A stretch of 64,000 bases of DNA from an uncultured Flavobacteriales bacterium. Its GTDB lineage: Bacteria > Bacteroidota > Bacteroidia > Flavobacteriales_G > Salibacteraceae. Both the position numbers and the translations under genes were made by a program. This document shows positions 1 through 64,000 of the stretch, piece by piece; position 1 is the first letter of the stretch; each line of letters opens with the position of its first letter. Location of the stretch: contig CAJXNO010000016.1 of NCBI GenBank assembly GCA_913057205.1, forward strand, positions 1 through 64,000. The letters are read 5' to 3'. The notes under the pieces were generated by a model that did not search any database, was not told where the DNA came from, and was given only the letters and a program-made list of their open reading frames with translations.

Positions 1-183
1 GAACTTCGACTGGTGCTTCAAGAAGTAGGAGTAGAGCCGCGCGGGAAGCAAGCCGAGTTTCTTATCCAGCTCGATCTTGAGCTTGTTGGAAGAAACAAAG
101 GCGATCTCCATACCGCTGAAAAAAGCAGACAATACCAATGATCCAAGAATGGCAAAGGGAATCAGCAGATAAGAGGTTTCCAT
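1..183 (-). CDS. CNNM/CorC-family (hemolysin-like) transmembrane protein, N-terminal part only
   Basis: Reading the minus strand from an ATG at 183 gives METSYLLIPFAILGSLVLSAFF and then SGMEIAFVSSNKLKIELDKK. This is the start of a CNNM (DUF21) membrane domain: a hydrophobic segment followed by the family hallmark of a small-residue and Glu motif (SGxExAF). Members carry a CNNM membrane domain, tandem CBS domains and a CorC_HlyC domain, and are linked to divalent-cation transport. Only about 61 codons are visible because the gene runs off the window start. It is the last visible gene of the minus-strand block after lptC, a typical Bacteroidota neighbourhood. The family call is good; the substrate is unknown. 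Confidence 0.8.
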   Translation of the reverse strand, partial: METSYLLIPFAILGSLVLSAFFSGMEIAFVSSNKLKIELDKKLGLLPARLYSYFLKHQSKF

Positions 184-202
184 GGGCGGTCGCCGTTAGC
201 GA

Positions 203-406
203 TTAGTTGCGGTTTTCTTCGTCTCTTTCGAGGCGTTTGCGCGTCCAATAACGAAGATAATAAAGCGCAGCGGCGATCACAGGCATCATGAGGTTAATTC
301 CAGCTTGCGCCAAACCATATGCTCCGATGGTGTAGACCGCATATACGAAGGAAAGGATGGCTGCGATCAACCAGAATTTCTCCATGATCAAATGGTACTT
401 CTTCAT
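203..406 (-). CDS. Small two-helix membrane protein, function unknown
   Basis: This 67-residue protein has two hydrophobic stretches (about residues 10-30 and 34-52) and ends in a charged tail rich in Arg, Glu and Asn. Its start codon overlaps the end of the upstream LptC-like gene by 4 bp (ATGA type), which suggests translational coupling. A CNNM-like gene follows 20 bp downstream. I do not recognise a family. The tight packing between two conserved envelope genes is the main evidence that it is real; a role next to LPS transport is only inferred from position. Confidence 0.65.
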   Translation of the reverse strand: MKKYHLIMEKFWLIAAILSFVYAVYTIGAYGLAQAGINLMMPVIAAALYYLRYWTRKRLERDEENRN

Positions 407-1002
407 AGGTTCTCAGTTTCGTTTGATCCGTCTTCAGGCTCATCTTCATCTACCTTGATACGTCCTTTGATGTTCAGGATCTCATATTTAGAAAAGTCTT
501 GTTCGGCTTCCAGTCCATCGCCAAAGAGGATCTCCGTGGGGGTAGTGATCTTTACGAACTGGTCGGTAAAGATCTTGGCAGTGGATTTATCCCAGGTAAG
601 CAACTCGGTTTCGAGCATCTTGCCTTCACTGTCTTTCACGATCACACTGTCCATAGCTACCATCACTTCCCGCTCCGTGTAGTTGGTAGCGCGCTCTGCC
701 GTTACGGTGGAAGCTACTTCACCTTTGCCGTCAAAGGATATGACCTCTATACCCTGTGAGAACTGATCATACGGATCTTCCACATTAGGATAGCGATCGA
801 TTCTGCCCGCGGTGATCTTCATGGACGGACGATCGTCTACCGTATACGTGATGCTGCTGCCGGTGATCGTTTGAAGCGGAAGGTTGTCGTGCTGGGTTAC
901 TCGGTTTACCTCTTGGATGTCATTCTCACACCCAAAAAAAAGTATCCCGATCAGCAAGCTAACCGGGATAGTTTTTGTGGTATGCAAACGAAATGCTTTC
1001 AA
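403..1002 (-). CDS. lptC: LPS export ABC transporter periplasmic protein LptC, lipoprotein form
   Basis: This 199-residue protein starts with a positively charged N-terminus and a hydrophobic stretch ending in a lipobox-like LFFGC (Cys about residue 25), so it is probably a lipoprotein. The body has the pattern of the LptC/DUF1239 beta-jellyroll: repeated short strands such as SVIVKDSEGKMLETELLTWD, followed by an 'F..I.TPTEILFGDGLEAEQDFSKYEI' segment in which modified and unmodified strands alternate. LptC passes lipopolysaccharide from the inner-membrane LptBFG complex to LptA. The C-terminus is acidic. It directly abuts the TPR gene upstream and overlaps the small membrane gene downstream, consistent with one operon. 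Confidence 0.85.
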   Translation of the reverse strand: MKAFRLHTTKTIPVSLLIGILFFGCENDIQEVNRVTQHDNLPLQTITGSSITYTVDDRPSMKITAGRIDRYPNVEDPYDQFSQGIEVISFDGKGEVASTVTAERATNYTEREVMVAMDSVIVKDSEGKMLETELLTWDKSTAKIFTDQFVKITTPTEILFGDGLEAEQDFSKYEILNIKGRIKVDEDEPEDGSNETENL

Positions 1003-2322
1003 TTAATTGGCTCTGGTCCGAACGGTGGTTGTTTCACCGATCCAGCAATCAAATGTAAAGCTTGTGCCTTCATTGATGCCATGGAAGAAGCAATCTTCTT
1101 TCTTCGGGAATTGTCCAGAATAGGTGTTGATGCGCGCTTGCGCTACCTCTGCTACGCTAGGGTCAACCGACTTCGCACGAGCATACTTATCAACCGCAGC
1201 CCAGTAAGCCGCTCTGCTTGTACACTCATTGTCACCACACTCACCGCGACCTTTAGCGTACGCATCACCGATGATGATGTAAGCTTCGCCGTTGTTTGGA
1301 TTCATCGCCAAGAGCTGATTTGCTAAGCTCTTCGCTTTCACATAGCGGCCCAAAAGCAAGCTGGTGTTCGCTGCCTTTGTAAGGGCTTTGCCTTTTGTGT
1401 CGTCATCTTCCGCTTGCTCAGCTGCCTTGAGGTAGTATTCCAAAGCATTGCTCAGGTCCTTCTTCTTCGCATAACCATTGGCGATGGCGTATGCAGCCGT
1501 TGCGCTTGGTTCGATGGCGTAAAGGTTCACCGCTGCGTTCTGGTAGATGTCTTCATCGGTACAATCGCGCTTATCGAAGATCTTCAAGATCTGACGCAAC
1601 ACCTTCTCGTCGTTTGGCATGGCTTCCAACTTAGGACCGTAGATCTCAACAAGGTCTGGACACTCTGCCACAGAGCTGAACATCTTGTCGATGTTGTCCA
1701 TGGCTTGCTGATAAGCACCCTTCATACGGGCGTCTGTTTGGGTAGTCATATTGTGGTCAACCACTTCGCTGAGGCTGTTGTAAAAGTCAAAGAGTACCTG
1801 CTTTTCAACTTTGTCGTCCTTGTAAAGGTCATAAGCAGACTTGTACAAGTAGATGCTCGCACCGGGTTCCATCTCCAAACCTTGCAGCTCCAATGATTTA
1901 TTCAAGGCGTCATAGGCTGCTTGGTCATCTTTTCCATATTTCAGTAGGTCAGAGCCTTTACGTCCTAAGACATAACCTTCTTTGCCAAAGTGCTCGATAC
2001 GCTGATCATAAGCCCATGCAAGACTGTCAACATAAGCCTTCTTCTTGGCAGCATCTTTTTCTTCTTCGATCATGCTTTGGTAGATCTTGATGCCATTCAC
2101 CCAAAGTGATTCGGTTGCTTTCGGACAAACGGTGGCTGCTTCTCTCCATCCCTTGATGGCGTCGGCATAGTTGTCTTGTTTGAAGAATTCGATGTACAAC
2201 GATAGGTTTTGAACACAGGTCATGCTGTCTTCTTCGTTGGTGGTATACGTTCTTATCTGCTGGGCGTTCGTGAGGTGGGCGAACATTCCCACAGCAATCA
2301 GGCTCAATACAATTCGTCTCAT
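1003..2322 (-). CDS. Secreted tetratricopeptide-repeat protein
   Basis: The 439-residue protein has a Sec signal peptide (MRRIVLSLIAVGMFAHLTNA, cleavage likely before QQI). Several TPR-like helical pairs follow: residues about 45-75 (YIEFFKQDNYADAIKGWREA), 265-300 (AYAIANGYAKKKDLSNALEYYLKAA) and 305-350 (LLLGRYVKAKSLANQLLAMNP). TPR arrays are protein-binding scaffolds, so an assembly role at the envelope is possible but unproven. It follows the outer-membrane protein gene by 15 bp and directly precedes lptC. The same order (coaX, outer-membrane protein, TPR protein, lptC) is familiar in Bacteroidota, which supports a shared envelope role. Confidence 0.75.
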   Translation of the reverse strand: MRRIVLSLIAVGMFAHLTNAQQIRTYTTNEEDSMTCVQNLSLYIEFFKQDNYADAIKGWREAATVCPKATESLWVNGIKIYQSMIEEEKDAAKKKAYVDSLAWAYDQRIEHFGKEGYVLGRKGSDLLKYGKDDQAAYDALNKSLELQGLEMEPGASIYLYKSAYDLYKDDKVEKQVLFDFYNSLSEVVDHNMTTQTDARMKGAYQQAMDNIDKMFSSVAECPDLVEIYGPKLEAMPNDEKVLRQILKIFDKRDCTDEDIYQNAAVNLYAIEPSATAAYAIANGYAKKKDLSNALEYYLKAAEQAEDDDTKGKALTKAANTSLLLGRYVKAKSLANQLLAMNPNNGEAYIIIGDAYAKGRGECGDNECTSRAAYWAAVDKYARAKSVDPSVAEVAQARINTYSGQFPKKEDCFFHGINEGTSFTFDCWIGETTTVRTRAN

Positions 2323-2337
2323 TTCTATCGTGTTTTA

Positions 2338-3705
2338 CTAGTCATACTTACGTTTCGCGAACCAACGATCGTATTGGTTCGGGGTAAAGGCAAAGCCTAT
2401 GTACAGGTTGAAAAAGTTCTCTGCTACGGGAAGGCCTGCTCCTCCTCGTACTACATATTCAGTGCCAATATTCACCATGGAGGTAGAACGGGTTGCAATA
2501 ACCGGAATTCCAAGTCCAGCCGAAAGGCCAATTTGATTGGGTTGTGCGCCATTCACATTGAGGCGGGTTTGCTCAAAACTGAAACCTGCACGGTAACGAA
2601 CGATTCGCAGCAATTGTTTAAATGCAGTAGGGTCTGGGGTGTACTCTACACCAAAGGAGGCCCGGAAGGAATTGTTCAGGTTGGCGTTCACTCCATTGAT
2701 TTCCAATGCAGACCATTGACGACTGATCAGGTCAATGCCGATGTTCCATCGATTATCGTAGGTGAACCCGAATCCAAGTCCGAATCGCTGCGGTGCTGTA
2801 ATCGGTGATCCGCCGCTGCTCGTTTGGATTGTGTCTACCACCACAGGGTTGGATGGGTTGTTTACGAAGGTGTAGGCCGTTTGCCTAACGCTGCCGTTCA
2901 AGGTCATGGACGGCTTGTAGAATGCGCCTAATGAAAAACTCCCGAACACATCCTCTCCCTTATCATCCTTGAAATTGAGCTTTCGGGTATACAGCATTCC
3001 GATCTTCAAATCAAATGCACTCACTTCATTGCGATCTTCCCGATAAAGGTTGGTAGCTACGGTATTGGAATCAACTACCGTAATTCGATTCCGGTCGAAG
3101 AACCCGAAGATATATGAACCCGTGGCACCAATGCTCAGGGTATTGACCTTTCCAGAATCGGCGATAAGGTCATACGAGCCGGTGAGGAAGAAGTCATTCA
3201 CCCCACCTTCACCAACGAATTGGTATTCAACTAAGCCTAGTCCGTCTACCTGCTCGCGTGAGATGACTTCATAGCCTTGGCGGGAATAGGGACGTAAACC
3301 GAAACTCACCGCCGCGTTGCGTTTCTTCTTCGGTGAATTGATCACCGGAAAGGCGAGTGAGATGTTTTCAATCGAGAACAAGCTGTTGGCTTGTTGTTGT
3401 CCGCCTGCGTTAAGGAGTAAGAATTCATTGCGCAGATCCAAGTTGAAGGTTGGTCTGCTCACAAAAGTCTGGGTGGCTGGATTGACACCGTTGATGTTCA
3501 AGGTGCTCAACATGGCGATACCCGTATGCGAAACGCCAGCCATGGAAGCCATCGAACTGTTCGGTTCGTCTCCCAGGCCGTAAATGGAATAGGGCGATAG
3601 GGTGTTGAGCTGAGCTTGGGTGGTCGACACCATCGCGCACAACACCATAGCTGATAGGATCAGTATGCTAGTTTGACTGCGCAATGTGATGAAGTAAGAT
3701 TTCAT
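2338..3705 (-). CDS. Outer-membrane beta-barrel protein of unknown function
   Basis: From the ATG at 3705 the product begins MKSYFITLRSQTSILILSAM and carries a signal peptide ending in STTQAQ. A longer reading frame from 3765 would put about 20 extra residues before the signal peptide and lie deeper in coaX, so I prefer 3705. The mature protein starts LNTLSPYSIYGLGDEP and shows alternating hydrophobic and polar strands with a C-terminal barrel strand (NLYIGFAFTPNQYDRWF), resembling FadL/OmpP1-type barrels. The start overlaps the 3' end of coaX by 38 bp. Its cargo or partner cannot be read from the sequence. Confidence 0.75.
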   Translation of the reverse strand: MKSYFITLRSQTSILILSAMVLCAMVSTTQAQLNTLSPYSIYGLGDEPNSSMASMAGVSHTGIAMLSTLNINGVNPATQTFVSRPTFNLDLRNEFLLLNAGGQQQANSLFSIENISLAFPVINSPKKKRNAAVSFGLRPYSRQGYEVISREQVDGLGLVEYQFVGEGGVNDFFLTGSYDLIADSGKVNTLSIGATGSYIFGFFDRNRITVVDSNTVATNLYREDRNEVSAFDLKIGMLYTRKLNFKDDKGEDVFGSFSLGAFYKPSMTLNGSVRQTAYTFVNNPSNPVVVDTIQTSSGGSPITAPQRFGLGFGFTYDNRWNIGIDLISRQWSALEINGVNANLNNSFRASFGVEYTPDPTAFKQLLRIVRYRAGFSFEQTRLNVNGAQPNQIGLSAGLGIPVIATRSTSMVNIGTEYVVRGGAGLPVAENFFNLYIGFAFTPNQYDRWFAKRKYD

Positions 3706-4393
3706 TGATGCCTTCCAAAACCAAATTTGGGGCTGCAAAAATGGGATTTTCAACGTGTTGCTCAAAAGTGGATTGGTCTCCGCCTGTTAAAATAACTTTA
3801 AGTTCAGGGTAGCTTGTCTTGAAATGGGCAATGATGCCATTGATTTCTGCAACCATGCCGCGCCCTGCTCCAAAGAGCATGGAACCCGCGGTGTCTGTTC
3901 CGATGTAGGGAAGTTCTTTGTTTGCTTTCACCTCAGGTAAACGCTCTGTGAAGCGATGCATTGCCTTTAAGCGCATGGCGTATCCTGGAGCAATTCCTCC
4001 GCCTTTGAAATCGCCGTTTACCGTGAGATCGTAAGTGATGCACGTGCCAAGATCGATGGAAAGCACGGCTTGGTCTGGATACCTAGCTGATGCTGCAACC
4101 GCTCCGCAGAGTCGGTCAATTCCTAGGGATGCTGGTGTTGCATAGGAAAGCGTGATGGGGAGGGGACAGGTCTTGACATTATATGCAGGAACGCCCAAGA
4201 ACGGACTGGGAAGATCAAGATGCTCTGCGTTCACATTGGCAAATCCAATCACATCGGGCGGTGTTTCTTGGATCATCTGTTCGATGGCTTCATGTGTTTC
4301 GGCATGTTCAACACGCGTTATGCCTTGGATGGTTCTTCCCTCAAACCGCGCAATTTTAGACAGGGTATTTCCGATGTCGATGATCAGTTGCAA
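3668..4393 (-). CDS. coaX: Type III pantothenate kinase
   Basis: This 241-residue enzyme phosphorylates pantothenate, the first step of coenzyme A synthesis. It shows the ASKHA-fold phosphate motif DIGNT near the N-terminus (residues 6-10), then GIDRLCGAVAA and SIDLGTCITYD in the middle, and GGGIAPG downstream, all typical of CoaX. The start codon is TTG (4393). A promoter-like TAATTTTC on the minus strand (4398-4405) ends exactly 4 nt before it, which supports this start and a leaderless message. The following outer-membrane protein gene overlaps its 3' end. Confidence 0.92.
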   Translation of the reverse strand: MQLIIDIGNTLSKIARFEGRTIQGITRVEHAETHEAIEQMIQETPPDVIGFANVNAEHLDLPSPFLGVPAYNVKTCPLPITLSYATPASLGIDRLCGAVAASARYPDQAVLSIDLGTCITYDLTVNGDFKGGGIAPGYAMRLKAMHRFTERLPEVKANKELPYIGTDTAGSMLFGAGRGMVAEINGIIAHFKTSYPELKVILTGGDQSTFEQHVENPIFAAPNLVLEGINEILLHHIAQSN

Positions 4394-4409
4394 AACGGAA
4401 AATTAAATC

Positions 4410-4438
4410 TTGCTCATTTAAAGAAATTTCTACTTTTG
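4410..4438 (+). promoter_or_regulatory. Promoter of the tRNA-Phe gene (Bacteroidota type)
   Basis: A TTG at 4410-4412 and TACTTTTG at 4431-4438 are separated by 18 bp. TACTTTTG fits the Bacteroidota -7 consensus TAnnTTTG, and the spacing fits the -33/-7 arrangement. The mature tRNA begins 46 nt downstream. Confidence 0.6.
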
Positions 4439-4483
4439 CCGCCCTGCGATTTGCAAAGCAAGTACAAGGATACATAAAGCAGC

Positions 4484-4556
4484 GGTGCGGTAGCTCAGTT
4501 GGTAGAGCAAAGGACTGAAAATCCTTGTGTCGGGGGTTCGATTCCCTCCCGCACCA
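4484..4556 (+). tRNA. tRNA-Phe (GAA)
   Basis: A 73-nt cloverleaf is visible. The acceptor stem GGTGCGG (4484-4490) pairs with CCGCACC (4549-4555), with discriminator A at 4556. The D-arm includes TAGCTCAGTTGGTAGAGC. The anticodon stem AAGGA/TCCTT encloses the loop CTGAAAA with anticodon GAA at 4517-4519, which decodes Phe. The T-arm is GGGGGTTCGATTCCCTC. CCA is not encoded (the next bases are CTA). Confidence 0.97.
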
Positions 4557-4940
4557 CTAAAAAAAGGCGGACTCTTCTGGGCCGCCTTTTTTCGTGGTTT
4601 ACGGGAGGCAATCTCACGCCAGCGCGCCAAAGCCTTCGCACGGTCACGCTCAAGTCTCCACTAGAGAATTGCCGTCTCCCGCACCACAAGCTTGTGTTTC
4701 GATTCTCAGTCAATGGTTGTTTGATCTGACGCGGAATCAGTTCACATGCCAACGCACTAGAGTTCACCGCGTAGTCACGTTTAAGCTTTCATTTCAGACT
4801 TTTCATTCCCGCACTGTAAGAGAATAATCTCCCCCTTCGGGCCGCCTTTTTTCGTGGTATTCGGGAGGGAATCTCATGCCAGCGCACCGAGGGCCTCCGC
4901 ACAATCGCGCTCAAGTCTCCAATGAAGGCCTCAAACTTTG
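4551..4940 (+). repeat. Three degenerate tandem copies of a 130-bp unit beginning at the tRNA-Phe 3' end
   Basis: The tRNA-tail string GCACCAC at 4551 recurs at 4681 and, as GCACTG, at 4811, exactly 130 bp apart each time. Internal landmarks keep the same spacing: GTCACGCTCAAG at 4643 and GTCACGTTTAAG at 4773, and the terminator arm GGGCCGCCTTTTTTCGTGGT at 4579 and 4839 (260 bp). Copies 1 and 3 are close over about 80 bp; copy 2 is more diverged. This fills the gene-free stretch 4557-4961. I see no convincing open frame or second intact tRNA in it. Confidence 0.75.
4559..4592 (+). terminator. Intrinsic terminator of the tRNA-Phe transcript
   Basis: AAAAAGGCGG (4561-4570) can pair with CCGCCTTTTT (4582-4591) around a short spacer, followed by T residues, just after the tRNA. 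The right arm recurs at 4842-4852 inside the third copy of the 130-bp repeat, where the left arm is degraded. Confidence 0.75.
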
Positions 4941-4961
4941 TTTGAATGGAGTGGTAAAGGT

Positions 4962-7208
4962 TTACCGCATAAGTGTAATATGATCCTTAACCTCAATCCT
5001 AGGGAGGTCATCGCATATTGTGGTTGCCTCGATGATGAAGTAGTAGACCCCGGCTGCGGCTGGTTCGCCCGAAGGGAGAACTCCATCCCACTTGTGATTC
5101 AAGAAATTTGATTCAAACACCAATGCTCCCCAGCGATTGTAAACCCAAAAGCGATAATTTTCGATCAATCGCTGATCGATGTTCACCAGCCCTACCTGGT
5201 CGTTGATGCCGTCTTGGTTCGGAGTTAAGACGTTCGTGCTGATTGCACTTGGATCTTGCGGTAAATCATATTGCCTTACCTGTATGGTATCGCTAAACAA
5301 ACAACCAGCATTGTCCATGGTAGCCACATAGCTGCCGGTATCAGTAATTGCTAAGCTGTCTCCTACAGCGCCCGTTGACCAGTTGACGGTGCTCCAAAGG
5401 GTATCTGGCCGTAAGGTGATCCCCTCGCCTAAACAGATCAATTGATCTTCTCCTAGACTGAAGCGTGGCGTTGCCGCAACTTGTACTTCCAACGTATCGG
5501 TGAGCAAGCAGTTAAAGCTGCTGATGCTCACCACATATATACCCGCTTCGGTTACTTCAATCTCATTGCTCGTGCTTCCTGTGTTCCACAGATAATTCAG
5601 GTTCGTGTCACTTCCCGCACGGATGGTATCGCGAATTTGATCTACACCGCAGAACAGAAGGAATGATGCGTCGAATTGAAAGGATTCAATGTTCACAACC
5701 AGCGAGTCGGTGTCTGCACACCAAGCGTTTGACGCTACTACCCAAAGGCTGTCTGATACGCTCAATGCAATCTGTTGTTCCGTGTCACCTGTACTCCAAA
5801 GAAAGGAGGTAGCACCAGACGCAGCTATACCTACAAGGCTATCTTCACATAACACGGTATCATTAGCCCGGGTGATTGTTACTTCCCGAAAGAACACATC
5901 TGTTGTATCGCTGATAATGCAGTCAGTATTGCTGACGCTTGCCCAGTAGGTACCGCTCGTACTTACCGAAATAGACGGATTCGTGGAGCCTGTACTCCAC
6001 AAAATGTCATCGTCTCCTTGTTCAACGGAGAGGGTAACCGCGTCTTCACAGGTATTGAGTTGGTCAGGCAGATCAACGTACGAAAGGGTAACAGAAATGG
6101 AATCGGTATCTCGGCATACGTTGTTCTCGGCGATCAAGGTGTAGGTTCCTGATTGCTGAACCGATATGCTCTGAGTTGTGTCACCAAGACTCCAAAGGAA
6201 GGAAGTGGCGTTTGCTGGGCCATTCAAGACAAACACCGAATCGCAAATGCCGGTATCGTTCCCAAGTTCAAAACCAAAATCATTCGCATCCACGTAGAGG
6301 GTGTCGAAACTCGTATCGCACACGTATATTCTCCGAATAATGTAGGTCGCCGTGTCTTGAGGGTGTATCCAAGGATCGCCGACGGTACTGTCGCTCAGTC
6401 CAATTCCCGGCTGCCAGAGGTATTCGATCTGAGGACCACCGGCATTCAGCTGAATGGAGTCGACTCCGCAAAGCTGTAGAGAGTCGAGGTCGTTCACAAT
6501 GGCGTTTAACTCCGCTGGCATACACATGGTGTGTACGTTTACACCACCACCTGTGGTGCCAAGCACACCCCAGTGAACCAAGGTGTCGCCGTTGAATACA
6601 CTATCAATGAGGTCACCGATGTAGGATATCCGAAAGTCACAGTCGAAAAACACACTCAGTTCCGGAATCAAAGGGTCATAAACAATCCTGAGGTTATGCT
6701 GCTCTCCATCCTCAACATTTGGATTGGTGGAATTTGCTTGAATAGGACCTGCCAGTGCATTGGCCGATGTATGGTTGTTCAACCCGTCTTTGAAAATTCC
6801 GATATGGTCTTCAACTGGATCACCAAACTCCGCATTCTGCCATGTGTCTACTTCAATTCCAATCGCATTGCTACTAAAAGCAGAAGCACTGAAACCGATG
6901 GCTCCACCAGATGATCCGATAAGTGGAAAGGTGCTGATGTCGCCTTTTAGAACGAATGTGATACCGTCGGCACCGCCGTTGTTGTCCCCAAGGGTGATCG
7001 GAATCGTAAGGTCGAAAGGCTCATTCAGGTTCAGCGGCGTCTGCTCATAAACATATCCTCCTGAGAAGGTAACCAGTCCGGTCAATTGATAGCACCCGCT
7101 GCCCAAAGCAGTTGTGGTACCGCCAAAGGTGACTTGTGACGTAAGGTGGTTTGCCATGCCAATGAAAAGCAAAAAGAGTAAGGTGGTATGCGTTTTCTGC
7201 AAGGGCAT
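4962..7208 (-). CDS. Secreted lectin-domain protein with T9SS type B (CHU_C) sorting domain
   Basis: From the ATG at 7208 the protein begins with a signal peptide (MPLQKTHTTLLFLLFIGMAN). A longer frame from 7268 would start almost inside the terminator of the gene upstream, so 7208 is preferred. About residues 25-225 resemble an L-type bacterial lectin domain (GGYVYEQTPLNLNEPFDL, then DNNGGADGITFVL and AIGIEVDTWQNAEFGDP). Then come about six 70-residue Ig-like or PKD-like units, each with a W-S-T-G core and an 'SGTYxV' strand. The C-terminus (VLTPNQDGINDQVGLVNIDQ to DHITLMR) is a gliding-motility-associated CHU_C domain, the type B signal for type IX secretion. It is probably a cell-surface sugar-binding adhesin. 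Confidence 0.88.
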   Translation of the reverse strand: MPLQKTHTTLLFLLFIGMANHLTSQVTFGGTTTALGSGCYQLTGLVTFSGGYVYEQTPLNLNEPFDLTIPITLGDNNGGADGITFVLKGDISTFPLIGSSGGAIGFSASAFSSNAIGIEVDTWQNAEFGDPVEDHIGIFKDGLNNHTSANALAGPIQANSTNPNVEDGEQHNLRIVYDPLIPELSVFFDCDFRISYIGDLIDSVFNGDTLVHWGVLGTTGGGVNVHTMCMPAELNAIVNDLDSLQLCGVDSIQLNAGGPQIEYLWQPGIGLSDSTVGDPWIHPQDTATYIIRRIYVCDTSFDTLYVDANDFGFELGNDTGICDSVFVLNGPANATSFLWSLGDTTQSISVQQSGTYTLIAENNVCRDTDSISVTLSYVDLPDQLNTCEDAVTLSVEQGDDDILWSTGSTNPSISVSTSGTYWASVSNTDCIISDTTDVFFREVTITRANDTVLCEDSLVGIAASGATSFLWSTGDTEQQIALSVSDSLWVVASNAWCADTDSLVVNIESFQFDASFLLFCGVDQIRDTIRAGSDTNLNYLWNTGSTSNEIEVTEAGIYVVSISSFNCLLTDTLEVQVAATPRFSLGEDQLICLGEGITLRPDTLWSTVNWSTGAVGDSLAITDTGSYVATMDNAGCLFSDTIQVRQYDLPQDPSAISTNVLTPNQDGINDQVGLVNIDQRLIENYRFWVYNRWGALVFESNFLNHKWDGVLPSGEPAAAGVYYFIIEATTICDDLPRIEVKDHITLMR

Positions 7209-7276
7209 CTCCCTCAAAGCTAGGGAATTATTGAGGTGAAGGCGAAACATTGATATGTCTTGCCACACTATGGAAT

Positions 7277-7300
7277 CAAAAAACGCCCCGAAGGGCGTTT
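7277..7300 (-). terminator. Intrinsic terminator after the 7323-7781 gene
   Basis: AAACGCCC (7281-7288) and GGGCGTTT (7293-7300) form an 8-bp stem with a CGAA loop. On the minus strand it is followed by a run of T. It lies just downstream of the 152-residue secreted protein gene. Confidence 0.8.
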
Positions 7301-7322
7301 GTAAATAAGGTCTTTCTAGTGC

Positions 7323-7781
7323 CTAGTTCACAGGGCGTCGGAAGATGTAGCGGGTGATGAAGAGTCCATTTCCATCGTCTCCACCGGCATCGCTTTCCAC
7401 GCCGCTGGTTACCGAGAAGAGCTCCCATCCGTCAGACGACATCTTCGTGAGCATCGAGCTCAGTACTGCATCGTTGGAAGCGATGTTCTGGAAGTTGATC
7501 CCAATCGCAGAGTAGAAGTTCAATAGCTTGGTTTCTTCCAGCTCGTCGATGCGGATGTCTTTTCTGCGCACTTTTCCTTGGTCTGAGTCGGTACCGGCTG
7601 TACGTTCTGTTGTGAAGTCTTCGTAGTTGACCTCCTCACCACTTACAAGCAACCTTGAACGTCCGAGTCCCATAGGAACAATGGATTCAATGGATGAAAC
7701 GACGAGGAATTGATACTGTTGTTGTGCCATGATGTCCATCCCGAACATCAAGAGCATAGAAGTGAGGATGAGTTTTTTCAT
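7323..7781 (-). CDS. Small secreted protein of unknown function
   Basis: This 152-residue protein has a clear signal peptide (MKKLILTSMLLMFGMDIMAQ). The mature part starts QQYQFLVVSSIESIVPMGLG and includes a charged middle region (TERTAGTDSDQGKVRRKDIR). The C-terminal segment MLTKMSSDGWELFSVTSGVE has the 'L..M...GWELVSV' pattern seen in DUF4177-like small domains. A TAnnTTTG box (minus strand, about 7797-7804) lies about 16 nt upstream, and a strong terminator follows, so it is probably a single-gene transcript. No enzymatic motif is visible. Confidence 0.7.
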   Translation of the reverse strand: MKKLILTSMLLMFGMDIMAQQQYQFLVVSSIESIVPMGLGRSRLLVSGEEVNYEDFTTERTAGTDSDQGKVRRKDIRIDELEETKLLNFYSAIGINFQNIASNDAVLSSMLTKMSSDGWELFSVTSGVESDAGGDDGNGLFITRYIFRRPVN

Positions 7782-7866
7782 AATGAAGCGTTTGAGTCAA
7801 AAGTAGTGCCAGAATGACAAAACTGATTGACCAAGTTTGGGAAACCGTCTTTTCGAGGCTTAACGG

Positions 7867-7874
7867 TACTTTTG
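7867..7874 (+). promoter_or_regulatory. -7 promoter box directly before the sensor kinase start codon
   Basis: TACTTTTG matches TAnnTTTG. It ends 4 nt before the ATG at 7879, so the transcript would start at or next to the start codon. A TTTG lies at 7836-7839, but the 27-bp spacing is longer than usual. Confidence 0.5.
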
Positions 7875-7878
7875 CTCC

Positions 7879-8835
7879 ATGAAAGGTACACCCAAGGTCA
7901 TCTTGTTGCTCTATGTGCTCATGGCGTATGTGGTGGCCCAGTTTTGTTGGTGGGCATACCTGATCTATGACCTGAATGTGGAGATCCTGAACTTGGAAGC
8001 GGTCATCAATGAAACAGGTGTGGTTTCCAAAGAAGATTCCCGAAGCAAACTCTGGATGATCCTCGGAGAAGGAAGCGTTTTCTTGCTCCTACTGCTCATC
8101 GGTGCGGGTTACATCCGAAAATTCGTGCTGCGTGAACAACGACTCGCAAAGCAGGAACGCAACTTTCTATTGGCAACTACCCACGAGTTCAATTCGCCTA
8201 TTGCGGCCATAAAACTGAATTTGCAGACCCTTCAACGCCGACAGGTCAACCCCGAACAGCAGCAGAGCATTCTTTCCAGTGCGCTCAGTGCTAATCAGCG
8301 TTTAGAGCTTCTTGTCTCGAACATACTCACAGCCTCGCGCCTCGATGCCGGTAGGTATGAGGTGATGAAGGAGGTAAGCGTCCTGGCAGATGTTTTCCGC
8401 ACCATGGAGCATCGATTCGATGCCTTGTGCAAGGAGCATAAGAGCAGTTTGAACCATGACCTATCTGATGTCAACCTCGCTGTACCGATTGAGACCAGGG
8501 CTTTCGAATTGATCTTGGGTAACCTCATCGAGAATGCATTGAAATACGCTCCGGCCACGCCCATCGTACTCAAGGCCTTCGGAAATAAAGGCAAAGTGGT
8601 GGTCCAAGTGATCGACCAAGGTCCGGGCATTGAGAAGGAGGAGCAACGCAACGTATTCAGAAAGTTCTACCGCTCAGAAAACGAAGAAACTCGCAGCCAG
8701 AAAGGTACCGGCCTTGGATTGTATTTGGTAAAGCAGTTGCTCGAATTGCATGGTGCCAAGCTCCAGCTGAAAGACAGTACGCCTTCGGGCTGCACATTTG
8801 AAATGACCTTTAAAGCGATCGATCGTGGCACATAA
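7879..8835 (+). CDS. Membrane-bound sensor histidine kinase
   Basis: The 318-residue protein has two membrane helices (about residues 7-29 and 58-77) around a short 28-residue extracytoplasmic loop, so it probably senses within or near the membrane. The cytoplasmic part has a HisKA domain with the H-box THEFNSPIAAIK (phosphoacceptor His about 101). It is followed by a HATPase_c domain with an N-box (NLIENALKYAP), a G1 box (DQGPGI) and a G2 box (GTGLGLYLV). No PAS or HAMP domain is evident, and no response-regulator gene is adjacent, so its partner must lie elsewhere. Its 3' end overlaps gpmI by 11 bp, an odd pairing with a glycolytic gene. The signal is unknown. Confidence 0.9.
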   Translation: MKGTPKVILLLYVLMAYVVAQFCWWAYLIYDLNVEILNLEAVINETGVVSKEDSRSKLWMILGEGSVFLLLLLIGAGYIRKFVLREQRLAKQERNFLLATTHEFNSPIAAIKLNLQTLQRRQVNPEQQQSILSSALSANQRLELLVSNILTASRLDAGRYEVMKEVSVLADVFRTMEHRFDALCKEHKSSLNHDLSDVNLAVPIETRAFELILGNLIENALKYAPATPIVLKAFGNKGKVVVQVIDQGPGIEKEEQRNVFRKFYRSENEETRSQKGTGLGLYLVKQLLELHGAKLQLKDSTPSGCTFEMTFKAIDRGT

Positions 8836-10333
8836 GAAGACAGCATTGATAATTCTAGATGGATGGGGAATCGGCGACGGAGGTCCGGCAGATGGTATCG
8901 CGCAAGCGAATACGCCGGTGTATGATGCCTTGATTAAAACATACCCCAACACCACCTTAAAGACCTATGGCGAGAACGTTGGATTGCCCAAGGGACAGAT
9001 GGGTAACAGCGAGGTAGGTCACTTGAACATCGGTGCTGGGCGGATCGTGTATCAAGACTTATTGAAAATTGACCGTGCAGTAGAGGACGGCAGTTTGGCC
9101 CAAAACAAGGTGCTGTTAGACGCGATCGACCAGGCGAATAAGCAGGGTGTTGCCTTGCATTTGATGGGACTTGTAAGTGAAGGTGGGGTACACAGCCATC
9201 AGCAGCACTTGCACGCCTTGGTGGATATCGCAGAAGAGCATGCACAAGGGCCCGTGTACATTCATGCCTTCACTGACGGACGTGATACGCCTCCGAAGGA
9301 TGCAGCAGACTGCATGAAGCGCTTGAATGCGTATCTGAAGGGTAAGCGGACCAAGCTGGTTTCGATGATCGGACGCTATTATGCCATGGATCGGGATAAG
9401 CGCTGGGAGCGGATCAAGCTGGCTTATGATCTGTTGGTGCATGGGGTAGGTGAAACCTGCACGGATTTTCATGACCGTGCATTGGACCTGTACTATGAGA
9501 ACATCACGGATGAGTTCTTTACCGCCTCGGTCATCGAAGGACGTGAAGGTCGGATCAAGGCGGGCGATGTGGTCGTGTGCTTCAACTTCAGAACAGACCG
9601 CTGCAGACAGATCACAATGGCGCTCACACAGGAAGAGTTTCCGGATTGGAACATGCGCACCTTGCCGCTACATTATGTGACAATGACCCGTTACGATGAG
9701 AAGTTCACCAATGTTCCTGTCCTGTTCGAAAAGGATAACCTCCTCAATACACTCGGGGAAACCATCTCAAAGCATGGCTTGGAGCAACTGCGCATAGCAG
9801 AAACGGAGAAGTACCCACACGTGACTTTCTTCTTCAATGGCGGGCGTGAAACGCCCTTCGATGGAGAGCACCGGATCATGGTAAACTCGCCGAAGGTGGC
9901 TACCTACGATCTCCAACCTGAGATGAGTGCAGAAGAGGTAACCCGAAGGGTGGTGGACCACATCGAAAACCGTACCCCTGATTTTGTTTGCTTGAATTTT
10001 GCGAATCCGGATATGGTTGGTCACACGGGCGTGTTCGACGCCATCGTGAAAGCAGTAGAGACCACAGATGCTTGTTTGGGTAGGGTGGTAGAAGCCGCCA
10101 AAGCGAACGGCTACAGCTTGGTGGTGATCGCAGACCACGGCAATGCAGATAAGACCCAAGAAGAAAATGGAAGTCCACATACCGCCCATACCACGAACCC
10201 TGTACCATGCATTGTGATCGATGATGAGCAGCGTCCGGTTCGAGAAGGCATCTTGGCTGACGTGGCGCCTACCATCCTACATTTGATGGGAGTAGAGCAA
10301 CCCGATGAAATGACCGGCACCTCACTGATCTGA
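8825..10333 (+). CDS. gpmI: 2,3-bisphosphoglycerate-independent phosphoglycerate mutase
   Basis: This 502-residue enzyme, a usual length for the family, interconverts 3- and 2-phosphoglycerate in glycolysis using two metal ions. Visible motifs are LDGWGIGD near the N-terminus (metal Asp), MGNSEVGHLNIGAGR with the phosphoserine nucleophile at residue 62, and FTDGRDTPP. In the C-terminal phosphatase part are NFANPDMVGHTG and VIADHGNADK (metal ligands). The start is GTG at 8825, inside the end of the sensor kinase gene, so translation of the two is likely coupled. A terminator follows at 10361. Confidence 0.96.
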   Translation: MAHKKTALIILDGWGIGDGGPADGIAQANTPVYDALIKTYPNTTLKTYGENVGLPKGQMGNSEVGHLNIGAGRIVYQDLLKIDRAVEDGSLAQNKVLLDAIDQANKQGVALHLMGLVSEGGVHSHQQHLHALVDIAEEHAQGPVYIHAFTDGRDTPPKDAADCMKRLNAYLKGKRTKLVSMIGRYYAMDRDKRWERIKLAYDLLVHGVGETCTDFHDRALDLYYENITDEFFTASVIEGREGRIKAGDVVVCFNFRTDRCRQITMALTQEEFPDWNMRTLPLHYVTMTRYDEKFTNVPVLFEKDNLLNTLGETISKHGLEQLRIAETEKYPHVTFFFNGGRETPFDGEHRIMVNSPKVATYDLQPEMSAEEVTRRVVDHIENRTPDFVCLNFANPDMVGHTGVFDAIVKAVETTDACLGRVVEAAKANGYSLVVIADHGNADKTQEENGSPHTAHTTNPVPCIVIDDEQRPVREGILADVAPTILHLMGVEQPDEMTGTSLI

Positions 10334-10360
10334 TAACATTCAAACGAACTTCCTAGACAT

Positions 10361-10394
10361 AAAAAAAGCCCCGACCGAAAGGCCGAGGCTTTTG
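10361..10394. terminator. Bidirectional terminator between gpmI and the 10418 gene
   Basis: An A-run, a GC-rich imperfect stem (AAAAGCC with GGCTTTT outside; CC and GG around a GAAA tetraloop inside) and a T-run lie between two convergent genes. The symmetry allows use from both strands. Confidence 0.8.
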
Positions 10395-10417
10395 AGATGT
10401 TATTATCGCTCGTGTTC

Positions 10418-12514
10418 TTACTGAACAACGATCTTTTGATTAGCTACTGCACCGTTGTCAGTGTCAAGAACGCTAACAGAGTAGATACCCTTGTCAAGGT
10501 TCAAGCCATTGAACTCAACGGTTTGTGCGCTTCCGTTAACGGTGATGTTGCGGGTAGCAACTACCTGACCCAAAGCGTTCATTACGTTAACGGTGTAGTT
10601 ACCGTTTGCTTCGGTGAACTGAAGGTTGAAGTCACCTTTAGTTGGGTTAGGGAAGAGGCTGATGTTGTTGTTCAACATGTTGTCTTCAACACCCAAACCG
10701 ATGATCTCAAAGTCAGCGGTAGCCTCACAACCATCAGCGTCAGTAACAACGATGGTGTAGATACCGTTCTCAGTCAAATCGTCGATGTCTTCGTTGTCAT
10801 CGCTGAAACCTGCAGGACCGTCCCAATCGTAAGTGAATACACATCCACTCAAACCAGTTACATCCAATACATCTACGCTAGCAACGCCTGCCTCAACATC
10901 AACGTCGATCAGACCAGCTACGTTAGCATTTGGGTTACAGTTTGGGGTAGTCTTCGTACGGATGGTCATGTAAACCATGTCCTCGATGAAGTTAGACCCA
11001 CCGAAAGAAAGTGTGGTACGAGAGAAGAATCCTCCACCTGGAGCAGGCTCGATTGGTGGGATTGGATCTTGACAAGTAACCAAGAACAAAGAATCAGAGA
11101 ATACCTCCAAACGAGCTTGGTAGTTACCTGGCTCGATCGCCACTTCAGGAACTGGGAAGTAAACCATGTCGTCTGTGATCATACACTCGTCAGCCAAGTA
11201 GATCTCAGATGCAGTCATCAACTGGTCTTCGTTATCCAAAATAGACAATTGGAAAGAAGCACCGACATTACTCCACTCTGTGTCAAATGCAACACCCAAA
11301 GAGGTGATGGTATCAGCAGCGTTGAAGAAGTAATCCTGAGACAAAGTATATGCGCTTGTTCCAGTACCACCCTTACCGCGAATGTTCGCAGAAGAAACAG
11401 GTAGTGGAGCCATAGAGAATTCGTTGTCAGTAACTACAAGGTCTTGAGAGACCGAGTTGTTACCAGGAATCGCATCAACAGAGTCAGAAACGATGTTCCA
11501 GGTGATGGTGTATGTTCCCTCTCCTGCAGTTGGAGCCCATACGGTAGAAGTGAAAGCTGAGTCAGCCAACGCTCCTGGAGCAACTGTTTGTGCAGTAGTG
11601 TTGAAGGTTGCAGTTTCTTGACCAGAAATGCTCAATTCCAAGTTAGCACCGGTAGCGGTAGCATTACCACGGTTGGTGAAGGTAGCAGACCAAGTGATCT
11701 GATCTGTTTCAGCTTGCTCTAGTGGCATAGCACCGTAGTACCATTGGTACAACAAACGAACTTGGTCAAACCATGCAGTTTGATCTATAGCAAGGTCGTT
11801 CGTAGGAACATTGAACAAACCTACGTCATCCACAAACCATCCGTAACCGATAGCAGGTTGTGTAGGGTGGTCAGCATCCCACTCAAAGCGAATGAAAAGG
11901 TTGTTTCCGTTAACAATGCTGATCGGGATGAAAAGGTCGCGAGACGCTGGGTTTGCAGTTACAGATCCACCTGCTGTAGAAAGCAATGGGAAATCTGTGT
12001 TGTTATCCAAGGTTACCCAGTTTGTACCGTCATTACTAACTTGAACTTTCAACGTGTCCAAGAAACGCGCACCATACTTCTCATAAGTCAAAACCAAATT
12101 CTGGTTTGAGTATGCAGAGATGTCGATCGCGGTTGCTGTAGTGATTGTATGGTTTGTTGCAGATTGATTTCCGTTTGGAATATCTGGTACCAACAAAGCA
12201 AAGTTTCCGCCTGAAGTAGACTGAATGTCCGTGTTAGCGAAATACCAAGTAGATCCTTGCGCAGCAGTGGTGATCTCCCAACCGTTGTTGTTTTGGTTGT
12301 TGATCGCCCAAGTGTTTGGATCATCAAAGGCATCGTACCAAATCGTGTCTGTATAGCTTGTAACGCGAGAGGCGTTCTGCGAGAAGTTGTATACCTGCTC
12401 GTCGCCGGTCTGCTTCTTCTTGAAGTCTTTATTGTAGCCTTGTGACACCTTTTGAGCTGAAGCTCCTCCGGCGATCATTGCTAGGCTACAAAAAGAAAGT
12501 AGTAATCTTTTCAT
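10418..12514 (-). CDS. Large secreted protein with T9SS type A sorting domain
   Basis: From the ATG at 12514 the product starts MKRLLLSFCSLAMIAGGASA, a typical signal peptide; the longer frame from 12541 adds nine residues before it. Residues about 50-220 resemble a choice-of-anchor or cleaved-adhesin jellyroll (DTIWYDAFDDPNTW, then FIRFEWDADHP and GYGWFVDDVGLFN). A CARDB-like segment follows (TWSATFTNRGNATATGANLE), then a short SprB/PKD-like unit. The last 80 residues (ISLFPNPTKGDFNLQF to ANQKIVVQ) are a Por secretion type A domain, which directs export by T9SS and surface attachment. No catalytic motif is seen; surface adhesion is an inference. Confidence 0.87.
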   Translation of the reverse strand: MKRLLLSFCSLAMIAGGASAQKVSQGYNKDFKKKQTGDEQVYNFSQNASRVTSYTDTIWYDAFDDPNTWAINNQNNNGWEITTAAQGSTWYFANTDIQSTSGGNFALLVPDIPNGNQSATNHTITTATAIDISAYSNQNLVLTYEKYGARFLDTLKVQVSNDGTNWVTLDNNTDFPLLSTAGGSVTANPASRDLFIPISIVNGNNLFIRFEWDADHPTQPAIGYGWFVDDVGLFNVPTNDLAIDQTAWFDQVRLLYQWYYGAMPLEQAETDQITWSATFTNRGNATATGANLELSISGQETATFNTTAQTVAPGALADSAFTSTVWAPTAGEGTYTITWNIVSDSVDAIPGNNSVSQDLVVTDNEFSMAPLPVSSANIRGKGGTGTSAYTLSQDYFFNAADTITSLGVAFDTEWSNVGASFQLSILDNEDQLMTASEIYLADECMITDDMVYFPVPEVAIEPGNYQARLEVFSDSLFLVTCQDPIPPIEPAPGGGFFSRTTLSFGGSNFIEDMVYMTIRTKTTPNCNPNANVAGLIDVDVEAGVASVDVLDVTGLSGCVFTYDWDGPAGFSDDNEDIDDLTENGIYTIVVTDADGCEATADFEIIGLGVEDNMLNNNISLFPNPTKGDFNLQFTEANGNYTVNVMNALGQVVATRNITVNGSAQTVEFNGLNLDKGIYSVSVLDTDNGAVANQKIVVQ

Positions 12515-12605
12515 AATAACATATTTAATTAGAGTTTGCAATAATAACTAAAGGACGTAAAAACGTCCAGTATGGTAAGGGTTAACTTGAAAGATTTCGA
12601 CGAAT

Positions 12606-15600
12606 TCAACGTGGTTCAACAAGGATCCGAACCGCATGTTCAAGTCCGGTTTCACCGTGCAACCGCAGAATGAACAAGCCATTGCTGGCTGCGGGTGTAG
12701 GCAGGCCGTTACCGCTATTGAGGCTTCCTTCCTGAAGCAACCTTCCTTGAAGATCATACCACTGGTAGGAGGTGAAGGCTTCGGCTGATAAAACATGGAC
12801 CGGTGTGCCTTGAATTGCGGGGTTAGGATAGATCAACATGGCCCTTTCTTCTTTGGCAGTTGGGATCCCCACCGGACCTTTACCCAAGTCAATGGCAAAG
12901 AACTCCACACAGCCCAATTGGTCACGGGCAATCAGCGTATATGCACCATTCTGTACATCTAATAGGTCTTCCAGGTCAATGGAGTCATTCCAGTTGTGCG
13001 AATAAGGTGGCGTACCTCCATAAGTACTCATGAAAATGTATCCGTTAATCAGTACGCTGGTAGAAGTATCCTCTTGCAAGGAGTCGAGCTGAACAAAAAA
13101 CGGTGGGCCCTCTGCTACCTCTACGCTTCTCGTTTTGCTGCAGCCGTCTAAGTCAGTGACTGTTACGGAGTAGGTGCCTGCACCAAGATCGTCGATCATC
13201 CCGTCAGCTGAGCCATTCGACCACGCGTAGGTGTAGGGTGCAACTCCTCCATTCACCAAGACTTCCAGGCGAGCGTTGCTGTCTTTCCAACAATAGTTAC
13301 CCCGTTCATTGAAGTCTAAGATGATCGGCATGGCATCGGTACTCACTTCATACCGCCCAAAAGCGCGACAGCCTTGCTGGTCGGTCAAGGATAATCTGTA
13401 GGTACCTACGCTTAAGCTATCTAAGTCTTCTGTTGTAGCCCCGTTGCTCCATTCAAAGCTGTAGGGCAGGGTGCCTCCGCCAACATTCAATGCGATTGCA
13501 CCACTTGAGGCTCCTTCACAGTTTACATCGGTAATCCCATTCAGGTTGATGCTTGGCGCGTTTTGGTCGTTCACGGCCACTTCTTCCGCTATGCTGCAAC
13601 CGATCGAATCGGTCAATGTAAGGGTGTAGATTCCAGCGCTGACATTGCTCAAACTTGGTCCTACTGCACCTGTACTCCAACTGAATTGAAGGGGCGCGGT
13701 TCCTACGGCTACGGTGTTGATCATGCCATTGGTGTCTCCGCAAGTCGGAGAGCTCGGGTTTAAGATCACGCCAAGGTTTTCGGTGCCAGGGACGTGAATT
13801 GTATCTGTCCAAGAGCAACCATTGGCGTCGATCACCGTTGATGGATACAAGCCTCTAGTGAGCTGGCTTACCGCGTTTCCAAGGGTGTCTCCTTCCCAAA
13901 TGTTGGTGTAAGGCGCTGTGCCTCCGCTCATGTTCAATTGGATTGCTCCGATGCCTTGATCACAGCTGTCTGCGGTAACCGAAGCTACAACCTCAAAGGT
14001 GTCTGGTGCTAACAAAGCGATGCTTCGGGCGTAGGTGCATCCGTTCACATCTGAAACTGTCACATTGTAGCTTCCTCCCTCAAGGCCAGTTAAGGCGCTC
14101 ACATTACCGGCACCGTTTGACCATGCATAGGTCAACGCTCCGTTGTTGCTTTGCACGTTCAAGTCAATGCTGCCATCATCCAATCCAGCGCAGGATGGTG
14201 GCACGATTTCAGAGAGAATATACGCGTCACAAGGAAAGGTAGGGGGAAGGGTGATCAATTCCATCTGAGGAAAGTAGGCGCTTTCCAACCAGTTTCCCAA
14301 GGCCTTCTTGGTAAGGCTGTTCTCGGCTCGTGACCTTCTCGCATTGCTCAGCGCCAATACCAAACGTTCTGAACCGGATTCCTTTTCTACAACAATCAGC
14401 CGTCGTCCGCTTGAAACACGCGTCTCGATCGGCAAGCGGAGGATGCTCCCGATGTCTTCTTCTTCCAATTCAAAAACGGGCGAACTGAATATCGAAGAGC
14501 TGAGCGTGTCATAAGAGAATACTTTGACCCTGAACCGGGCACCTGCTTCGCTGCTGGGATGGATGTTAAGTCGAACAGCAATCAAGCTGTCTGTGGTGTA
14601 AAAATTAAACCCGCTGCCGAACCTATCTCCAACAGATTGGATCCATGCCCCCAAGTTATAGTTGCTGCTGAAGGGTACCCATGCATATCCGCTATCCACT
14701 ACATCGAAGCCATAACTTACCAGATTATCTGTGGTGATCGCATCGGTAGAGTCGGTTAGCACTTCCACCTCCGCAGTGTAGCTTCCGATCTCATGGGGAG
14801 TGAGGGCTTCGTAAAGCGGACCATTGATCCCTTGTGATACACCGGCTTCGATTCGCCACGTTTGGTCAGTGATCGTCTGATTAATAGGACCCAGCAAACG
14901 GCTTTCGAACCGTGCGTTTTTTACCTGTGTGCCTTGATTTTGAACCAATGCAGCCGGGTTCCATTTCAAGTTACGCGCCTGTGTGAGTGGAATGCTGCGT
15001 TGAATTTGCACCGTTCCGGTACCACGCTCTCCAGCCAGCAGCTGGGTTGAAACGATCCCGAGGGCTTCAATGCTGCTCGTTCCGAGTAGGATGTCGTCAA
15101 TGGCAAGACCTGAGGCATAGTTGCCTTCATCGCTGTAGTTGAATCGGAACTGGAATGCTTTGGTCAAGTAAGCTTTAGGAATGGATACTTCGTAGTGCTC
15201 CCAGGTAGTGCTGGCTGGAATGTTCAATACATTCAACCAAGGCAAGCCTTGCGCTTTGATCTCTAAATGGGCTGTTTGTCCGCCGCTGCCATTCTGAAAC
15301 GCTTCGAAGGCTAAGAAAAGGTGATCTAGACCGGATGCATTGATGATCGGTGAGATCAGCCTATCTTGAGATTTGTCGCAATTGCATACATCATCGTTGC
15401 TCATCGCAAAGATGCCGTGCAAGGGAATCGGCCAAAAACCGTTCTCGTTCGCTTGGCTCGGTGCATCGCCACCCGTTCCAGTGATGAAGCCTGTGGTGGC
15501 ATTGGATTGACTGATCCATCCTTGAGGCAGCGATGGTCGTTGAGCGTTTTCGAATCCCTCGTAGAAGATCGTGCCTTCGGGTACCTTGGAAAGGTAACGT

Positions 15601-15701
15601 GCTGCGTCGTTTCCTACAGGTGTAGACCCACCGATCCGCTGTGCCGATAGCCGAATGCCTGCCAATAAGCAGATCGATAAAAGGAGTAGTCGTGCGCTCA
15701 T
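12606..15701 (-). CDS. Very large secreted SprB-repeat adhesin-like protein, T9SS type A sorting domain
   Basis: This 1031-residue protein has a signal peptide (MSARLLLLSICLLAGIRLSA). An N-terminal choice-of-anchor J/cleaved-adhesin-like domain follows (about 40-210: GTIFYEGFENAQRPSLPQGW and YASGLAIDDILLG). From about residue 490 there are roughly six SprB-like repeats of 70-75 residues, each with a start Cys, a 'GGTxPYxxxWSNG' core, 'LxxGxYxxxVTDxxGC' and a closing strand. The tail (MLIYPNPAIQGTPVHVLSAE onward) is a type A T9SS sorting domain. SprB repeats occur in the gliding adhesin SprB, so a surface adhesion or motility role is likely. A TACCTTTG box (minus, 15713-15720) lies 11 nt before the start. 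Confidence 0.88.
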   Translation of the reverse strand: MSARLLLLSICLLAGIRLSAQRIGGSTPVGNDAARYLSKVPEGTIFYEGFENAQRPSLPQGWISQSNATTGFITGTGGDAPSQANENGFWPIPLHGIFAMSNDDVCNCDKSQDRLISPIINASGLDHLFLAFEAFQNGSGGQTAHLEIKAQGLPWLNVLNIPASTTWEHYEVSIPKAYLTKAFQFRFNYSDEGNYASGLAIDDILLGTSSIEALGIVSTQLLAGERGTGTVQIQRSIPLTQARNLKWNPAALVQNQGTQVKNARFESRLLGPINQTITDQTWRIEAGVSQGINGPLYEALTPHEIGSYTAEVEVLTDSTDAITTDNLVSYGFDVVDSGYAWVPFSSNYNLGAWIQSVGDRFGSGFNFYTTDSLIAVRLNIHPSSEAGARFRVKVFSYDTLSSSIFSSPVFELEEEDIGSILRLPIETRVSSGRRLIVVEKESGSERLVLALSNARRSRAENSLTKKALGNWLESAYFPQMELITLPPTFPCDAYILSEIVPPSCAGLDDGSIDLNVQSNNGALTYAWSNGAGNVSALTGLEGGSYNVTVSDVNGCTYARSIALLAPDTFEVVASVTADSCDQGIGAIQLNMSGGTAPYTNIWEGDTLGNAVSQLTRGLYPSTVIDANGCSWTDTIHVPGTENLGVILNPSSPTCGDTNGMINTVAVGTAPLQFSWSTGAVGPSLSNVSAGIYTLTLTDSIGCSIAEEVAVNDQNAPSINLNGITDVNCEGASSGAIALNVGGGTLPYSFEWSNGATTEDLDSLSVGTYRLSLTDQQGCRAFGRYEVSTDAMPIILDFNERGNYCWKDSNARLEVLVNGGVAPYTYAWSNGSADGMIDDLGAGTYSVTVTDLDGCSKTRSVEVAEGPPFFVQLDSLQEDTSTSVLINGYIFMSTYGGTPPYSHNWNDSIDLEDLLDVQNGAYTLIARDQLGCVEFFAIDLGKGPVGIPTAKEERAMLIYPNPAIQGTPVHVLSAEAFTSYQWYDLQGRLLQEGSLNSGNGLPTPAASNGLFILRLHGETGLEHAVRILVEPR

Positions 15702-15758
15702 CGTAGAAAGGTCAAAGGTAACGATGAATCCAAGTAATAAGTATGGTGCAGCGCAGAC

Positions 15759-18650
15759 TTATTCTTCCAATGCCATGGCCGGATGCTGATCATAGTCTTC
15801 CAACGGTGGACAGGTACAGATCAAGTTGCGATCGCCATGTGCGTCATAAACACGAGACACCGGTGGCCAATACTTGTTATCCATGATCCAAGGCAATGGA
15901 TAGGCTGCTTTCTGACGGCTGTACGTATACGGCCATTCATCAGCGGTCAAGATCTCAACGGTGTGAGGAGCGTTTCTCAACACACTCGTTTCTGCCAAGG
16001 AATCTCCTTGTTCAACGATCGCGATCTCTCGGCGTATTTCTGTCAAAGCATCCACAAAACGATCCAGCTCTTTCTTTGATTCGCTTTCCGTTGGTTCGAT
16101 CATGATGGTTCCTGCAACCGGGAAAGAAACCGTTGGTGCATGGAATCCATAGTCGATCAATCGCTTGGCGATGTCGGTCACTTCGATCTGTGCTGAGCGC
16201 TTGAACGGTCTACAATCCAAGATCATCTCGTGAGCAACACGTCCATTCTTCGCTGTGTAAAGTACCGGGAAGTGATCTTCCAACTTCTTCTTCAAATAGT
16301 TCGCGTTCAAGATGGCGAACTTGGTAGAATTGGTCAAACCTTCTGCGCCAAGCATCTTGATGTATCCGTAAGAGATCAAGAGGATCAATGCACTTCCGTA
16401 AGGTGCGCTTGAAACAGGGCCGATGCCTTGCTTTCCTCCCGTGGTCAAGTACGTGTGTGATGGCAAGAACGGCGTTAGGTGCTCTGCTACTCCGATCGGA
16501 CCTACACCTGGTCCGCCACCACCGTGAGGAATGGCGAAGGTCTTGTGCAAGTTGAGGTGACAAACATCCGCACCAATCAAGCCCGGATTGGTCAGGCCAA
16601 CCTGTGCATTCATGTTTGCACCATCCATGTAAACTTGTCCGCCGTGATCATGAACGATCTGCGTAATCTCTTTGATGGCCGACTCAAACACGCCGTGGGT
16701 AGATGGATAGGTTACCATCAGTGCACCCAAGGTGTCAGAATGCTTCTCTGCCTTTGCTTTCAGATCGTCCAAGTCGATGTTTCCATGGTCATCGCACTTC
16801 ACCACCACCACCTTCATGCCTGCCATTACCGCGGATGCAGGGTTAGTACCGTGCGCAGATGATGGGATCAAAACGATGTTTCGGTGATGATCACCATGTG
16901 ATTCATGGTAAGCTCGGATCACCATCAAACCCGCGTACTCTCCTTGTGCACCGGAGTTTGGTTGGAAACTCATGCCATGGAATCCAGTGATCTCGCACAG
17001 GTCGTCATGCAGTTCCTTGATCACTTTTTGGTAACCCTTTGCCTGTTCTGCTGGCACAAAAGGGTGCAGGTTCGCAAACCGCGGGTTAGAGATCGGGTAG
17101 AGCTCACTTGCGGCATTCAATTTCATCGTGCAGCTGCCCAAGCTGATCATGCTTCGGGTAAGCGCGATGTCTTTGTTCTCCAATTGCTTGATGTAGCGCA
17201 TCATATCGGTCTCGCTCTGGAAAGCGTTGAAGATCGGATGCTCTAAAAAGGGCGTTACACGTTGCAGGTGCACAGGCACGGCCACTTGACCGTTCTCCTT
17301 TCGCAACTTGGTCTCTTTGCTGTTTTCTTCTGCAGCTTCAAAAACACTCAAAATGAAATCGAGGTCTTTCTGCTGGGTCGTCTCATCTACTGCAATGGTG
17401 ACGTTGCCGTTTCCATGGTACCAGAAGTTGCATGCCATCGACTCTGCCACCTTGCGCAGCTTTTTCGCATCATTGGGCTGAACGCAAACAGTATCGAAGT
17501 ATGCATCGTGAACGATCTTCACACCGGCACTCTTCAAGCTGTCTGCAAGCCTGCGTGCCTTCTGGGCAGTTTCCTCAGCGATCGCCTTCAGGCGGGCTGG
17601 ACCATGATAAACCGCATACATCGATGCCATAATCGCAAGCAAGGCCTGGGCCGTACAGATATTGCTGGTTGCCTTGTCTCTTCGGATGTGCTGCTCACGT
17701 GTTTGAAGCGCCATGCGAAGTGCGGGCTTGTTCTCTCGGTCAATCGATACCCCGATGATCCGCCCTGGGATGTGTCGCTTGTAGTCATCACGTGTAGCGA
17801 AGAAGCCTGCGTGAGGTCCGCCATATCCCATCGGTACACCGAAGCGCTGCGAGCTACCCACAACCACGTCTGCTCCCCACTCACCAGGAGGGTTGAGCAT
17901 GCAAAGAGCAAGTAGGTCAGATGCAACCACTAACTTGATGCCCATTTCATTGGTTTGCTTCACCAAAGGCGAATAGTCGCTGATAACACCTTCTTTATTC
18001 GGACTCTGAACAAGCGCTCCGAAGTAGCTTTCATCCAATGCGATTTGATCAGCTGTGCCGATGATCACCTCGATGCCGAGGGCCTCGCACTTTGCTTTTA
18101 CTACGTGAATGGTAGCCGTGAAGCAGAATTCATCGATGAAGAATTTGTTGCAATTATTGCGTTCTTGCTCCTTGGTTCGGCTGTGGAACAACATGATGGC
18201 CGCCTCGGCCGCTGCAGTTCCTTCATCCAACAAACTCGCGTTCGCGATCTCCAAACCGGTCAGGTCAGAAACCACCGTTTGGAAATTCAATAGACCTTCC
18301 AGTCGACCTTGTGAGATCTCTGCTTGATAGGGGGTGTAAGCGGTATACCACCCTGGGTTTTCCAAGATGTTGCGCTTGATGACAGACGGCGTTACGGTAC
18401 CGTAATAGCCTTGTCCGATGAAATTCTTGAAAACCTGATTCTCTTCTCCGATCTCTTGGATCATCTCAAGGAATTGGAACTCAGAAATGCCTTCATCGAG
18501 GTTCAAGGGTTTCTTCATTCTGATCGAGTCCGGAATGGTCTCATCGATCAGTTGGTCCAAGCTTGAAACACCTACGGTTTGAAGCATGCTATCCACTTCC
18601 TCACGGCGCGGACCGATATGCCTCAATTGGAAAGAATCATGTCGTGTCAT
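15759..18650 (-). CDS. gcvP: Glycine dehydrogenase (decarboxylating), P protein of the glycine cleavage system
   Basis: The 963-residue single-chain P protein binds pyridoxal phosphate, decarboxylates glycine and passes the aminomethyl group to the H protein. The start TRHDSFQLRHIGPR is typical. The N-terminal half has DEGTAAAEAA and the C-terminal half carries the PLP-lysine motif LNLHKTFAIPHGGGGPG (Lys about 700). I chose the ATG at 18650; a GTG at 18656 would add only two residues. A TATATTTG promoter box lies on the minus strand at 18672-18679, leaving a leader of about 15 nt. The other gcv genes are not nearby. Confidence 0.96.
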   Translation of the reverse strand: MTRHDSFQLRHIGPRREEVDSMLQTVGVSSLDQLIDETIPDSIRMKKPLNLDEGISEFQFLEMIQEIGEENQVFKNFIGQGYYGTVTPSVIKRNILENPGWYTAYTPYQAEISQGRLEGLLNFQTVVSDLTGLEIANASLLDEGTAAAEAAIMLFHSRTKEQERNNCNKFFIDEFCFTATIHVVKAKCEALGIEVIIGTADQIALDESYFGALVQSPNKEGVISDYSPLVKQTNEMGIKLVVASDLLALCMLNPPGEWGADVVVGSSQRFGVPMGYGGPHAGFFATRDDYKRHIPGRIIGVSIDRENKPALRMALQTREQHIRRDKATSNICTAQALLAIMASMYAVYHGPARLKAIAEETAQKARRLADSLKSAGVKIVHDAYFDTVCVQPNDAKKLRKVAESMACNFWYHGNGNVTIAVDETTQQKDLDFILSVFEAAEENSKETKLRKENGQVAVPVHLQRVTPFLEHPIFNAFQSETDMMRYIKQLENKDIALTRSMISLGSCTMKLNAASELYPISNPRFANLHPFVPAEQAKGYQKVIKELHDDLCEITGFHGMSFQPNSGAQGEYAGLMVIRAYHESHGDHHRNIVLIPSSAHGTNPASAVMAGMKVVVVKCDDHGNIDLDDLKAKAEKHSDTLGALMVTYPSTHGVFESAIKEITQIVHDHGGQVYMDGANMNAQVGLTNPGLIGADVCHLNLHKTFAIPHGGGGPGVGPIGVAEHLTPFLPSHTYLTTGGKQGIGPVSSAPYGSALILLISYGYIKMLGAEGLTNSTKFAILNANYLKKKLEDHFPVLYTAKNGRVAHEMILDCRPFKRSAQIEVTDIAKRLIDYGFHAPTVSFPVAGTIMIEPTESESKKELDRFVDALTEIRREIAIVEQGDSLAETSVLRNAPHTVEILTADEWPYTYSRQKAAYPLPWIMDNKYWPPVSRVYDAHGDRNLICTCPPLEDYDQHPAMALEE

Positions 18651-18769
18651 ATCCACTCAAAAATAAGGCTGCAAATATACTTTGCAGAAGTCTGAATTTA
18701 GGTATGAGATAACATGATATCTGTCGTATGGTTTGAGGGGGATATGCTTTATTTTTCCATGTTTGCATC

Positions 18770-19396
18770 ATGATCACGCGCGGACCGCTTCTTCTCGTGC
18801 TTTTTGGATTTTATTTTTCGGTCTTTTCGCAGGCGGAACATGACATTCTCATGATGTCTGGTGAAACCGTTCAAGGCACTGTGACCGGAGAGGATAGCGC
18901 CTTCATTTACTACGATTATTTCAAGAAGAACGGAACATCAAAAGCGCGGAAGTTGGATGCGGAGCGTGTGTTCTCGATTACCGATGCCAATGGTGAAGAA
19001 CGCGTGGTCTATTTAATGGATATCGCCATCGGTAACTATTACACGGAACAGGAGATGCGCTATTACATAAAAGGAGAGCAAGATGCGATGGAATACTACC
19101 GTGGTAATTGGGCCTGGGCCATCGGTGTTCCGGCAACGACTGCCCTCGGTTTTGTGTTTTCTGGATCGGTTATCTCTTTTGCGGTTCCTTTCGTTTACCT
19201 CGTGGTGGCAGGCATTCCGCCTTCGAAGATCCCAAAGAATAAGATCGACGATCCTGAGCTGGCCAAGCAAGAGGCATACGTGCTGGGTTTTGAGCGAACC
19301 GCGCGCAACAAACGACTCTTTAAGGCCTTGACCGGTGGTTTGATCGGTACGGTTGGTGGTTTTGCCGGTGGACAAGTCGTACGCGCTCAACCTTGA
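18770..19396 (+). CDS. Membrane protein of unknown function with signal peptide
   Basis: This 208-residue protein begins with a signal-like segment (MITRGPLLLVLFGFYFSVFS). Residues 25-80 form a small beta-rich domain (LMMSGETVQGTVTGEDSAFI) with the 'x-G-x-x-V-x-G-x-V' look of Bacteroidota proteins that report on a stored attribute. A hydrophobic region at about 112-148 probably spans the membrane once or twice, and a Gly-rich segment (LTGGLIGTVGGFAGGQV) closes the chain. A CATGTTTG box ends 4 nt before the ATG, with TTTG at 18732-18735 as a possible -33 element. It overlaps the next gene by one base (TGATG), so the two are probably co-translated. No function assigned. Confidence 0.7.
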   Translation: MITRGPLLLVLFGFYFSVFSQAEHDILMMSGETVQGTVTGEDSAFIYYDYFKKNGTSKARKLDAERVFSITDANGEERVVYLMDIAIGNYYTEQEMRYYIKGEQDAMEYYRGNWAWAIGVPATTALGFVFSGSVISFAVPFVYLVVAGIPPSKIPKNKIDDPELAKQEAYVLGFERTARNKRLFKALTGGLIGTVGGFAGGQVVRAQP

Positions 19397-20265
19397 TGCC
19401 CTTGAAGTACCTCGTTCAAGGCCTGATTTATTCCAATGTTTTCGTGGCGACCGTGTTGGCCGTACTCACCTTCAGCAGTTATGGCTTGTTGAATGACCTC
19501 GATGTTCGATGGTATGTTCCCGTGAGTGTTTGGTTGGGGAGTTTCGTGCTCTACTCGTTCCATCGCCTTTATAAGATCGATTATATACCACCCACTCAAC
19601 TTGGAGCGCGTCACCGTTGGGTGCTGAGGCGGTCTGAATGGATGAAATATGCCATGAGCTTTGCGGTGTTCTTGCTGCTCCTCATCCTGCCCAACTTTGA
19701 TGCGGATGCAGTGGTATGGCTCGTGCCGGCCGGTATCACTTCCGTTGGGTATACAATCCCCGTGATCCCTTCGCGTTCTGGATGGCAACGGTTTCGAGAT
19801 ATTCCTCTGGCCAAGCCGTTGATCATTGCAACCGTTGTCAGCTATTTAACCCTCGGGTTTCCGTTGTTTGAGGCGAATGGTATCGATGCGCTTTTCTCGA
19901 ACGGGCATTTTCCGCTCTTGGCACAACGCTGCCTTTTTCTCTTGGCGGTAACCATACCCTTTGAGATGCGAGACATCCTCAACGACCGAGATGCCGGCTT
20001 GGCTACCTTGGGAACCCGACTCGGGTGGGTGAAGGCGCAACGCATCGCACTGATCGTTTGCTTGATGTGGGTAGCATCTGTTATCTGGCGCGGTGTAGCT
20101 CTGGGTGATGCATGGCTTACTTTTCTGCCACCGCTGATGGTCGGACTCCCCCTTTTGCTCGCTTTACTCCAGATGAAAACAAGCTGGAGCGACGTTCGAT
20201 ACACCGTGGTCTTCGAAGGCTTGATCGTTCTCTACGCCGCCTGCAATTTTTTACTTTCAGCTTGA
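19396..20265 (+). CDS. UbiA-like integral membrane protein (prenyltransferase superfamily), divergent
   Basis: The 289-residue protein has about eight or nine hydrophobic segments. Near residue 200 it carries the loop EMRDILNDRDAGLATLGTRLG, which matches the second Asp-rich motif of UbiA-type prenyltransferases. The expected first motif (NDxxDxxxD) is replaced by a segment reading LYSFHRLYKIDYIPP, so the usual Mg-diphosphate site is incomplete and the substrate is uncertain. The ATG at 19396 overlaps the stop of the upstream gene (TGATG); a TTG at 19393 is less likely. Its 3' end overlaps the convergent methyltransferase gene by 34 bp. Confidence 0.7.
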   Translation: MPLKYLVQGLIYSNVFVATVLAVLTFSSYGLLNDLDVRWYVPVSVWLGSFVLYSFHRLYKIDYIPPTQLGARHRWVLRRSEWMKYAMSFAVFLLLLILPNFDADAVVWLVPAGITSVGYTIPVIPSRSGWQRFRDIPLAKPLIIATVVSYLTLGFPLFEANGIDALFSNGHFPLLAQRCLFLLAVTIPFEMRDILNDRDAGLATLGTRLGWVKAQRIALIVCLMWVASVIWRGVALGDAWLTFLPPLMVGLPLLLALLQMKTSWSDVRYTVVFEGLIVLYAACNFLLSA

Positions 20266-20927
20266 TAAACCGATGCTAAGATCCATTGCTGATAACGACT
20301 TGCAATTGGTATTCCTTTTCCGAATAGATCGTTTGCGAGGGAAAAGACAGGGGGCAAAGAAGTCGTACGACTACCACCTGTGATTCGGAAAAACCCGTAT
20401 AGGAGACGAATGAAGGCACGGTGATACCAACTCCCTTGGAAACCGTGGTCTTTATCTAAGTTGAAGTCGATCACCAACAGCTTTCCGCCAGCTCTTAGAT
20501 GCGTTGAGCATGCTGTGAGCATCGCTTTCACCTCTTCAGAAGGGTAGCAGTCAAGAACAAACGGAAGTATGATGATGTCCGTTGTAAGGTCTTCAGGAAT
20601 GGTCGCGGTAAAATCAACGCGTAAGGTCTCGTGACTCGTAAGCCTGGCCTTTGCTTTGTCCAACATCCGCATCGAAGCTTCGATGTAAGCGTAATGTTGC
20701 GCAGCATCTTTATCCATAAGTTGCCGTAAGATCGTTCCGCTTCCGCCGCCGATAATGCTGATGTGCGCTGCTTTGTTCAGCCGTTCGATGGCATCGTGTT
20801 GCAGCTGTGCAAGGGACTGGCCGAAAACCACGCGCACTGCACCGTCATAGATGTTGGCAATAAGGTCATAGCCTTTGCCAACCTTAGCAATCGCCGATTT
20901 ACTGAGCGTATGCGCGGTCGAGGGCAT
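20232..20927 (-). CDS. Class I SAM-dependent methyltransferase
   Basis: This 231-residue protein has the Rossmann SAM-binding motif I (ISIIGGGSGTILRQL, about residues 55-70). An acidic residue at the end of strand 2 (YAYIEASMRML) and a strand 4/5 pattern (TDIIILPFVLDCYP, then GGKLLVIDFNLDKD) follow. The layout resembles UbiE/COQ5-like or other small-molecule methyltransferases. The C-terminal half (GSWYHRAFIRLLYGFFRITG) is typical of a group that methylates membrane-associated substrates. The start overlaps hemL's 3' end by 29 bp, so it is probably co-transcribed with hemL. The substrate is not known. Confidence 0.8.
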   Translation of the reverse strand: MPSTAHTLSKSAIAKVGKGYDLIANIYDGAVRVVFGQSLAQLQHDAIERLNKAAHISIIGGGSGTILRQLMDKDAAQHYAYIEASMRMLDKAKARLTSHETLRVDFTATIPEDLTTDIIILPFVLDCYPSEEVKAMLTACSTHLRAGGKLLVIDFNLDKDHGFQGSWYHRAFIRLLYGFFRITGGSRTTSLPPVFSLANDLFGKGIPIASRYQQWILASVYQAESKKLQAA

Positions 20928-22194
20928 GGATCATGGCTTCAGCGGCGCGCGCTAACTCTTCTTCGGTGTGGGCATAGGAAACGAAGCCTACTTCGTAAGA
21001 GCTCGGACCAACGTACATGCCCTGCGCTAACATGTCGTCAAAGAACACCTTGAAACGTTCGCTGGAGTTCGGATCGATCTCGTCTGATCGCTGCACTTTG
21101 TTCTTGTTGCTGAATGACATCCAGAAAATGGATCCAACGTGGAACATGTGGAAGGGCCAGCCTTTTTCATCCGCAACAGCTTGAACACGTTCTACCATGC
21201 GCTTTGTCTTTGCTTCAAGCGCATCGTAGAAGCCCGGTTTCAAACATTGCTTCAGCTGTGCGATACCCGCTGCCATGGCAACAGGGTTTCCACTCAAGGT
21301 TCCAGCTTGGTAAACCGGTCCGTCTGGTGCGATGTGATCCATCACTTTGCTGGAGGCACCATAAGCACCCACGGGGAAGCCACCGCCGATGATCTTTCCG
21401 AAAGCGATCATGTCGGGCTTGATGCCGTAATAGCCAGCAGCACCTTCAAAGGATACGCGGAAGCCTGAGATCACCTCATCAAAAAAGAGCAGGATGCCCG
21501 TCTCATCGCATCGCTTGCGTAAGAACTGCAAAAAGTTCTTGTCTTGGAGTAGAAGTCCGTTGTTTGCCGGAATCGGCTCGATCGCAATGCAGGCGATGTC
21601 ATCACCATATTTCTCGATTGCTTCGTTCACTGCGTCCTCATTATTGAGGGGCAGTACGATCGTTTCTTTGACATAAGACTCCGGAATTCCCGCAGACGTG
21701 CTCGTGCCCAGCGTTGCTAATCCTGACCCCGCTTTCACCATAAGCGAGTCTACGTGTCCATGGTAACATCCTTCAAACTTCACCACCTTGTTCTTTCCCG
21801 TATATCCTCGCGCCAAACGGATCGCACTCATCGCCGCCTCGGTACCCGAATTCACAAATCGGATCTTCTCAATGAAACGATGATTCTCAACGATGAGTCT
21901 CGCCAATTCACTTTCATACTTGCTCGGTGCGCCAAAGGAGGTGCCGTTCATCATCACCTCACTCACATCAGACAGGACCTGGTCGTTTGCGTGTCCCAAA
22001 ATGAGCGGACCCCATGAGCAACAGAAGTCGGTGTACTGGTTGCCGTCTGCATCCCAAACCTGACTGCCTTTTCCCTTCTCAAAAAAAATAGGAGCACCAT
22101 TCACGGATCGGAAAGCCCGCACGGGGCTATTCACTCCTCCGGGAAGGTATTGTTTGGCTTCTTCGTACAGTCGGTCTGATGTGCTTCGCTTCAT
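20899..22194 (-). CDS. hemL: Glutamate-1-semialdehyde 2,1-aminomutase
   Basis: This PLP enzyme makes 5-aminolevulinate from glutamate-1-semialdehyde, the C5 route to heme. From the ATG at 22194 it begins MKRSTSDRLYEEAKQYLPGG and then VNSPVRAFRSVNG, the classic family start. FVNSGTEAAMSAIRLARG and the PLP lysine in DMIAFGKIIGGGFPVGAYG (Lys about 265) are conserved. A TATCTTTG box (minus, 22216-22223) rules out the longer frame starting at 22218; an ATG at 22200 is an alternative. HemW and heme O synthase also lie in the window, but far away. Confidence 0.95.
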   Translation of the reverse strand: MKRSTSDRLYEEAKQYLPGGVNSPVRAFRSVNGAPIFFEKGKGSQVWDADGNQYTDFCCSWGPLILGHANDQVLSDVSEVMMNGTSFGAPSKYESELARLIVENHRFIEKIRFVNSGTEAAMSAIRLARGYTGKNKVVKFEGCYHGHVDSLMVKAGSGLATLGTSTSAGIPESYVKETIVLPLNNEDAVNEAIEKYGDDIACIAIEPIPANNGLLLQDKNFLQFLRKRCDETGILLFFDEVISGFRVSFEGAAGYYGIKPDMIAFGKIIGGGFPVGAYGASSKVMDHIAPDGPVYQAGTLSGNPVAMAAGIAQLKQCLKPGFYDALEAKTKRMVERVQAVADEKGWPFHMFHVGSIFWMSFSNKNKVQRSDEIDPNSSERFKVFFDDMLAQGMYVGPSSYEVGFVSYAHTEEELARAAEAMIHALDRAYAQ

Positions 22195-22215
22195 GTGCAT
22201 GCTCAATTTGGTCGG

Positions 22216-22223
22216 CAAAGATA
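22216..22223 (-). promoter_or_regulatory. -7 promoter box of hemL
   Basis: On the minus strand this reads TATCTTTG, matching TAnnTTTG. Transcription would begin about 22208-22212, giving a leader of about 15 nt before the ATG at 22194. Confidence 0.55.
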
Positions 22224-22304
22224 TAAGAGCAAAAACGCAGACTTGTTCAATGCTGATCTTTCATTTACGAGTTACCTTTTGAGACCTCTGGGTTCATGAA
22301 GGGG

Positions 22305-22332
22305 AAGGCTGTCAGCGAAAGTTGGCAGCCTT
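22305..22332. terminator. Hairpin terminator between hemL and the DinB-like gene
   Basis: AAGGCTG (22305-22311) pairs with CAGCCTT (22326-22332) around a CGAAAG-containing loop; a T-rich tail follows on the plus strand. It touches the stop codon of the minus-strand DinB-like gene, so it probably ends that message. Confidence 0.6.
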
Positions 22333-22778
22333 TATTTTTTACCTAACCGGCGGTAGTAGTTGATCTGCCCCAGGTGGTAATTGAAATGGCCGTTCAAATG
22401 CTGAAGAAAGAAAGCATAGGTCATTGGCTCACCGAATACTTCGATCGGGTAGTTTGTGTTCAGCAGGTCCTCGTTGAACTCAGATAAAGCAGCAACCACT
22501 TCCCGCTCACATGCATCGATGCGGTCGAGTAAATCTTCCCGTTGCATGAAGGTAGTGCCAAATTCATGGGCGCGATCGCGTTCATAGCCGCTTTCGCCAA
22601 TCACATGTCCGATGAAGTGACGCAGGTTTCCTACGAGGTGCAGCACCAGATGACCAGCCGTGTTGGTGATTCCATCCTTTACCTTCCAGAGTGAATCATC
22701 ATTTGGAAAGGCATAGATCTCATCGCGCAATCGCCCAAGATCTCGTTGAAAGAGGATGAGAAGGGAATCGACGATCAC
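22332..22778 (-). CDS. DinB-like (DUF1572) four-helix protein
   Basis: The 148-residue protein fits the DinB/YfiT four-helix bundle: an N-terminal helix (LILFQRDLGRLRDEIYAFPN) and a metal-ligand helix with His residues (NTAGHLVLHLVGNLRHFIGHVIG). The C-terminal helix reads FFLQHLNGHFNYHLGQINYYRRL. The pattern of His residues on two helices suggests a bound metal ion; DinB proteins often act as thiol transferases. I start it at the GTG at 22778, where GTGA overlaps the stop of the upstream lipoprotein gene by 4 bp; a longer frame to 22817 is not needed. Function not established. Confidence 0.8.
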   Translation of the reverse strand: MIVDSLLILFQRDLGRLRDEIYAFPNDDSLWKVKDGITNTAGHLVLHLVGNLRHFIGHVIGESGYERDRAHEFGTTFMQREDLLDRIDACEREVVAALSEFNEDLLNTNYPIEVFGEPMTYAFFLQHLNGHFNYHLGQINYYRRLGKK

Positions 22779-23326
22779 TCGTCGTTGTCTTGACCGTATG
22801 CAGAACCCTCCGGGCATTCAGCTGGGGCCTTAACTGCGCCTTCACGATCGTCTATCATGTCGTCCATCAGGCAATCGCAGATCTTTTCGCGCTTCAGGTC
22901 GTAGTTGCGGTCACTTACTGCGCCGGGTTTCAATACACAAACACTGCCTTCTACTTCGATCAGTTCGCTGTTGCTCAGCCTGAGCTCGAAGGTGTAGTCG
23001 TATGAACCGTCCTTCACATCGCGTCCGTCCCAAAATGGTTCCAAGTGATCCTTGAGGTTGAATACCTCTTGTCTCCCGTCGCGAATGATCATGCTTTCGA
23101 TCTCATATCCTCTTCCACGTGCGGTGAAGTAATCGTTTACACCATCGTTGTTCGGTGTGAACGCTTGCGCGATGTAGAGGTTAAACGAATCCGGTGTCTC
23201 GTAGCGCGTGGTTACGATGCGGTATTCATCCGTGCAGCAATTGTTTTCGATGCGGTTCTTCTCGCAGCTGGTGGTGAGTGAAACAGCAGCACCAAGGATA
23301 AGGACAAAGAATAAACGATTCATCAT
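22775..23326 (-). CDS. Lipoprotein containing a gliding-motility-type C-terminal-like motif
   Basis: From the ATG at 23326 the protein starts MMNRLFFVLILGAAVSLTTSC, with a lipobox (LTTSC), so it is a predicted lipoprotein. The middle carries AFTPNNDGVNDYFTARGRGY, the opening of the CHU_C domain (type B T9SS sorting), followed by a matching 'IIRDGRQEVFNLKDHLEPFWDGRDVKDGSYDYTFEL' beta pattern. The chain then runs on into a Cys-containing acidic tail (KICDCLMDDMIDDREGAVKA). A CHU_C fold inside a lipoprotein and not at the extreme C-terminus is unusual. It overlaps the DinB-like gene by 4 bp. Confidence 0.75.
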   Translation of the reverse strand: MMNRLFFVLILGAAVSLTTSCEKNRIENNCCTDEYRIVTTRYETPDSFNLYIAQAFTPNNDGVNDYFTARGRGYEIESMIIRDGRQEVFNLKDHLEPFWDGRDVKDGSYDYTFELRLSNSELIEVEGSVCVLKPGAVSDRNYDLKREKICDCLMDDMIDDREGAVKAPAECPEGSAYGQDNDE

Positions 23327-23442
23327 GAGCTTATGGTTCTGAAAGATCAAATATACGAGGACTTATCGGCTTGTGTTTCGCGCCTTTAGGATACGCTACA
23401 AATTAATTCAATTGAAAATCAGTGGGTTGATTTTATATACCT

Positions 23443-23492
23443 AAGTAAATTATGTAATTTACTTTGATACATAAGAAACAGATGTATATTTG
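23443..23492 (+). promoter_or_regulatory. padR promoter with two inverted-repeat operators
   Basis: TTTG (23463-23466) and TATATTTG (23485-23492), spaced by 18 bp, form a near-perfect Bacteroidota promoter. The perfect inverted repeat AAGTAAATTA-TG-TAATTTACTT (23443-23464) abuts the -33 box. A second one, ATACAT-N9-ATGTAT (23467-23487), sits between the boxes; ATAC/GTAT and ATGT/ACAT arms are typical of PadR operators. The -7 box ends 4 nt before the ATG. Autorepression by PadR is a strong inference. Confidence 0.75.
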
Positions 23493-23496
23493 CCTT

Positions 23497-23847
23497 ATGT
23501 ATTCGAATGAGCTGATAAAAGGAACTTTAAAAACGGTGGTGCTGAGTCTCTTGGCCAAGAAAGGTAGGATGTATGGCTACGAGATCACCCAACACGTCAA
23601 GGAGGAAACCGAAGGGAAGATCCAACTTACGGAAGGAGCACTCTATCCGTTGTTGCATCGCCTGGAGGCGGATGGATTGCTCCTGACCGAGAAGGTGAGC
23701 ATCGGAAAGCGCGTGCGGAAGTACTACCGCTTAACCAAAGAAGGAACAGAAAGCGCTGCGAGCTTGGTAGAAGAATTCAAAGAGTTCTCCAAAACCATGA
23801 ATCGTCTACTCAATAATTACACCCTAACTACTGCATACCATGGCTGA
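23497..23847 (+). CDS. PadR-family transcriptional regulator
   Basis: The 116-residue protein has the PadR winged helix-turn-helix: ELIKGTLKTVVLSLLAKKG, then MYGYEITQHVKEETEGKIQLT, LTEGALYPLLHRLEADGLL, and a wing (GKRVRKYYRLTKEGTE). The C-terminal helix is short, as in the small PadR subfamily. The start at 23497 is fixed by the promoter box ending 4 nt upstream; the longer frame from 23464 would begin before the -7 box. It overlaps the next gene by 8 bp, forming a two-gene operon. PadR regulators often sit beside HAAS-domain membrane proteins, as here. Confidence 0.93.
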   Translation: MYSNELIKGTLKTVVLSLLAKKGRMYGYEITQHVKEETEGKIQLTEGALYPLLHRLEADGLLLTEKVSIGKRVRKYYRLTKEGTESAASLVEEFKEFSKTMNRLLNNYTLTTAYHG

Positions 23848-25114
23848 ATTGAACGAACATCAAATTGAACTGATCAGCGCTTACATCCGCCAGCACGGCG
23901 TAGCGCAAGATGAGTTGCACGATGACCTTCTCGATCATGTGTGCACTTCAATAGAACATAAAATGGACGGTGGTCAAGCTTTCGAGCAGGCTTTCGCCGA
24001 TACGATCAAGCTCTTTGGACCCGGGGGCTTAAAACAGGTCCAACAACAAACTTTTGAATTATTAACCGAAATGAATGAAACCATGAAAAAAGTAGCATTT
24101 GTATTCGGGTTGACTAGTGCATTTCTTCTCTTGGCGGGGACGATCTTCAAACTCATGCATTGGCCGGGGGCTAGCATAATGGTAGTGCTCGGGGGCGGCA
24201 TTTTAAGCTTACTCTATCTGCCTACCCTCTTGATCCACAAACTGAAGGAGTCGCCGAGAGGTGATGCTTTGCAGCACATCTCGGGCTTTGTGGGACTCGG
24301 CTTGACTGCGGTCGGTGTCACTTTCAAGATCATGCACTGGCCAGGTGCTGGTTTTTTGTTGATCGGCGGTATGACCACACTCGGTCTCTTCTATGTGCCG
24401 ATCTATTTTTTCCGTCAATACAAGCAGTCTTCCAATAAGCCTGTGACCTTATCTGCCGCCTTGGTGGCGATGACCTGCTTGATCTTGGTATTCGCCTTGA
24501 CCAATATGCGCACCAGCTCTGAAATGAACCGAGGATTGGCCCTGATCTCTGAAGAGTTGGCTAACGCCAATGATCGCTACATGGAGATCGATGCCTTGTA
24601 CGAACGTGCCGGTAGCTCTGAAATGGTGAGCGCCTTGCGCAAGAATGCGAGTGCAACGGTTGCTCTTCTGGATGCCTACAAGCATCACTTGATCGCTTAT
24701 ACCGAGGGTGTAAGCATAGAAGAGGCGAAAACGATTCGCGCCAGTGCCTTGAACCAGCGTTTCAGCTATGATGTGCCCACTCACATCTTGTTTCGGGGTG
24801 AAGGTGAACATGCCGAGTTTCACATCGATCGCGTGGTGGAAGCAGTGGAAGCCTTCGAGGCAGAGGTCCTCGGAGCCTACGAGCCCGGACTTCAAGCTAC
24901 CATGGGTGAATTGCTTCCCTTCGATACCGAGAAAAACTACACGATAGAGGGTAAGCAGGTGGATTGGGCTGCCTACCACTTCTATAAGATCCCATTGATC
25001 GGAGTGATCTCAGAACTTACCAACCTTCAGGTGAACGTGCGCAACGCGGAGATGCAAGCACTCCTACACATCATTAGTCAGCCCGCAGCTGCTGACCCGC
25101 CAAGTGGCAGCTGA
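23840..25114 (+). CDS. HAAS-domain membrane protein with GldL-like repeats and a GldM-like C-terminal region
   Basis: The 424-residue protein has three parts. Residues 1-75 (ELNEHQIELISAYIRQHG, then DELHDDLLDHVCTSIEHKM) match the HAAS-type small alpha-helical domain that partners PadR regulators. Residues 80-200 hold four membrane segments in two copies of a GldL-type hairpin, each with 'G-x-x-F-K-[LI]-M-H-W-P-G-A' (FKLMHWPGAS and FKIMHWPGAG). A fifth segment (LSAALVAMTCLILVFALTNM) leads to a helical region ending IPLIGVISELTNLQVNVRNAE, like the N-terminal domain of GldM. GldL and GldM form the T9SS/gliding motor. The Glu that GldL needs in its second helix is replaced by Leu in both copies. 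Motor activity is not established. Confidence 0.8.
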   Translation: MAELNEHQIELISAYIRQHGVAQDELHDDLLDHVCTSIEHKMDGGQAFEQAFADTIKLFGPGGLKQVQQQTFELLTEMNETMKKVAFVFGLTSAFLLLAGTIFKLMHWPGASIMVVLGGGILSLLYLPTLLIHKLKESPRGDALQHISGFVGLGLTAVGVTFKIMHWPGAGFLLIGGMTTLGLFYVPIYFFRQYKQSSNKPVTLSAALVAMTCLILVFALTNMRTSSEMNRGLALISEELANANDRYMEIDALYERAGSSEMVSALRKNASATVALLDAYKHHLIAYTEGVSIEEAKTIRASALNQRFSYDVPTHILFRGEGEHAEFHIDRVVEAVEAFEAEVLGAYEPGLQATMGELLPFDTEKNYTIEGKQVDWAAYHFYKIPLIGVISELTNLQVNVRNAEMQALLHIISQPAAADPPSGS

Positions 25115-25151
25115 GGCTTTCGCAGGGTCTAGTATCCTGCGGAACATTCAC

Positions 25152-25173
25152 CCCCTCCGCTTCGGCGGAGGGG
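25152..25173. terminator. GC-rich hairpin after the GldLM-like gene
   Basis: CCCCTCCGC (25152-25160), TTCG tetraloop, GCGGAGGGG (25165-25173): a perfect 9-bp stem. No T-run follows directly, so it may stabilise the RNA end or act with the next hairpin. Confidence 0.6.
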
Positions 25174-25213
25174 ATATTTGGCAAAAACTTTCGCTGTTTA
25201 GTTAGGTAGAGGG

Positions 25214-25235
25214 CCCCGCCAAAAGGCGGGGTTTT
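25214..25235. terminator. Intrinsic terminator between convergent genes
   Basis: CCCCGCC (25214-25220), AAAA, GGCGGGG (25225-25231) and TTTT form a strong hairpin between the PadR operon (plus) and the TspO-like gene (minus). Confidence 0.8.
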
Positions 25236-25240
25236 CATTT

Positions 25241-26038
25241 TTAGGATGCTTTCTTCTTTTGTAGCATCTTGTTCAATGGGTTGGTGTCCCAATGGATGTA
25301 AGCGTGGAAATTCATGGCCATGATCAATACCCCAACACCACCAAGAGCCGTCCATTGCAAACTCGGGATCTCGCCCCAGTGTTTGACCGCGATGGCGAGC
25401 AATGCCCAAACTCCGATGGCAGCAAATTCGCGCATGCTTCGGGTGATCAGCATGAAGAGGTTCAATGCAGTAGCCACACCGATCATGATGATGGTCCAGC
25501 TCTCCTCGCTGAACAACCACTCCCACTCGATCTTGGCCAAGTAGGCGGCAATATTGGCAATCATAGCCACCGCGATCCAACCGGCGTAGCTTACGATCGG
25601 CCACCAGATCCAGCGAATGACCTTAAATGGAGCATCCCAACGCTCCATGTTCAGGTTGATGATGATCTTGGTCAAAGAGAAGAGGATGGTCAGCATCACC
25701 AGTACACTCAAACCGGTCCATTCATTCAACCAAACAAAGATCCAGGCCATGTTCGCGAGGTTGGTGATGATGAGCCACGGACCGATGTCTAATAGGAAAT
25801 CATTGTGCTTGGTATCCCAAAAGGCTTTCTTGATCTGATAGTAAGCATGAAAGAGTTGTCCGATGAAGATCAACCCCCAAATGCTGAAGGCATAGCCGGC
25901 AGGTGTGAAGAGGTTGTAGTATTCAGCGCTCAGTTTTCCCATGGTATTGCCGTTGATGCCGACAATGCTAGCATAGTAGTTTACAGCGATCATCGTGATG
26001 ACTACGATGAGGTTGATGGTGGCGTATGTCTTTTTCAT
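25241..26038 (-). CDS. Tryptophan-rich sensory protein-like (TspO/MBR-related) membrane protein
   Basis: The 265-residue protein has about seven hydrophobic segments, longer than the five-helix TspO family (about 160 residues). It carries NLFTPAGYAFSIWGLIFIGQ, the TspO-like signature with conserved Pro, Gly and Trp, and many Trp residues in later helices (RWIWWPIVSYAGWIAVAMI). TspO-related proteins bind tetrapyrroles or act in stress sensing in the membrane; neither is shown here. It starts with a charged MKKT followed by a hydrophobic helix. It stands alone, convergent with the PadR operon and 40 bp downstream of recG. Confidence 0.8.
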   Translation of the reverse strand: MKKTYATINLIVVITMIAVNYYASIVGINGNTMGKLSAEYYNLFTPAGYAFSIWGLIFIGQLFHAYYQIKKAFWDTKHNDFLLDIGPWLIITNLANMAWIFVWLNEWTGLSVLVMLTILFSLTKIIINLNMERWDAPFKVIRWIWWPIVSYAGWIAVAMIANIAAYLAKIEWEWLFSEESWTIIMIGVATALNLFMLITRSMREFAAIGVWALLAIAVKHWGEIPSLQWTALGGVGVLIMAMNFHAYIHWDTNPLNKMLQKKKAS

Positions 26039-26077
26039 AGTAGTGGTCTAACGTAATGTGGTTGCTCAGTGTTCAGG

Positions 26078-28183
26078 TCAAGAGATCCGCGCCCAATTGG
26101 GCATGCGCATCATCACTTGCTGCAGATGCAACTTCACGGGTTGGAGGCTGGGGTGTTCCAGTTTCGGATCGTTGTCGTAAATGTAACTGGCCTCTTCCCG
26201 TGCAGCATCCAAGAGCTCGGTGTCGCGCACGATATCTGCTATGCTGAAGTTCAATGCACCGCTTTGTTGCGTACCCATGATGTCGCCCGGGCCTCGCAAC
26301 TTGAGGTCTACCTCTGAAATGCGGAAGCCATCGTTGGTCTCTACCATGGTGCTCATGCGGGAGCGGGCTTCATTGCTGAGTTTGTTTCCGGTCATCAGAA
26401 TGCAGAAGCTTTGATCCGCACCTCTGCCTACACGTCCGCGCAGCTGGTGCAGCTGGGACAGTCCGAACCGCTCCGCGCTCTCAATGATCATGACCGAGGC
26501 ATTCGGAACGTTCACGCCCACTTCGATCACCGTGGTGGCGACCATGATCTGGCACTTTCCCTCCGCAAAGCGCTGCATTTCGTAATCCTTGTCTTCAGGT
26601 TTCATTTTACCATGTACGATGGCTACCTGATACTCCGGTTGCGGAAAGGCCCGAACGATGCTTTCGTAACCGTCCATCAGGTCTTTGTAGTCCATCTTTG
26701 CCGACTCTTCAATGAGCGGATAGACCACATAGACCTGTCTACCTTTCTTGATCTCTTCCTTCATAAAACCGAATACCTGCAGGCGGTGGCTGTCAAATCG
26801 ATGCACGGTCTTGATGGATTTTCTGCCGGGCGGAAGCTCGTCGATGATGCTCACTTCGAGGTCTCCGTAAACGGTCATGGCCAAGGTGCGTGGTATGGGG
26901 GTGGCGGTCATCACCAGAATGTGCGGTGGACGGGTATTCTTCTTCCAAAGCTTAGAGCGTTGTGCCACGCCAAAGCGGTGTTGCTCATCGATGACCACCA
27001 GTCCGAGGTTGTGGAATTTCACTTTATCCTCCAACAAGGCGTGGGTGCCGATGAGGAGGTGGATTTGCCCGTTCTCCAAGCCCGCATGCAGTTTCTTTCG
27101 GTAGGCAGATTTGGAGCTACCTGTGAGCAAGGCAACGTTGATGTGCATTTCTGCCAACAGCTCAAACAGGGAAGCGTAATGCTGTTGCGCCAGGATCTCT
27201 GTAGGAGCCATGATGGTAGCTTGGTAGCCGTTGTCGATGGCTATGAGGGCGCAGATTAACGCCACGATGGTCTTACCGCTGCCCACATCACCTTGCAGCA
27301 GGCGATTCATCTGCATGCCACTGCCCATGTCTTTGCGGATCTCTTTGATGACGCGCTTTTGGGCATTCGTGAGCGGAAAGGGTAGATGCTGGTTGTAGAA
27401 GGTATTGAAATGCTCACCGATGGCTTCGAAGACCAATCCTTTCACCGTTTCGTTGCGATTTGCTCTTACCTTGAGTAGGCGCATCTGCACGTAGAAAAGC
27501 TCTTCAAATTTCAAGGTGCGTTCGGCTGCTGCCAACAAGCTGGTGTCTGCCGGAAAGTGGATGTGTTGCATGGCAGCGGCCTTGCTCAAGAGCTGTTGCC
27601 GCTTGATGACATAGGCAGGCAAGGTGTCTTTATAAGTGCCGATCACCTCCGGCAGCGCGGTTTGGATGAGCTTGCGCAAGGCGCGGCTATCGATCTTACG
27701 GGCCTTGAGTTTTTCGGTGGTGGCATAGACGCCTTCGAGTCCGCCTTTGAGCGGCTTGGCAAACTCAGACGCCTTCTCGATCTCTGGGTGGGTCATCTGC
27801 AGCTTGTTGCGGTAGATGCCTGGCTTGCCGAAGAGCACGTAGGCCTCATTGGTGACAATGGACTTTTTGATCCAGGTGATGCCGCGAAACCAGACCACCT
27901 CCATGACATCGCCTTGTTCATCTTGGAACACGCCTACCATGCGGGTAGCGCGTTTATCGCCGATGCTATCTAGGCGGATGAATTTTCCTTTGATCTGCAC
28001 CAGTGCCGCATCTGGATCTACATCACGGATGGCGTAGAATTGACTGCGATCAATGTGGCGAAAGGGGAAGTGGTGCACGAGGTCTTCTACCGTGCGGATG
28101 TGCAACTCTTGTGTGAGGAGTGCAGCTCGGGTAGGACCTACGCCTTTGAGGAATTCGATCGGTGTATCAAGGGGGAGCGCCAC
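26078..28183 (-). CDS. recG: ATP-dependent DNA helicase RecG
   Basis: This 701-residue helicase remodels stalled replication forks and branched DNA. The N-terminal wedge/OB region starts ALPLDTPIEFLKGVGPTRAA and continues LLTQELHIRTVEDLVHHFPF, with AALVQIKGKFIRL as an OB strand. The helicase core shows Walker A (QGDVGSGKTIVAL), the DExH box (VVIDEQHRFG), motif III (MTATPIPRTLA) and motif VI (QLRGRVGRG). The end reads GPGDIMGTQQSG (wedge contact). I start it at the GTG at 28183, because no ATG exists near the start and the first 65 residues of the longer frame cover the structured element at 28245-28340. Confidence 0.93.
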   Translation of the reverse strand: MALPLDTPIEFLKGVGPTRAALLTQELHIRTVEDLVHHFPFRHIDRSQFYAIRDVDPDAALVQIKGKFIRLDSIGDKRATRMVGVFQDEQGDVMEVVWFRGITWIKKSIVTNEAYVLFGKPGIYRNKLQMTHPEIEKASEFAKPLKGGLEGVYATTEKLKARKIDSRALRKLIQTALPEVIGTYKDTLPAYVIKRQQLLSKAAAMQHIHFPADTSLLAAAERTLKFEELFYVQMRLLKVRANRNETVKGLVFEAIGEHFNTFYNQHLPFPLTNAQKRVIKEIRKDMGSGMQMNRLLQGDVGSGKTIVALICALIAIDNGYQATIMAPTEILAQQHYASLFELLAEMHINVALLTGSSKSAYRKKLHAGLENGQIHLLIGTHALLEDKVKFHNLGLVVIDEQHRFGVAQRSKLWKKNTRPPHILVMTATPIPRTLAMTVYGDLEVSIIDELPPGRKSIKTVHRFDSHRLQVFGFMKEEIKKGRQVYVVYPLIEESAKMDYKDLMDGYESIVRAFPQPEYQVAIVHGKMKPEDKDYEMQRFAEGKCQIMVATTVIEVGVNVPNASVMIIESAERFGLSQLHQLRGRVGRGADQSFCILMTGNKLSNEARSRMSTMVETNDGFRISEVDLKLRGPGDIMGTQQSGALNFSIADIVRDTELLDAAREEASYIYDNDPKLEHPSLQPVKLHLQQVMMRMPNWARIS

Positions 28184-28244
28184 GCTTACGAAGAAAATCA
28201 ATCCGCGCGTTGAAACGAAGTACTGTGGAAAAAAGCTGTGAACC

Positions 28245-28340
28245 GCGTGAGGGATGGCAGCGACACCCCGCAGCCACGCCAACGGCGTGGGGAGGAGTAC
28301 AGCGTACAGCCCGACCCCCCGAGTCCTCGGGGGACACGCC
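28245..28340. ncRNA. Candidate structured RNA/repeat element between recG and its neighbour
   Basis: The gene-free stretch 28184-28352 contains a folded-looking element. GCGTG (28245-28249) can pair with CACGC (28335-28339) as a closing stem. Inside are CCACGCC-AAC-GGCGTGG (28274-28290) and CCCCCGAG-TC-CTCGGGGG (28316-28333). Together they make a three-way-junction shape. The boxes GAGGGATGGCAGCG and CAGCCCGAC look like parts of a widespread Bacteroidota intergenic element that I recall but cannot name. Both neighbours read on the minus strand; the orientation of any transcript is uncertain. Confidence 0.5.
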
Positions 28341-28352
28341 CTAGAAAACGAC

Positions 28353-29012
28353 TTAGGTGAGATCGTGCATGGCGGCATTGTCTACCACGTGGTAGCCTTT
28401 CTTGGCATCCTTGGCATGGTGGAGCATGCTCATGGCCACTTGCACGTCATAGATGGCCTTGTAGGATTTAGGTGTGAGGAAGGAAAAGGCCTTCATCGCG
28501 ATCTTGCCGAGGGTTTCTCCCAAACGAAACTCATCGCGATCACCGAGGAGCATGCTTGGGCGATAGACGTAAATTGACTTGATCTTCTTCAGCTTTTCGA
28601 GTTCGTTCTCCATGTTGCCTTTAACGCGGTTGTAGAAAACGCGCGAACCGGTATCTGCCCCAGCGGCGCTCACCACGTGGAACTGCGGAATGTTCTTGCG
28701 CTGACTGAAGACCGCCAACTTAAGCACGTAGTCAAAATCTACGGTCTTGAACGCATCCTTGCTTCCGGCCTTTTTCATCGTGGTGCCCAAGCAGCAAAAG
28801 CTGGCGTCCACATGTTGCGGCAGGTCCTTCTCGGTGAATTGATCCCAATTGATGTGGATCTCTTGCAATTTCTTGTGCTCCAACCCACTAGGTCTGCGCA
28901 CAAGGCTGCTCACCTTCCCTGTTTTAGGGTCATCCAACAGCAGCTTCACCAACTGCTTCCCAATCAAACCGGTAGCCCCGGCAATGAGGTAATGTTTCTT
29001 ATTTCCGATCAC
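28353..29012 (-). CDS. NAD(P)-binding short-chain (atypical SDR) oxidoreductase-like protein
   Basis: The 219-residue protein starts with a dinucleotide-binding motif (YLIAGATGLIGKQLVKLLL, GxxGxxG at about residues 11-18). It follows the HTATIP2/NmrA-like atypical SDR layout: ASFCCLGTTMKKAGSKDAF, then 'VVSAAGADTGSRVFYNRVKG' and 'YVYRPSMLLGDRDEF'. The active-site YxxxK of true SDRs is present as YNRVK, so an enzymatic role is possible. Its substrate is unknown. The next gene downstream (recG) is separated by the structured element, and a repeat-rich spacer lies upstream. Confidence 0.8.
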   Translation of the reverse strand: MIGNKKHYLIAGATGLIGKQLVKLLLDDPKTGKVSSLVRRPSGLEHKKLQEIHINWDQFTEKDLPQHVDASFCCLGTTMKKAGSKDAFKTVDFDYVLKLAVFSQRKNIPQFHVVSAAGADTGSRVFYNRVKGNMENELEKLKKIKSIYVYRPSMLLGDRDEFRLGETLGKIAMKAFSFLTPKSYKAIYDVQVAMSMLHHAKDAKKGYHVVDNAAMHDLT

Positions 29013-29030
29013 GATGCGAAGGTACGTAAG

Positions 29031-29100
29031 AGCTGGCAGCTGTCGGCTATCAGCTGTCAGCTGTCAGCTATCAGCTATCAGCTATCAGCTATCGGCTGTC
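29031..29100. repeat. Ten tandem copies of the heptamer AGCTRTC
   Basis: Ten units with exact 7-bp period: AGCTGGC, AGCTGTC, GGCTATC, AGCTGTC (x2), AGCTATC (x4), GGCTGTC. It begins 19 bp upstream of the SDR-like start codon, so it overlaps that gene's promoter region. Confidence 0.95.
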
Positions 29101-29131
29101 AGGGGGAGTCTTAAGTTGCAAGGCTTAAGAG

Positions 29132-29154
29132 GGGGCTAGGAGCTAGGGGCTAGG
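29132..29154. repeat. Three tandem copies of the heptamer GGGGCTA
   Basis: GGGGCTA, GGAGCTA, GGGGCTA, then GG: 7-bp period, three units. Confidence 0.85.
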
Positions 29155-29383
29155 CGAAATCGTTTGCTGTCACTTCGACTTGTGCGCCTCAGGCTTAGTG
29201 CGGATCTGCCGCACGCAAGTGTGGCGGAGACGTGTATCGAGAAGGACAGGACCTGCGGACGTGAACCCGCTGCCGCGCTTCGAGACGTTCTCCACCTCCG
29301 GGCGGAGAACCCTGAGCATGACAGCTACAAAATGGTTTTGGAGCTAGGTACTCGTGCTTGTCCGCCAGAGACGGACAGGTGTC

Positions 29384-29411
29384 CTTTGTCTTTTGTCTTT
29401 CATCTTTTGTC
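29384..29411. repeat. Four tandem copies of the heptamer TTTTGTC (first array)
   Basis: CTTTGTC, TTTTGTC, TTTCATC, TTTTGTC. The same heptamer family recurs at 29680-29714. Confidence 0.85.
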
Positions 29412-29566
29412 TGAACCCCGTTCCGCTGCCGCGTCTCGATACAACCACGCCTGGAGCGTGGGTACTCGACCTGACAGCTACGTTCACGGTTCTCATCGAA
29501 CGCATCCTTATACCTAATACTTGATTAACGCTCACGCTAAGGCGTGATCGTTGAGCTCGCTCCGCT

Positions 29567-29594
29567 CCTAATACCTTGTACCTAATTCCTAATA
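29567..29594. repeat. Four tandem copies of the heptamer CCTAATA
   Basis: CCTAATA, CCTTGTA, CCTAATT, CCTAATA. A two-copy piece of the same family (CCTTATA, CCTAATA) lies at 29506-29519. Confidence 0.85.
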
Positions 29595-29607
29595 CCTCTT
29601 CAAAATG

Positions 29608-29642
29608 CCAACAGCCAGCCGCTAGCAGCCAGAAGCTAGCAG
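29608..29642. repeat. Five tandem copies of the heptamer CYAGCAG
   Basis: CCAACAG, CCAGCCG, CTAGCAG, CCAGAAG, CTAGCAG. The exact 7-bp period is kept although the units are diverged. Confidence 0.8.
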
Positions 29643-29679
29643 CACATTCGAAGTTGCCAACCATTTTTAGGCATAGTCA

Positions 29680-29714
29680 AAAAGTCTTTTGTCTATTGTC
29701 TTTCGTCTTTTGTC
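29680..29714. repeat. Five tandem copies of the heptamer TTTTGTC (second array)
   Basis: AAAAGTC, TTTTGTC, TATTGTC, TTTCGTC, TTTTGTC, ending just before the 3' end of hemW. Confidence 0.9.
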
Positions 29715-29719
29715 TCAAC

Positions 29720-30838
29720 TCAAAAAACCACCTCCTTCAACACTTGATCTGTCAACAACCACGCCTCTGGGTTCATGCGTAGGAGACCTTCTTCCAAAAC
29801 CAGGAGCCCTGGATGCTTTGCTTGATAGTTTTCTGTTTGGGCCTGAATTGAATTGCGGTGCGACTCGGGTAGCTGGTTAAGATCAACTCCTTTTCGGGTG
29901 CGGAGGCCGGTGATGAGGATCTCGTTGGTGCGCTCGGTTTCTGTGAGGGTTTCGGATTCCCAGTAGGGGGTGTTGTTTGCTAGGGCTTTGATGTATAGTG
30001 GATTGTTGGCGATGTTCCATCTACGGGTTTGCTGGCCATCAAAGCTGTGTGCGGCCGGACCGATTCCGATGTACGGGGTGCCTTTCCAATAGCTGCGGTT
30101 GTGTTGAGCGCGCTTACCAGCTTTGGCGAAATTCGAGATCTCATAGTGTTCAAAACCGCAATCCTCCAGCTTACGGTGGAGGAAGAGGTATTGCTTTTCT
30201 ATCTCCTCATCGCTCACTTCTTCAACGTGTCCTTTTTCCACTTGATGATGCAGTGCGGTTCGTTCTTCCACCGTCAAACAATACGCACTGATGTGATCCA
30301 CCTCCAGTTGAATGGCTTTTTGCACGTTCGATTGCCATTCGGTATGGCTTTGTCCGGGGATTCCGTAGATCAGATCGATGGTCAAGGCTTCAAACCCCGC
30401 TGCTCTGGCTCGAGCCACGCAGTGCCGTGCTTCTTCTGCATTGTGGGCGCGGTTCATGAATTTCAGATCGCGGTCGATGAAGGACTGAATGCCGATGCTC
30501 AGACGATCGATTCCCAGCGAACGCCATAGCTCAAGCTTTTCTGAGGTGTGGTCATCGGGGTTGCTTTCCAGGGTAACCTCTTTGAGTTCGCTTACATCGA
30601 GGTGCTTGTTGAGCACATCAAATAATTGTTGCAATTCATCCGCGTTGAGGATGGAGGGCGAGCCCCCGCCGAAGTACAAGGTCTTAAATGCCGTTGCACT
30701 TTTGCTTAAGCGGTCATCGATTTCTTTACAAAGCGCATCGATCAGCGGTTTTCTCAGTGTTTGCTGCGTAGAAAAATGGAAGTCGCAATAGGTGCACGCC
30801 TGCTTGCAAAAAGGGATATGGATGTAGATGCCCGCCAC
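29720..30838 (-). CDS. hemW: Radical SAM heme chaperone HemW
   Basis: The 372-residue protein is related to oxygen-independent coproporphyrinogen oxidase (HemN) but is of HemW length. It starts AGIYIHIPFCKQACTYCDFHF, with the radical-SAM cysteines at 11, 15 and 18. FGGGSPSIL and the SAM-binding strand LTIDLIYGIPGQSHTEW follow, and the C-terminal HemN_C-like domain has ITGLRTRKGVDL. HemW carries heme and is thought to deliver it to target proteins; HemN would need an extra N-terminal Cys motif that is absent. It lies divergent from ctaB, which makes heme O. Confidence 0.9.
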   Translation of the reverse strand: MAGIYIHIPFCKQACTYCDFHFSTQQTLRKPLIDALCKEIDDRLSKSATAFKTLYFGGGSPSILNADELQQLFDVLNKHLDVSELKEVTLESNPDDHTSEKLELWRSLGIDRLSIGIQSFIDRDLKFMNRAHNAEEARHCVARARAAGFEALTIDLIYGIPGQSHTEWQSNVQKAIQLEVDHISAYCLTVEERTALHHQVEKGHVEEVSDEEIEKQYLFLHRKLEDCGFEHYEISNFAKAGKRAQHNRSYWKGTPYIGIGPAAHSFDGQQTRRWNIANNPLYIKALANNTPYWESETLTETERTNEILITGLRTRKGVDLNQLPESHRNSIQAQTENYQAKHPGLLVLEEGLLRMNPEAWLLTDQVLKEVVF

Positions 30839-30950
30839 GGCGCCGAAGGTACGCTATTCGCGGTCGAACCGATTGAACAGATGACCCCGAAACTTGTCTT
30901 ATACGATGAAGAAAACATGAAAAATAGACCCAACAATATTCCCTCCTGCA

Positions 30951-30958
30951 TACATTTG
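30951..30958 (+). promoter_or_regulatory. -7 promoter box of the ctaB-cox operon
   Basis: TACATTTG matches TAnnTTTG and ends 8 nt before the ATG at 30967. A clear -33 TTTG is not obvious. It probably drives ctaB and the cox genes through 33723. Confidence 0.55.
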
Positions 30959-30966
30959 CACACCTC

Positions 30967-31851
30967 ATGAAGGCGCGTTCCCTTTCCATAGCGGTTTCGT
31001 TCAAAGCAAAAGCAACAGACTATGCTCAGCTGACCAAGCTTAGGCTTGCGTCGTTGGTGGTCTTTAGTGCATTGACCGGCTATTTCTTTGCGGTGGATCT
31101 ACCACAAGTGGTTTGGATGGACATTTTCTACCTTATCTTAGGCGGCTTCATGATCACCGGTTCATCCAACGCATTCAACCAGATCATCGAGAAAGATTTT
31201 GATAAGCTGATGAAGCGAACTGCAGATAGACCGATCCCTGATGGCAGACTTTCGAGCGGAGAGGCATTTTGGTTGGCATGTGGACTCGGCATTGCCGGTG
31301 CGGCGATGCTTTGGTTTGGGTTGAATCCTTTGAGTGGTTTGCTCGGTACCTTGGCCTTATTCCTATACGTAGCGGTTTATACCCCCTTGAAACGTGTAGG
31401 TCCGATTGCCGTATTCGCAGGAGCTTTTCCCGGTGCCATTCCACCGATGCTCGGCTACGTAGCAGCTACGAATGATTTTGGACTGATTCCTGGTGTGCTC
31501 TTCGCCACCCAGTTCATCTGGCAATTCCCACACTTCTGGGCCATTGCTTGGAAGGCCGATGGCGATTACTCAAAAGCGGGTTTCCGTCTCATGCCTTCGT
31601 CGAGTGGCAAGAGCAAGACTTCGGCTTTCTATATTTTGATTTACACCTTATTCTTGATTCCGATCAGCCTGTTTCCGATCCTCTTTACTGAGCCGAACAC
31701 CTTTGTGTTGGTTGCCGTTACCCTGATGGGACTGGGCTTTGCGTGGTTTGCCGTGCGTTTATTCAATGACCTTAGCGAGAAGTCGGCGCTTAAACTGATG
31801 TTGGCCTCGTTTGTTTATCTACCAATCATACAGTTACTCTATTTGATCTAG
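30967..31851 (+). CDS. ctaB: Protoheme IX farnesyltransferase (heme O synthase)
   Basis: This 294-residue UbiA-superfamily membrane enzyme adds a farnesyl group to heme B to make heme O. It has about nine hydrophobic helices. The first Asp-rich motif is SNAFNQIIEKDFDKLMKRTADRP, and IPPMLGYVAATNDF with FATQFIWQFPHFWAIAWKADGDY is typical of CtaB/CyoE. It precedes two oxidase subunit III genes by 18 bp, so it is part of the cytochrome oxidase operon. Confidence 0.94.
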   Translation: MKARSLSIAVSFKAKATDYAQLTKLRLASLVVFSALTGYFFAVDLPQVVWMDIFYLILGGFMITGSSNAFNQIIEKDFDKLMKRTADRPIPDGRLSSGEAFWLACGLGIAGAAMLWFGLNPLSGLLGTLALFLYVAVYTPLKRVGPIAVFAGAFPGAIPPMLGYVAATNDFGLIPGVLFATQFIWQFPHFWAIAWKADGDYSKAGFRLMPSSSGKSKTSAFYILIYTLFLIPISLFPILFTEPNTFVLVAVTLMGLGFAWFAVRLFNDLSEKSALKLMLASFVYLPIIQLLYLI

Positions 31852-31869
31852 GAACAGTAAACAAACATT

Positions 31870-32454
31870 ATGGCAACGTATATATCAGAAGAAGAAGCAA
31901 GAGACATCAAGGCCAGAACAGCGAAACCCATGCTTTGGGTGGGCATTGTGAGCATCGTGATGCTCTTTGCAGGAATGACCAGTGCTTATGTAGTGCGACA
32001 AGCAGAAGGCAATTGGCTTTATTTTGAACTTCCACAGACCTTTTACATCAGCACGGCTGTGATCGTTCTTAGCAGCGTTACGATGTGGATGGCGCAAAGC
32101 GCGATCAAGAAAGACAACCTGAAGCAGACAACCAACATGCTTCTTGCTACCCTGGTTTTAGGGGTTGTATTTACCATCCTACAGTTCAAAGCGTGGGGAG
32201 AATTGGTGGATATGGGCGTGTTCTTCGCGGGACGAGAATCCAATGCAGCTGGGTCCTTCCTTTATGCGATCTCAGGTCTGCACTTGGCTCACTTGGCTGG
32301 GGGAATCATCGCGCTGATTTTTACATCTGTGAAGGCTTATTTGAAGAAATATTCAGCAGACTACCATGTTGGAATCGGAGTAGCCGCTACCTATTGGCAC
32401 TTTTTGGACATCCTTTGGATTTACTTGCTGCTATTTTTAGTCTTTATTCGTTAA
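31870..32454 (+). CDS. Cytochrome c oxidase subunit III-family protein (first copy)
   Basis: The 194-residue protein has five hydrophobic helices. It fits the short heme-copper oxidase subunit III form: LWVGIVSIVMLFAGMTSAYVV near the start, a central AGSFLYAISGLHLAHLAGGI, and a C-terminal YWHFLDILWIYLLLFLVFIR. The final W-H-F-x-D-x-x-W motif is a subunit III hallmark. Subunit III supports proton uptake and stability of the catalytic core. It directly follows ctaB and precedes a longer paralog. Confidence 0.88.
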   Translation: MATYISEEEARDIKARTAKPMLWVGIVSIVMLFAGMTSAYVVRQAEGNWLYFELPQTFYISTAVIVLSSVTMWMAQSAIKKDNLKQTTNMLLATLVLGVVFTILQFKAWGELVDMGVFFAGRESNAAGSFLYAISGLHLAHLAGGIIALIFTSVKAYLKKYSADYHVGIGVAATYWHFLDILWIYLLLFLVFIR

Positions 32455-32495
32455 CATTGCATCCGAAATCCTATTAATTCTTTTTTTGTTTGAAC

Positions 32496-33317
32496 ATGGC
32501 TGGAGAAGCAACACAAGCAATCGATAAGGCGGAACTCTGGGGAGGAGGACGATCGCCATTTAGCGTTTCCTATGGTAAGATGATGATGTGGTTCTTCCTC
32601 ATCTCGGATGCCTTGACCTTTGGTGGTTTCTTGACCGCTTTGGGTTTTGCTCGTCATCACCTTGCGGACACGTGGCCGATCACGGAAGAGATCTTCTTCC
32701 ACTTTCCATTCACCCACGCACACTTAACCTTGATGTACGTTGCCTTGATGACCTTTATTCTGATCATCAGCTCGGTGACCATGGTGTTGGCAGTTGAAGC
32801 GGGCCATCGGATGGACAAGAAAGGAGTAATTAAGTGGATGTTGTTCACCGTCTTAGGAGGTGCGATCTTCTTGGGTTCACAGGCTTGGGAGTGGGCAACC
32901 TTCATCAATGGCTCGGAGTACGGAGCTTACGTGATGCAAGACGGAACCATGGCACGCCTCGATATCGATGAGGCTTCACAGACCATGACCCTAGAGAATT
33001 TGCACACCGGACAGCAAATCACCGATCAAGCGTTGATTGCAGATATTCGTGAGAATAACCAACACATTCAGGGTGCTAACTTGGATCGCAACGAGTATGG
33101 CCCTCAGTTGTACGCGAACTTCTTCTTCTTCATAACGGGCTTCCACGGAACGCACGTTTTGAGTGGAGTAATCATCAACTTGTTGATCTTGATCCGCTCG
33201 ATTCAAGGATGGTATGAGAAGCGCGGACACTATGAAATGGTTGAGAAGGTTGGTCTATACTGGCACTTTGTTGACTTGGTATGGGTATTCGTATTTACCT
33301 TCTTCTACTTGATCTAA
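32496..33317 (+). CDS. Cytochrome c oxidase subunit III-family protein (second, longer copy)
   Basis: From the ATG at 32496 (a TTG at 32490 is less likely) this 273-residue protein repeats the five-helix subunit III plan, with SGVIINLLILIRSIQGWYEK and YWHFVDLVWVFVFTFFYLI at the end. It has an insertion at about residues 135-195 (MARLDIDEASQTMTLENLHT...DRNEYGPQL) that the first copy lacks, probably an extracytoplasmic loop. Two tandem, clearly paralogous subunit III genes are a Bacteroidota trait. Confidence 0.88.
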   Translation: MAGEATQAIDKAELWGGGRSPFSVSYGKMMMWFFLISDALTFGGFLTALGFARHHLADTWPITEEIFFHFPFTHAHLTLMYVALMTFILIISSVTMVLAVEAGHRMDKKGVIKWMLFTVLGGAIFLGSQAWEWATFINGSEYGAYVMQDGTMARLDIDEASQTMTLENLHTGQQITDQALIADIRENNQHIQGANLDRNEYGPQLYANFFFFITGFHGTHVLSGVIINLLILIRSIQGWYEKRGHYEMVEKVGLYWHFVDLVWVFVFTFFYLI

Positions 33318-33336
33318 CCTAATTCTGAACACCGAG

Positions 33337-33723
33337 ATGGAAAGAGACGATATCATTGAGTATTCCCTTCACGCGCACCACAGCGAGGAAGACGGCAAGA
33401 AAATCAGAAAGAAAATATTCTTCGTTACCGCTTTGTTGTCAATCATCACCGCGGTTGAAGTAGCCATGGGTATCATATGGGGTAAATCAACCCTAGACCC
33501 GAACGGCTGGGCTTGGGCAAGCATTAAAGTTGCCTTCATCGTAATGACCTTGGTAAAGGCAGGCTACATTGTAATGGTGTTCATGCACCTGGGCGATGAG
33601 CGCAAGTCATTGAGAAACGTGATCCTGATTCCTTACGCGATCTTCATCTTGTATTTGATGTTTATCCTGTTGACGGAATCTAGCTTCATCCATGAAGTGA
33701 AGAATTTCATCGGCTGGGTTTAA
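33337..33723 (+). CDS. Cytochrome c oxidase subunit IV-family protein
   Basis: The 128-residue protein has a charged N-terminus (HAHHSEEDGKKIRKKIFF) and three hydrophobic helices, the layout of prokaryotic cytochrome oxidase subunit IV (COX4_pro). The helical pattern VKAGYIVMVFMHLGDERKSL is typical of the family. It ends the ctaB-cox gene run; the terminator at 33749 follows. Confidence 0.82.
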   Translation: MERDDIIEYSLHAHHSEEDGKKIRKKIFFVTALLSIITAVEVAMGIIWGKSTLDPNGWAWASIKVAFIVMTLVKAGYIVMVFMHLGDERKSLRNVILIPYAIFILYLMFILLTESSFIHEVKNFIGWV

Positions 33724-33748
33724 CGATCGTCGAAAAGCATTAACAAAG

Positions 33749-33782
33749 AGGCTTCTTGAGTGTTACTTAGGAAGCCTTTTTT
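33749..33782 (+). terminator. Terminator after the cox genes
   Basis: AGGCTTC (33749-33755) pairs with GAAGCCT (33771-33777) and is followed by six T. The next gene starts 12 nt downstream, so readthrough may still feed sco. Confidence 0.75.
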
Positions 33783-33794
33783 ATGATACTTGAT

Positions 33795-34445
33795 ATGCGT
33801 AAGGGAATTTACCTCATCATCATTCTGCTCTTTCCGTCCATCATTTACATGCTCTTTTCGTTGGGGGAGCATCGCGTGGAAAAGATCGCCTCGTTTGGCA
33901 GCTACGAAGTGAATGCAGAAGGGGATACGGTATACCAACCTGTTCCTGATCTGAGCCTGATCGACCACAACGGAGAGCGCAAGCAACTCTCTGATTGGAG
34001 CGGAAAGCCGATCGTGCTCGATGTGTTCTCCAATCCTTGCGATGAGCCATGCAAGAAGAAGGGCGTCACCTTGGTCAACTACCTGAATGAACTTCCAGAA
34101 CGCGACCAATGGTCTGTGCTGAGCTTGAGTCTGGATGCGAATGTGGCACAGGCAACCCTCGCAGACCTTCACGCGAACCACCTGCCTGAAATGACCAACT
34201 GGAGTTTCATTACAGCCACCGATAGTGCAGACTTACAAGCGTTTTTAGACTATGTGTTTGTCGCTACCGAGAAGGAGCCGAGCGTGCATGATCTACCAAG
34301 CAAGTACTTTGTGTTGATCGATCAATCGGGTGTGATTCGTTCCTTCTTCGATTCTCGCGTTTACAAGGAGAACCGTAAGCTGGAAGATGCCGTAAAACTG
34401 TTGTTGCAAGAACCGTATTTGACATGGAAGGAGAAAAAGAAATAA
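33795..34445 (+). CDS. SCO1/SenC-family protein (copper delivery to cytochrome oxidase)
   Basis: From the ATG at 33795 (33783 would fall in the terminator) the 216-residue protein begins with a membrane anchor (YLIIILLFPSIIYMLFSLG). The thioredoxin-like domain follows, with the copper-binding CxxxC in DVFSNPCDEPCKKKG (Cys about 82 and 86 of the product) and a His in EPSVHDLPSKYF. Sco proteins insert copper into the CuA site of subunit II. Its place right after the cox genes supports this. It overlaps the DUF420 gene by 22 bp. Confidence 0.88.
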   Translation: MRKGIYLIIILLFPSIIYMLFSLGEHRVEKIASFGSYEVNAEGDTVYQPVPDLSLIDHNGERKQLSDWSGKPIVLDVFSNPCDEPCKKKGVTLVNYLNELPERDQWSVLSLSLDANVAQATLADLHANHLPEMTNWSFITATDSADLQAFLDYVFVATEKEPSVHDLPSKYFVLIDQSGVIRSFFDSRVYKENRKLEDAVKLLLQEPYLTWKEKKK

Positions 34446-34954
34446 ACTACAATCGACTCATCTATATCGTAGCTGCTGTGTTGGCTGCTGCTGTGGGAAT
34501 CATCTATGTAACACCGAAATTCGAAGTGCCCGATGGTGCATTGGATTTTCTTCCTGCATTGAACGCTACCATCAATGGTACGGTGAGCCTGCTCTTGATA
34601 CTCGGTGTTGTGTTGATCAAGCGAGGTAAGCGTGATGCGCATCAACTCGTGATGACAACCGCGATTGTATTGAGTGCACTGTTCTTGATCAGCTATGTGC
34701 TTTACCACACCACCCACGAAAGCACAAGTTATGGCGGAGAAGGCATCATGCGCACGGTGTACTTGTTCATTCTCATTACCCACATCATCCTTGCCATTGT
34801 GATCGTTCCTTTGGTACTCATCACTTTTGTGCGGGCTTGGGCGAGAAAGTTTGATAAGCACAAGAAGATCGCACGTATCACGTTCCCATTATGGCTTTAT
34901 GTATCGATCACCGGAGTGGTGGTATACCTGATGATCTCTCCCTATTACGGCTAG
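34424..34954 (+). CDS. DUF420 membrane protein, likely oxidase-assembly factor
   Basis: The 176-residue protein has about five hydrophobic helices and the DUF420/YozB pattern (LDFLPALNATINGTVSLLLI and FLISYVLYHTTHESTSYGG). In Bacillus, YozB-type proteins are linked to the cytochrome oxidase region, and here too it overlaps an SCO gene. An assembly role for the oxidase is inferred from context; biochemistry is not known to me. The start follows the last codons of the Sco gene. Confidence 0.82.
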   Translation: MEGEKEINYNRLIYIVAAVLAAAVGIIYVTPKFEVPDGALDFLPALNATINGTVSLLLILGVVLIKRGKRDAHQLVMTTAIVLSALFLISYVLYHTTHESTSYGGEGIMRTVYLFILITHIILAIVIVPLVLITFVRAWARKFDKHKKIARITFPLWLYVSITGVVVYLMISPYYG

Positions 34955-34990
34955 GGTGAACCGATGCGTATTACCTTTGTTTATTCATTG

Positions 34991-35224
34991 ATGAAACAAC
35001 TCGTACTCATAGCTTTTTTACTCTTCGTCTTCACCGCTGGTGCCGACGCGCAATGCAGCATGTGTAGCGCAGTAGTGGAATCGAGCCAGAAGTCAGGAAG
35101 TGAACTGGCTGAAGGCTTGAACGCGGGTATTCTCTACCTCATGGGAATCCCCTACGCACTCTTGATCGGTATGGGCATACTGCTCTTCAGAAAACTGAAT
35201 CAAGACCGTTCCCAAGGACAATAA
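34991..35224 (+). CDS. Small secreted/membrane protein with CxxC
   Basis: From the ATG at 34991 the 77-residue product has a signal peptide (MKQLVLIAFLLFVFTAGADA). A CxxC follows immediately after the likely cleavage site (QCSMCSAVVESS), then comes a single hydrophobic helix (AGILYLMGIPYALLIGMGIL). The frame upstream to 34964 would add nine residues. It lies at the 3' end of the Sco/DUF420 gene run, so the CxxC could serve metal or thiol handling for the oxidase, but this is inference only. Confidence 0.7.
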   Translation: MKQLVLIAFLLFVFTAGADAQCSMCSAVVESSQKSGSELAEGLNAGILYLMGIPYALLIGMGILLFRKLNQDRSQGQ

Positions 35225-35298
35225 GCCCCTTTCGGAAGCACTCATCCGCATTTCGTGCCGCTCATGTCATTTTTATGTGCTCGGATACAAAGCCCTGA

Positions 35299-35306
35299 TA
35301 CATTTG
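35299..35306 (+). promoter_or_regulatory. -7 promoter box of the TolC-like gene
   Basis: TACATTTG matches TAnnTTTG and ends 4 nt before the ATG at 35311. No clear -33 box is seen. Confidence 0.55.
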
Positions 35307-35310
35307 TGCC

Positions 35311-36720
35311 ATGAAGTCGCACGTTTTACTCCTACTTCTCTTTGTACCCTTCTTTGGTGTTGGCCAAACTACCCTGTCACTGAATGATTGCATTCAAAAA
35401 GCCTGGGAGAATAACCTCCAAGTGAAGCAGTCTGAATTGAACATGGAGGCCAGTGAGTCGCAGTTGAGGAGTACACAAGCCAATGTGCTTCCTAACCTGA
35501 ACGCGTTTGCCTCCCACAACTATAACTGGGGTCAACGGATCGATCCCTTTACCAACCAGTTTGCCACCACACGGGTACAGAGTAACTCTTTTGGACTGGC
35601 TACGGGTATTGACCTCTTCAACGGTTTTCAGAATTACCAGAACATCAAAGCACAAGAAGCATCCCTAGAGGCCAGTAAGTATGACCTTGAAGCGCAGAAG
35701 AATGACATCGCACTCAGCGTTGCAGGGGCCTTTCTTCAGGTGTTGATGGTGGAAGAGTTGATCAATGCAGCTGAGCAGCAAGTGGGCATAAGCGTAAGGC
35801 AATTGGACCGCGTAGAAAAGCTGGTTGCCGCAGGAGCATCAAACATCGGCGTGCAATATGAATTGGAAGCGCAATTGGCGCGCGACCGTTCTACCTTGAC
35901 CTTACGGAGGAATGACCTGCAGTTGGCCATGCTGCAATTGAAACAGCTGATGCTCGTACCTGCGGATGAGACCCTGAGTTTGAAGCGTCCTAACGTAGAT
36001 GCTGACAGCGCCATGGTTTTGGAGCGAACGTCCACCGTTTATGGATATGCGGAAGGCGCTATGCCAGAGATCAAACGAGCAGAGTATTCGTTGATGCAAT
36101 GGGACCGTCAACTAGGTGCTGCGAAGAGTGGCTGGTATCCATCGCTGACCTTAAGTGGCTCAATCGGTTCTGGTTATTCAGGACTCAGAACAGAGGTGAC
36201 CGACGTGACCCCCGTTACCGAGACCATTGGATTCACGGAAAGCGGAGAGGAGGTCTTTACCCAGAGTTTCAACGCCAATTTTTCACGTGTGCCCTTCGGA
36301 ACCCAGATCGGTGATAACTTCAACCAATTCTTAGGGCTGAGCCTGAATGTGCCGCTCTTCAATCGCTGGCAAGTACAGAACAACGTGAACCAGGCCAAGA
36401 TCAATCGTTCCATTGCCGAGCTGCAATTGGAACAAGAAAAACAAGGCCTTCGCCAACGCATTGAATCTGCCCGAACCGATGCCATTGCGGCGCGTGAGGC
36501 ATACAAAGCAAATGTGGGCGCGCTCACTGCATCCGAGAAGGCCTTTGAGTTTGCGGAGAAGCGCTTCGAAGCAGGAGCCATCAATATCGTTGAGTTCAAC
36601 AACGCCAAGAACAACTTGATGATGGCGCAGGCAGAGGTCTCGCGTACACGCTACGACTTCATTTTCCGTACCCGCATCCTCAACTTTTACATGGGTAAGC
36701 CGTTGGGTTTATCTGAATAA
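35311..36720 (+). CDS. TolC-family outer-membrane efflux protein
   Basis: The 469-residue protein has a signal peptide (MKSHVLLLLLFVPFFGVG). Two OEP-type repeats follow, with long coiled helices (SLNDCIQKAWENNLQVKQSE, then QLEQEKQGLRQRIESARTDA, then ALTASEKAFEFAEKRFEAGA) and a beta-barrel strand set. The ending 'INIVEFNNAKNNLMMAQAEVSRTRYDFIFRTRILNFYMG' is typical of OEP. It would form the outer channel of a tripartite exporter or type I secretion system. No adjacent HlyD or ABC/RND gene is present, so it may serve pumps encoded elsewhere. Confidence 0.93.
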   Translation: MKSHVLLLLLFVPFFGVGQTTLSLNDCIQKAWENNLQVKQSELNMEASESQLRSTQANVLPNLNAFASHNYNWGQRIDPFTNQFATTRVQSNSFGLATGIDLFNGFQNYQNIKAQEASLEASKYDLEAQKNDIALSVAGAFLQVLMVEELINAAEQQVGISVRQLDRVEKLVAAGASNIGVQYELEAQLARDRSTLTLRRNDLQLAMLQLKQLMLVPADETLSLKRPNVDADSAMVLERTSTVYGYAEGAMPEIKRAEYSLMQWDRQLGAAKSGWYPSLTLSGSIGSGYSGLRTEVTDVTPVTETIGFTESGEEVFTQSFNANFSRVPFGTQIGDNFNQFLGLSLNVPLFNRWQVQNNVNQAKINRSIAELQLEQEKQGLRQRIESARTDAIAAREAYKANVGALTASEKAFEFAEKRFEAGAINIVEFNNAKNNLMMAQAEVSRTRYDFIFRTRILNFYMGKPLGLSE

Positions 36721-36737
36721 GCCAAGAACGCAAGCCT

Positions 36738-36745
36738 TAACTTTG
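36738..36745 (+). promoter_or_regulatory. -7 promoter box of the DCC-family gene
   Basis: TAACTTTG matches TAnnTTTG and ends 5 nt before the GTG start at 36751. Confidence 0.5.
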
Positions 36746-36750
36746 GCAGC

Positions 36751-37161
36751 GTGACATCAGAACATGCATCTGGAGTAGTACTATTTGATGGGGTATGCAA
36801 CCTCTGCAATGGCTTCGTTCAATTCCTCATCAAACGAGATCGGAAGGAACGGCTCCGCTTTGCTTCCTTGCAGAGTAACTACGGTGAGCGGATAAGAGAA
36901 AAGCATCTCGCTGCGAATGAGGAGATGGATTCCGTATTGTTCTATCGGCAGAAGCATGTGCTGGTGCGTTCTGATGCCGCTTTGGAAATTTTGAAGACCT
37001 TGGGCGGCGGCTGGAAGCTCGTGCAGGTGCTGTACATTTTCCCACGTGGATTCCGAGACGCCGTGTATGACTGGGTAGCAAGCAACCGTTACCGATGGTT
37101 TGGAAAGCGGGAGGTGTGCATGATGCCCACCCCAGCATTAGAACGAAGATTCATTTCATGA
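36751..37161 (+). CDS. Thiol-disulfide oxidoreductase-like DCC family protein (DUF393)
   Basis: The 136-residue protein starts at a GTG and opens with GVVLFDGVCNLCNGFVQFLI, the DCC motif (Asp-x-x-Cys-x-x-Cys). YxxFPRGFRDAVYDWVASNRYRWFGK and CMMPTPALERRF at the end are family features. Function of the family is poorly known; a thioredoxin-like redox role is suggested by the CxxC. It overlaps tsaB by 4 bp (ATGA). Confidence 0.88.
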   Translation: MTSEHASGVVLFDGVCNLCNGFVQFLIKRDRKERLRFASLQSNYGERIREKHLAANEEMDSVLFYRQKHVLVRSDAALEILKTLGGGWKLVQVLYIFPRGFRDAVYDWVASNRYRWFGKREVCMMPTPALERRFIS

Positions 37162-37853
37162 CAAAGATCCTTTGCATAGAATCAGCTACTACGATGTGCT
37201 CTGCTGCTCTGGCGGTAGATGGTGAGGTATTGGCGCATAAGGAACTCAACGATGGCTACTCCCATGCAGAGCGATTGGCACCTTTTGTAGATGAATTGCT
37301 GCGCGAGCAAGACTGGCAGGTGGCTGACTTGGATGCGATCGCTGTAAGCAAAGGACCGGGAAGCTATACCGGATTGCGCATCGGAGTGAGTTTGGCGAAG
37401 GGGTTAGCTTTTGCAGCGAATAAACCCTTGATCGCGGTGGATACGCTTGAGCAGATGTGCTTACATCCGCTGGTGCAGAAGGAGCTCGAGTATTTAAAGG
37501 ATCCTTTGCTGTGTCCTATGTTGGACGCACGCAGAATGGAGGTATATGCCGCTGTTTACGACATCGGCTTGATGCCGCAAGCGGAAACCAAACCCGTGAT
37601 CCTGGATGATACGTCTTTTGAAACGTACTTAGAGAAAGATGCCGTGTTGTTCTTCGGGAACGGTTCAGATAAATTCAAGGATGTCGTCCATTCGCCAAGC
37701 GCCTATTTCGTCGCAGATGTTTGGCCGGATGCCCGGCAAATGGCGCCCCTTGCTCAGATGGCATTCGATGCTGATCGATTTGAAGACTTGGCTTATTTTG
37801 AGCCGAATTATGTGAAACCGTTTCAAGGAACCACGCCTAAACCCAAGGTTTGA
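37158..37853 (+). CDS. tsaB: tRNA threonylcarbamoyladenosine biosynthesis protein TsaB
   Basis: The 231-residue protein begins TKILCIESATTMCSAALAVD, with the ASKHA fold and the family motif GPGSYTGLRIGVSLAKGLAFA. TsaB is an inactive partner of TsaD needed for the t6A37 modification of tRNA. The ATG at 37158 overlaps the stop of the DCC gene; a longer frame from 37095 would overlap it by 67 bp. A short gap leads to a lipoprotein gene. Confidence 0.94.
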   Translation: MTKILCIESATTMCSAALAVDGEVLAHKELNDGYSHAERLAPFVDELLREQDWQVADLDAIAVSKGPGSYTGLRIGVSLAKGLAFAANKPLIAVDTLEQMCLHPLVQKELEYLKDPLLCPMLDARRMEVYAAVYDIGLMPQAETKPVILDDTSFETYLEKDAVLFFGNGSDKFKDVVHSPSAYFVADVWPDARQMAPLAQMAFDADRFEDLAYFEPNYVKPFQGTTPKPKV

Positions 37854-38342
37854 ATGTTGAGACCATTTTTCATTGTACCGATTTTTGTACTCCTGCTTTC
37901 CGGTTGTAAGGAGGGGTGTACAGATTATTTTGCCTCCAATTACGATAATACTGCTCGGCGGGATGACGGCACCTGTGTCTACTTCGGTTGCACCGATGAG
38001 GATGCGTTGAACTTTCGTCCAAGTGCCAAAGAAGATGATGGATCATGCGAGTATCCAGGAGATGTTTTCTTCTACAATCACTTGGAGATACCCGCAGCAA
38101 AGATCATTGAGGTCTATTGGGAGGATCAATACATTGGAAGCTTCAGCTACACCTCGCAATACGGGATCAACTACTGTGAGCAAACCACGGAGGCCATTGA
38201 TGTTTTGGGACTGGATCCCGGAAACTACAACTACGAGGTAATCTTAAAGCAAGCTGGGACCAATGACCCCGGTGAAACCATCAGAACGGGAGTTGTAGTG
38301 GTAGAGAGCTCTACATGTCATCCTGCACTGCTGGATGAATGA
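37854..38342 (+). CDS. Lipoprotein with two GCTDxxAxNY repeats
   Basis: The 162-residue protein has a lipoprotein signal (LRPFFIVPIFVLLLSGC, Cys about 18). Two copies follow of a short Cys-rich unit: GCTDYFASNYDNTARRDDGTC and GCTDEDALNFRPSAKEDDGSC. This 'GCTDpxAxNYxpxAxxDDGSC' repeat is common in secreted Bacteroidota proteins and may bind Ca. The rest (EIPAAKIIEVYWEDQYIGSF onward) is a beta-rich domain. It starts right after tsaB. No known function. Confidence 0.8.
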   Translation: MLRPFFIVPIFVLLLSGCKEGCTDYFASNYDNTARRDDGTCVYFGCTDEDALNFRPSAKEDDGSCEYPGDVFFYNHLEIPAAKIIEVYWEDQYIGSFSYTSQYGINYCEQTTEAIDVLGLDPGNYNYEVILKQAGTNDPGETIRTGVVVVESSTCHPALLDE

Positions 38343-38343
38343 C

Positions 38344-39243
38344 CTAACGGTAGATGTAGCGGAACTCGATGATCTCCATGTTCTCGCTATCGCTGTGGTA
38401 GAAGATCCAGCCTTTCGGTAGGCCGTTGTCTTCATATACACGGCTCCATGTTTTGCAGCTTCCTTGCTCGCACCAGCTCCCATCCTCGGATTCCTGCTTT
38501 GGGTAACGGACCTCGAAGTTGCTTCCGTCTCTTCGTTGGTCCTTCATGTATCCGATCAGCTCGAAGCCATCGTACTCCCATTGCTCAGAAAGATGCAGTC
38601 GTGCCCCATGCCAAACTTCTCTACTCAAGGGTAGGTCGTCCGCATTTCGACGTTCAACAATGCTCTTGTAGGGCTTCGCATCAATTCCGCCGATCCACTG
38701 TGTAACCTCACGGCCATCATTGATCATCCGTTCTTCGGTAACGTACTGCTCTTTGTCTAGAAACTCCCACGCATCGCTCCCTCTCCGTACCCAACGTTCT
38801 TCGATTACGGTGCTGTCGTTTGGAAAATTGTAGTCGGTACGTTTTCGGTACTTACCCCGCTGTACTTCCATGGAGGTAAGTCGATCACCACCATAAACGA
38901 AACGTCTACTTGTGGTGTCGAGTTGACCGCGGTACCCTGGAAAGATCATCTCGAAATGCCTCAGTCTACCTTGGTCGTCAAAGTGGTAGTGGATGCGTTC
39001 GCCGTCATCGTAGATCGGTCTTCCCGATGGTTTGCGCATCTTTCGCAAGGTGATCTGAGCAATGCCTTCTTGAGCAATGGTCTTTTCGCTGAAGCGCGGA
39101 TAGATGTCTTCGATGAATTGTCCCTCATCAATGAGTTGAGCCTGCGCGCTCAGCGTGATCAGGCACAGGCAACAAACAAGGCTAGTCAAGCTGAGCCAAG
39201 GCCTCCTCAACAGTAGCGACCGGAAGCTGACAAACACCTCCAC
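38344..39243 (-). CDS. Secreted protein of unknown function, start uncertain
   Basis: From a GTG at 39243 the product is about 299 residues with a signal-like segment ([20 protein letters not shown]) and then [20 protein letters not shown]. The rest is a long run of beta-type repeats in which lines such as '[16 protein letters not shown]', '[20 protein letters not shown]' and '[15 protein letters not shown]' recall antisense-free RHS/YD-like or MORN-like repeats. Other starts are GTG 39237 or TTG 39210; the frame open to 39513 lies inside the DUF255 gene and is unlikely. It overlaps that gene's 3' end. No function assigned. Confidence 0.6.
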
Positions 39244-41185
39244 GGCACACGTAGATAAGGGTTTTACCCGTTTGATGACGGTCTTGTAGGATATGAAGTT
39301 TGCTTGGCTTTTCACTGCCACAAAGCAAGGCGTTCGGCAGGTAATGTTGCAGCAGTTGCTGGCGAACTTGTTCACAATGCTCACCTGCGATAGCGATCTC
39401 GTAGAAGGGTTCGGCATGCCACAGCAGCAAGCGCATCCACTGACTATATCCTGCCGGGTAGCTGGTGAGTTGTGGTTCAACGGTAGCCAATTGCTCCTGA
39501 ACGATTTGTGCATAGTTCTGATTGCCGTCTAACCTGCTCAAGTAGAACAGTACGCTCGACATGATGGAGTTGGAGGCTGGGATCACATTGTCGTTGATTT
39601 CCACTTTACGCGCCACCAAGGCTTCATCTTCATCGGCGGTGAAAAAGAAGAAACCCGCATCGTTTCTGCTGAAGTGCTTCATCACATGAGCTGCAAGGTC
39701 GCGGGCAAAGTCCACCCATCGTTCATCAAAACTTACTTCGTAGCACTTCAAAGCCGCCCAAGCGGTGTGGGCATAGTCTTCTAAATAACCATTGATTGTT
39801 GTACCATCTTTTTTGATGGTATGCGGCAGGCGTTGTTGTGAGGTCCACTGTTTAAAGAGGGTTTCCAATGCCTTGCTTGCTGCCTTGAGGTACGACTCAT
39901 CCTGGGTGGCCTGGTAAGCGCTTGCCAGTCCATGAATGGTCATTGCATTCCAACTGGTCAAAATCTTATCGTCTAAACCTGGACGAACACGTTTTGAGCG
40001 CTCGCTCAATGCCTTGTCCTTGAATTGCGATAGCTTATGGTTCAGCATGTCGGTGTCCAGCTCGAGCTTTCGCGCAAGGAGTTCAATGCTGTCTTGCTGG
40101 AAGGGAATCCACTTGTCTTCCTCCCAGTGGGCGCTCCCTTTTAAACCGTAGACCGTCTCGATGATCGGATAGTCGTCATCACTGACCTTGCGGAGTTCCT
40201 CCGGGGTCCAGACGTAGAACTTTCCTTCTTCGCCTTCACTGTCGGCATCCAAGGCAGAGTAGAAGGTGCCATGCTCGGTACGCACCTCCCGCAGAAGGAA
40301 ACGGCAGATCTCGTTGATCGTCCTTTGGAATTCGGCATCCTTGAAGTAGAGGTAAGCACTGGCATACAAAGAGAGCAGCTGCCCATTGTCATACAGCATT
40401 TTCTCGAAATGGGGGACCTTCCAGATCGCATCGGTGGAATAGCGGGTGAACCCACCGCCGATGTGATCGTAGATGCCGCCCCAAGCCATCTTTCGAAGGG
40501 TGAGTAGAACGTGATCGATTACCTCTTGGTCTTCTTCCGTTGTGCCATAGTGCAACAGGCATTCATAGTTGTTCGGTAAGGGGAATTTTGGAGCACCTTG
40601 CGCGCCGCCTTCTTTGTTGTCAAAACGTTTCTTCCAACGTGTGATCGCGGTTTCAACCGCTTCGTCGGAGAACTGCTCAGGAATCCGTCGCACAGGCAGC
40701 TCGTCCATTTCGTTCAGTCCGGCCGTGAGCTTGTTGGCGTACTCTACCAAATCGTCGTAGCGATCCTGAAAGGCTGCGTTGACGTTCTTCAATGTGCCGA
40801 TCCAGCGTTCTCTTTGAAAGTAGGTTCCTCCAAAAAACGGTCTACCATCAGGCAGCGCAAAGCAGTTCAGAGGCCAACCTCCTTGGCCGGTCATCAGCTG
40901 TACGGCATCCATGTACACTTGATCGATGTCTGGCCGTTCTTCGCGGTCTACCTTGATGCAGATGAAGTGTGCATTCATCACCGCTGCTACCTCTGGGTCT
41001 TCAAAGCTTTCATGTTCCATCACATGGCACCAATGGCATGCGCTGTAACCGATGCTGATGATCATTGGCTTTTGCTCCGTTTTGGCACGCGCAAGGGCCT
41101 CAGGACCCCACGGTAACCAGTTAACGGGATTGTCTTTGTGTTGGAGGAGGTAAGGGCTGCTTTCGTGTTGTAGTGCGTTGGGCAT
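39182..41185 (-). CDS. Thioredoxin-domain protein of the DUF255/YyaL (spermatogenesis-associated 20) family
   Basis: The 667-residue protein begins [20 protein letters not shown] and has the family's thioredoxin-like motif [14 protein letters not shown] (CxxC). It then has an (alpha/alpha)6-barrel-like body ([32 protein letters not shown]). A second pair of cysteines near the end reads [10 protein letters not shown]. The ATG at 41185 is preferred over 41215. Family function is unclear (redox or glycosyl-type). Its 3' end overlaps the secreted protein gene downstream. Confidence 0.9.
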
Positions 41186-41229
41186 GGCGCAAGGTATTAA
41201 GCAATTCATTCTCACGCAAAAGGTGAATT

Positions 41230-42684
41230 ATGGTATTCTTGCTGCTTGAGTTATCGGATATGATATCCTACGCACGTATTTTCGGAATGGAGCCTGGTGC
41301 ATTTGTGGCCATACTTGGACTCCTGGTCTACCTCTTACGTTTGATCTACGACGTGATCGTTGCGCACCGAGACGAGGACGGTGACCGCAGTATAGATCTT
41401 CGAAAGGCTGAGGTAACACGTTTGATCGCCAAGGCGCCTGTTATCCTTCAAGAGCATTCGACCTTTTACGGTAAGCTTTCGAATGAAGGCAGGTCCAAGT
41501 TCTTGAAGCGACTGCAGTATGTTCTGGCTACCAAGAGGTTCATCGGGAAGGATGGTTTCAGGCTTACCACAGAATCAGAAGTACTTACAGCAGCAGCTTT
41601 TGTGCAAGTTGGTTTCGGACATCATGTGAGCTTACTTGACCGCTTTGAGTTGATCGCTATTTATCCGGATATTTTCTACAGCGCCATCTTGAAACGGGAT
41701 CTAAAAGGTAGTATATCAACCAAAGGGGTGATTCGGTTTTCTTGGAAGCATTTGCACCACGGATTCAGTGTGCCTGAAGATAACATCAATTTAGCCCTAC
41801 ACGAATTGGCGCATGCATTGAAGATCGTGATCAAGGATAAAGAGGGTAAAGCCGTTGGCTTGATCGAAGAGTTGGCGGCGTTTAATGCGGCGGGTGAGCC
41901 GGTTCGTGATGCGATCTTGATGGGGAAACTGGATGAGATCAGAGCATATGCAGCCACCAATGAGCACGAGTTCTTCGCCTGTTGCGTGGAGTATTTCTTT
42001 GAGAATCCAGAGGCCTTCAAACTGAACCTCCCGGATGTTTACTTCAGATTGGTTGCCATTCTGAATATGGACCCAACGCGAACCTCTGATGATTACCAAC
42101 CAGATAAAGCGGAGATTAAGCAATGGCATCACCAACAGGCGGTGATCCGAAAGGAGGTGGTGGATCATTTCAAAGAGCCAGGGGATTGGTACCAATGGAT
42201 GATCGTGGTTGGTTTGATCGCAGGGTGGTTCAGTACGTTCTTTTTGCTTGCTGGATTGGAGAGCTCCATCATGACCCGAGGGCTGTTCCTGCTCACGGTT
42301 GTCATTGTTGGTGTACTGCTCTTCTACCGGCGCTTCTTGGTGTCAGGATTTATGACCACCGGTACTTTTCTCACCTTCTTGCTTTGTGGGTGGACACCGG
42401 TCATCAGTACAGGCGCGGTCCTATTGAATAATGCCGTTCCCCTATATACGCATTCATACCGCGTACCTATCGAAGGGGTTACCAGTGATCACGGAACGTA
42501 CTATGCTTACAACGAAGCTTCGGCGATTCGTTCCGTGCGAGAGGGTGTGGAGATCGATCCAGCAGTGTATTGGAAGATCAGAAAAGATAGCCTCACTTTT
42601 GAGTTGGACGTGGAGCTGTACTACGGTCTTTTTGCCCTGGAGTGCCTAGGAGAGGTGGGTTATGTGCCCGTAAATGGCGAATAG
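41230..42684 (+). CDS. MtfA/M90-like zinc peptidase fused to a C-terminal membrane domain
   Basis: The 484-residue protein has an N-terminal membrane anchor (FVAILGLLVYLLRLIYDVIV). The zincin domain has HELAH (His191, Glu192, His195) and a third-ligand Glu region (NEHEFFACCVEYFFENPEAF), the pattern of the MtfA (M90) family that in E. coli acts on Mlc. The C-terminal 170 residues add three or four hydrophobic helices (IVVGLIAGWFSTFFLLAGL, then LFLLTVVIVGVLLFYRRF) and an extracytoplasmic tail. MtfA itself is soluble and about 265 residues, so this membrane form is unusual. It is divergent from the DUF255 gene. Confidence 0.8.
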   Translation: MVFLLLELSDMISYARIFGMEPGAFVAILGLLVYLLRLIYDVIVAHRDEDGDRSIDLRKAEVTRLIAKAPVILQEHSTFYGKLSNEGRSKFLKRLQYVLATKRFIGKDGFRLTTESEVLTAAAFVQVGFGHHVSLLDRFELIAIYPDIFYSAILKRDLKGSISTKGVIRFSWKHLHHGFSVPEDNINLALHELAHALKIVIKDKEGKAVGLIEELAAFNAAGEPVRDAILMGKLDEIRAYAATNEHEFFACCVEYFFENPEAFKLNLPDVYFRLVAILNMDPTRTSDDYQPDKAEIKQWHHQQAVIRKEVVDHFKEPGDWYQWMIVVGLIAGWFSTFFLLAGLESSIMTRGLFLLTVVIVGVLLFYRRFLVSGFMTTGTFLTFLLCGWTPVISTGAVLLNNAVPLYTHSYRVPIEGVTSDHGTYYAYNEASAIRSVREGVEIDPAVYWKIRKDSLTFELDVELYYGLFALECLGEVGYVPVNGE

Positions 42685-42685
42685 C

Positions 42686-43294
42686 TTATTGTCCTTCCGC
42701 GTACAGTTTCAAACAGTAATCCATGTACTGAAGTACTTCTTCGCGACCGGTTTTGGCGGAGGATGAGGTATAGAAGAACGGAGGAAGGGGTTCCCAGACC
42801 TCGGCCATCTTTTTGTGGTAAACGTTCTTGTTCTTCTGTAGCTCACTGCTCGAAAGCTTATCGAGTTTGGTCATGATCACTGAAAATGGAATACCATGTT
42901 CCCCAAGCCAGGTCATGAACTCGATGTCGCTCTTCTGAGGAGCGTGTCGTGCATCCACCAGTACAAAGGCGTTCACCATGTTGGGGCGCGACTCAAAGTA
43001 ATCGTAGATCATCTTCATGAAGGAGGTGCGGTCGCTCTTGGATACTTTGGCGTAGCCGTATCCAGGGAGGTCCACCAGATGCCACTGTTCATTGATCAAA
43101 AAGTGATTGATGAGTCGGGTCTTTCCTGGTGTTCCGGATGTTTTTGCAATGTCTTTGCGCTGAAGAAGCATGTTGATCAACGAAGACTTACCCACGTTTG
43201 ATCGACCGATGAAGGCGAATTCAGGAAGGTTGTCGGGTGGACATTCTGAATTCTTCGTGGAACTTTTGACGAAGATGGAGTTTTTGATCTGCAT
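42686..43294 (-). CDS. engB: Ribosome biogenesis GTPase EngB (YihA/YsxC)
   Basis: The 202-residue GTPase has P-loop GRSNVGKSSL (30-39), switch II DLPGYGYAKVSK, G4 TKLDKL and G5 TSSSAKTG. YsxC acts in late 50S ribosome assembly. It overlaps the upstream alpha/beta hydrolase gene by one base (stop/start) and stands convergent with the metallopeptidase gene. Confidence 0.95.
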   Translation of the reverse strand: MQIKNSIFVKSSTKNSECPPDNLPEFAFIGRSNVGKSSLINMLLQRKDIAKTSGTPGKTRLINHFLINEQWHLVDLPGYGYAKVSKSDRTSFMKMIYDYFESRPNMVNAFVLVDARHAPQKSDIEFMTWLGEHGIPFSVIMTKLDKLSSSELQKNKNVYHKKMAEVWEPLPPFFYTSSSAKTGREEVLQYMDYCLKLYAEGQ

Positions 43295-44064
43295 CAGGCG
43301 GCGTATTCAAAACGCTTCGCGAGCCAGTTGCCAAGCTTCTCGTTGAATTGCTCTGGGTGTTCCATCATCGGTGCATGACCACACTGGTCGATCCAGAAGA
43401 GGTCTGCATTGGGCAATAATTCTGCAAACTCCTCAGCCACATCGGGTGGGGTAATCGTGTCGTTCTTTCCCCAGATCAAACAGGCAGGAACATCCATCTT
43501 AGGAAGCTCGTTCGCCATGTTGTGTCGAATGGCAGATTTTGCTAGCGAGATGATGCGAACCGTCTTGCCTTTGTCGTTCACGATATCAAAGCATTCATCC
43601 ACCAAGTCTTTGGTCGCATGCTTTGGGTCGTAAAACGTGATCGCTACCTTCTCTTTTACAAAGTCATAATTACCGCGCTTCGGAAAACTGCCGCCCAGGG
43701 TGTTTTCATAGAGTCCGCTGCTGCCGGTTAGGATCAAACTCTTCACGCGTTGCAAGTGCTTGGATGCGTAGATCAATGCTACGTGACCGCCAAGTGAGTT
43801 TCCCAACAAGTGGGCTTTCGAGATTTTCTTGTAGTCCATGAAATCAGCCAGAAACCGCGAAAGGTTCTTCACGTTGGTATCGATGATGGGCATCGTATAT
43901 AGGGGCATGATCGGAATAATCACCTTAAACTTCTTGGTGAAGTAGTCAAAAACTCCCTTGAAATTACTGAGCGCTCCAAAGAGTCCGTGAAGCACTACGA
44001 TCGGTTCTCCCTCGCCTCCTTCTATATAACTGAAACCGCCTTCTTCGATGATCTTAACCTCCAT
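43294..44064 (-). CDS. Alpha/beta-fold hydrolase
   Basis: The 256-residue protein has the oxyanion motif LHGLFG (25-30), the nucleophile elbow GNSLGG (Ser90), a late Asp (GKNDTITPPD) and the catalytic His (CGHAPMMEHPEQ, about 230), so the triad is complete. The family includes esterases, haloperoxidases and C-C hydrolases; the substrate cannot be read. It shares the stop/start with engB, so the two are one operon. Divergent from mraZ across a 283-bp spacer. Confidence 0.85.
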   Translation of the reverse strand: MEVKIIEEGGFSYIEGGEGEPIVVLHGLFGALSNFKGVFDYFTKKFKVIIPIMPLYTMPIIDTNVKNLSRFLADFMDYKKISKAHLLGNSLGGHVALIYASKHLQRVKSLILTGSSGLYENTLGGSFPKRGNYDFVKEKVAITFYDPKHATKDLVDECFDIVNDKGKTVRIISLAKSAIRHNMANELPKMDVPACLIWGKNDTITPPDVAEEFAELLPNADLFWIDQCGHAPMMEHPEQFNEKLGNWLAKRFEYAA

Positions 44065-44250
44065 GGTAGTTGCAACGTTTGCAGGTGAACAAAAATAAAG
44101 ATTTTGGAATAGGCGGCTTCGAACAAATTGACCGCTGTGAACACCCCTATGTTAACATCATAGGCCCTAATGTGGATCCGACGGGTTAAAAAGTCCCACT
44201 ATCTCCCACTCGCTAGAACGCAGTAATATTCAGCATTAGAAGTTTTATTG

Positions 44251-44305
44251 GTGGAAGTTTGTGGAGCATTTTATCAACAATGGGGTTTATAGTGGTAAAA
44301 TGTGG
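44251..44305 (+). promoter_or_regulatory. MraZ-binding GTGG repeats upstream of mraZ
   Basis: GTGG occurs at 44251, 44261, 44292 and 44302, and TGGGG at 44281. The GG pairs fall about 10, 20, 11 and 10 bp apart, so all lie on one helix face. MraZ is known to bind TGGGN/GTGGG direct repeats spaced by 10 bp in its own promoter. The last copies lie close to where the -33 element would be. Confidence 0.65.
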
Positions 44306-44316
44306 TACAATTCCTA

Positions 44317-44324
44317 TACTTTTA
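44317..44324 (+). promoter_or_regulatory. Probable -7 box of the dcw promoter
   Basis: TACTTTTA resembles TAnnTTTG with one mismatch. It lies 23 nt before the mraZ ATG, so the leader would be about 18 nt. The -33 region would coincide with the GTGG repeats. Confidence 0.5.
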
Positions 44325-44347
44325 CGACCTGATAGCAAAACCGCTTC

Positions 44348-44809
44348 ATGACCAGTTTTTTAGGAGAATTCGAATGCAAACTAGACAGCAAGTCACGCTT
44401 CTTGCTTCCTGCCGGCCTGCGCAAGCAGTTGGATCCCTCGGCAGACGAGCAGTTTGTGATCAATCGTGGTTTTGAAGGTTGCTTGGTCTTGTATCCGGTA
44501 AATGAGTGGGAAAAGATCTCGGCCCGCCTCAAGGGCTTGAACCTTTTCGTGGCGAAGAACCGAGCCTTCTACCGACAGTTCCACAACGGAGCTACGGCGG
44601 TTGGACTCGATGGTAACGGGCGGGTGTTGGTGCCGAAGTCGCTCATGAAATACGCGGGGATTGACAAGGAAGCGGTGCTCTTTGCTTACGCAGATAGGAT
44701 CGAGCTGTGGGCGAAGGATCGATACGATGAGATCATGAATCAGGATGCTGATGCCTTTGCTGCCCTGGCTGAAGAAGTGATGGGCGATTTGGATGACGAT
44801 GCATCGTGA
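44348..44809 (+). CDS. mraZ: Transcriptional regulator/cell-division protein MraZ
   Basis: The 153-residue protein has two AbrB/SpoVT-like domains: FLGEFECKLDSKSRFLLPAGL in the first and GNGRVLVPKSLMKYAGI in the second. MraZ represses its own dcw operon in E. coli and other bacteria. Its stop lies inside rsmH (17-bp overlap). It opens the dcw cluster, as usual. Confidence 0.95.
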   Translation: MTSFLGEFECKLDSKSRFLLPAGLRKQLDPSADEQFVINRGFEGCLVLYPVNEWEKISARLKGLNLFVAKNRAFYRQFHNGATAVGLDGNGRVLVPKSLMKYAGIDKEAVLFAYADRIELWAKDRYDEIMNQDADAFAALAEEVMGDLDDDAS

Positions 44810-45707
44810 TGAAACATATCATACAACCGTTCTTTTACATGAGGGTGTTGATGCGCTGAACCTTAAGCCTGGTGGTGTTTACGTAGATGTGACGCTCGGG
44901 GCTGCAGGTCATACCAAGTACCTGCTTTCGCAGCTGGATGCGGATGCCAAGGTCTTCGGTTTCGACCAAGACAAGGATGCGATCAAGCATGCGCCGAAGG
45001 ATCCAAGGTTTACGCTTTGTCAGTCCAACTTTCAATTCTTACTGCGCTTCATGAAAGCTTACAAAGTGGAGCAAGTGGATGGTATTCTGGCTGACCTCGG
45101 GGTTTCTGGTCATCATTTCGATGCGCCTGAGCGTGGGTTTTCCTTTCGCTTCGATGCACCGTTGGATATGCGGATGAATCAGTCGCAGGAGGTGTCAGCA
45201 AAAGACGTGCTGAATACCTACGAGGAGCAGGAGTTGAAAATGCTGTTCAAACGCTATGGTGAGTCTTCATTGGCTGGAAAGCTGGCGAGGAGCATCGTAC
45301 AGGCAAGAGCGGTCAAAGCAATCGAACGAACCGGTGAGTTGGTGAAGCTCGCAGAGCAGTGCATACCGGAACGCAAAGTGAAGGGGGAGCTTGCTAAGAT
45401 CTTTCAAGCTATACGCATTGAAGTGAATCAAGAGCTGGATGTCCTGCGACAATTGCTTGAAGATGCTGCGAAGATCCTGAAGCCTGGTGGTCGACTGGTG
45501 GTATTGAGTTACCACTCCTTGGAAGATCGCATGGTGAAGCACTTCCTGCGTTCCGGGAATTTCGATGACCGCGCAGAGAAGGATATCTACGGAAATGTGA
45601 ATCGACCATTGGATCCGATTGGAAAGGTCATCACCCCCTCAAAAGAAGAGATCGAACGAAACCCAAGAGCGCGCAGCGCCAAAATGAGAATAGGAGAAAA
45701 ACGCTGA
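44793..45707 (+). CDS. rsmH: 16S rRNA (cytosine(1402)-N(4))-methyltransferase
   Basis: The 304-residue enzyme methylates N4 of C1402 in 16S rRNA. HTTVLLHEGVDALNL, the SAM motif DVTLGAAGHTKYLL and the catalytic-loop ILADLGVSGHHFDAPERGFSF are conserved; GGRLVVLSYHSLEDRMVKHF ends the domain. The start at 44793 overlaps mraZ; the ATG at 44799 is possible. Its stop overlaps the next ATG by one base. Confidence 0.95.
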   Translation: MTMHRDETYHTTVLLHEGVDALNLKPGGVYVDVTLGAAGHTKYLLSQLDADAKVFGFDQDKDAIKHAPKDPRFTLCQSNFQFLLRFMKAYKVEQVDGILADLGVSGHHFDAPERGFSFRFDAPLDMRMNQSQEVSAKDVLNTYEEQELKMLFKRYGESSLAGKLARSIVQARAVKAIERTGELVKLAEQCIPERKVKGELAKIFQAIRIEVNQELDVLRQLLEDAAKILKPGGRLVVLSYHSLEDRMVKHFLRSGNFDDRAEKDIYGNVNRPLDPIGKVITPSKEEIERNPRARSAKMRIGEKR

Positions 45708-46069
45708 TGAGCGAAGAACAAAATACCAAGAAGTCGAATCCCATCGCCATGTTGCTTTCGGGGCGTCTGCTTACCCAGGAAGCGGTGGTGAAAAACCTCC
45801 CGTACCTGCTCTTCTTGGCATTCATCGGCATCGTTTACATCGCGAATGGCTATTTGGCAGAAGCCTCCGTTCGCAAGATCAATACAACCCAACAGGAGAT
45901 CAAGGAACTCCGCTCTGAGCAAATCAGTATCAAGAGCGAATTGAACAATACCATCATCGAGTCGGAACTGAAGAAAATCATCGCCGCTCGAAAGATGGGC
46001 TTGGAGGAGTCCATTGATCCTCCCAAAAAGATCATAGTAGAAAACGAAGAAATCGAGTCGATCAACTGA
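45707..46069 (+). CDS. ftsL: FtsL-like cell-division protein
   Basis: The 120-residue bitopic protein has a cytoplasmic N-terminus, one membrane helix (VKNLPYLLFLAFIGIVYIAN, about 28-47) and an extracytoplasmic coiled coil (KINTTQQEIKELRSEQISIK). The position between rsmH and ftsI is that of ftsL in other dcw clusters. FtsL joins FtsB/FtsQ to activate septal peptidoglycan synthesis. Sequence conservation is too low for a stronger call than context. Confidence 0.8.
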   Translation: MSEEQNTKKSNPIAMLLSGRLLTQEAVVKNLPYLLFLAFIGIVYIANGYLAEASVRKINTTQQEIKELRSEQISIKSELNNTIIESELKKIIAARKMGLEESIDPPKKIIVENEEIESIN

Positions 46070-48192
46070 TGGCAGAAGGGCGTAATAAAGAGATGTTGAA
46101 TAGGTCATACGTGGTCTATTTGGCCATCGCTCTCCTCGGTTGCGCCATCATCGGCAAGGTGATCTTCATCCAAGTGGTGGAAGGCAGCTACTGGCGAGAG
46201 AAGGCAGAGAACCTCACCACGGTATACCGCGACATCGAAGCAGTACGCGGTAATATCTATTCCGATGACGGAAGCATGCTTGCTACATCTGTTCCGATCT
46301 ATGAAGTGCGCATGGATCTCAATGCAGATGGGCTGGTTGATGAGGTCTTCAACGAAGAGATCGACTCCTTAGCCACCTGTTTATCCAATCTTTTCAAAGA
46401 TCGTTCACCGCTAGAGTGGAAGCGCGACCTGGTTACTGCTCGCCAAGAAGGAGCGCGTTATCATTTGATCAAGCGTCGCGTGAAGTTTCACCAGATGAAG
46501 CAGCTGCGCGAGTTTCCGATCTTCAATCGGGGCAAGTATAAAGGCGGATTGATCGTCTTGCAACAGAATAGACGTGAGCGTCCGTTCCGCATGCTAGCAG
46601 CTCGAACCATTGGTTATGAGCGCGATGGCGTTACGCCGGTTGGTCTGGAAGGAGCTTACAGCGATGCCTTGGGCGGTGTGAGTGGTAAGCGTTTGATGCA
46701 GAAGATTTCCGGCGGACTCTGGATGCCGATCAACGATGAGAACGAGGTGGAGCCACAAGATGGTTACGACATCCATACGACCATCAACCTGAACATTCAA
46801 GATGTGGCAGAGAATGCATTGCTCAAGCAGTTGCAACGGCATGATGCCCACCACGGTTGTGTTATCCTCATGGAGGTGGCGACCGGAGAGGTAAAGGCCA
46901 TCGCCAACCTAAGCAAAGGCGAAGATGGGGGCTACTACGAATACTACAACTACGCCATCGGCGAAAGCGCTGAGCCTGGATCAACCTTCAAATTGCCCTC
47001 ATTGATCGTTGCCTTGGAGGATGGATACATCGATCTGAAAGACAGCATTGATGCGGGTGATGGAACTGCTGAGTTTCACGGTGAAACCATGCGCGACTCT
47101 AAGAAGGGTGGCTACGGTAAGATCTCGGTTGAGGAAGCCTTCGCCTATTCATCCAACATCGGTGTGATGCGCCTGATGGAAAAGTACTACGCCAATGAAC
47201 CGGCGAAATTCATCAAGGGCTTGCGAAGAATGAACCTGGGCGAACGCATCGGGATCGAGATCGCTGGTGAGGGTCAGCCCTTGATCAAAGATCCCTCAGA
47301 TAAGAGTTGGTCGCTGATCTCCTACCTCTGGACCAGCATCGGCTACGAGGTGAGGATGACCCCCCTTCAAACCCTGACCTTTTACAATGCCATCGCAAAC
47401 AATGGCAAGATGATGCGTCCGCAATTCGTACGCAAGGTGACCGACAAGAGTGCGGTGATCCAATCGTTTGAGTCCGTTGTGATGAACGAGCGCATCTGCT
47501 CAGAGAAAACCGCCAAGGCAGCACAAAAATTACTGGAATCGGTGGTTGACTACGGAACAGCTACCAACCTGAAGAACGGTAACTACAAGATTGCGGGCAA
47601 GACCGGTACCGCACGGGTCGCCAATACCAATGAAGGATACACTAAGAACGGTGCTAACATTACCTATCAAGCGTCCTTTGCTGGCTACTTCCCGGCCGAC
47701 AATCCAAAGTACAGCTGCATCGTAGTAGTGAATGCACCAAACCGAAGCGTTTACTACGCGAGCCACGTGGCCGGACCGATCTTCGAGGAGATTGCAGATA
47801 AGGTATATGCTACCAGCATCAACATCCACGACGAGCTTCAATCCCAAGACCAAATTACTGCGCTCACCCGCCTTCCGGTTTCTAAGAGCGGCTACCAGCG
47901 CGACCTCCAAACCGTATTTGAAGACCTGCAGATCCAGACGGTTTCATCCAACCCAGAGAACAAGTGGGTGGTGACGCAAACCGGTCAGGAAAAGGTAGAG
48001 ATGGGTCGACGGAACATCATCGAGAACCTCGTGCCGAATGTGAAAGGAATGAGTGCCCAAGACGCGGTATTCATCCTTGAGAATGCAGGACTGAAAGTGA
48101 AACTTAAAGGACGCGGAATGATCAAGGAGCAGTCGTTGCTGCCTGGTGAACGCATCCGCCAAGGACAAGAAATAATCCTCGAACTATCGTGA
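46069..48192 (+). CDS. ftsI: Septal penicillin-binding protein (FtsI/PBP3-type) with PASTA domain
   Basis: The 707-residue transpeptidase has an N-terminal membrane helix (YVVYLAIALLGCAIIGKVIF), a PBP dimer domain and the transpeptidase motifs: SxxK at 305-308 (EPGSTFK), SxN at 361-363 (AYSSNIG) and KTG at 511-513 (AGKTGTARV). The last 65 residues (NVKGMSAQDAVFILENAGLK, ending [15 protein letters not shown]) form a PASTA domain. It makes septal cross-links during division. Its stop overlaps murE by 4 bp. Confidence 0.95.
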   Translation: MAEGRNKEMLNRSYVVYLAIALLGCAIIGKVIFIQVVEGSYWREKAENLTTVYRDIEAVRGNIYSDDGSMLATSVPIYEVRMDLNADGLVDEVFNEEIDSLATCLSNLFKDRSPLEWKRDLVTARQEGARYHLIKRRVKFHQMKQLREFPIFNRGKYKGGLIVLQQNRRERPFRMLAARTIGYERDGVTPVGLEGAYSDALGGVSGKRLMQKISGGLWMPINDENEVEPQDGYDIHTTINLNIQDVAENALLKQLQRHDAHHGCVILMEVATGEVKAIANLSKGEDGGYYEYYNYAIGESAEPGSTFKLPSLIVALEDGYIDLKDSIDAGDGTAEFHGETMRDSKKGGYGKISVEEAFAYSSNIGVMRLMEKYYANEPAKFIKGLRRMNLGERIGIEIAGEGQPLIKDPSDKSWSLISYLWTSIGYEVRMTPLQTLTFYNAIANNGKMMRPQFVRKVTDKSAVIQSFESVVMNERICSEKTAKAAQKLLESVVDYGTATNLKNGNYKIAGKTGTARVANTNEGYTKNGANITYQASFAGYFPADNPKYSCIVVVNAPNRSVYYASHVAGPIFEEIADKVYATSINIHDELQSQDQITALTRLPVSKSGYQRDLQTVFEDLQIQTVSSNPENKWVVTQTGQEKVEMGRRNIIENLVPNVKGMSAQDAVFILENAGLKVKLKGRGMIKEQSLLPGERIRQGQEIILELS

Positions 48193-49649
48193 AACTCTTA
48201 AAGGACATACTCTACCGTGCAGGCTTGGAAGATGTGGTTGGTAATACCCATCTCGCCGTAGAACAAGTGTGTTTTGATAGCCGAAAGGCAGAGAAGCTCA
48301 GTGTGTTTGTCGCCGTAAAAGGCACCCAAACAGATGGGCATACTTACATCGATGACGTCACCGCACGTGGTTGCAAGATGATCGTGTGTGAGGTGCTGCC
48401 AGAGACCTTGAAGGAAGGGGTGACCTACGTTCGGGTGAAGAATTCAGCAGAGGCGCTGGGGGTTATTGCTTCGAATTTCTATGACAATCCATCCGAGCAG
48501 CTTAAGCTGGTTGGTGTGACCGGTACCAATGGTAAAACCACCGTGGTAACCTTGCTTTATCGCCTGTTCAAGGCCTTGGGCTATAAGACCGGGATGATCA
48601 GTACGGTGGTTAACATGATCGGTGCCAAGGAGGTGAGTGCAACCCACACCACGCCAGACCCAGTGCAGATGAATGCTTTGATGCGTGATATGGTGGATGC
48701 AGGATGCTCGCACTGCTTCATGGAGGTGAGTTCACACGCTATCCACCAACGCAGGATCGCCGGACTGCATTACCGCGGCGCGGTGTTCACCAACATCACC
48801 CACGACCACCTTGATTACCACAAGACCTTCGACAACTACATCGCGGCCAAGAAGCGCTTGTTCGATGACCTGCCTCGAGAATCCTTTGCGCTTTTCAATA
48901 TCGATGATGTGCATGGGGAAGTCATGGTGCAGAACACCAAGGCCAAGGCCTACGATTTCTCTTTACGTACCGACGCTGAATTCAGGGCGAAGATCCTCGA
49001 GAACCACTTCCAAGGACTGAACCTGGTCATCGGCGAGCGGGAGATCTGGTCGAAGTTGATCGGGAAGTTCAATGCCTACAACTTACTGGCTGCCTATGCG
49101 GTAGCGGTCTTGTTGGGCGAAGAGAAGATGGAAGTGCTCACGATGCTTTCTAATGTGAACCCTCCAGCCGGTCGCTTCCAATACAAGCGCAGCGATGAGG
49201 GGGTAACTGGTATTGTGGATTATGCGCACACGCCTGATGCCCTTAAGAATGTACTCTCTACGATCGCAGACATCCGTGGCGGAAATGAGCAGGTGATCAC
49301 CGTGGTGGGCTGCGGAGGTGATCGAGATGCATCTAAACGTCCAGACATGGCTGCCATCGCTTCTGATATGAGCGACCGTGTGGTATTCACCAGCGACAAT
49401 CCACGTACCGAAGATCCGGACCAGATCATCCGCGACATGGAAAAAGGCGTGGAGCAAAAGAACAAGAAGAAAACCCTCTCCATCACTGACCGCCGCGAAG
49501 CGATAAAAGCAGCGGTTTCCATGGCGAACCCAGGAGATATCATCCTGATCGCCGGAAAGGGGCACGAGACCTACCAAGAGATCAATGGTGTTCGCCATGA
49601 TTTCGATGACATGCAAGTGCTAACCGAAATGATGAATCTACTCAGCTGA
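48189..49649 (+). CDS. murE: UDP-N-acetylmuramoyl-L-alanyl-D-glutamate--2,6-diaminopimelate ligase
   Basis: The 486-residue ATP-dependent ligase adds the third peptide residue to UDP-MurNAc-Ala-Glu. The ATP-binding loop is [17 protein letters not shown] (about 111-127), and the C-terminal part has the [16 protein letters not shown] motif, whose 'DNPR' marks meso-diaminopimelate specificity. Overlaps ftsI by 4 bp and mraY by one base. Confidence 0.95.
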
Positions 49650-50896
49650 TGTTCTACTACCTATTTGAATACCTGAATGAAATGGATGTTCCCGGCGCAG
49701 GGGTCTTCCAATACGTAACCTTCCGTACAGCGATGGCGGTGATCACCTCCTTGGTCATCAGTCTGCTCTTCGGTAAGCGCATCATCAATTACCTCCGAAA
49801 ACTACAGGTAGGAGAAACGGTGCGTGACCTCGGGTTGGAAGGACAACTGCAAAAGCAAGGAACACCAACGATGGGTGGACTCATCATCCTCTCGGCCATC
49901 ATCATTCCTACCCTGCTTTTTGCAAAACTGCACAACGCCTACATCGTGCTGATGCTGATCTCCACGGTATGGTTGGGGGCCATCGGCTTTACAGATGATT
50001 ACATCAAGGTATTCAAGAAGGATAAGAAAGGATTAGCGGGCAAGTTCAAGGTGGTCGGACAGATCGGAATCGGCATCATCGCTGGCGCTATCCTGTACTT
50101 CAACGGAGAGATCAACATCAAGCACAAGGTGTATAACGAGGACGGCTCGGTAGTGACCGAAATGGTGGAAACCGAGAATGGCGGCAGGGTAGAGCGTGTG
50201 AAGTGGGAAGAGACCGGACTCACCAAAACTACCATTCCATTCATCAAGAACAATGAATTCGACTACCGCTGGTTGCTCGATTGGATGGGCGATACCGTAG
50301 CCAATTTTACTTGGTTGATCTACATCATCATCGTCATTTTCATCATAACTGCGGTGTCAAACGGCGCCAACATGACCGACGGACTGGACGGCCTAGCCGG
50401 TGGTACATCTGCCATCATCGGACTCACACTGGCCATTTTCGCCTACCTGTCTTCTAACCTCATTTTCGCGGATTACCTGAACATCATGTACATCCCAGGT
50501 TCAGAGGAACTGGTAATCTACATGGGGGCGTTTATCGGTGCCTGTATCGGGTTCCTTTGGTACAACTCCTTTCCCGCACAGGTCTTCATGGGAGATACAG
50601 GAAGCTTAGCCATTGGTGGCATCATCGCTGTGTTTGCCTTGGCCATTAAGAAAGAATTGCTGATCCCGATCTTCTGCGGGGTCTTTCTGATCGAGAATGT
50701 ATCGGTCATGCTACAGGTGGGCTACTTCAAGTACACCAAGAAAAAGTTTGGCGAGGGCCGGAGGGTATTCCTCATGGCGCCTTTGCATCATCACTACCAG
50801 AAGAAGGGTTTGCACGAGAGTAAGATCGTTTCACGCTTTTGGATCATCGGCGTAATGCTGGCGGTCCTGAGCATCATCACGCTGAAACTGCGCTAG
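49649..50896 (+). CDS. mraY: Phospho-N-acetylmuramoyl-pentapeptide transferase MraY
   Basis: The 415-residue membrane enzyme makes lipid I from UDP-MurNAc-pentapeptide and undecaprenyl phosphate. It has about ten helices and the motifs [28 protein letters not shown] and [18 protein letters not shown], plus the [12 protein letters not shown] loop. It is longer than the usual 360 residues because of an insertion at about 155-205 ([20 protein letters not shown] onward), which Bacteroidota MraY proteins share. Adjacent to murD. Confidence 0.95.
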
Positions 50897-52261
50897 ATGG
50901 AGAAGCTGGTCGTGCTCGGTGGAGGTGAGAGTGGCGTTGGAGCTGCCATTCTCGGGAAGCAGAAGGGCTGGGAAGTGTTCCTGAGCGATCGCGGTAAAAT
51001 CCGCGACCGTTACAGAGAAGTTCTTTCAAATCATGAGATTCCTTTTGAGGAAGGTCAACACAGCGAAGCACGCTTTCAAGGTGCAGCACTTGTGGTGAAG
51101 AGTCCGGGGATTCCCGATACAGCACCGGTTGTAAAGGCCTTCGGTGAGCAAGGCGTGCCGGTGATCAGTGAGATCGAGTTTGCTGGACGCTATAGCAAGG
51201 CGAAGGTGGTCGGCATCACCGGAACCAATGGCAAGACCACAACCACCAACCTGATCTACTACATCCTGAAGCAAAGCGGAATGAATGTGGGGATGGCAGG
51301 TAACGTGGGGAAAAGCTATGCAGCAGTGGTTGCTGACGGTGATCCCTACGAGTGGATGGTCTTGGAGTTAAGCAGCTTTCAATTGGATGGCGTTACGGAC
51401 TTCAAGTGCGACATCGCCATTCTGCTCAACATCACCGAAGATCACTTGGACCGCTATGAGTACAAGCTGATGAACTACGCGATGGCCAAGATGAAGATTA
51501 CGCAGAATCAAACGGCCAACGACTACTTCATCTATAACGCTGATGACGAAGTGACGGCTAGGGCCATGAGCCAAGTGAGCATCGCAGCGCGGAAGATGGC
51601 CTTCTCTCAAAACCCAGATAACAATTCATCGAAGGACCTCGCGGCCTTCGCAAACGATAAACAACTTTTCATTAACCCCGCCGACGGAAGTCGGACAAAT
51701 AACCAATTAACCATGACTATACAGGAGCTGGCCCTACAGGGCAAACACAACCTCTACAATTCCATGGCTTCGGGCATAGCAGCCAGGATCCTAGAGGTGC
51801 GTAAAGACATCATTCGTGAGTGTCTTACCGATTTTCAAAACATCGAACACCGCTTGGAGAAAGTGAACGAGGTGTATGGCATCACCTTCATCAATGATTC
51901 TAAGGCAACAAACGTGAACTCAGCGTGGTATGCGCTTGAGAGTATGGCGCAGCCGGTGGTGTGGATCGCTGGTGGCGTTGACAAAGGCAACGACTACGCA
52001 GAGATCAAGGAGATGGTGAAGGAAAAGGTGAAAGTGATCATCTGCTTGGGTCGTGACAACAGCAAGTTGCACGAAGCCTTTGGTGACGTGGTGGAAACCA
52101 TCATCGATACCGACAACATGCGCGATGCCGTTTACGCAGCCTACAAGGCAGGTGTTAAAGGAGATGCTGTATTGCTTAGTCCAGCTTGTGCAAGCTTCGA
52201 CCTGTTTGAAGATTATGAAGACCGCGGACGCCAATTCAAAGACGCCGTAAGAAACCTCTAA
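50897..52261 (+). CDS. murD: UDP-N-acetylmuramoyl-L-alanine--D-glutamate ligase
   Basis: The 454-residue ligase adds D-glutamate. It has KLVVLGGGESGVGAAIL at the N-terminus, the ATP loop [20 protein letters not shown] (about 105-120) and the C-terminal domain IEHRLEKVNEVYGITFINDS with NDSKATN and SPACASFDLFEDYEDRG. It is followed, 27 nt beyond the stop and in the same frame, by a short gene that repeats only this C-terminal domain. Confidence 0.95.
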   Translation: MEKLVVLGGGESGVGAAILGKQKGWEVFLSDRGKIRDRYREVLSNHEIPFEEGQHSEARFQGAALVVKSPGIPDTAPVVKAFGEQGVPVISEIEFAGRYSKAKVVGITGTNGKTTTTNLIYYILKQSGMNVGMAGNVGKSYAAVVADGDPYEWMVLELSSFQLDGVTDFKCDIAILLNITEDHLDRYEYKLMNYAMAKMKITQNQTANDYFIYNADDEVTARAMSQVSIAARKMAFSQNPDNNSSKDLAAFANDKQLFINPADGSRTNNQLTMTIQELALQGKHNLYNSMASGIAARILEVRKDIIRECLTDFQNIEHRLEKVNEVYGITFINDSKATNVNSAWYALESMAQPVVWIAGGVDKGNDYAEIKEMVKEKVKVIICLGRDNSKLHEAFGDVVETIIDTDNMRDAVYAAYKAGVKGDAVLLSPACASFDLFEDYEDRGRQFKDAVRNL

Positions 52262-52288
52262 TCCCACGAATCTAAACCCTTTGTGTCT

Positions 52289-52807
52289 ATGAAAACTCAA
52301 ACCAGCACGCTCGAAAAGAAGATCGACCGGCAGTTAGTGCAGGTAAGGAAGGAGAACATCAAACGACTCAATGACATCGAACATCGCTTGGAGTATGTCG
52401 ATATGGTGAATGGTGTGGAGTATGTTAATGATGCCAAAGCAGCCGATATCAACTCATCGTGGTATTCCATCGATTGCATGGAGAAACCGGTGGTGTGGAT
52501 CATCAGCAGCTGTCCGTATGAAGATGACTATTCGCTTTTTGATGAGATCGATACTGATAAGGTGAAAGCACTGGTGGTGTTGGGAAAGAATCCAACCGCC
52601 ATCGAAGCTGTTTTTCAGGGAAAAGTGAATAGCATACAACGTGCTAAAGATGTGTTGGACGCTGTAGCCAAGGCGAACACCACAGCAGCGCAAGGAGACA
52701 TTGTGCTGTACTCTCCGGCATTTTCTGATTTAGACGAATACAAGCACTACAAAGAGAACGGACAAGCGTTCCGCAAAGCGGTAAGAGAAGTGCAATTGAC
52801 GAAGTAG
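52289..52807 (+). CDS. Stand-alone MurD C-terminal-domain paralog
   Basis: The 172-residue product aligns with the last 155 residues of MurD next door: DIEHRLEYVDMVNGVEYVND against NIEHRLEKVNEVYGITFIND, and the later VVWI, 'ALVVLGKN' and 'YSPAF...KAV' blocks. The domains for ATP and UDP-MurNAc-alanine are missing. ND-x-K is kept, but NDSKATN is NDAKAAD, VDKGND is PYEDD and SPACASFD is SPAFSDLD, so the residues that hold D-Glu in MurD are probably lost. The GTG at 52283 is an alternative start. A regulatory or structural role is possible; no function is known. Confidence 0.85.
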   Translation: MKTQTSTLEKKIDRQLVQVRKENIKRLNDIEHRLEYVDMVNGVEYVNDAKAADINSSWYSIDCMEKPVVWIISSCPYEDDYSLFDEIDTDKVKALVVLGKNPTAIEAVFQGKVNSIQRAKDVLDAVAKANTTAAQGDIVLYSPAFSDLDEYKHYKENGQAFRKAVREVQLTK

Positions 52808-52816
52808 AAAACGAAC

Positions 52817-53995
52817 GTGGAACAGGTATTAAGATACATACGAGGCGACCGAGCGATCTGGCTCATCATGTTGCTGCTTTCTGTGCTCAGTCTCCTGCTG
52901 GTATACAGTAGCATCGTGACCTTGGCTTACCGTCACCATGACGGAAATACCTTCTATTACTTGTTTCGCCACGGATTTATCTTGGTGTGTGGCTTGGGGT
53001 TAATGTATGTCGCACACAAGATCAAGTACACCTACTATTCAAAGATCGCCCAGCTGGCGCTGTATGTCAGTATACCCTTGCTCTTGATCACCCTTCTGAT
53101 GGGTACGAGTATCAACAGCGCCAACCGCTGGCTCACCATTCCGGTGATCAACCAGACCTTCCAAACATCTGACTTGGCGAAGGTCGCTCTTATCATGTTC
53201 GTCGCACGCTTTCTCGCGAAGCGACAGGATGAGATCAAAGATTTCAATCGAGGCTTCTTGCCGCTGTTGGTGCCCATTTTCATCGTCTGCGGGCTGATCC
53301 TTCCGGCCGACCTTTCTACCGCTGCAATGCTGTTCGTGAATTGCCTGATCCTGATGTTCATCGGACGGGTGAGTTTGAAGCATATCGGAGTGCTGATCCT
53401 AGCGGGAATCATGAGTTTGTCCATGGTTTACATGGTGGGCAAGGCCATGCCCGGAACCTTCGGTCGACTAGACACTTGGGTAAGCAGGATCGAGAGCTTT
53501 GCCTCACCAGATGATGCCGGTCTCAATCAAAGCTATCAAAGCGATCAAGCCAAGATCGCGATCGCTACCGGTGGGGTGGTTGGGAAGATGCCAGGGAAGA
53601 GTACGCAACGAAACTTCTTGCCACACCCTTATTCGGATTTCATTTATGCCATCGTATTGGAGGAATACGGACTGATCGGCGGATTGCTGATATTGATGCT
53701 CTATCTGATTTTACTCTTCCGGTCGATCAAGATCGGACTGCAATGTGAACGCACCTTCGGATCCCTCCTCGCCATTGGAATTGCATTCAGCCTGGTATTC
53801 CAGGCGATGATCAACATGGCCGTAGCGGTCAACCTAGTACCCGTTACAGGTCAACCGCTGCCGATGGTCTCAATGGGCGGTACCTCGATCTGGTTCACCT
53901 GCTTTGCGGTGGGAATCATCTTGAGCGTAAGCGCAGGGGCAGGAGGTTCCAGCGGTCGATCAAACGTCAACAAACCGCTCAACCATGCCGTATAA
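52817..53995 (+). CDS. ftsW: Lipid II polymerase/division protein FtsW (SEDS family)
   Basis: The 392-residue protein has about ten helices and the SEDS signature: MLLLSVLSLLLVYSSIVTLA near the start, 'DLSTAAMLFVNCLILMFIGR' in the middle, and 'QPLPMVSMGGTSIWFTCFAVGI' at the end. FtsW polymerises glycan strands with FtsI at the septum. It starts at a GTG, 9 bp after the MurD-like gene, and overlaps murG by 11 bp. Confidence 0.94.
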   Translation: MEQVLRYIRGDRAIWLIMLLLSVLSLLLVYSSIVTLAYRHHDGNTFYYLFRHGFILVCGLGLMYVAHKIKYTYYSKIAQLALYVSIPLLLITLLMGTSINSANRWLTIPVINQTFQTSDLAKVALIMFVARFLAKRQDEIKDFNRGFLPLLVPIFIVCGLILPADLSTAAMLFVNCLILMFIGRVSLKHIGVLILAGIMSLSMVYMVGKAMPGTFGRLDTWVSRIESFASPDDAGLNQSYQSDQAKIAIATGGVVGKMPGKSTQRNFLPHPYSDFIYAIVLEEYGLIGGLLILMLYLILLFRSIKIGLQCERTFGSLLAIGIAFSLVFQAMINMAVAVNLVPVTGQPLPMVSMGGTSIWFTCFAVGIILSVSAGAGGSSGRSNVNKPLNHAV

Positions 53996-55085
53996 GTTCC
54001 TCATCAGCGGCGGTGGTACGGGTGGACACATCTTCCCGGCAATTGCAATTGCAGACCAATTGAAGGCGATGCATCCCGATGCCGAGTTTCTCTTCGTAGG
54101 AGCAAATGGCAAGATGGAAATGGAGAAGGTACCGAAGGCAGGCTATGAGATCGTAGGCCTAAACATCACCGGCATTCAACGAAAACTGAGCTTGGCTAAC
54201 CTGATGTTTCCCTTCAGATTGATCGCTAGCCTGATGAAAGCCAGGGGCATTTTGAAAAAGTTTCAACCCGACGTCGTGATCGGTGTAGGTGGGTTTGCGA
54301 GCGGTCCGGTATTACGAATGGCTACGTGGATGAAGTTACCAGCATTGATCCAAGAACAGAACAGTTTCGCGGGAATCACCAATCGCTGGGTGGCGAAGGA
54401 TGTAGACAGAGCGTGTGTGGCATACGATAACATGGAGCGCTTCTTTCCGAAGCAAGCCATTGTAAAGACGGGAAATCCCGTACGAAAAGCAGTGGTAACC
54501 ATAGAAGGGAAGCGGACTGCCGCGCTGGAAGCATTTGGTTTTTCTTCTGATAAGCCCGTCCTACTCGTAGTGGGAGGAAGCCTGGGTGCTCGTTCGATCA
54601 ACTTGGCGATCAAGAAAGACTTGGACGCATTATTGAAGGCTGATCTACAGGTACTCTGGCAGACCGGAAACAGCTTCAAGGATGATGCGCCCATCGTTCA
54701 ACAACAATATGAAGGTCAACCTGTGGTGATCAAGGAGTTCATATTCGACATGGACAATGCTTATGCGGCCGCGGATATGGTGGTTTCCCGTGCGGGAGCC
54801 ATTGCGGTGAGTGAGTTGTGCATCGTGGGTAAGCCTACGATCTTGGTTCCTTTCCCGTTTGCAGCCGAAGACCATCAGACTAAAAATGCGGAAGCCTTGG
54901 TCAAGACCAACGCAGCAAGAATGGTGGCTGATAAGGAGGTGCAGGCCCAGCTGCTTCAAGAGGTGCTCGCGTTAAATGAAGACGCACAGCTCCGAACTAC
55001 ACTTTCTCAAAACATCAAGCAACACGCTTTGCCAAAGGCGGCTGAAGACATAGCAACGGAAGTGATCAAATTGATCCGAAGATGA
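53985..55085 (+). CDS. murG: UDP-N-acetylglucosamine--MurNAc-pentapeptide-undecaprenol GlcNAc transferase
   Basis: The 366-residue GT28 transferase makes lipid II. It has FLISGGGTGGHIFPAIAIAD at the N-terminus, GVGGFASGPVLRMAT, and in the C-terminal half VVGGSLGARSINLAI and VSRAGAIAVSELCIVGKPTI for UDP-GlcNAc binding. It overlaps ftsW by 11 bp and murC by 4 bp. Confidence 0.96.
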   Translation: MPYKFLISGGGTGGHIFPAIAIADQLKAMHPDAEFLFVGANGKMEMEKVPKAGYEIVGLNITGIQRKLSLANLMFPFRLIASLMKARGILKKFQPDVVIGVGGFASGPVLRMATWMKLPALIQEQNSFAGITNRWVAKDVDRACVAYDNMERFFPKQAIVKTGNPVRKAVVTIEGKRTAALEAFGFSSDKPVLLVVGGSLGARSINLAIKKDLDALLKADLQVLWQTGNSFKDDAPIVQQQYEGQPVVIKEFIFDMDNAYAAADMVVSRAGAIAVSELCIVGKPTILVPFPFAAEDHQTKNAEALVKTNAARMVADKEVQAQLLQEVLALNEDAQLRTTLSQNIKQHALPKAAEDIATEVIKLIRR

Positions 55086-56416
55086 AGTTGAGCGATATCC
55101 ATAGCGTTTATTTCTTGGGCATCGGTGGCATCGGTATGAGCGCGCTTGCTCGGTTTTTTCACCAGCAAGGGGTGAAGGTTTCTGGTTATGACAAAACGCC
55201 GAGTCCGCTTACCGAACAGCTCCAACAAGAGGGGATGAAAGTGGTCTTTCATGAGGATACCGATGCTGTGCCGGAGGTGGATCTTTATGTGTTCACGCCT
55301 GCCATTCCGAAAGACCATCCGGCATTTGCGTACATCAGAAACAAGGGAAATCAATGGTACAAGCGCTCGGAGGTGCTCCAATGGATCACCGATCAACGCA
55401 AGACCATTGCCATTGCAGGTACACACGGAAAGACCACCACAACGGCCATTACGGCGTATGTGTTGAGCCAGTCATTGAACAATGTTTCTGCGTTCATCGG
55501 TGGCGTGCTTTCTGGGTACGAGACCAACGTCATCCTCTCCGCTGATCCGGAGTGGGTCGTGGTAGAGGCCGATGAATACGACAGGAGTTTTCTACGCCTC
55601 GATCCGGAGATCCTTGTCGTAACGAGTTTAGATGCCGATCACCTGGATATCTATGGAAGCTATGAATCCATGGTGGGCGATTATCAGCAACTGGTTGATC
55701 GCTCCAAGCAGGTCTGGTTGAATGCCTCCGTAGTAGGAGCATTGAAAGCACCCAATGCGATGAGCTATGGGTTTGAAGAGGGGTGTGACCTTCAGGCGGA
55801 TAAGGTAGAAGTGCTTGATGGGAAGTTCGTTTTTGAGGTGTCGGGTAAACACTATCGATCGGCATTGCCTGGTCGACACAATATTCAAAACGCGCTCGCT
55901 GCCATTGCGGTAGCGCGATCATTGCAGGTCAACGATGCTGATATTGCAGCCGCGCTGGGTGGTTTCTCAGGCGTGAAGCGCAGGTTTCAGCGTGTATTTG
56001 AGCACGAGAAGCGGGTGATCATCGATGACTATGCGCATCACCCAGAGGAGATCAAAGCAGCCATTCAAGCTGCGCGGGAACTCTATCCGGAGAAACGTTT
56101 GCTGGTGGTGTTTCAGCCCCATTTGTACTCAAGAACACGCGACTTGGAGGAGGGTTTTGCAGCGGAGTTGTCTAAAGCGGATGACTTGATACTCTTGCCC
56201 ATTTATCCTGCTCGTGAGTTGCCGATTGAAGGTGTTTCCAGTGCACATCTTTTAAATAAAGTGCAGTTGAAAACTAAGCAGTTGGTTGAAAAAGCCGACT
56301 TGGAAAAGGCCGTATTATCGCTAACGGCACAAACTGTATTGATACTTGGGGCGGGCGATATCGACCGATTGGTTCAACCCCTTGTAAATGAGGTGAAAGC
56401 TGATTTGAACGTATGA
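55082..56416 (+). CDS. murC: UDP-N-acetylmuramate--L-alanine ligase
   Basis: The 444-residue ligase adds the first L-alanine to UDP-MurNAc. It has YFLGIGGIGMSALARFF at the N-terminus, the ATP loop IAGTHGKTTTTAITAYVL and the conserved DDYAHHPEEIKAAI in the C-terminal domain. Overlaps murG and ftsQ by 4 bp. Confidence 0.96.
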   Translation: MKLSDIHSVYFLGIGGIGMSALARFFHQQGVKVSGYDKTPSPLTEQLQQEGMKVVFHEDTDAVPEVDLYVFTPAIPKDHPAFAYIRNKGNQWYKRSEVLQWITDQRKTIAIAGTHGKTTTTAITAYVLSQSLNNVSAFIGGVLSGYETNVILSADPEWVVVEADEYDRSFLRLDPEILVVTSLDADHLDIYGSYESMVGDYQQLVDRSKQVWLNASVVGALKAPNAMSYGFEEGCDLQADKVEVLDGKFVFEVSGKHYRSALPGRHNIQNALAAIAVARSLQVNDADIAAALGGFSGVKRRFQRVFEHEKRVIIDDYAHHPEEIKAAIQAARELYPEKRLLVVFQPHLYSRTRDLEEGFAAELSKADDLILLPIYPARELPIEGVSSAHLLNKVQLKTKQLVEKADLEKAVLSLTAQTVLILGAGDIDRLVQPLVNEVKADLNV

Positions 56417-57207
56417 AGAAGTTGATGCACATAGTACGATGGGTAGCCGGTGTTGCACTGGTTTTTACGCTGTTGGTTGCTGCCGTCACCACCTCACAAG
56501 ATGCGGTGTTGCGAGATGTAGTGGTCAACATTGACTACGTGGGTGAAAACTTTTTCATCGAGCAGGAAGAGATCGAAGAGTCGGTGGTTGACCTCGGTTA
56601 TCACATCGATTCCACCCTCATGATGCAGATCGACCCTTCCAACATTGAGCACCTGCTGGAGAACAACGCGTACATCTCAGATGCTGAGGTATACAACGAG
56701 TTGAACGGTAAACTGCACATCGATGTGGCGGTGAGAAAGCCGATCATTCGCGTTTTCAATGACCTTGGGTTCAGTGTTTACATCGATCAGGATGGTTATA
56801 TCATGCCGCTCTCTTCAAAGTATGCCTCACGTACACCGATCGCGAATGGCAACATCACCTTGATGCTGGGCTCATTCATCGGAAAGAACGTGTACGAGTT
56901 GGAGAAAGAAGCAGTACATCCAGAAGCATGGATGTTGAGCGATATCTACGAAGTTGCGCGAACCACCTCCCAAGATGATTTCTGGAGAGCGCAATGCAAT
57001 CAGATCTACATCAATAAGGATCGTGAGATAGAGATGATCCCACGCGTGGGAGATCATCAGATCCTTTTGGGGTCTGCTGATGGATTAGATAAGAAACTGA
57101 ACAAATTGAAGCTGTTCTATGAGGAAGGACTCTCAAAAACCGGCTGGAACGAATACAAAAACATCAACCTGAAGTACACGAACCAAGTGGTTTGTGAAAA
57201 GAGATAA
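56413..57207 (+). CDS. ftsQ: Cell-division protein FtsQ/DivIB
   Basis: The 264-residue bitopic protein has one N-terminal membrane helix (GVALVFTLLVAAVTTS) and an extracytoplasmic POTRA/FtsQ region: VVNIDYVGENFFIEQEEIEE, then ENNAYISDAEVYNELNGKLH and the IRVFNDLGFSVYIDQDGYIM strand set. FtsQ bridges FtsL/FtsB to the divisome. Its place between murC and ftsA is typical. It ends three bases before ftsA. Confidence 0.9.
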   Translation: MKKLMHIVRWVAGVALVFTLLVAAVTTSQDAVLRDVVVNIDYVGENFFIEQEEIEESVVDLGYHIDSTLMMQIDPSNIEHLLENNAYISDAEVYNELNGKLHIDVAVRKPIIRVFNDLGFSVYIDQDGYIMPLSSKYASRTPIANGNITLMLGSFIGKNVYELEKEAVHPEAWMLSDIYEVARTTSQDDFWRAQCNQIYINKDREIEMIPRVGDHQILLGSADGLDKKLNKLKLFYEEGLSKTGWNEYKNINLKYTNQVVCEKR

Positions 57208-57210
57208 TCT

Positions 57211-58488
57211 ATGGAGAGCAACGACCAAATCATCGTCGGTTTAGACATTGGTACCACCAAGATCGCCTGCTTGGTAGGTAAGAAGAACGAGTACGGAAAG
57301 CTCGAGCTTCTCGGCATCGGAAAAGCCGAATCTGTCGGCGTGCGCAGAGGTGTGGTATCGCACATCACACCCGCGGTAGAGGCGATCCGTAAGGCAGTGG
57401 AGAAAGCAGAACTGAACTCCAGCACAGAGATAAGCGTGGTGAACGTGGGCATCGCAGGCCAGCACATCAAAAGCTTGCAGCATCGCGGGGTGATCACGCT
57501 TGAGAACCTCGAAGACGAGATTTCGACGAAGGATGTGGAAGCATTGATCCAAGACATGCATAAGTTGGTGCTTCCTCCCGGGGAGTCCATCATCCATGTT
57601 TTGCCACAGGACTTCATCGTAGATAACGAGTCTGGCATCAAAGATCCGATTGGCATGAGCGGCATTCGCCTCGAAGCGAACTTCCACATCATCACCGGAT
57701 TGGTTACAGCAATCCAGAACATCTTCAAGTGCGTTCAAAAGGCAGACCTCGATGTAGCGGATCTTACCTTAGAACCCTTGGCATCTGCTGAAGCAGTGTT
57801 GAGCGAAGAAGAGAAAGAGGCAGGTGTTGTTCTAGTCGACATCGGAGGTGGTACTACCGACGTGGCGATCTTCCAAGATGGCATCATTCGTCATACCGCG
57901 GTGATTCCATTTGGAGGTAACATCATTACTGAAGACATCAAAGAAGGCTGTACCATCATCCGCAAGCAAGCAGAGTTGCTGAAGGTGAAGTTCGGTTCAG
58001 CGTTGGCGAGCGAGAACCAGGCGAACGATATCGTAGTGATCCCTGGTTTGAACGGGCGCGAACCAAAAGAGATCAGCGTGAAGAACCTCGCGCACATTAT
58101 CCAAGCGCGTATGGAGGAGATCATCGAGCAGGTGTATTTCGAGATCAAGAACAGCGGGTTTGAGCGTCAGATCATCGCAGGCATCGTGATCACCGGCGGT
58201 GGAGCACAGTTGAAGCATTTACCGCAATTGTTCGAGTACCTCACCGGCATGGATACCCGTATCGGATATCCAACTGAGCACTTGGCAAGCGGCAACGATA
58301 AAGTGGCGAGTCCACTCTTTGCAACCGGCGTTGGATTGGTCTTGAAAGGCTTCGAGAACGCAGAACGCAGCAACCGAAAAGAGTCATCCATCAAGCGCGA
58401 CCCCAAGGGCAAGAAGAAAGGCCTCGGTCTTTTCGAGCGCCTTTTGAGCAAGGGACGTGATTGGTTTGAAGAAGATGAACTCGCCTAA
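57211..58488 (+). CDS. ftsA: Cell-division protein FtsA
   Basis: The 425-residue actin-like protein tethers FtsZ to the membrane. It has the phosphate 1 loop IIVGLDIGTTKIACLVG, the SHS2/1C domain, the phosphate 2 loop VVLVDIGGGTTDVAIFQDG and the adenosine motif IAGIVITGGGAQLKHLPQLF. The C-terminal end FERLLSKGRDWFEEDEL is a probable membrane-targeting amphipathic helix. It precedes ftsZ by 36 bp. Confidence 0.96.
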   Translation: MESNDQIIVGLDIGTTKIACLVGKKNEYGKLELLGIGKAESVGVRRGVVSHITPAVEAIRKAVEKAELNSSTEISVVNVGIAGQHIKSLQHRGVITLENLEDEISTKDVEALIQDMHKLVLPPGESIIHVLPQDFIVDNESGIKDPIGMSGIRLEANFHIITGLVTAIQNIFKCVQKADLDVADLTLEPLASAEAVLSEEEKEAGVVLVDIGGGTTDVAIFQDGIIRHTAVIPFGGNIITEDIKEGCTIIRKQAELLKVKFGSALASENQANDIVVIPGLNGREPKEISVKNLAHIIQARMEEIIEQVYFEIKNSGFERQIIAGIVITGGGAQLKHLPQLFEYLTGMDTRIGYPTEHLASGNDKVASPLFATGVGLVLKGFENAERSNRKESSIKRDPKGKKKGLGLFERLLSKGRDWFEEDELA

Positions 58489-58524
58489 ATAACCTTAAAC
58501 GAAGAGCACTGTAAAACAACCGAT

Positions 58525-60345
58525 ATGAAATTCGATCTACCAAAAGAACAATCAAGCATCATCAAGGTACTTGGTGTAGGCGGTGGCGGAAGCAATGCCG
58601 TTAACCATATGCATAGCCAGGGCATCAATGGCGTTGACTTCATTGTATGCAATACTGATCAGCAAGCGCTGGACATTAGTCCGGTTCCATTGAAGGTGCA
58701 GCTGGGCGCAACACTAACCGAAGGTCGAGGAGCAGGTTCCTTGCCAGAAGTAGGAAAGAACGCCGCCATTGAGAACATTGATGAGCTCAAAGACATCATC
58801 AGCAAAAACACAAAGATGGCCTTCATCACTGCCGGAATGGGCGGTGGTACCGGTACAGGTGCAGCACCTGTGATCGCCAAGGCAGCCCGTGAGATGGGGG
58901 TGTTGACTGTAGGTATCGTAACCATGCCGTTCTTCTTTGAAGGGAAGAAACGTCGTCAACAAGCCGAAGCAGGTATCGAGGAGATCCGTGAGCACGTAGA
59001 CACCTTGTTGATCATCAACAATGAGAAGCTACGTGAGATGTGCGGTAACCTGCCGATCGCGCAGGCCTTTGCCATGGCAGATGATGTGTTGACCACAGCG
59101 GCCAAAGGCATTGCAGAAATCATCACGAGAACGGGGTACATCAACGTTGACTTTGAAGATGTGCGTACCGTGATGAACAACTCTGGCGTAGCCATCATGG
59201 GATCCGCAGCCGCTGAAGGTGAGGATCGCGCCATCAAGGCCGTAGAGAAGGCACTGGCTTCGCCATTGTTGAACGATAACAACATCGAAGGCGCGCGCTA
59301 TGTCCTCTTGAACATCACCTTCGGTAACCAGGAGGTGCTCATGGACGAGATCAGTGACATTACTGACTACATACAAGACGAAGCAGGCTCCAGCGCAGAC
59401 GTGATCTGGGGTTATGGAATGGATGAGTCGCTGGGTGATGAGCTTTCTGTAACCATCATCGCAACAGGCTTCAACCAGAATCCAAACATTGGTGTGAACT
59501 TGGACAAGAAGCCAGAGCGTCGCAAGATCAACTTGGAAGACCACGAAGAAGAGTCGAAGGCACAAGCAAGTGCTTCTTCTGAGTCCCAGGCATTGGCCGA
59601 CGAACCTTTCTTGAAGAGTACCGCTCCGGCTCCTGAGCAGCCGAAAGAGGAAACCCCGTCACCGTCCGTTTTATCGGATGAAGTGCGCTACACTACCTTG
59701 GAAGATGATGCGCAAAAAGAGGAGGAAGAAATGCCAAGTGTAGCCTCACAACGGGTATTCGAGTTCGATATGACGAGCAAACCAGCAGATCAAACGCCAA
59801 CGCGTTCCTCTCAAGAAGACATGGAAGACACGGAAGAGAAGGAAGAATCAGAAGCGTCAGATGAGCATTACATGAAGCAGGAGGAGGGAAAGGTAGCTGA
59901 AACCGAATCAGAAGAAGCATCTGACGAGCGTGAAACATGGGAGCCCTTCATGCGAAAAACTGAAGGTGGCGCCCAAGAAGAGGAACAACAGAAGCCGATC
60001 ACGCAGGAGCGTCCGAGTTTCAAAACCACTACTCCAGAGGGTCGATCAAATGAGCAACCATCAGAGCGCAGTGCATCTGCCTCAAGGGAGGAGCAAGTAG
60101 ACCGAGCGAACCAACGCATGAGTCGATTGAGAGAGCTAAGCATGCGTCTACGCACACCATCAGGTATGAGCGACCTAGAGAGCGAGCCAGCCTTCAAGCG
60201 AAAGCAGATCAATTTAGACGATGTTCCACATTCTTCGGAGTCTTCCATGAGCAAATTCACGCTCGGCGAAGAGGAAGACGAGGACGGAGAGAAACGCACG
60301 AAGCTGCGGGAGAACAACAGCTTCTTGCACAAGAATGTGGACTAG
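58525..60345 (+). CDS. ftsZ: Cell-division GTPase FtsZ with a long acidic linker
   Basis: The 606-residue tubulin-like GTPase polymerises into the Z ring. The N-terminal GTPase part has IKVLGVGGGGSNAVNHM and the signature GGGTGTGAAP (106-115). After about residue 335 comes an unusually long linker of roughly 250 residues, rich in Glu, Ser, Pro and Gln, before the C-terminal peptide RENNSFLHKNVD, which probably binds FtsA. Other bacterial FtsZ proteins are near 380-400 residues; long linkers also occur in some Bacteroidota. The stop is followed by a terminator. Confidence 0.96.
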   Translation: MKFDLPKEQSSIIKVLGVGGGGSNAVNHMHSQGINGVDFIVCNTDQQALDISPVPLKVQLGATLTEGRGAGSLPEVGKNAAIENIDELKDIISKNTKMAFITAGMGGGTGTGAAPVIAKAAREMGVLTVGIVTMPFFFEGKKRRQQAEAGIEEIREHVDTLLIINNEKLREMCGNLPIAQAFAMADDVLTTAAKGIAEIITRTGYINVDFEDVRTVMNNSGVAIMGSAAAEGEDRAIKAVEKALASPLLNDNNIEGARYVLLNITFGNQEVLMDEISDITDYIQDEAGSSADVIWGYGMDESLGDELSVTIIATGFNQNPNIGVNLDKKPERRKINLEDHEEESKAQASASSESQALADEPFLKSTAPAPEQPKEETPSPSVLSDEVRYTTLEDDAQKEEEEMPSVASQRVFEFDMTSKPADQTPTRSSQEDMEDTEEKEESEASDEHYMKQEEGKVAETESEEASDERETWEPFMRKTEGGAQEEEQQKPITQERPSFKTTTPEGRSNEQPSERSASASREEQVDRANQRMSRLRELSMRLRTPSGMSDLESEPAFKRKQINLDDVPHSSESSMSKFTLGEEEDEDGEKRTKLRENNSFLHKNVD

Positions 60346-60374
60346 TTCACGACGCTTTCATCCATCGGAACAAC

Positions 60375-60398
60375 AAAGCCCCTCATCGGGGCTTTTAT
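60375..60398 (+). terminator. Intrinsic terminator of the dcw operon
   Basis: AAAGCCCC (60375-60382) and GGGGCTTT (60388-60395) pair with a short loop, followed by a T-rich stretch, 30 bp after the ftsZ stop. Confidence 0.85.
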
Positions 60399-60449
60399 TT
60401 TTACTGAGAATTCCAAACGGGTTAATACATTGTTGTCAAACAAGATGTA

Positions 60450-60640
60450 TTGACCTGGTGTGTGAGGTGAACTGGGGCTAGGTAAGCCAAAGAGCTATAC
60501 CGTAAAAAAGGACTTGCTCACACACTTTGATTCTCAGGAGTCTGAACAGTACTTAAGGCCGTAGAAGATCGAGCCAGGATAAGACAAAAGGAAAGACGAA
60601 GGAGAATGAGTCAATGCTGAAGTCTAACCTTAATCTTATC
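60450..60640 (+). ncRNA. Candidate IS110 bridge RNA
   Basis: The non-coding 5' part of IS110 elements encodes a bridge RNA that guides donor and target pairing. Here GTGTGTGAG (60458-60466) pairs perfectly with CTCACACAC (60517-60525) around a 50-nt loop that contains a smaller GGCT/AGCC hairpin near 60476-60488. This looks like one guide-loop stem. The second half (60530-60640) is purine-rich and less clearly folded. This is an inference from position and one strong stem. Confidence 0.45.
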
Positions 60641-60644
60641 CAAA

Positions 60645-61696
60645 ATGATGTTTCATCGTCAATGTGTGGGGATAGATATCTCTAAAGCCACCTTCACCGC
60701 GTGCATCTGCACACGTGATCAGACAGACAACCTATTGTACAGTGAGGTGCAAAACTTTGCCAATGAGAAAAAAGGGTTCAACCAGCTATTGCGTTGGGTT
60801 CGAAAGAACGTTGATACCGACTTAGAGACATTGTTTTTGATGGAGGCAACGGGAGTTTATTATGAACCCTTGGCACATCACCTCCATAAGATCAAACAGA
60901 AGGTGTGTGTGGTACTACCTAACACATCCAAGCACTACTTCAACAGTTTGAATATCAAGACTAAGACGGACGCTGTAGATGCAAAGACCCTGAGTCGAAT
61001 GGGTGTAGAGCGAAAGCATCGCTTGTGGAGCCCTCCTCTTGCTACTCTGTTAGAGTTGCGCAACCTCACACGGTACCATGTGCAGTTAATGGAGCAACGT
61101 ACTGCTTTACAGAACATAAAGCATAGTAAAGAGGCTGCCTATGAAGTTCAGCAGTTCATAATGTCAAGCAACAAAAGACTCATTCAGCAAATCGATAATC
61201 AAATCGAGAAGTGTAAGGGGCAGATCCAGATGCTCATTAAGTCCGACGAAGTGCTCGATACCAGAATCCAGAAGCTGATGACGATCAAGGGTGTAGGTTG
61301 ATGACTGTTGCTACAATAGTTGCTGAGACGCTCGGCTTTGAGCATGTCAAAAACGTCAAGCAGCTGGTCAGTTATGCTGGATATGATGTAGTAGAGAGAG
61401 AGTCAGGGACTTCCATTAAGGCCAAGACCAGAATATCGAAGAAAGGAAATAGGTATATAAGTAATGCCTTGTACTTCCCAGCGATGGTGGCATGTAGGTT
61501 CAATCCAGAGCTAAAGGCAAACTACCTAAGAATCATTCAGCGAAAACCCTCTAAAATGGTAGGCCAAGTTGCTATCCAAAGAAAACTTCTCGTACTCATT
61601 TACACGCTCTGGAAAAATGACACCTGCTTCATACCAGACTATCAAAACAAAGTAGCCCAAGCGAAACTCGCTCAGGCTACACTAGATAGTCCTTAA
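60645..61696 (+). pseudogene. IS110-family transposase, split by a frameshift
   Basis: The first reading frame (60645-61301) has the DEDD RuvC-like part: GIDISKATFTACI, FLMEATGVYYEPLAHHL and KTKTDAVDAKTLSRMGV. It ends at TGA (61299-61301) right after QKLMTIKGVG. The second frame (TTG 61298 or ATG 61301, to 61696) continues directly with LMTVATIVAETLGF and the Transposase_20 serine region SYAGYDVVERESGTSIKAKT. Adding one T in GGTTGATG would restore one protein of about 350 residues, the usual length. The overlapping TGATG could also allow separate translation. Probably inactive. Confidence 0.85.
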
Positions 61697-61860
61697 AGAC
61701 TTCTTTGAAAAAAGAAAATACTTTTTCGCCTTTTCTTCTTGGATGTTACAACAGTACCTTTTTTTATGCCCAACGAATGAACCTGTATTTTCGTATGCTT
61801 TTGTAGTAAGCGTTTGAACGCTTATGTGTGTCTTTAAGATGCAAACCGAAATTACGGACC
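61697..61860 (+). other. Spacer with IS110 right end, promoter-like boxes and a palindrome
   Basis: After the transposase the spacer holds the presumed right end of the IS (near 61760), a TATTTTCG box at 61786-61793 and the inverted repeat TAAGCGTT-TG-AACGCTTA at 61807-61824. The palindrome lies about 10 nt after the expected start site, in the 5' leader of the next gene. It could be a hairpin or a regulator site. Confidence 0.5.
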
Positions 61861-64000
61861 ATGCGTAGATTTTTATTGCTCTCTCTCCTCATAGTATCCA
61901 GTGTTGAGCTTATTGCTCAGGTTGATGTCAGTGTTCGGGTACAGTCAGGTTCATCAACTCAATTTACCAATGCGGTAGATTACTTGCCAGATGGTAGCCA
62001 GGTGTTCATCGGTAATGCCTTTCTGAATACAACCATCGGGTCCACCACATTGACAGGTTTAGGGGGATATGATATTTACTTAGCCAGGTATAGCGCAGAA
62101 GATCAGTTTATGTGGGCCATCGGTGCAGGTGGTACGGGAAATGATGCCGGTTATGAAGTAGCTACTACCATCTACGGAGATATCTATGCGGCTGGTTTTT
62201 TCTCTAATACAGCTACGTTTGGAAGTGTGACCCTAACATCTGGAGCAGGTAATTTTCAGGAGCAGGGTTACATCGTGAAGTTGGATTCTTCAGGAAATGT
62301 TGTTTGGGGAGAAGGTATTATCGGACAAGGAGAAGCTCAAGTTTTGGACATTGTTACGAATGATAGTGCAGATGTTTTTGCGCTCATTCAGTTTATGGAT
62401 ACGATCAACATTGATTCCGTTCAGTTCACTACACCAAACTTTTTCACAGAGAATTTCCTCGTTGCAAAGTTTGACAGTGCTGGAAATTATGAATGGGCTA
62501 AGGAGATTGAATGTCCAAATGCATACGTAAATAATTCCGCTTTTTTCAAAGGAATGGGCGGGATTGCATTGGATTCTGAAGGAGATGTTTATGCCACGGC
62601 CAATTTCTTTGATTCGGTATCGGTTGAATCGACCACACTAACTGCGATTGGGAGTGCAGATGCATTCATTGTAAAACTGAACGGTACAGACGGTGCATTA
62701 GAATGGTTGACATCTGGGGGAGGTAGCCTGCAAGATGTTGGGTCTTCCATTGCGATTACCAATAACGACGAAGTATTTGTTTCCGGTAAAGGAAATGGCG
62801 CCCAATCTTTCGGAACGATTAGCTTATCCGGGGGTGGTTTTGTTGATTGGGTGATTCAGTACGATACGGCCGGAGTAGCCCAAGATGGCTGGCTATTGGT
62901 AACTTCTACGTTTTGGTCGAGGGTGAATGATATCGATGTAGATACCAATGGTCATTGGTTCTTGGGTGGTGTATTGAGTGGTACATCGATATTCGAAGGA
63001 CAAACCTTAGCGAGCTCTGGAGGTGAAGACCCGTTCTTGGTGCGATACAACCACGTAGGAGATTCCCTCGACTTCATTTGGGTGCCTGAAAATGCGCCAA
63101 GTAGCTTTGAATCGGTAAGGGGATTAGCAACGCGAGGTATTGATGACATGCATGCTGCAGGAAACTTCCTTACTTCCATTGATTTTGGTAATAACAACGC
63201 AAGCGGATCAGGATATGAAGGCTTTCTTCTTAGAATAGGCAATTGTTCAGACGATATGGCCAACATTTCTCCTGGTGGCCCGCAATCGATATGTACCGGT
63301 CAGACAATAACGCTCAGTGCAGATACCAACGCTTTATACGATTATCAATGGCTTTACAACGGCAGTCCTTTGGGTGGTGAGGTCAGTGCGAGCTACACCA
63401 CGGCTAATGCAGGGAGCTACCGGATGGTTATAGACAGCGTAGGCTGTAAGGATACTAGCGCTGCCATAACACTAAGCGTGAATCCACTGCCAAACGTGAC
63501 ACACAGCAATATCGCTGCAGTTTGTGATGCAGATGCGCCATTTCAACTAACAGGAGGCAGTCCTGCGGGTGGAACCTATTCAGGAGGTGCATACATTATT
63601 GGTCTTGATACGTTCGATCCCGGTGCGGCAGGACTAGGGAGCAATCAGGTGGTTTATACCTATGTGGATGGAAATGGTTGTGCGGATAGTGTGACCAAAA
63701 CTGTTTCCGTTAACCTGACCCCGTTCGTGAGCAACACAACGATTACTGCTTGTGACGGTGATGCTCCAGTAAATTTGGCCGTTGGCGGCTATGGATTCCC
63801 AACGGGTGGCGTGCATACGGGAACTGGAGTGGTTGGCTCAACTTTTGACCCTGGAACAGCAGGTGTAGGAACCTTTACCATCACCTATGAATCTAGCGCA
63901 GGATGTGAAGCAGAAGACGTGATTACCGCAACGGTATCTGCTTCTCCAAGCGTTACCTTTAGCAATATTCCAAATGCGTGCATTTCTACCGCATTCACAA
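61861..64000 (+). CDS. Large secreted SBBP/Ig-repeat protein, 5' part only
   Basis: An open frame of 713 codons begins at ATG 61861 with a signal peptide (MRRFLLLSLLIVSSVELIAQ) and stays open to the window end. Residues 20-460 look like beta-propeller-type (SBBP) repeats: TNAVDYLPDGSQVFIGNAFL, then 'GNDAGYEVATTIYGDIYAAG', 'GIALDSEGDVYATANFF' and 'DIDVDTNGHWFLGGVLSG'. An Ig-like unit follows (ICTGQTITLSADTNALYDYQ), then HYR/PKD-like repeats of about 80 residues, each with 'CDADAPFQLTGGSPAGGTYSG' and 'FDPGTAGVGTFTITYE' type blocks. It probably ends in a T9SS sorting domain beyond the window. Its promoter lies next to the IS110 element. Confidence 0.85.
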   Translation, partial: MRRFLLLSLLIVSSVELIAQVDVSVRVQSGSSTQFTNAVDYLPDGSQVFIGNAFLNTTIGSTTLTGLGGYDIYLARYSAEDQFMWAIGAGGTGNDAGYEVATTIYGDIYAAGFFSNTATFGSVTLTSGAGNFQEQGYIVKLDSSGNVVWGEGIIGQGEAQVLDIVTNDSADVFALIQFMDTINIDSVQFTTPNFFTENFLVAKFDSAGNYEWAKEIECPNAYVNNSAFFKGMGGIALDSEGDVYATANFFDSVSVESTTLTAIGSADAFIVKLNGTDGALEWLTSGGGSLQDVGSSIAITNNDEVFVSGKGNGAQSFGTISLSGGGFVDWVIQYDTAGVAQDGWLLVTSTFWSRVNDIDVDTNGHWFLGGVLSGTSIFEGQTLASSGGEDPFLVRYNHVGDSLDFIWVPENAPSSFESVRGLATRGIDDMHAAGNFLTSIDFGNNNASGSGYEGFLLRIGNCSDDMANISPGGPQSICTGQTITLSADTNALYDYQWLYNGSPLGGEVSASYTTANAGSYRMVIDSVGCKDTSAAITLSVNPLPNVTHSNIAAVCDADAPFQLTGGSPAGGTYSGGAYIIGLDTFDPGAAGLGSNQVVYTYVDGNGCADSVTKTVSVNLTPFVSNTTITACDGDAPVNLAVGGYGFPTGGVHTGTGVVGSTFDPGTAGVGTFTITYESSAGCEAEDVITATVSASPSVTFSNIPNACISTAFT

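Follow-up and report, generated by a model that had tools for sequence, protein, structure and literature searches.

Analysis of the window, the whole stretch of 64,000 nucleotides, showed the presence of a gene for a membrane protein in which a duplicated GldL part and the GldM domain D1 are fused in one chain, as shown by computation, with a HAAS-type domain at the N-terminus and a gene for a PadR-family regulator alongside. The locus is most readily regarded as a two-gene HAAS-PadR signalling unit, the membrane sensor of which is a non-motor relative built from the T9SS-type GldLM complex; this reading is preferred with moderate confidence, and the contact between HAAS and PadR, DNA binding, the signal and the regulon are all inferred. 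The genes padR (23497-23847) and the fusion gene (23840-25114) overlap by 8 nt. The encoded proteins and domains are as follows.

23497..23847, + strand: PadR-family winged-helix regulator, 116 aa (Pfam PF03551, 72.8 bits).
23840..25114, + strand: HAAS-GldL-GldL-GldM(D1) fusion protein, 424 aa (Pfam, AlphaFold model, Foldseek, HHalign).
23840..24079, + strand: HAAS-type cytoplasmic domain, residues 1-80, helices 6-18, 24-43 and 48-57 (MacB/FtsX permease-prefix homology, NF038403 in relatives, model).
24086..24250, + strand: GldL-type hairpin 1, residues 83-137, with FKLMHWPGA and Leu122 at the GldL Glu position (Pfam GldL_N, model helices).
24257..24427, + strand: GldL-type hairpin 2, residues 140-196, with FKIMHWPGA and Leu181 at the Glu position (Pfam GldL_N 158-180, model).
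24437..24502, + strand: GldM-type transmembrane (TM) helix TM5, residues 200-221, without the Arg of GldM 'PRQ' (TM-region alignment, model).
24518..25078, + strand: GldM D1-like periplasmic domain, residues 227-413 (Pfam GldM_1st, HHalign 99.8%, Foldseek to 7sau and 6ey0).

The fusion protein passes the Pfam cut-offs for GldM_1st (42.9 bits against 25, residues 261-412) and GldL_N (36.3 bits against 24, in two stretches). With the NCBIfam equivalogs TIGR03513 (GldL) and TIGR03517 (GldM), it scores 26.7 and 29.9 bits, far under the cut-offs of 68.3 and 180, respectively, so the protein is related to the T9SS proteins and is not one of them. Phmmer searches with the GldM and GldL of the same genome recover it with E = 1.5e-9 and E = 4.2e-9. 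The AlphaFold2 model, built with 63 homologues (mean pLDDT 89.7, pTM 0.70), is represented by three short helices (6-18, 24-43, 48-57), two hairpins, TM5 (200-221) and a helical domain (227-413), in this order; the hairpins are formed by four long helices, 63-105/111-137 and 140-164/170-196. In the Foldseek search against the PDB, the first 18 matches are all GldM/PorM, with nothing of note otherwise; among them are 7sau_A (E 6.4e-6, TM 0.67 on the target) and D1 of PorM, 6ey0 (TM 0.72-0.78). HHalign comparison of only the soluble part of the window protein's close relatives, the TM helix being cut off, with 16 GldM gave 99.8% (E 2.5e-27), the reversed-sequence controls reaching no more than 0.5%. 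Since the number of TM helices is odd and HAAS lies inside, D1 is periplasmic, as in GldM.

The sequence-only reading had described a HAAS domain, two GldL hairpins with HWPGA and a GldM-like end in one protein at 23497-25114; the coordinates are correct, and the architecture held by Pfam, fold and profile, its HAAS part on weaker evidence. The profile comparison with GldM and the comparison of folds that it had proposed were both passed, the former with the TM helix left out, the latter by the resemblance of the predicted fold to GldM. Its suggestion of a sensor or a non-motor relative is the best-supported reading. The large Bacteroidia family, the SpoIIE fusions, the three-hairpin form with a two-hairpin partner (5:2) and the two conserved operator-like palindromes, described below, go beyond it.

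GldL and GldM (PorL/PorM; 7SAU, 7SAT, 7SAX, 7SAZ, 6YS8) constitute the proton-driven motor of T9SS and gliding, and the KxxHWPGA TM hairpin, the GldM-type TM helix and the D1 fold are shared by them and the fusion. In contrast to GldL and GldM, the fusion is a single chain located outside the gld operon, with the GldL part doubled or tripled and HAAS added, and a number of motor features are lost, namely, the TM2 Glu, the GldM Arg, the cytoplasmic domain of GldL and domains D2-D4. The Glu of GldL TM2 (E49 in F. johnsoniae) is essential for motor function and gates the conformation of GldM (PMC8986121). It is kept in all 19 true GldL compared and missing from nearly all of about 165 related fused hairpins, just two of which, in L070 and L115, have an acidic residue near this place according to an automatic scan. 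In both hairpins of the window protein the position is occupied by Leu (L122 and L181), as had been claimed from sequence alone. According to the TM alignment, the fused forms also lack the conserved N-terminal Arg of 'PRQ', situated before the TM helix in GldM. The D2-D4 shaft is absent, the window protein stopping at residue 424, 11 residues past D1; the long cytoplasmic C-terminal domain of GldL is likewise absent, and in the model the next TM helix directly follows each hairpin.

Force generation is the known role of ion-driven 5:2 motors, and a single-chain, proton-driven, force-generating machine could be supposed from the homology with GldLM and the motif HWPGA, retained in both hairpins of the window protein. 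However, the essential Glu is lost, the ring is covalently tied to the axle, and a D2-D4 shaft extending to the outer membrane is lacking, which makes this explanation very unlikely.

The HAAS region of the window protein showed no match to any curated Pfam model. By BLASTP it matches the prefix at the N-terminus of a MacB/FtsX permease (E = 3e-10), which carries MacB_PCD and FtsX domains; MacB/FtsX was named as a HAAS partner type by Ravi et al. (PMC11237479). The model NF038403, 'permease prefix domain 1', is matched by 8 of 64 relatives, and the two examined score weakly, under its cut-off. The GxP motif of HAAS helix 3 is represented by LFGPGGL in the window protein, and Gly-Pro is absent from this place in many relatives. 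The HAAS label, weakly supported by curated models, is accepted as likely, with moderate confidence, because of the permease-prefix homology, the NF038403 matches and the strict linkage with padR. The latter gene adjoins the fusion gene in 76 of 80 loci, usually overlapping it or lying within a few nt, which bears out the PadR linkage claimed in the sequence-only reading; no other conserved neighbours were found across the 80 loci.

A lipoprotein-like gene divergent from padR is located at 22775-23326 on the minus strand of the window, and its CHU_C type IX secretion signal domain scores 27.0 bits, at the cut-off. The CHU_C lipoprotein gene upstream of padR, followed by a DinB/DUF1572 gene, is present in several congeners; as a conserved partner it was rejected, representing synteny at the genus level.

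Promoters of Bacteroidota are known to follow a -33/-7 consensus, and the following elements were found upstream of padR.

23437..23457, no strand: operator-like palindrome O1, ATACCTAAGTAAATTATGTAA, located immediately before the -33 element (pattern match, family motif).
23463..23466, + strand: Bacteroidota-type -33 element TTTG (read from the sequence).
23467..23487, no strand: operator-like palindrome O2, ATACATAAGAAACAGATGTAT, which occupies the spacer and extends into the -7 element (pattern match, family motif).
23485..23492, + strand: Bacteroidota-type -7 element TATATTTG, 18 nt past the -33 element (read from the sequence).

The centres of O1 and O2 are 30 bp apart, and together the palindromes flank and cover the -33/-7 elements. 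An earlier TTG start of padR, offered by the ORF tool, falls in this promoter sequence; most relatives keep the -7 element directly ahead of the padR start. The 21-bp palindrome ATACATAAGNNNCTTATGTAT precedes padR in 66 of 77 family promoters by the criterion of at least 14 of 18 positions, reached by 17 of 1540 shuffled sequences. Binding of PadR at the palindromes, if it occurs, would mean autorepression of the padR promoter; the earlier statement that the fusion gene is under a PadR repressor remains an inference from the operators only, without binding data.

A variant operator, ATATATAAGNNNCTTATATAT, was observed in the padR promoters of L093, L101, L109, L110, L112, L115 and L128, mostly of the three-hairpin branch. 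It accompanies PadR proteins starting with MIS or MAS, not MYS, which suggests a joint change of regulator and site.

In the genome containing the window, the only listed sites of the operator pattern are the two at padR, and elsewhere than at padR the sites in 10 congeneric genomes are no commoner than those of the reversed-pattern control. Hence a search of this stringency, with 3 mismatches allowed, reveals no regulon in the 10 genomes, and the output may possibly be the operon itself alone. An alternative explanation is a closed loop, in which the membrane protein acts as the effector in its own right, for instance as a scaffold stabilising the membrane or the envelope, and HAAS-PadR merely sets its dose, without a wider regulon. 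The lack of excess of operator-like sites over the controls and the presence of padR as the sole conserved neighbour agree with it. However, weaker or half sites would escape the 3-mismatch search, and the SpoIIE fusions of the same module favour sensing; the closed loop is therefore considered unlikely.

Of the 12 congeners searched, 8 have full-length orthologues with 41-62% identity, and many families of Bacteroidia contain relatives; a scan of 84,980 genomes revealed 489 relatives, the best 80 of which were retained. Most congeners have an intact orthologue, and the relatives are spread over many families, which all but excludes a chance gene fusion or a pseudogene decaying in a single lineage. 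Among 395 evenly sampled Bacteroidia genomes, the form with HAAS and hairpins was found in about 70 (counted by hand) and GldM in 369. Among 64 HAAS-two-hairpin proteins, Pfam detects GldL_N in 63 and GldM_1st in 20. Proteins of about 375 aa from Chitinophagaceae and Flavobacterium form a large clade with a weak D1 match (61.8% by profile comparison), and shorter relatives, with one or two hairpins and without D1, also exist. In the tree based on TM regions plus D1, a branch with SH-aLRT 93 splits GldM from all fused forms, and the architecture labels require 8 changes versus 42 when shuffled. Many inner branches of the tree are weak and some rows are long; a single origin of the fusion is likely, not proven.

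Tandem duplicates of HAAS-two-hairpin-GldM genes behind a single padR were observed in L026 (4100-5377 and 5516-6811) and L123 (624-1769 and 1842-2984). The loci L027-L031 encode HAAS-less two-hairpin proteins with GldM D1, about 345-365 aa long, with neither padR nor SpoIIE as a neighbour.

A rarer form is represented by ten HAAS proteins of 466-490 aa, in which D1 is preceded by three hairpins and a seventh TM helix; GldM_1st of Pfam is passed by 8 of 9 of the three-hairpin HAAS proteins. In the model of one of them, based on a shallow alignment (pLDDT 75, pTM 0.44), the three hairpins are visible, and GldM/PorM are again first in Foldseek. Nine of the ten three-hairpin genes (8 of 9 in the main set plus L198) are followed by a gene encoding a protein of 311-329 aa that lacks HAAS and has two hairpins, the GldM TM helix and D1, and such a partner gene was not found after any two-hairpin HAAS gene (0 of 63). 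Together, the gene pair encodes five hairpins and two GldM parts, which is equal to the 5:2 make-up of GldLM (PMC9389320). The TM helix in the branch of three-hairpin proteins and their partners reads MYAVVLTCLLAMNVSK (L099) versus MMYLVLTALLAMNVSK in GldM. Family- and order-level searches round G547 revealed no further three-hairpin genes. For the three-hairpin gene of L128, which lacks a two-hairpin partner, a 266-aa protein with GldL-type motifs encoded elsewhere in the genome was considered and rejected, since it has no D1.

The 5:2 ion-driven motors include MotAB, ExbBD, TolQR, GldLM and ZorAB, and are proposed to rotate a ring against an axle. The fusion is related to GldLM among them, and the two-gene form has a matching set of parts; unlike in these motors, ring and axle are covalently joined and the ion-carrying acidic membrane residue is absent. 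It is inferred that the three-hairpin protein and its two-hairpin neighbour assemble together. A hypothetical homodimer of the window protein would have the ratio 4:2 instead of 5:2, which is unexplained.

The same genome keeps separate genes gldKLMN on another contig (C54), and the fusion protein could be supposed to monitor the T9SS motor, inserting into or competing with the real GldL/GldM and reporting motor assembly or load to PadR. This explanation agrees with the nature of the hairpins and D1 as mutually contacting parts of GldL and GldM, with the retention of gldKLMN, with the divergent upstream gene of a lipoprotein with the CHU_C T9SS signal in the window and several congeners, and with the wide occurrence of GldM in the sampled Bacteroidia. 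However, GldM is too common for its co-occurrence with the fusion to be informative, and fusion-bearing genomes without a GldM match are mostly incomplete assemblies. No operator site was found at gld genes, the CHU_C neighbour is confined to the genus, and the three-hairpin/two-hairpin operons give the full 5:2 set without GldL. The motor monitor is accordingly considered unlikely.

The module of two hairpins and GldM D1, followed by an extra TM helix and a SpoIIE phosphatase, was found in two congeners, G001 and G007, as well as in several other families. These fusions have a length of 689-758 aa, with 73-76 bits for SpoIIE and 50-64 bits for GldM_1st; the Pfam scores cover two proteins, and the others were read from the sequence. 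As in SpoIIE-type phosphatases with N-terminal membrane sensors, the module represents the input part, but the output differs from that of the window protein, being a phosphatase attached via the extra TM helix after D1 instead of HAAS-PadR. The presence of two signalling outputs on one input module is the best argument for a sensing role.

SpoIIE fusions joined via the extra TM helix and a coiled coil are located in L024 (1446-3512), L025 (4388-6457) and L199-L204. Divergently, upstream of padR, SpoIIE-type proteins about 450-460 aa long, which contain GldL-like TM motifs (xxWPGA), are encoded in L090 (2141-3517), L106 (1995-3374), L112 (2161-3546) and L137 (315-1661, minus strand), of which L090 and L112 were checked with Pfam.

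In the preferred reading, that of a non-motor sensor, PadR would repress its own promoter via O1 and O2, as inferred from the operators without binding data. The fusion protein is predicted to dimerise through D1, like GldM, its hairpins surrounding the two GldM-type helices. A change, such as membrane state, a periplasmic ligand or load, would be sensed by D1 or by the bundle of hairpins and relayed to the cytoplasmic HAAS domain, which may bind or release PadR. In the three-hairpin branch, the HAAS protein would pair with its HAAS-less two-hairpin neighbour, rebuilding the exact 5:2 complex. With a covalent link between every hairpin and a GldM helix, the ring cannot rotate against the axle, and since the Glu is missing, no proton drive is expected; for both reasons the protein is read as a sensor. 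A bolder reading, for and against which the evidence is roughly balanced, is that in Bacteroidota the GldLM rotary motor was converted into a locked membrane sensor of general use: the fusion of ring and axle in a single chain or in two, with 3+2 hairpins and 2 GldM parts, would fix the 5:2 geometry and stop rotation, and the conformation would be read via HAAS-PadR or SpoIIE. If true, this would be a sensor class derived from a rotary motor.

A widespread, apparently non-motor and covalently joined relative would reveal uses of the GldLM scaffold without proton flow, and the ratio of 3+2 hairpins to 2 GldM parts offers a natural test of stoichiometry. For annotation, it follows that domain matches to GldL or GldM do not always indicate T9SS motors. 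Full-text search found no paper on GldL-like/GldM-like proteins, nothing relevant on GldL linked with PadR and nothing on GldL with SpoIIE, subscription papers being outside its scope. The HAAS-PadR dyad and the GldLM motor are already known; within the literature searched, their union is likely to be undescribed.

According to PMC11237479, HAAS-PadR pairs are signal systems that employ a variety of TM sensors. The dyad of HAAS and PadR wHTH and the locus of the window share an N-terminal HAAS-type domain on a multi-TM protein and an adjacent stand-alone padR gene, but the GxP motif is not conserved across the fusion family, and the sensors listed, namely, PspC, LiaI-LiaF-TM, Toastrack, FtsX/MacB, FtsW/RodA and others, do not include GldL/GldM (PMC11237479). 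A sensor derived from GldLM would be a further type of sensor in HAAS-PadR and in SpoIIE signalling. Another type of HAAS sensor was observed in L114 (2537-3397) and L116 (2488-3363), where padR is followed by genes of a protein with HAAS, a single TM helix and an extracytoplasmic domain and of a second single-TM protein, this gene pair standing directly upstream of the HAAS-GldL gene.
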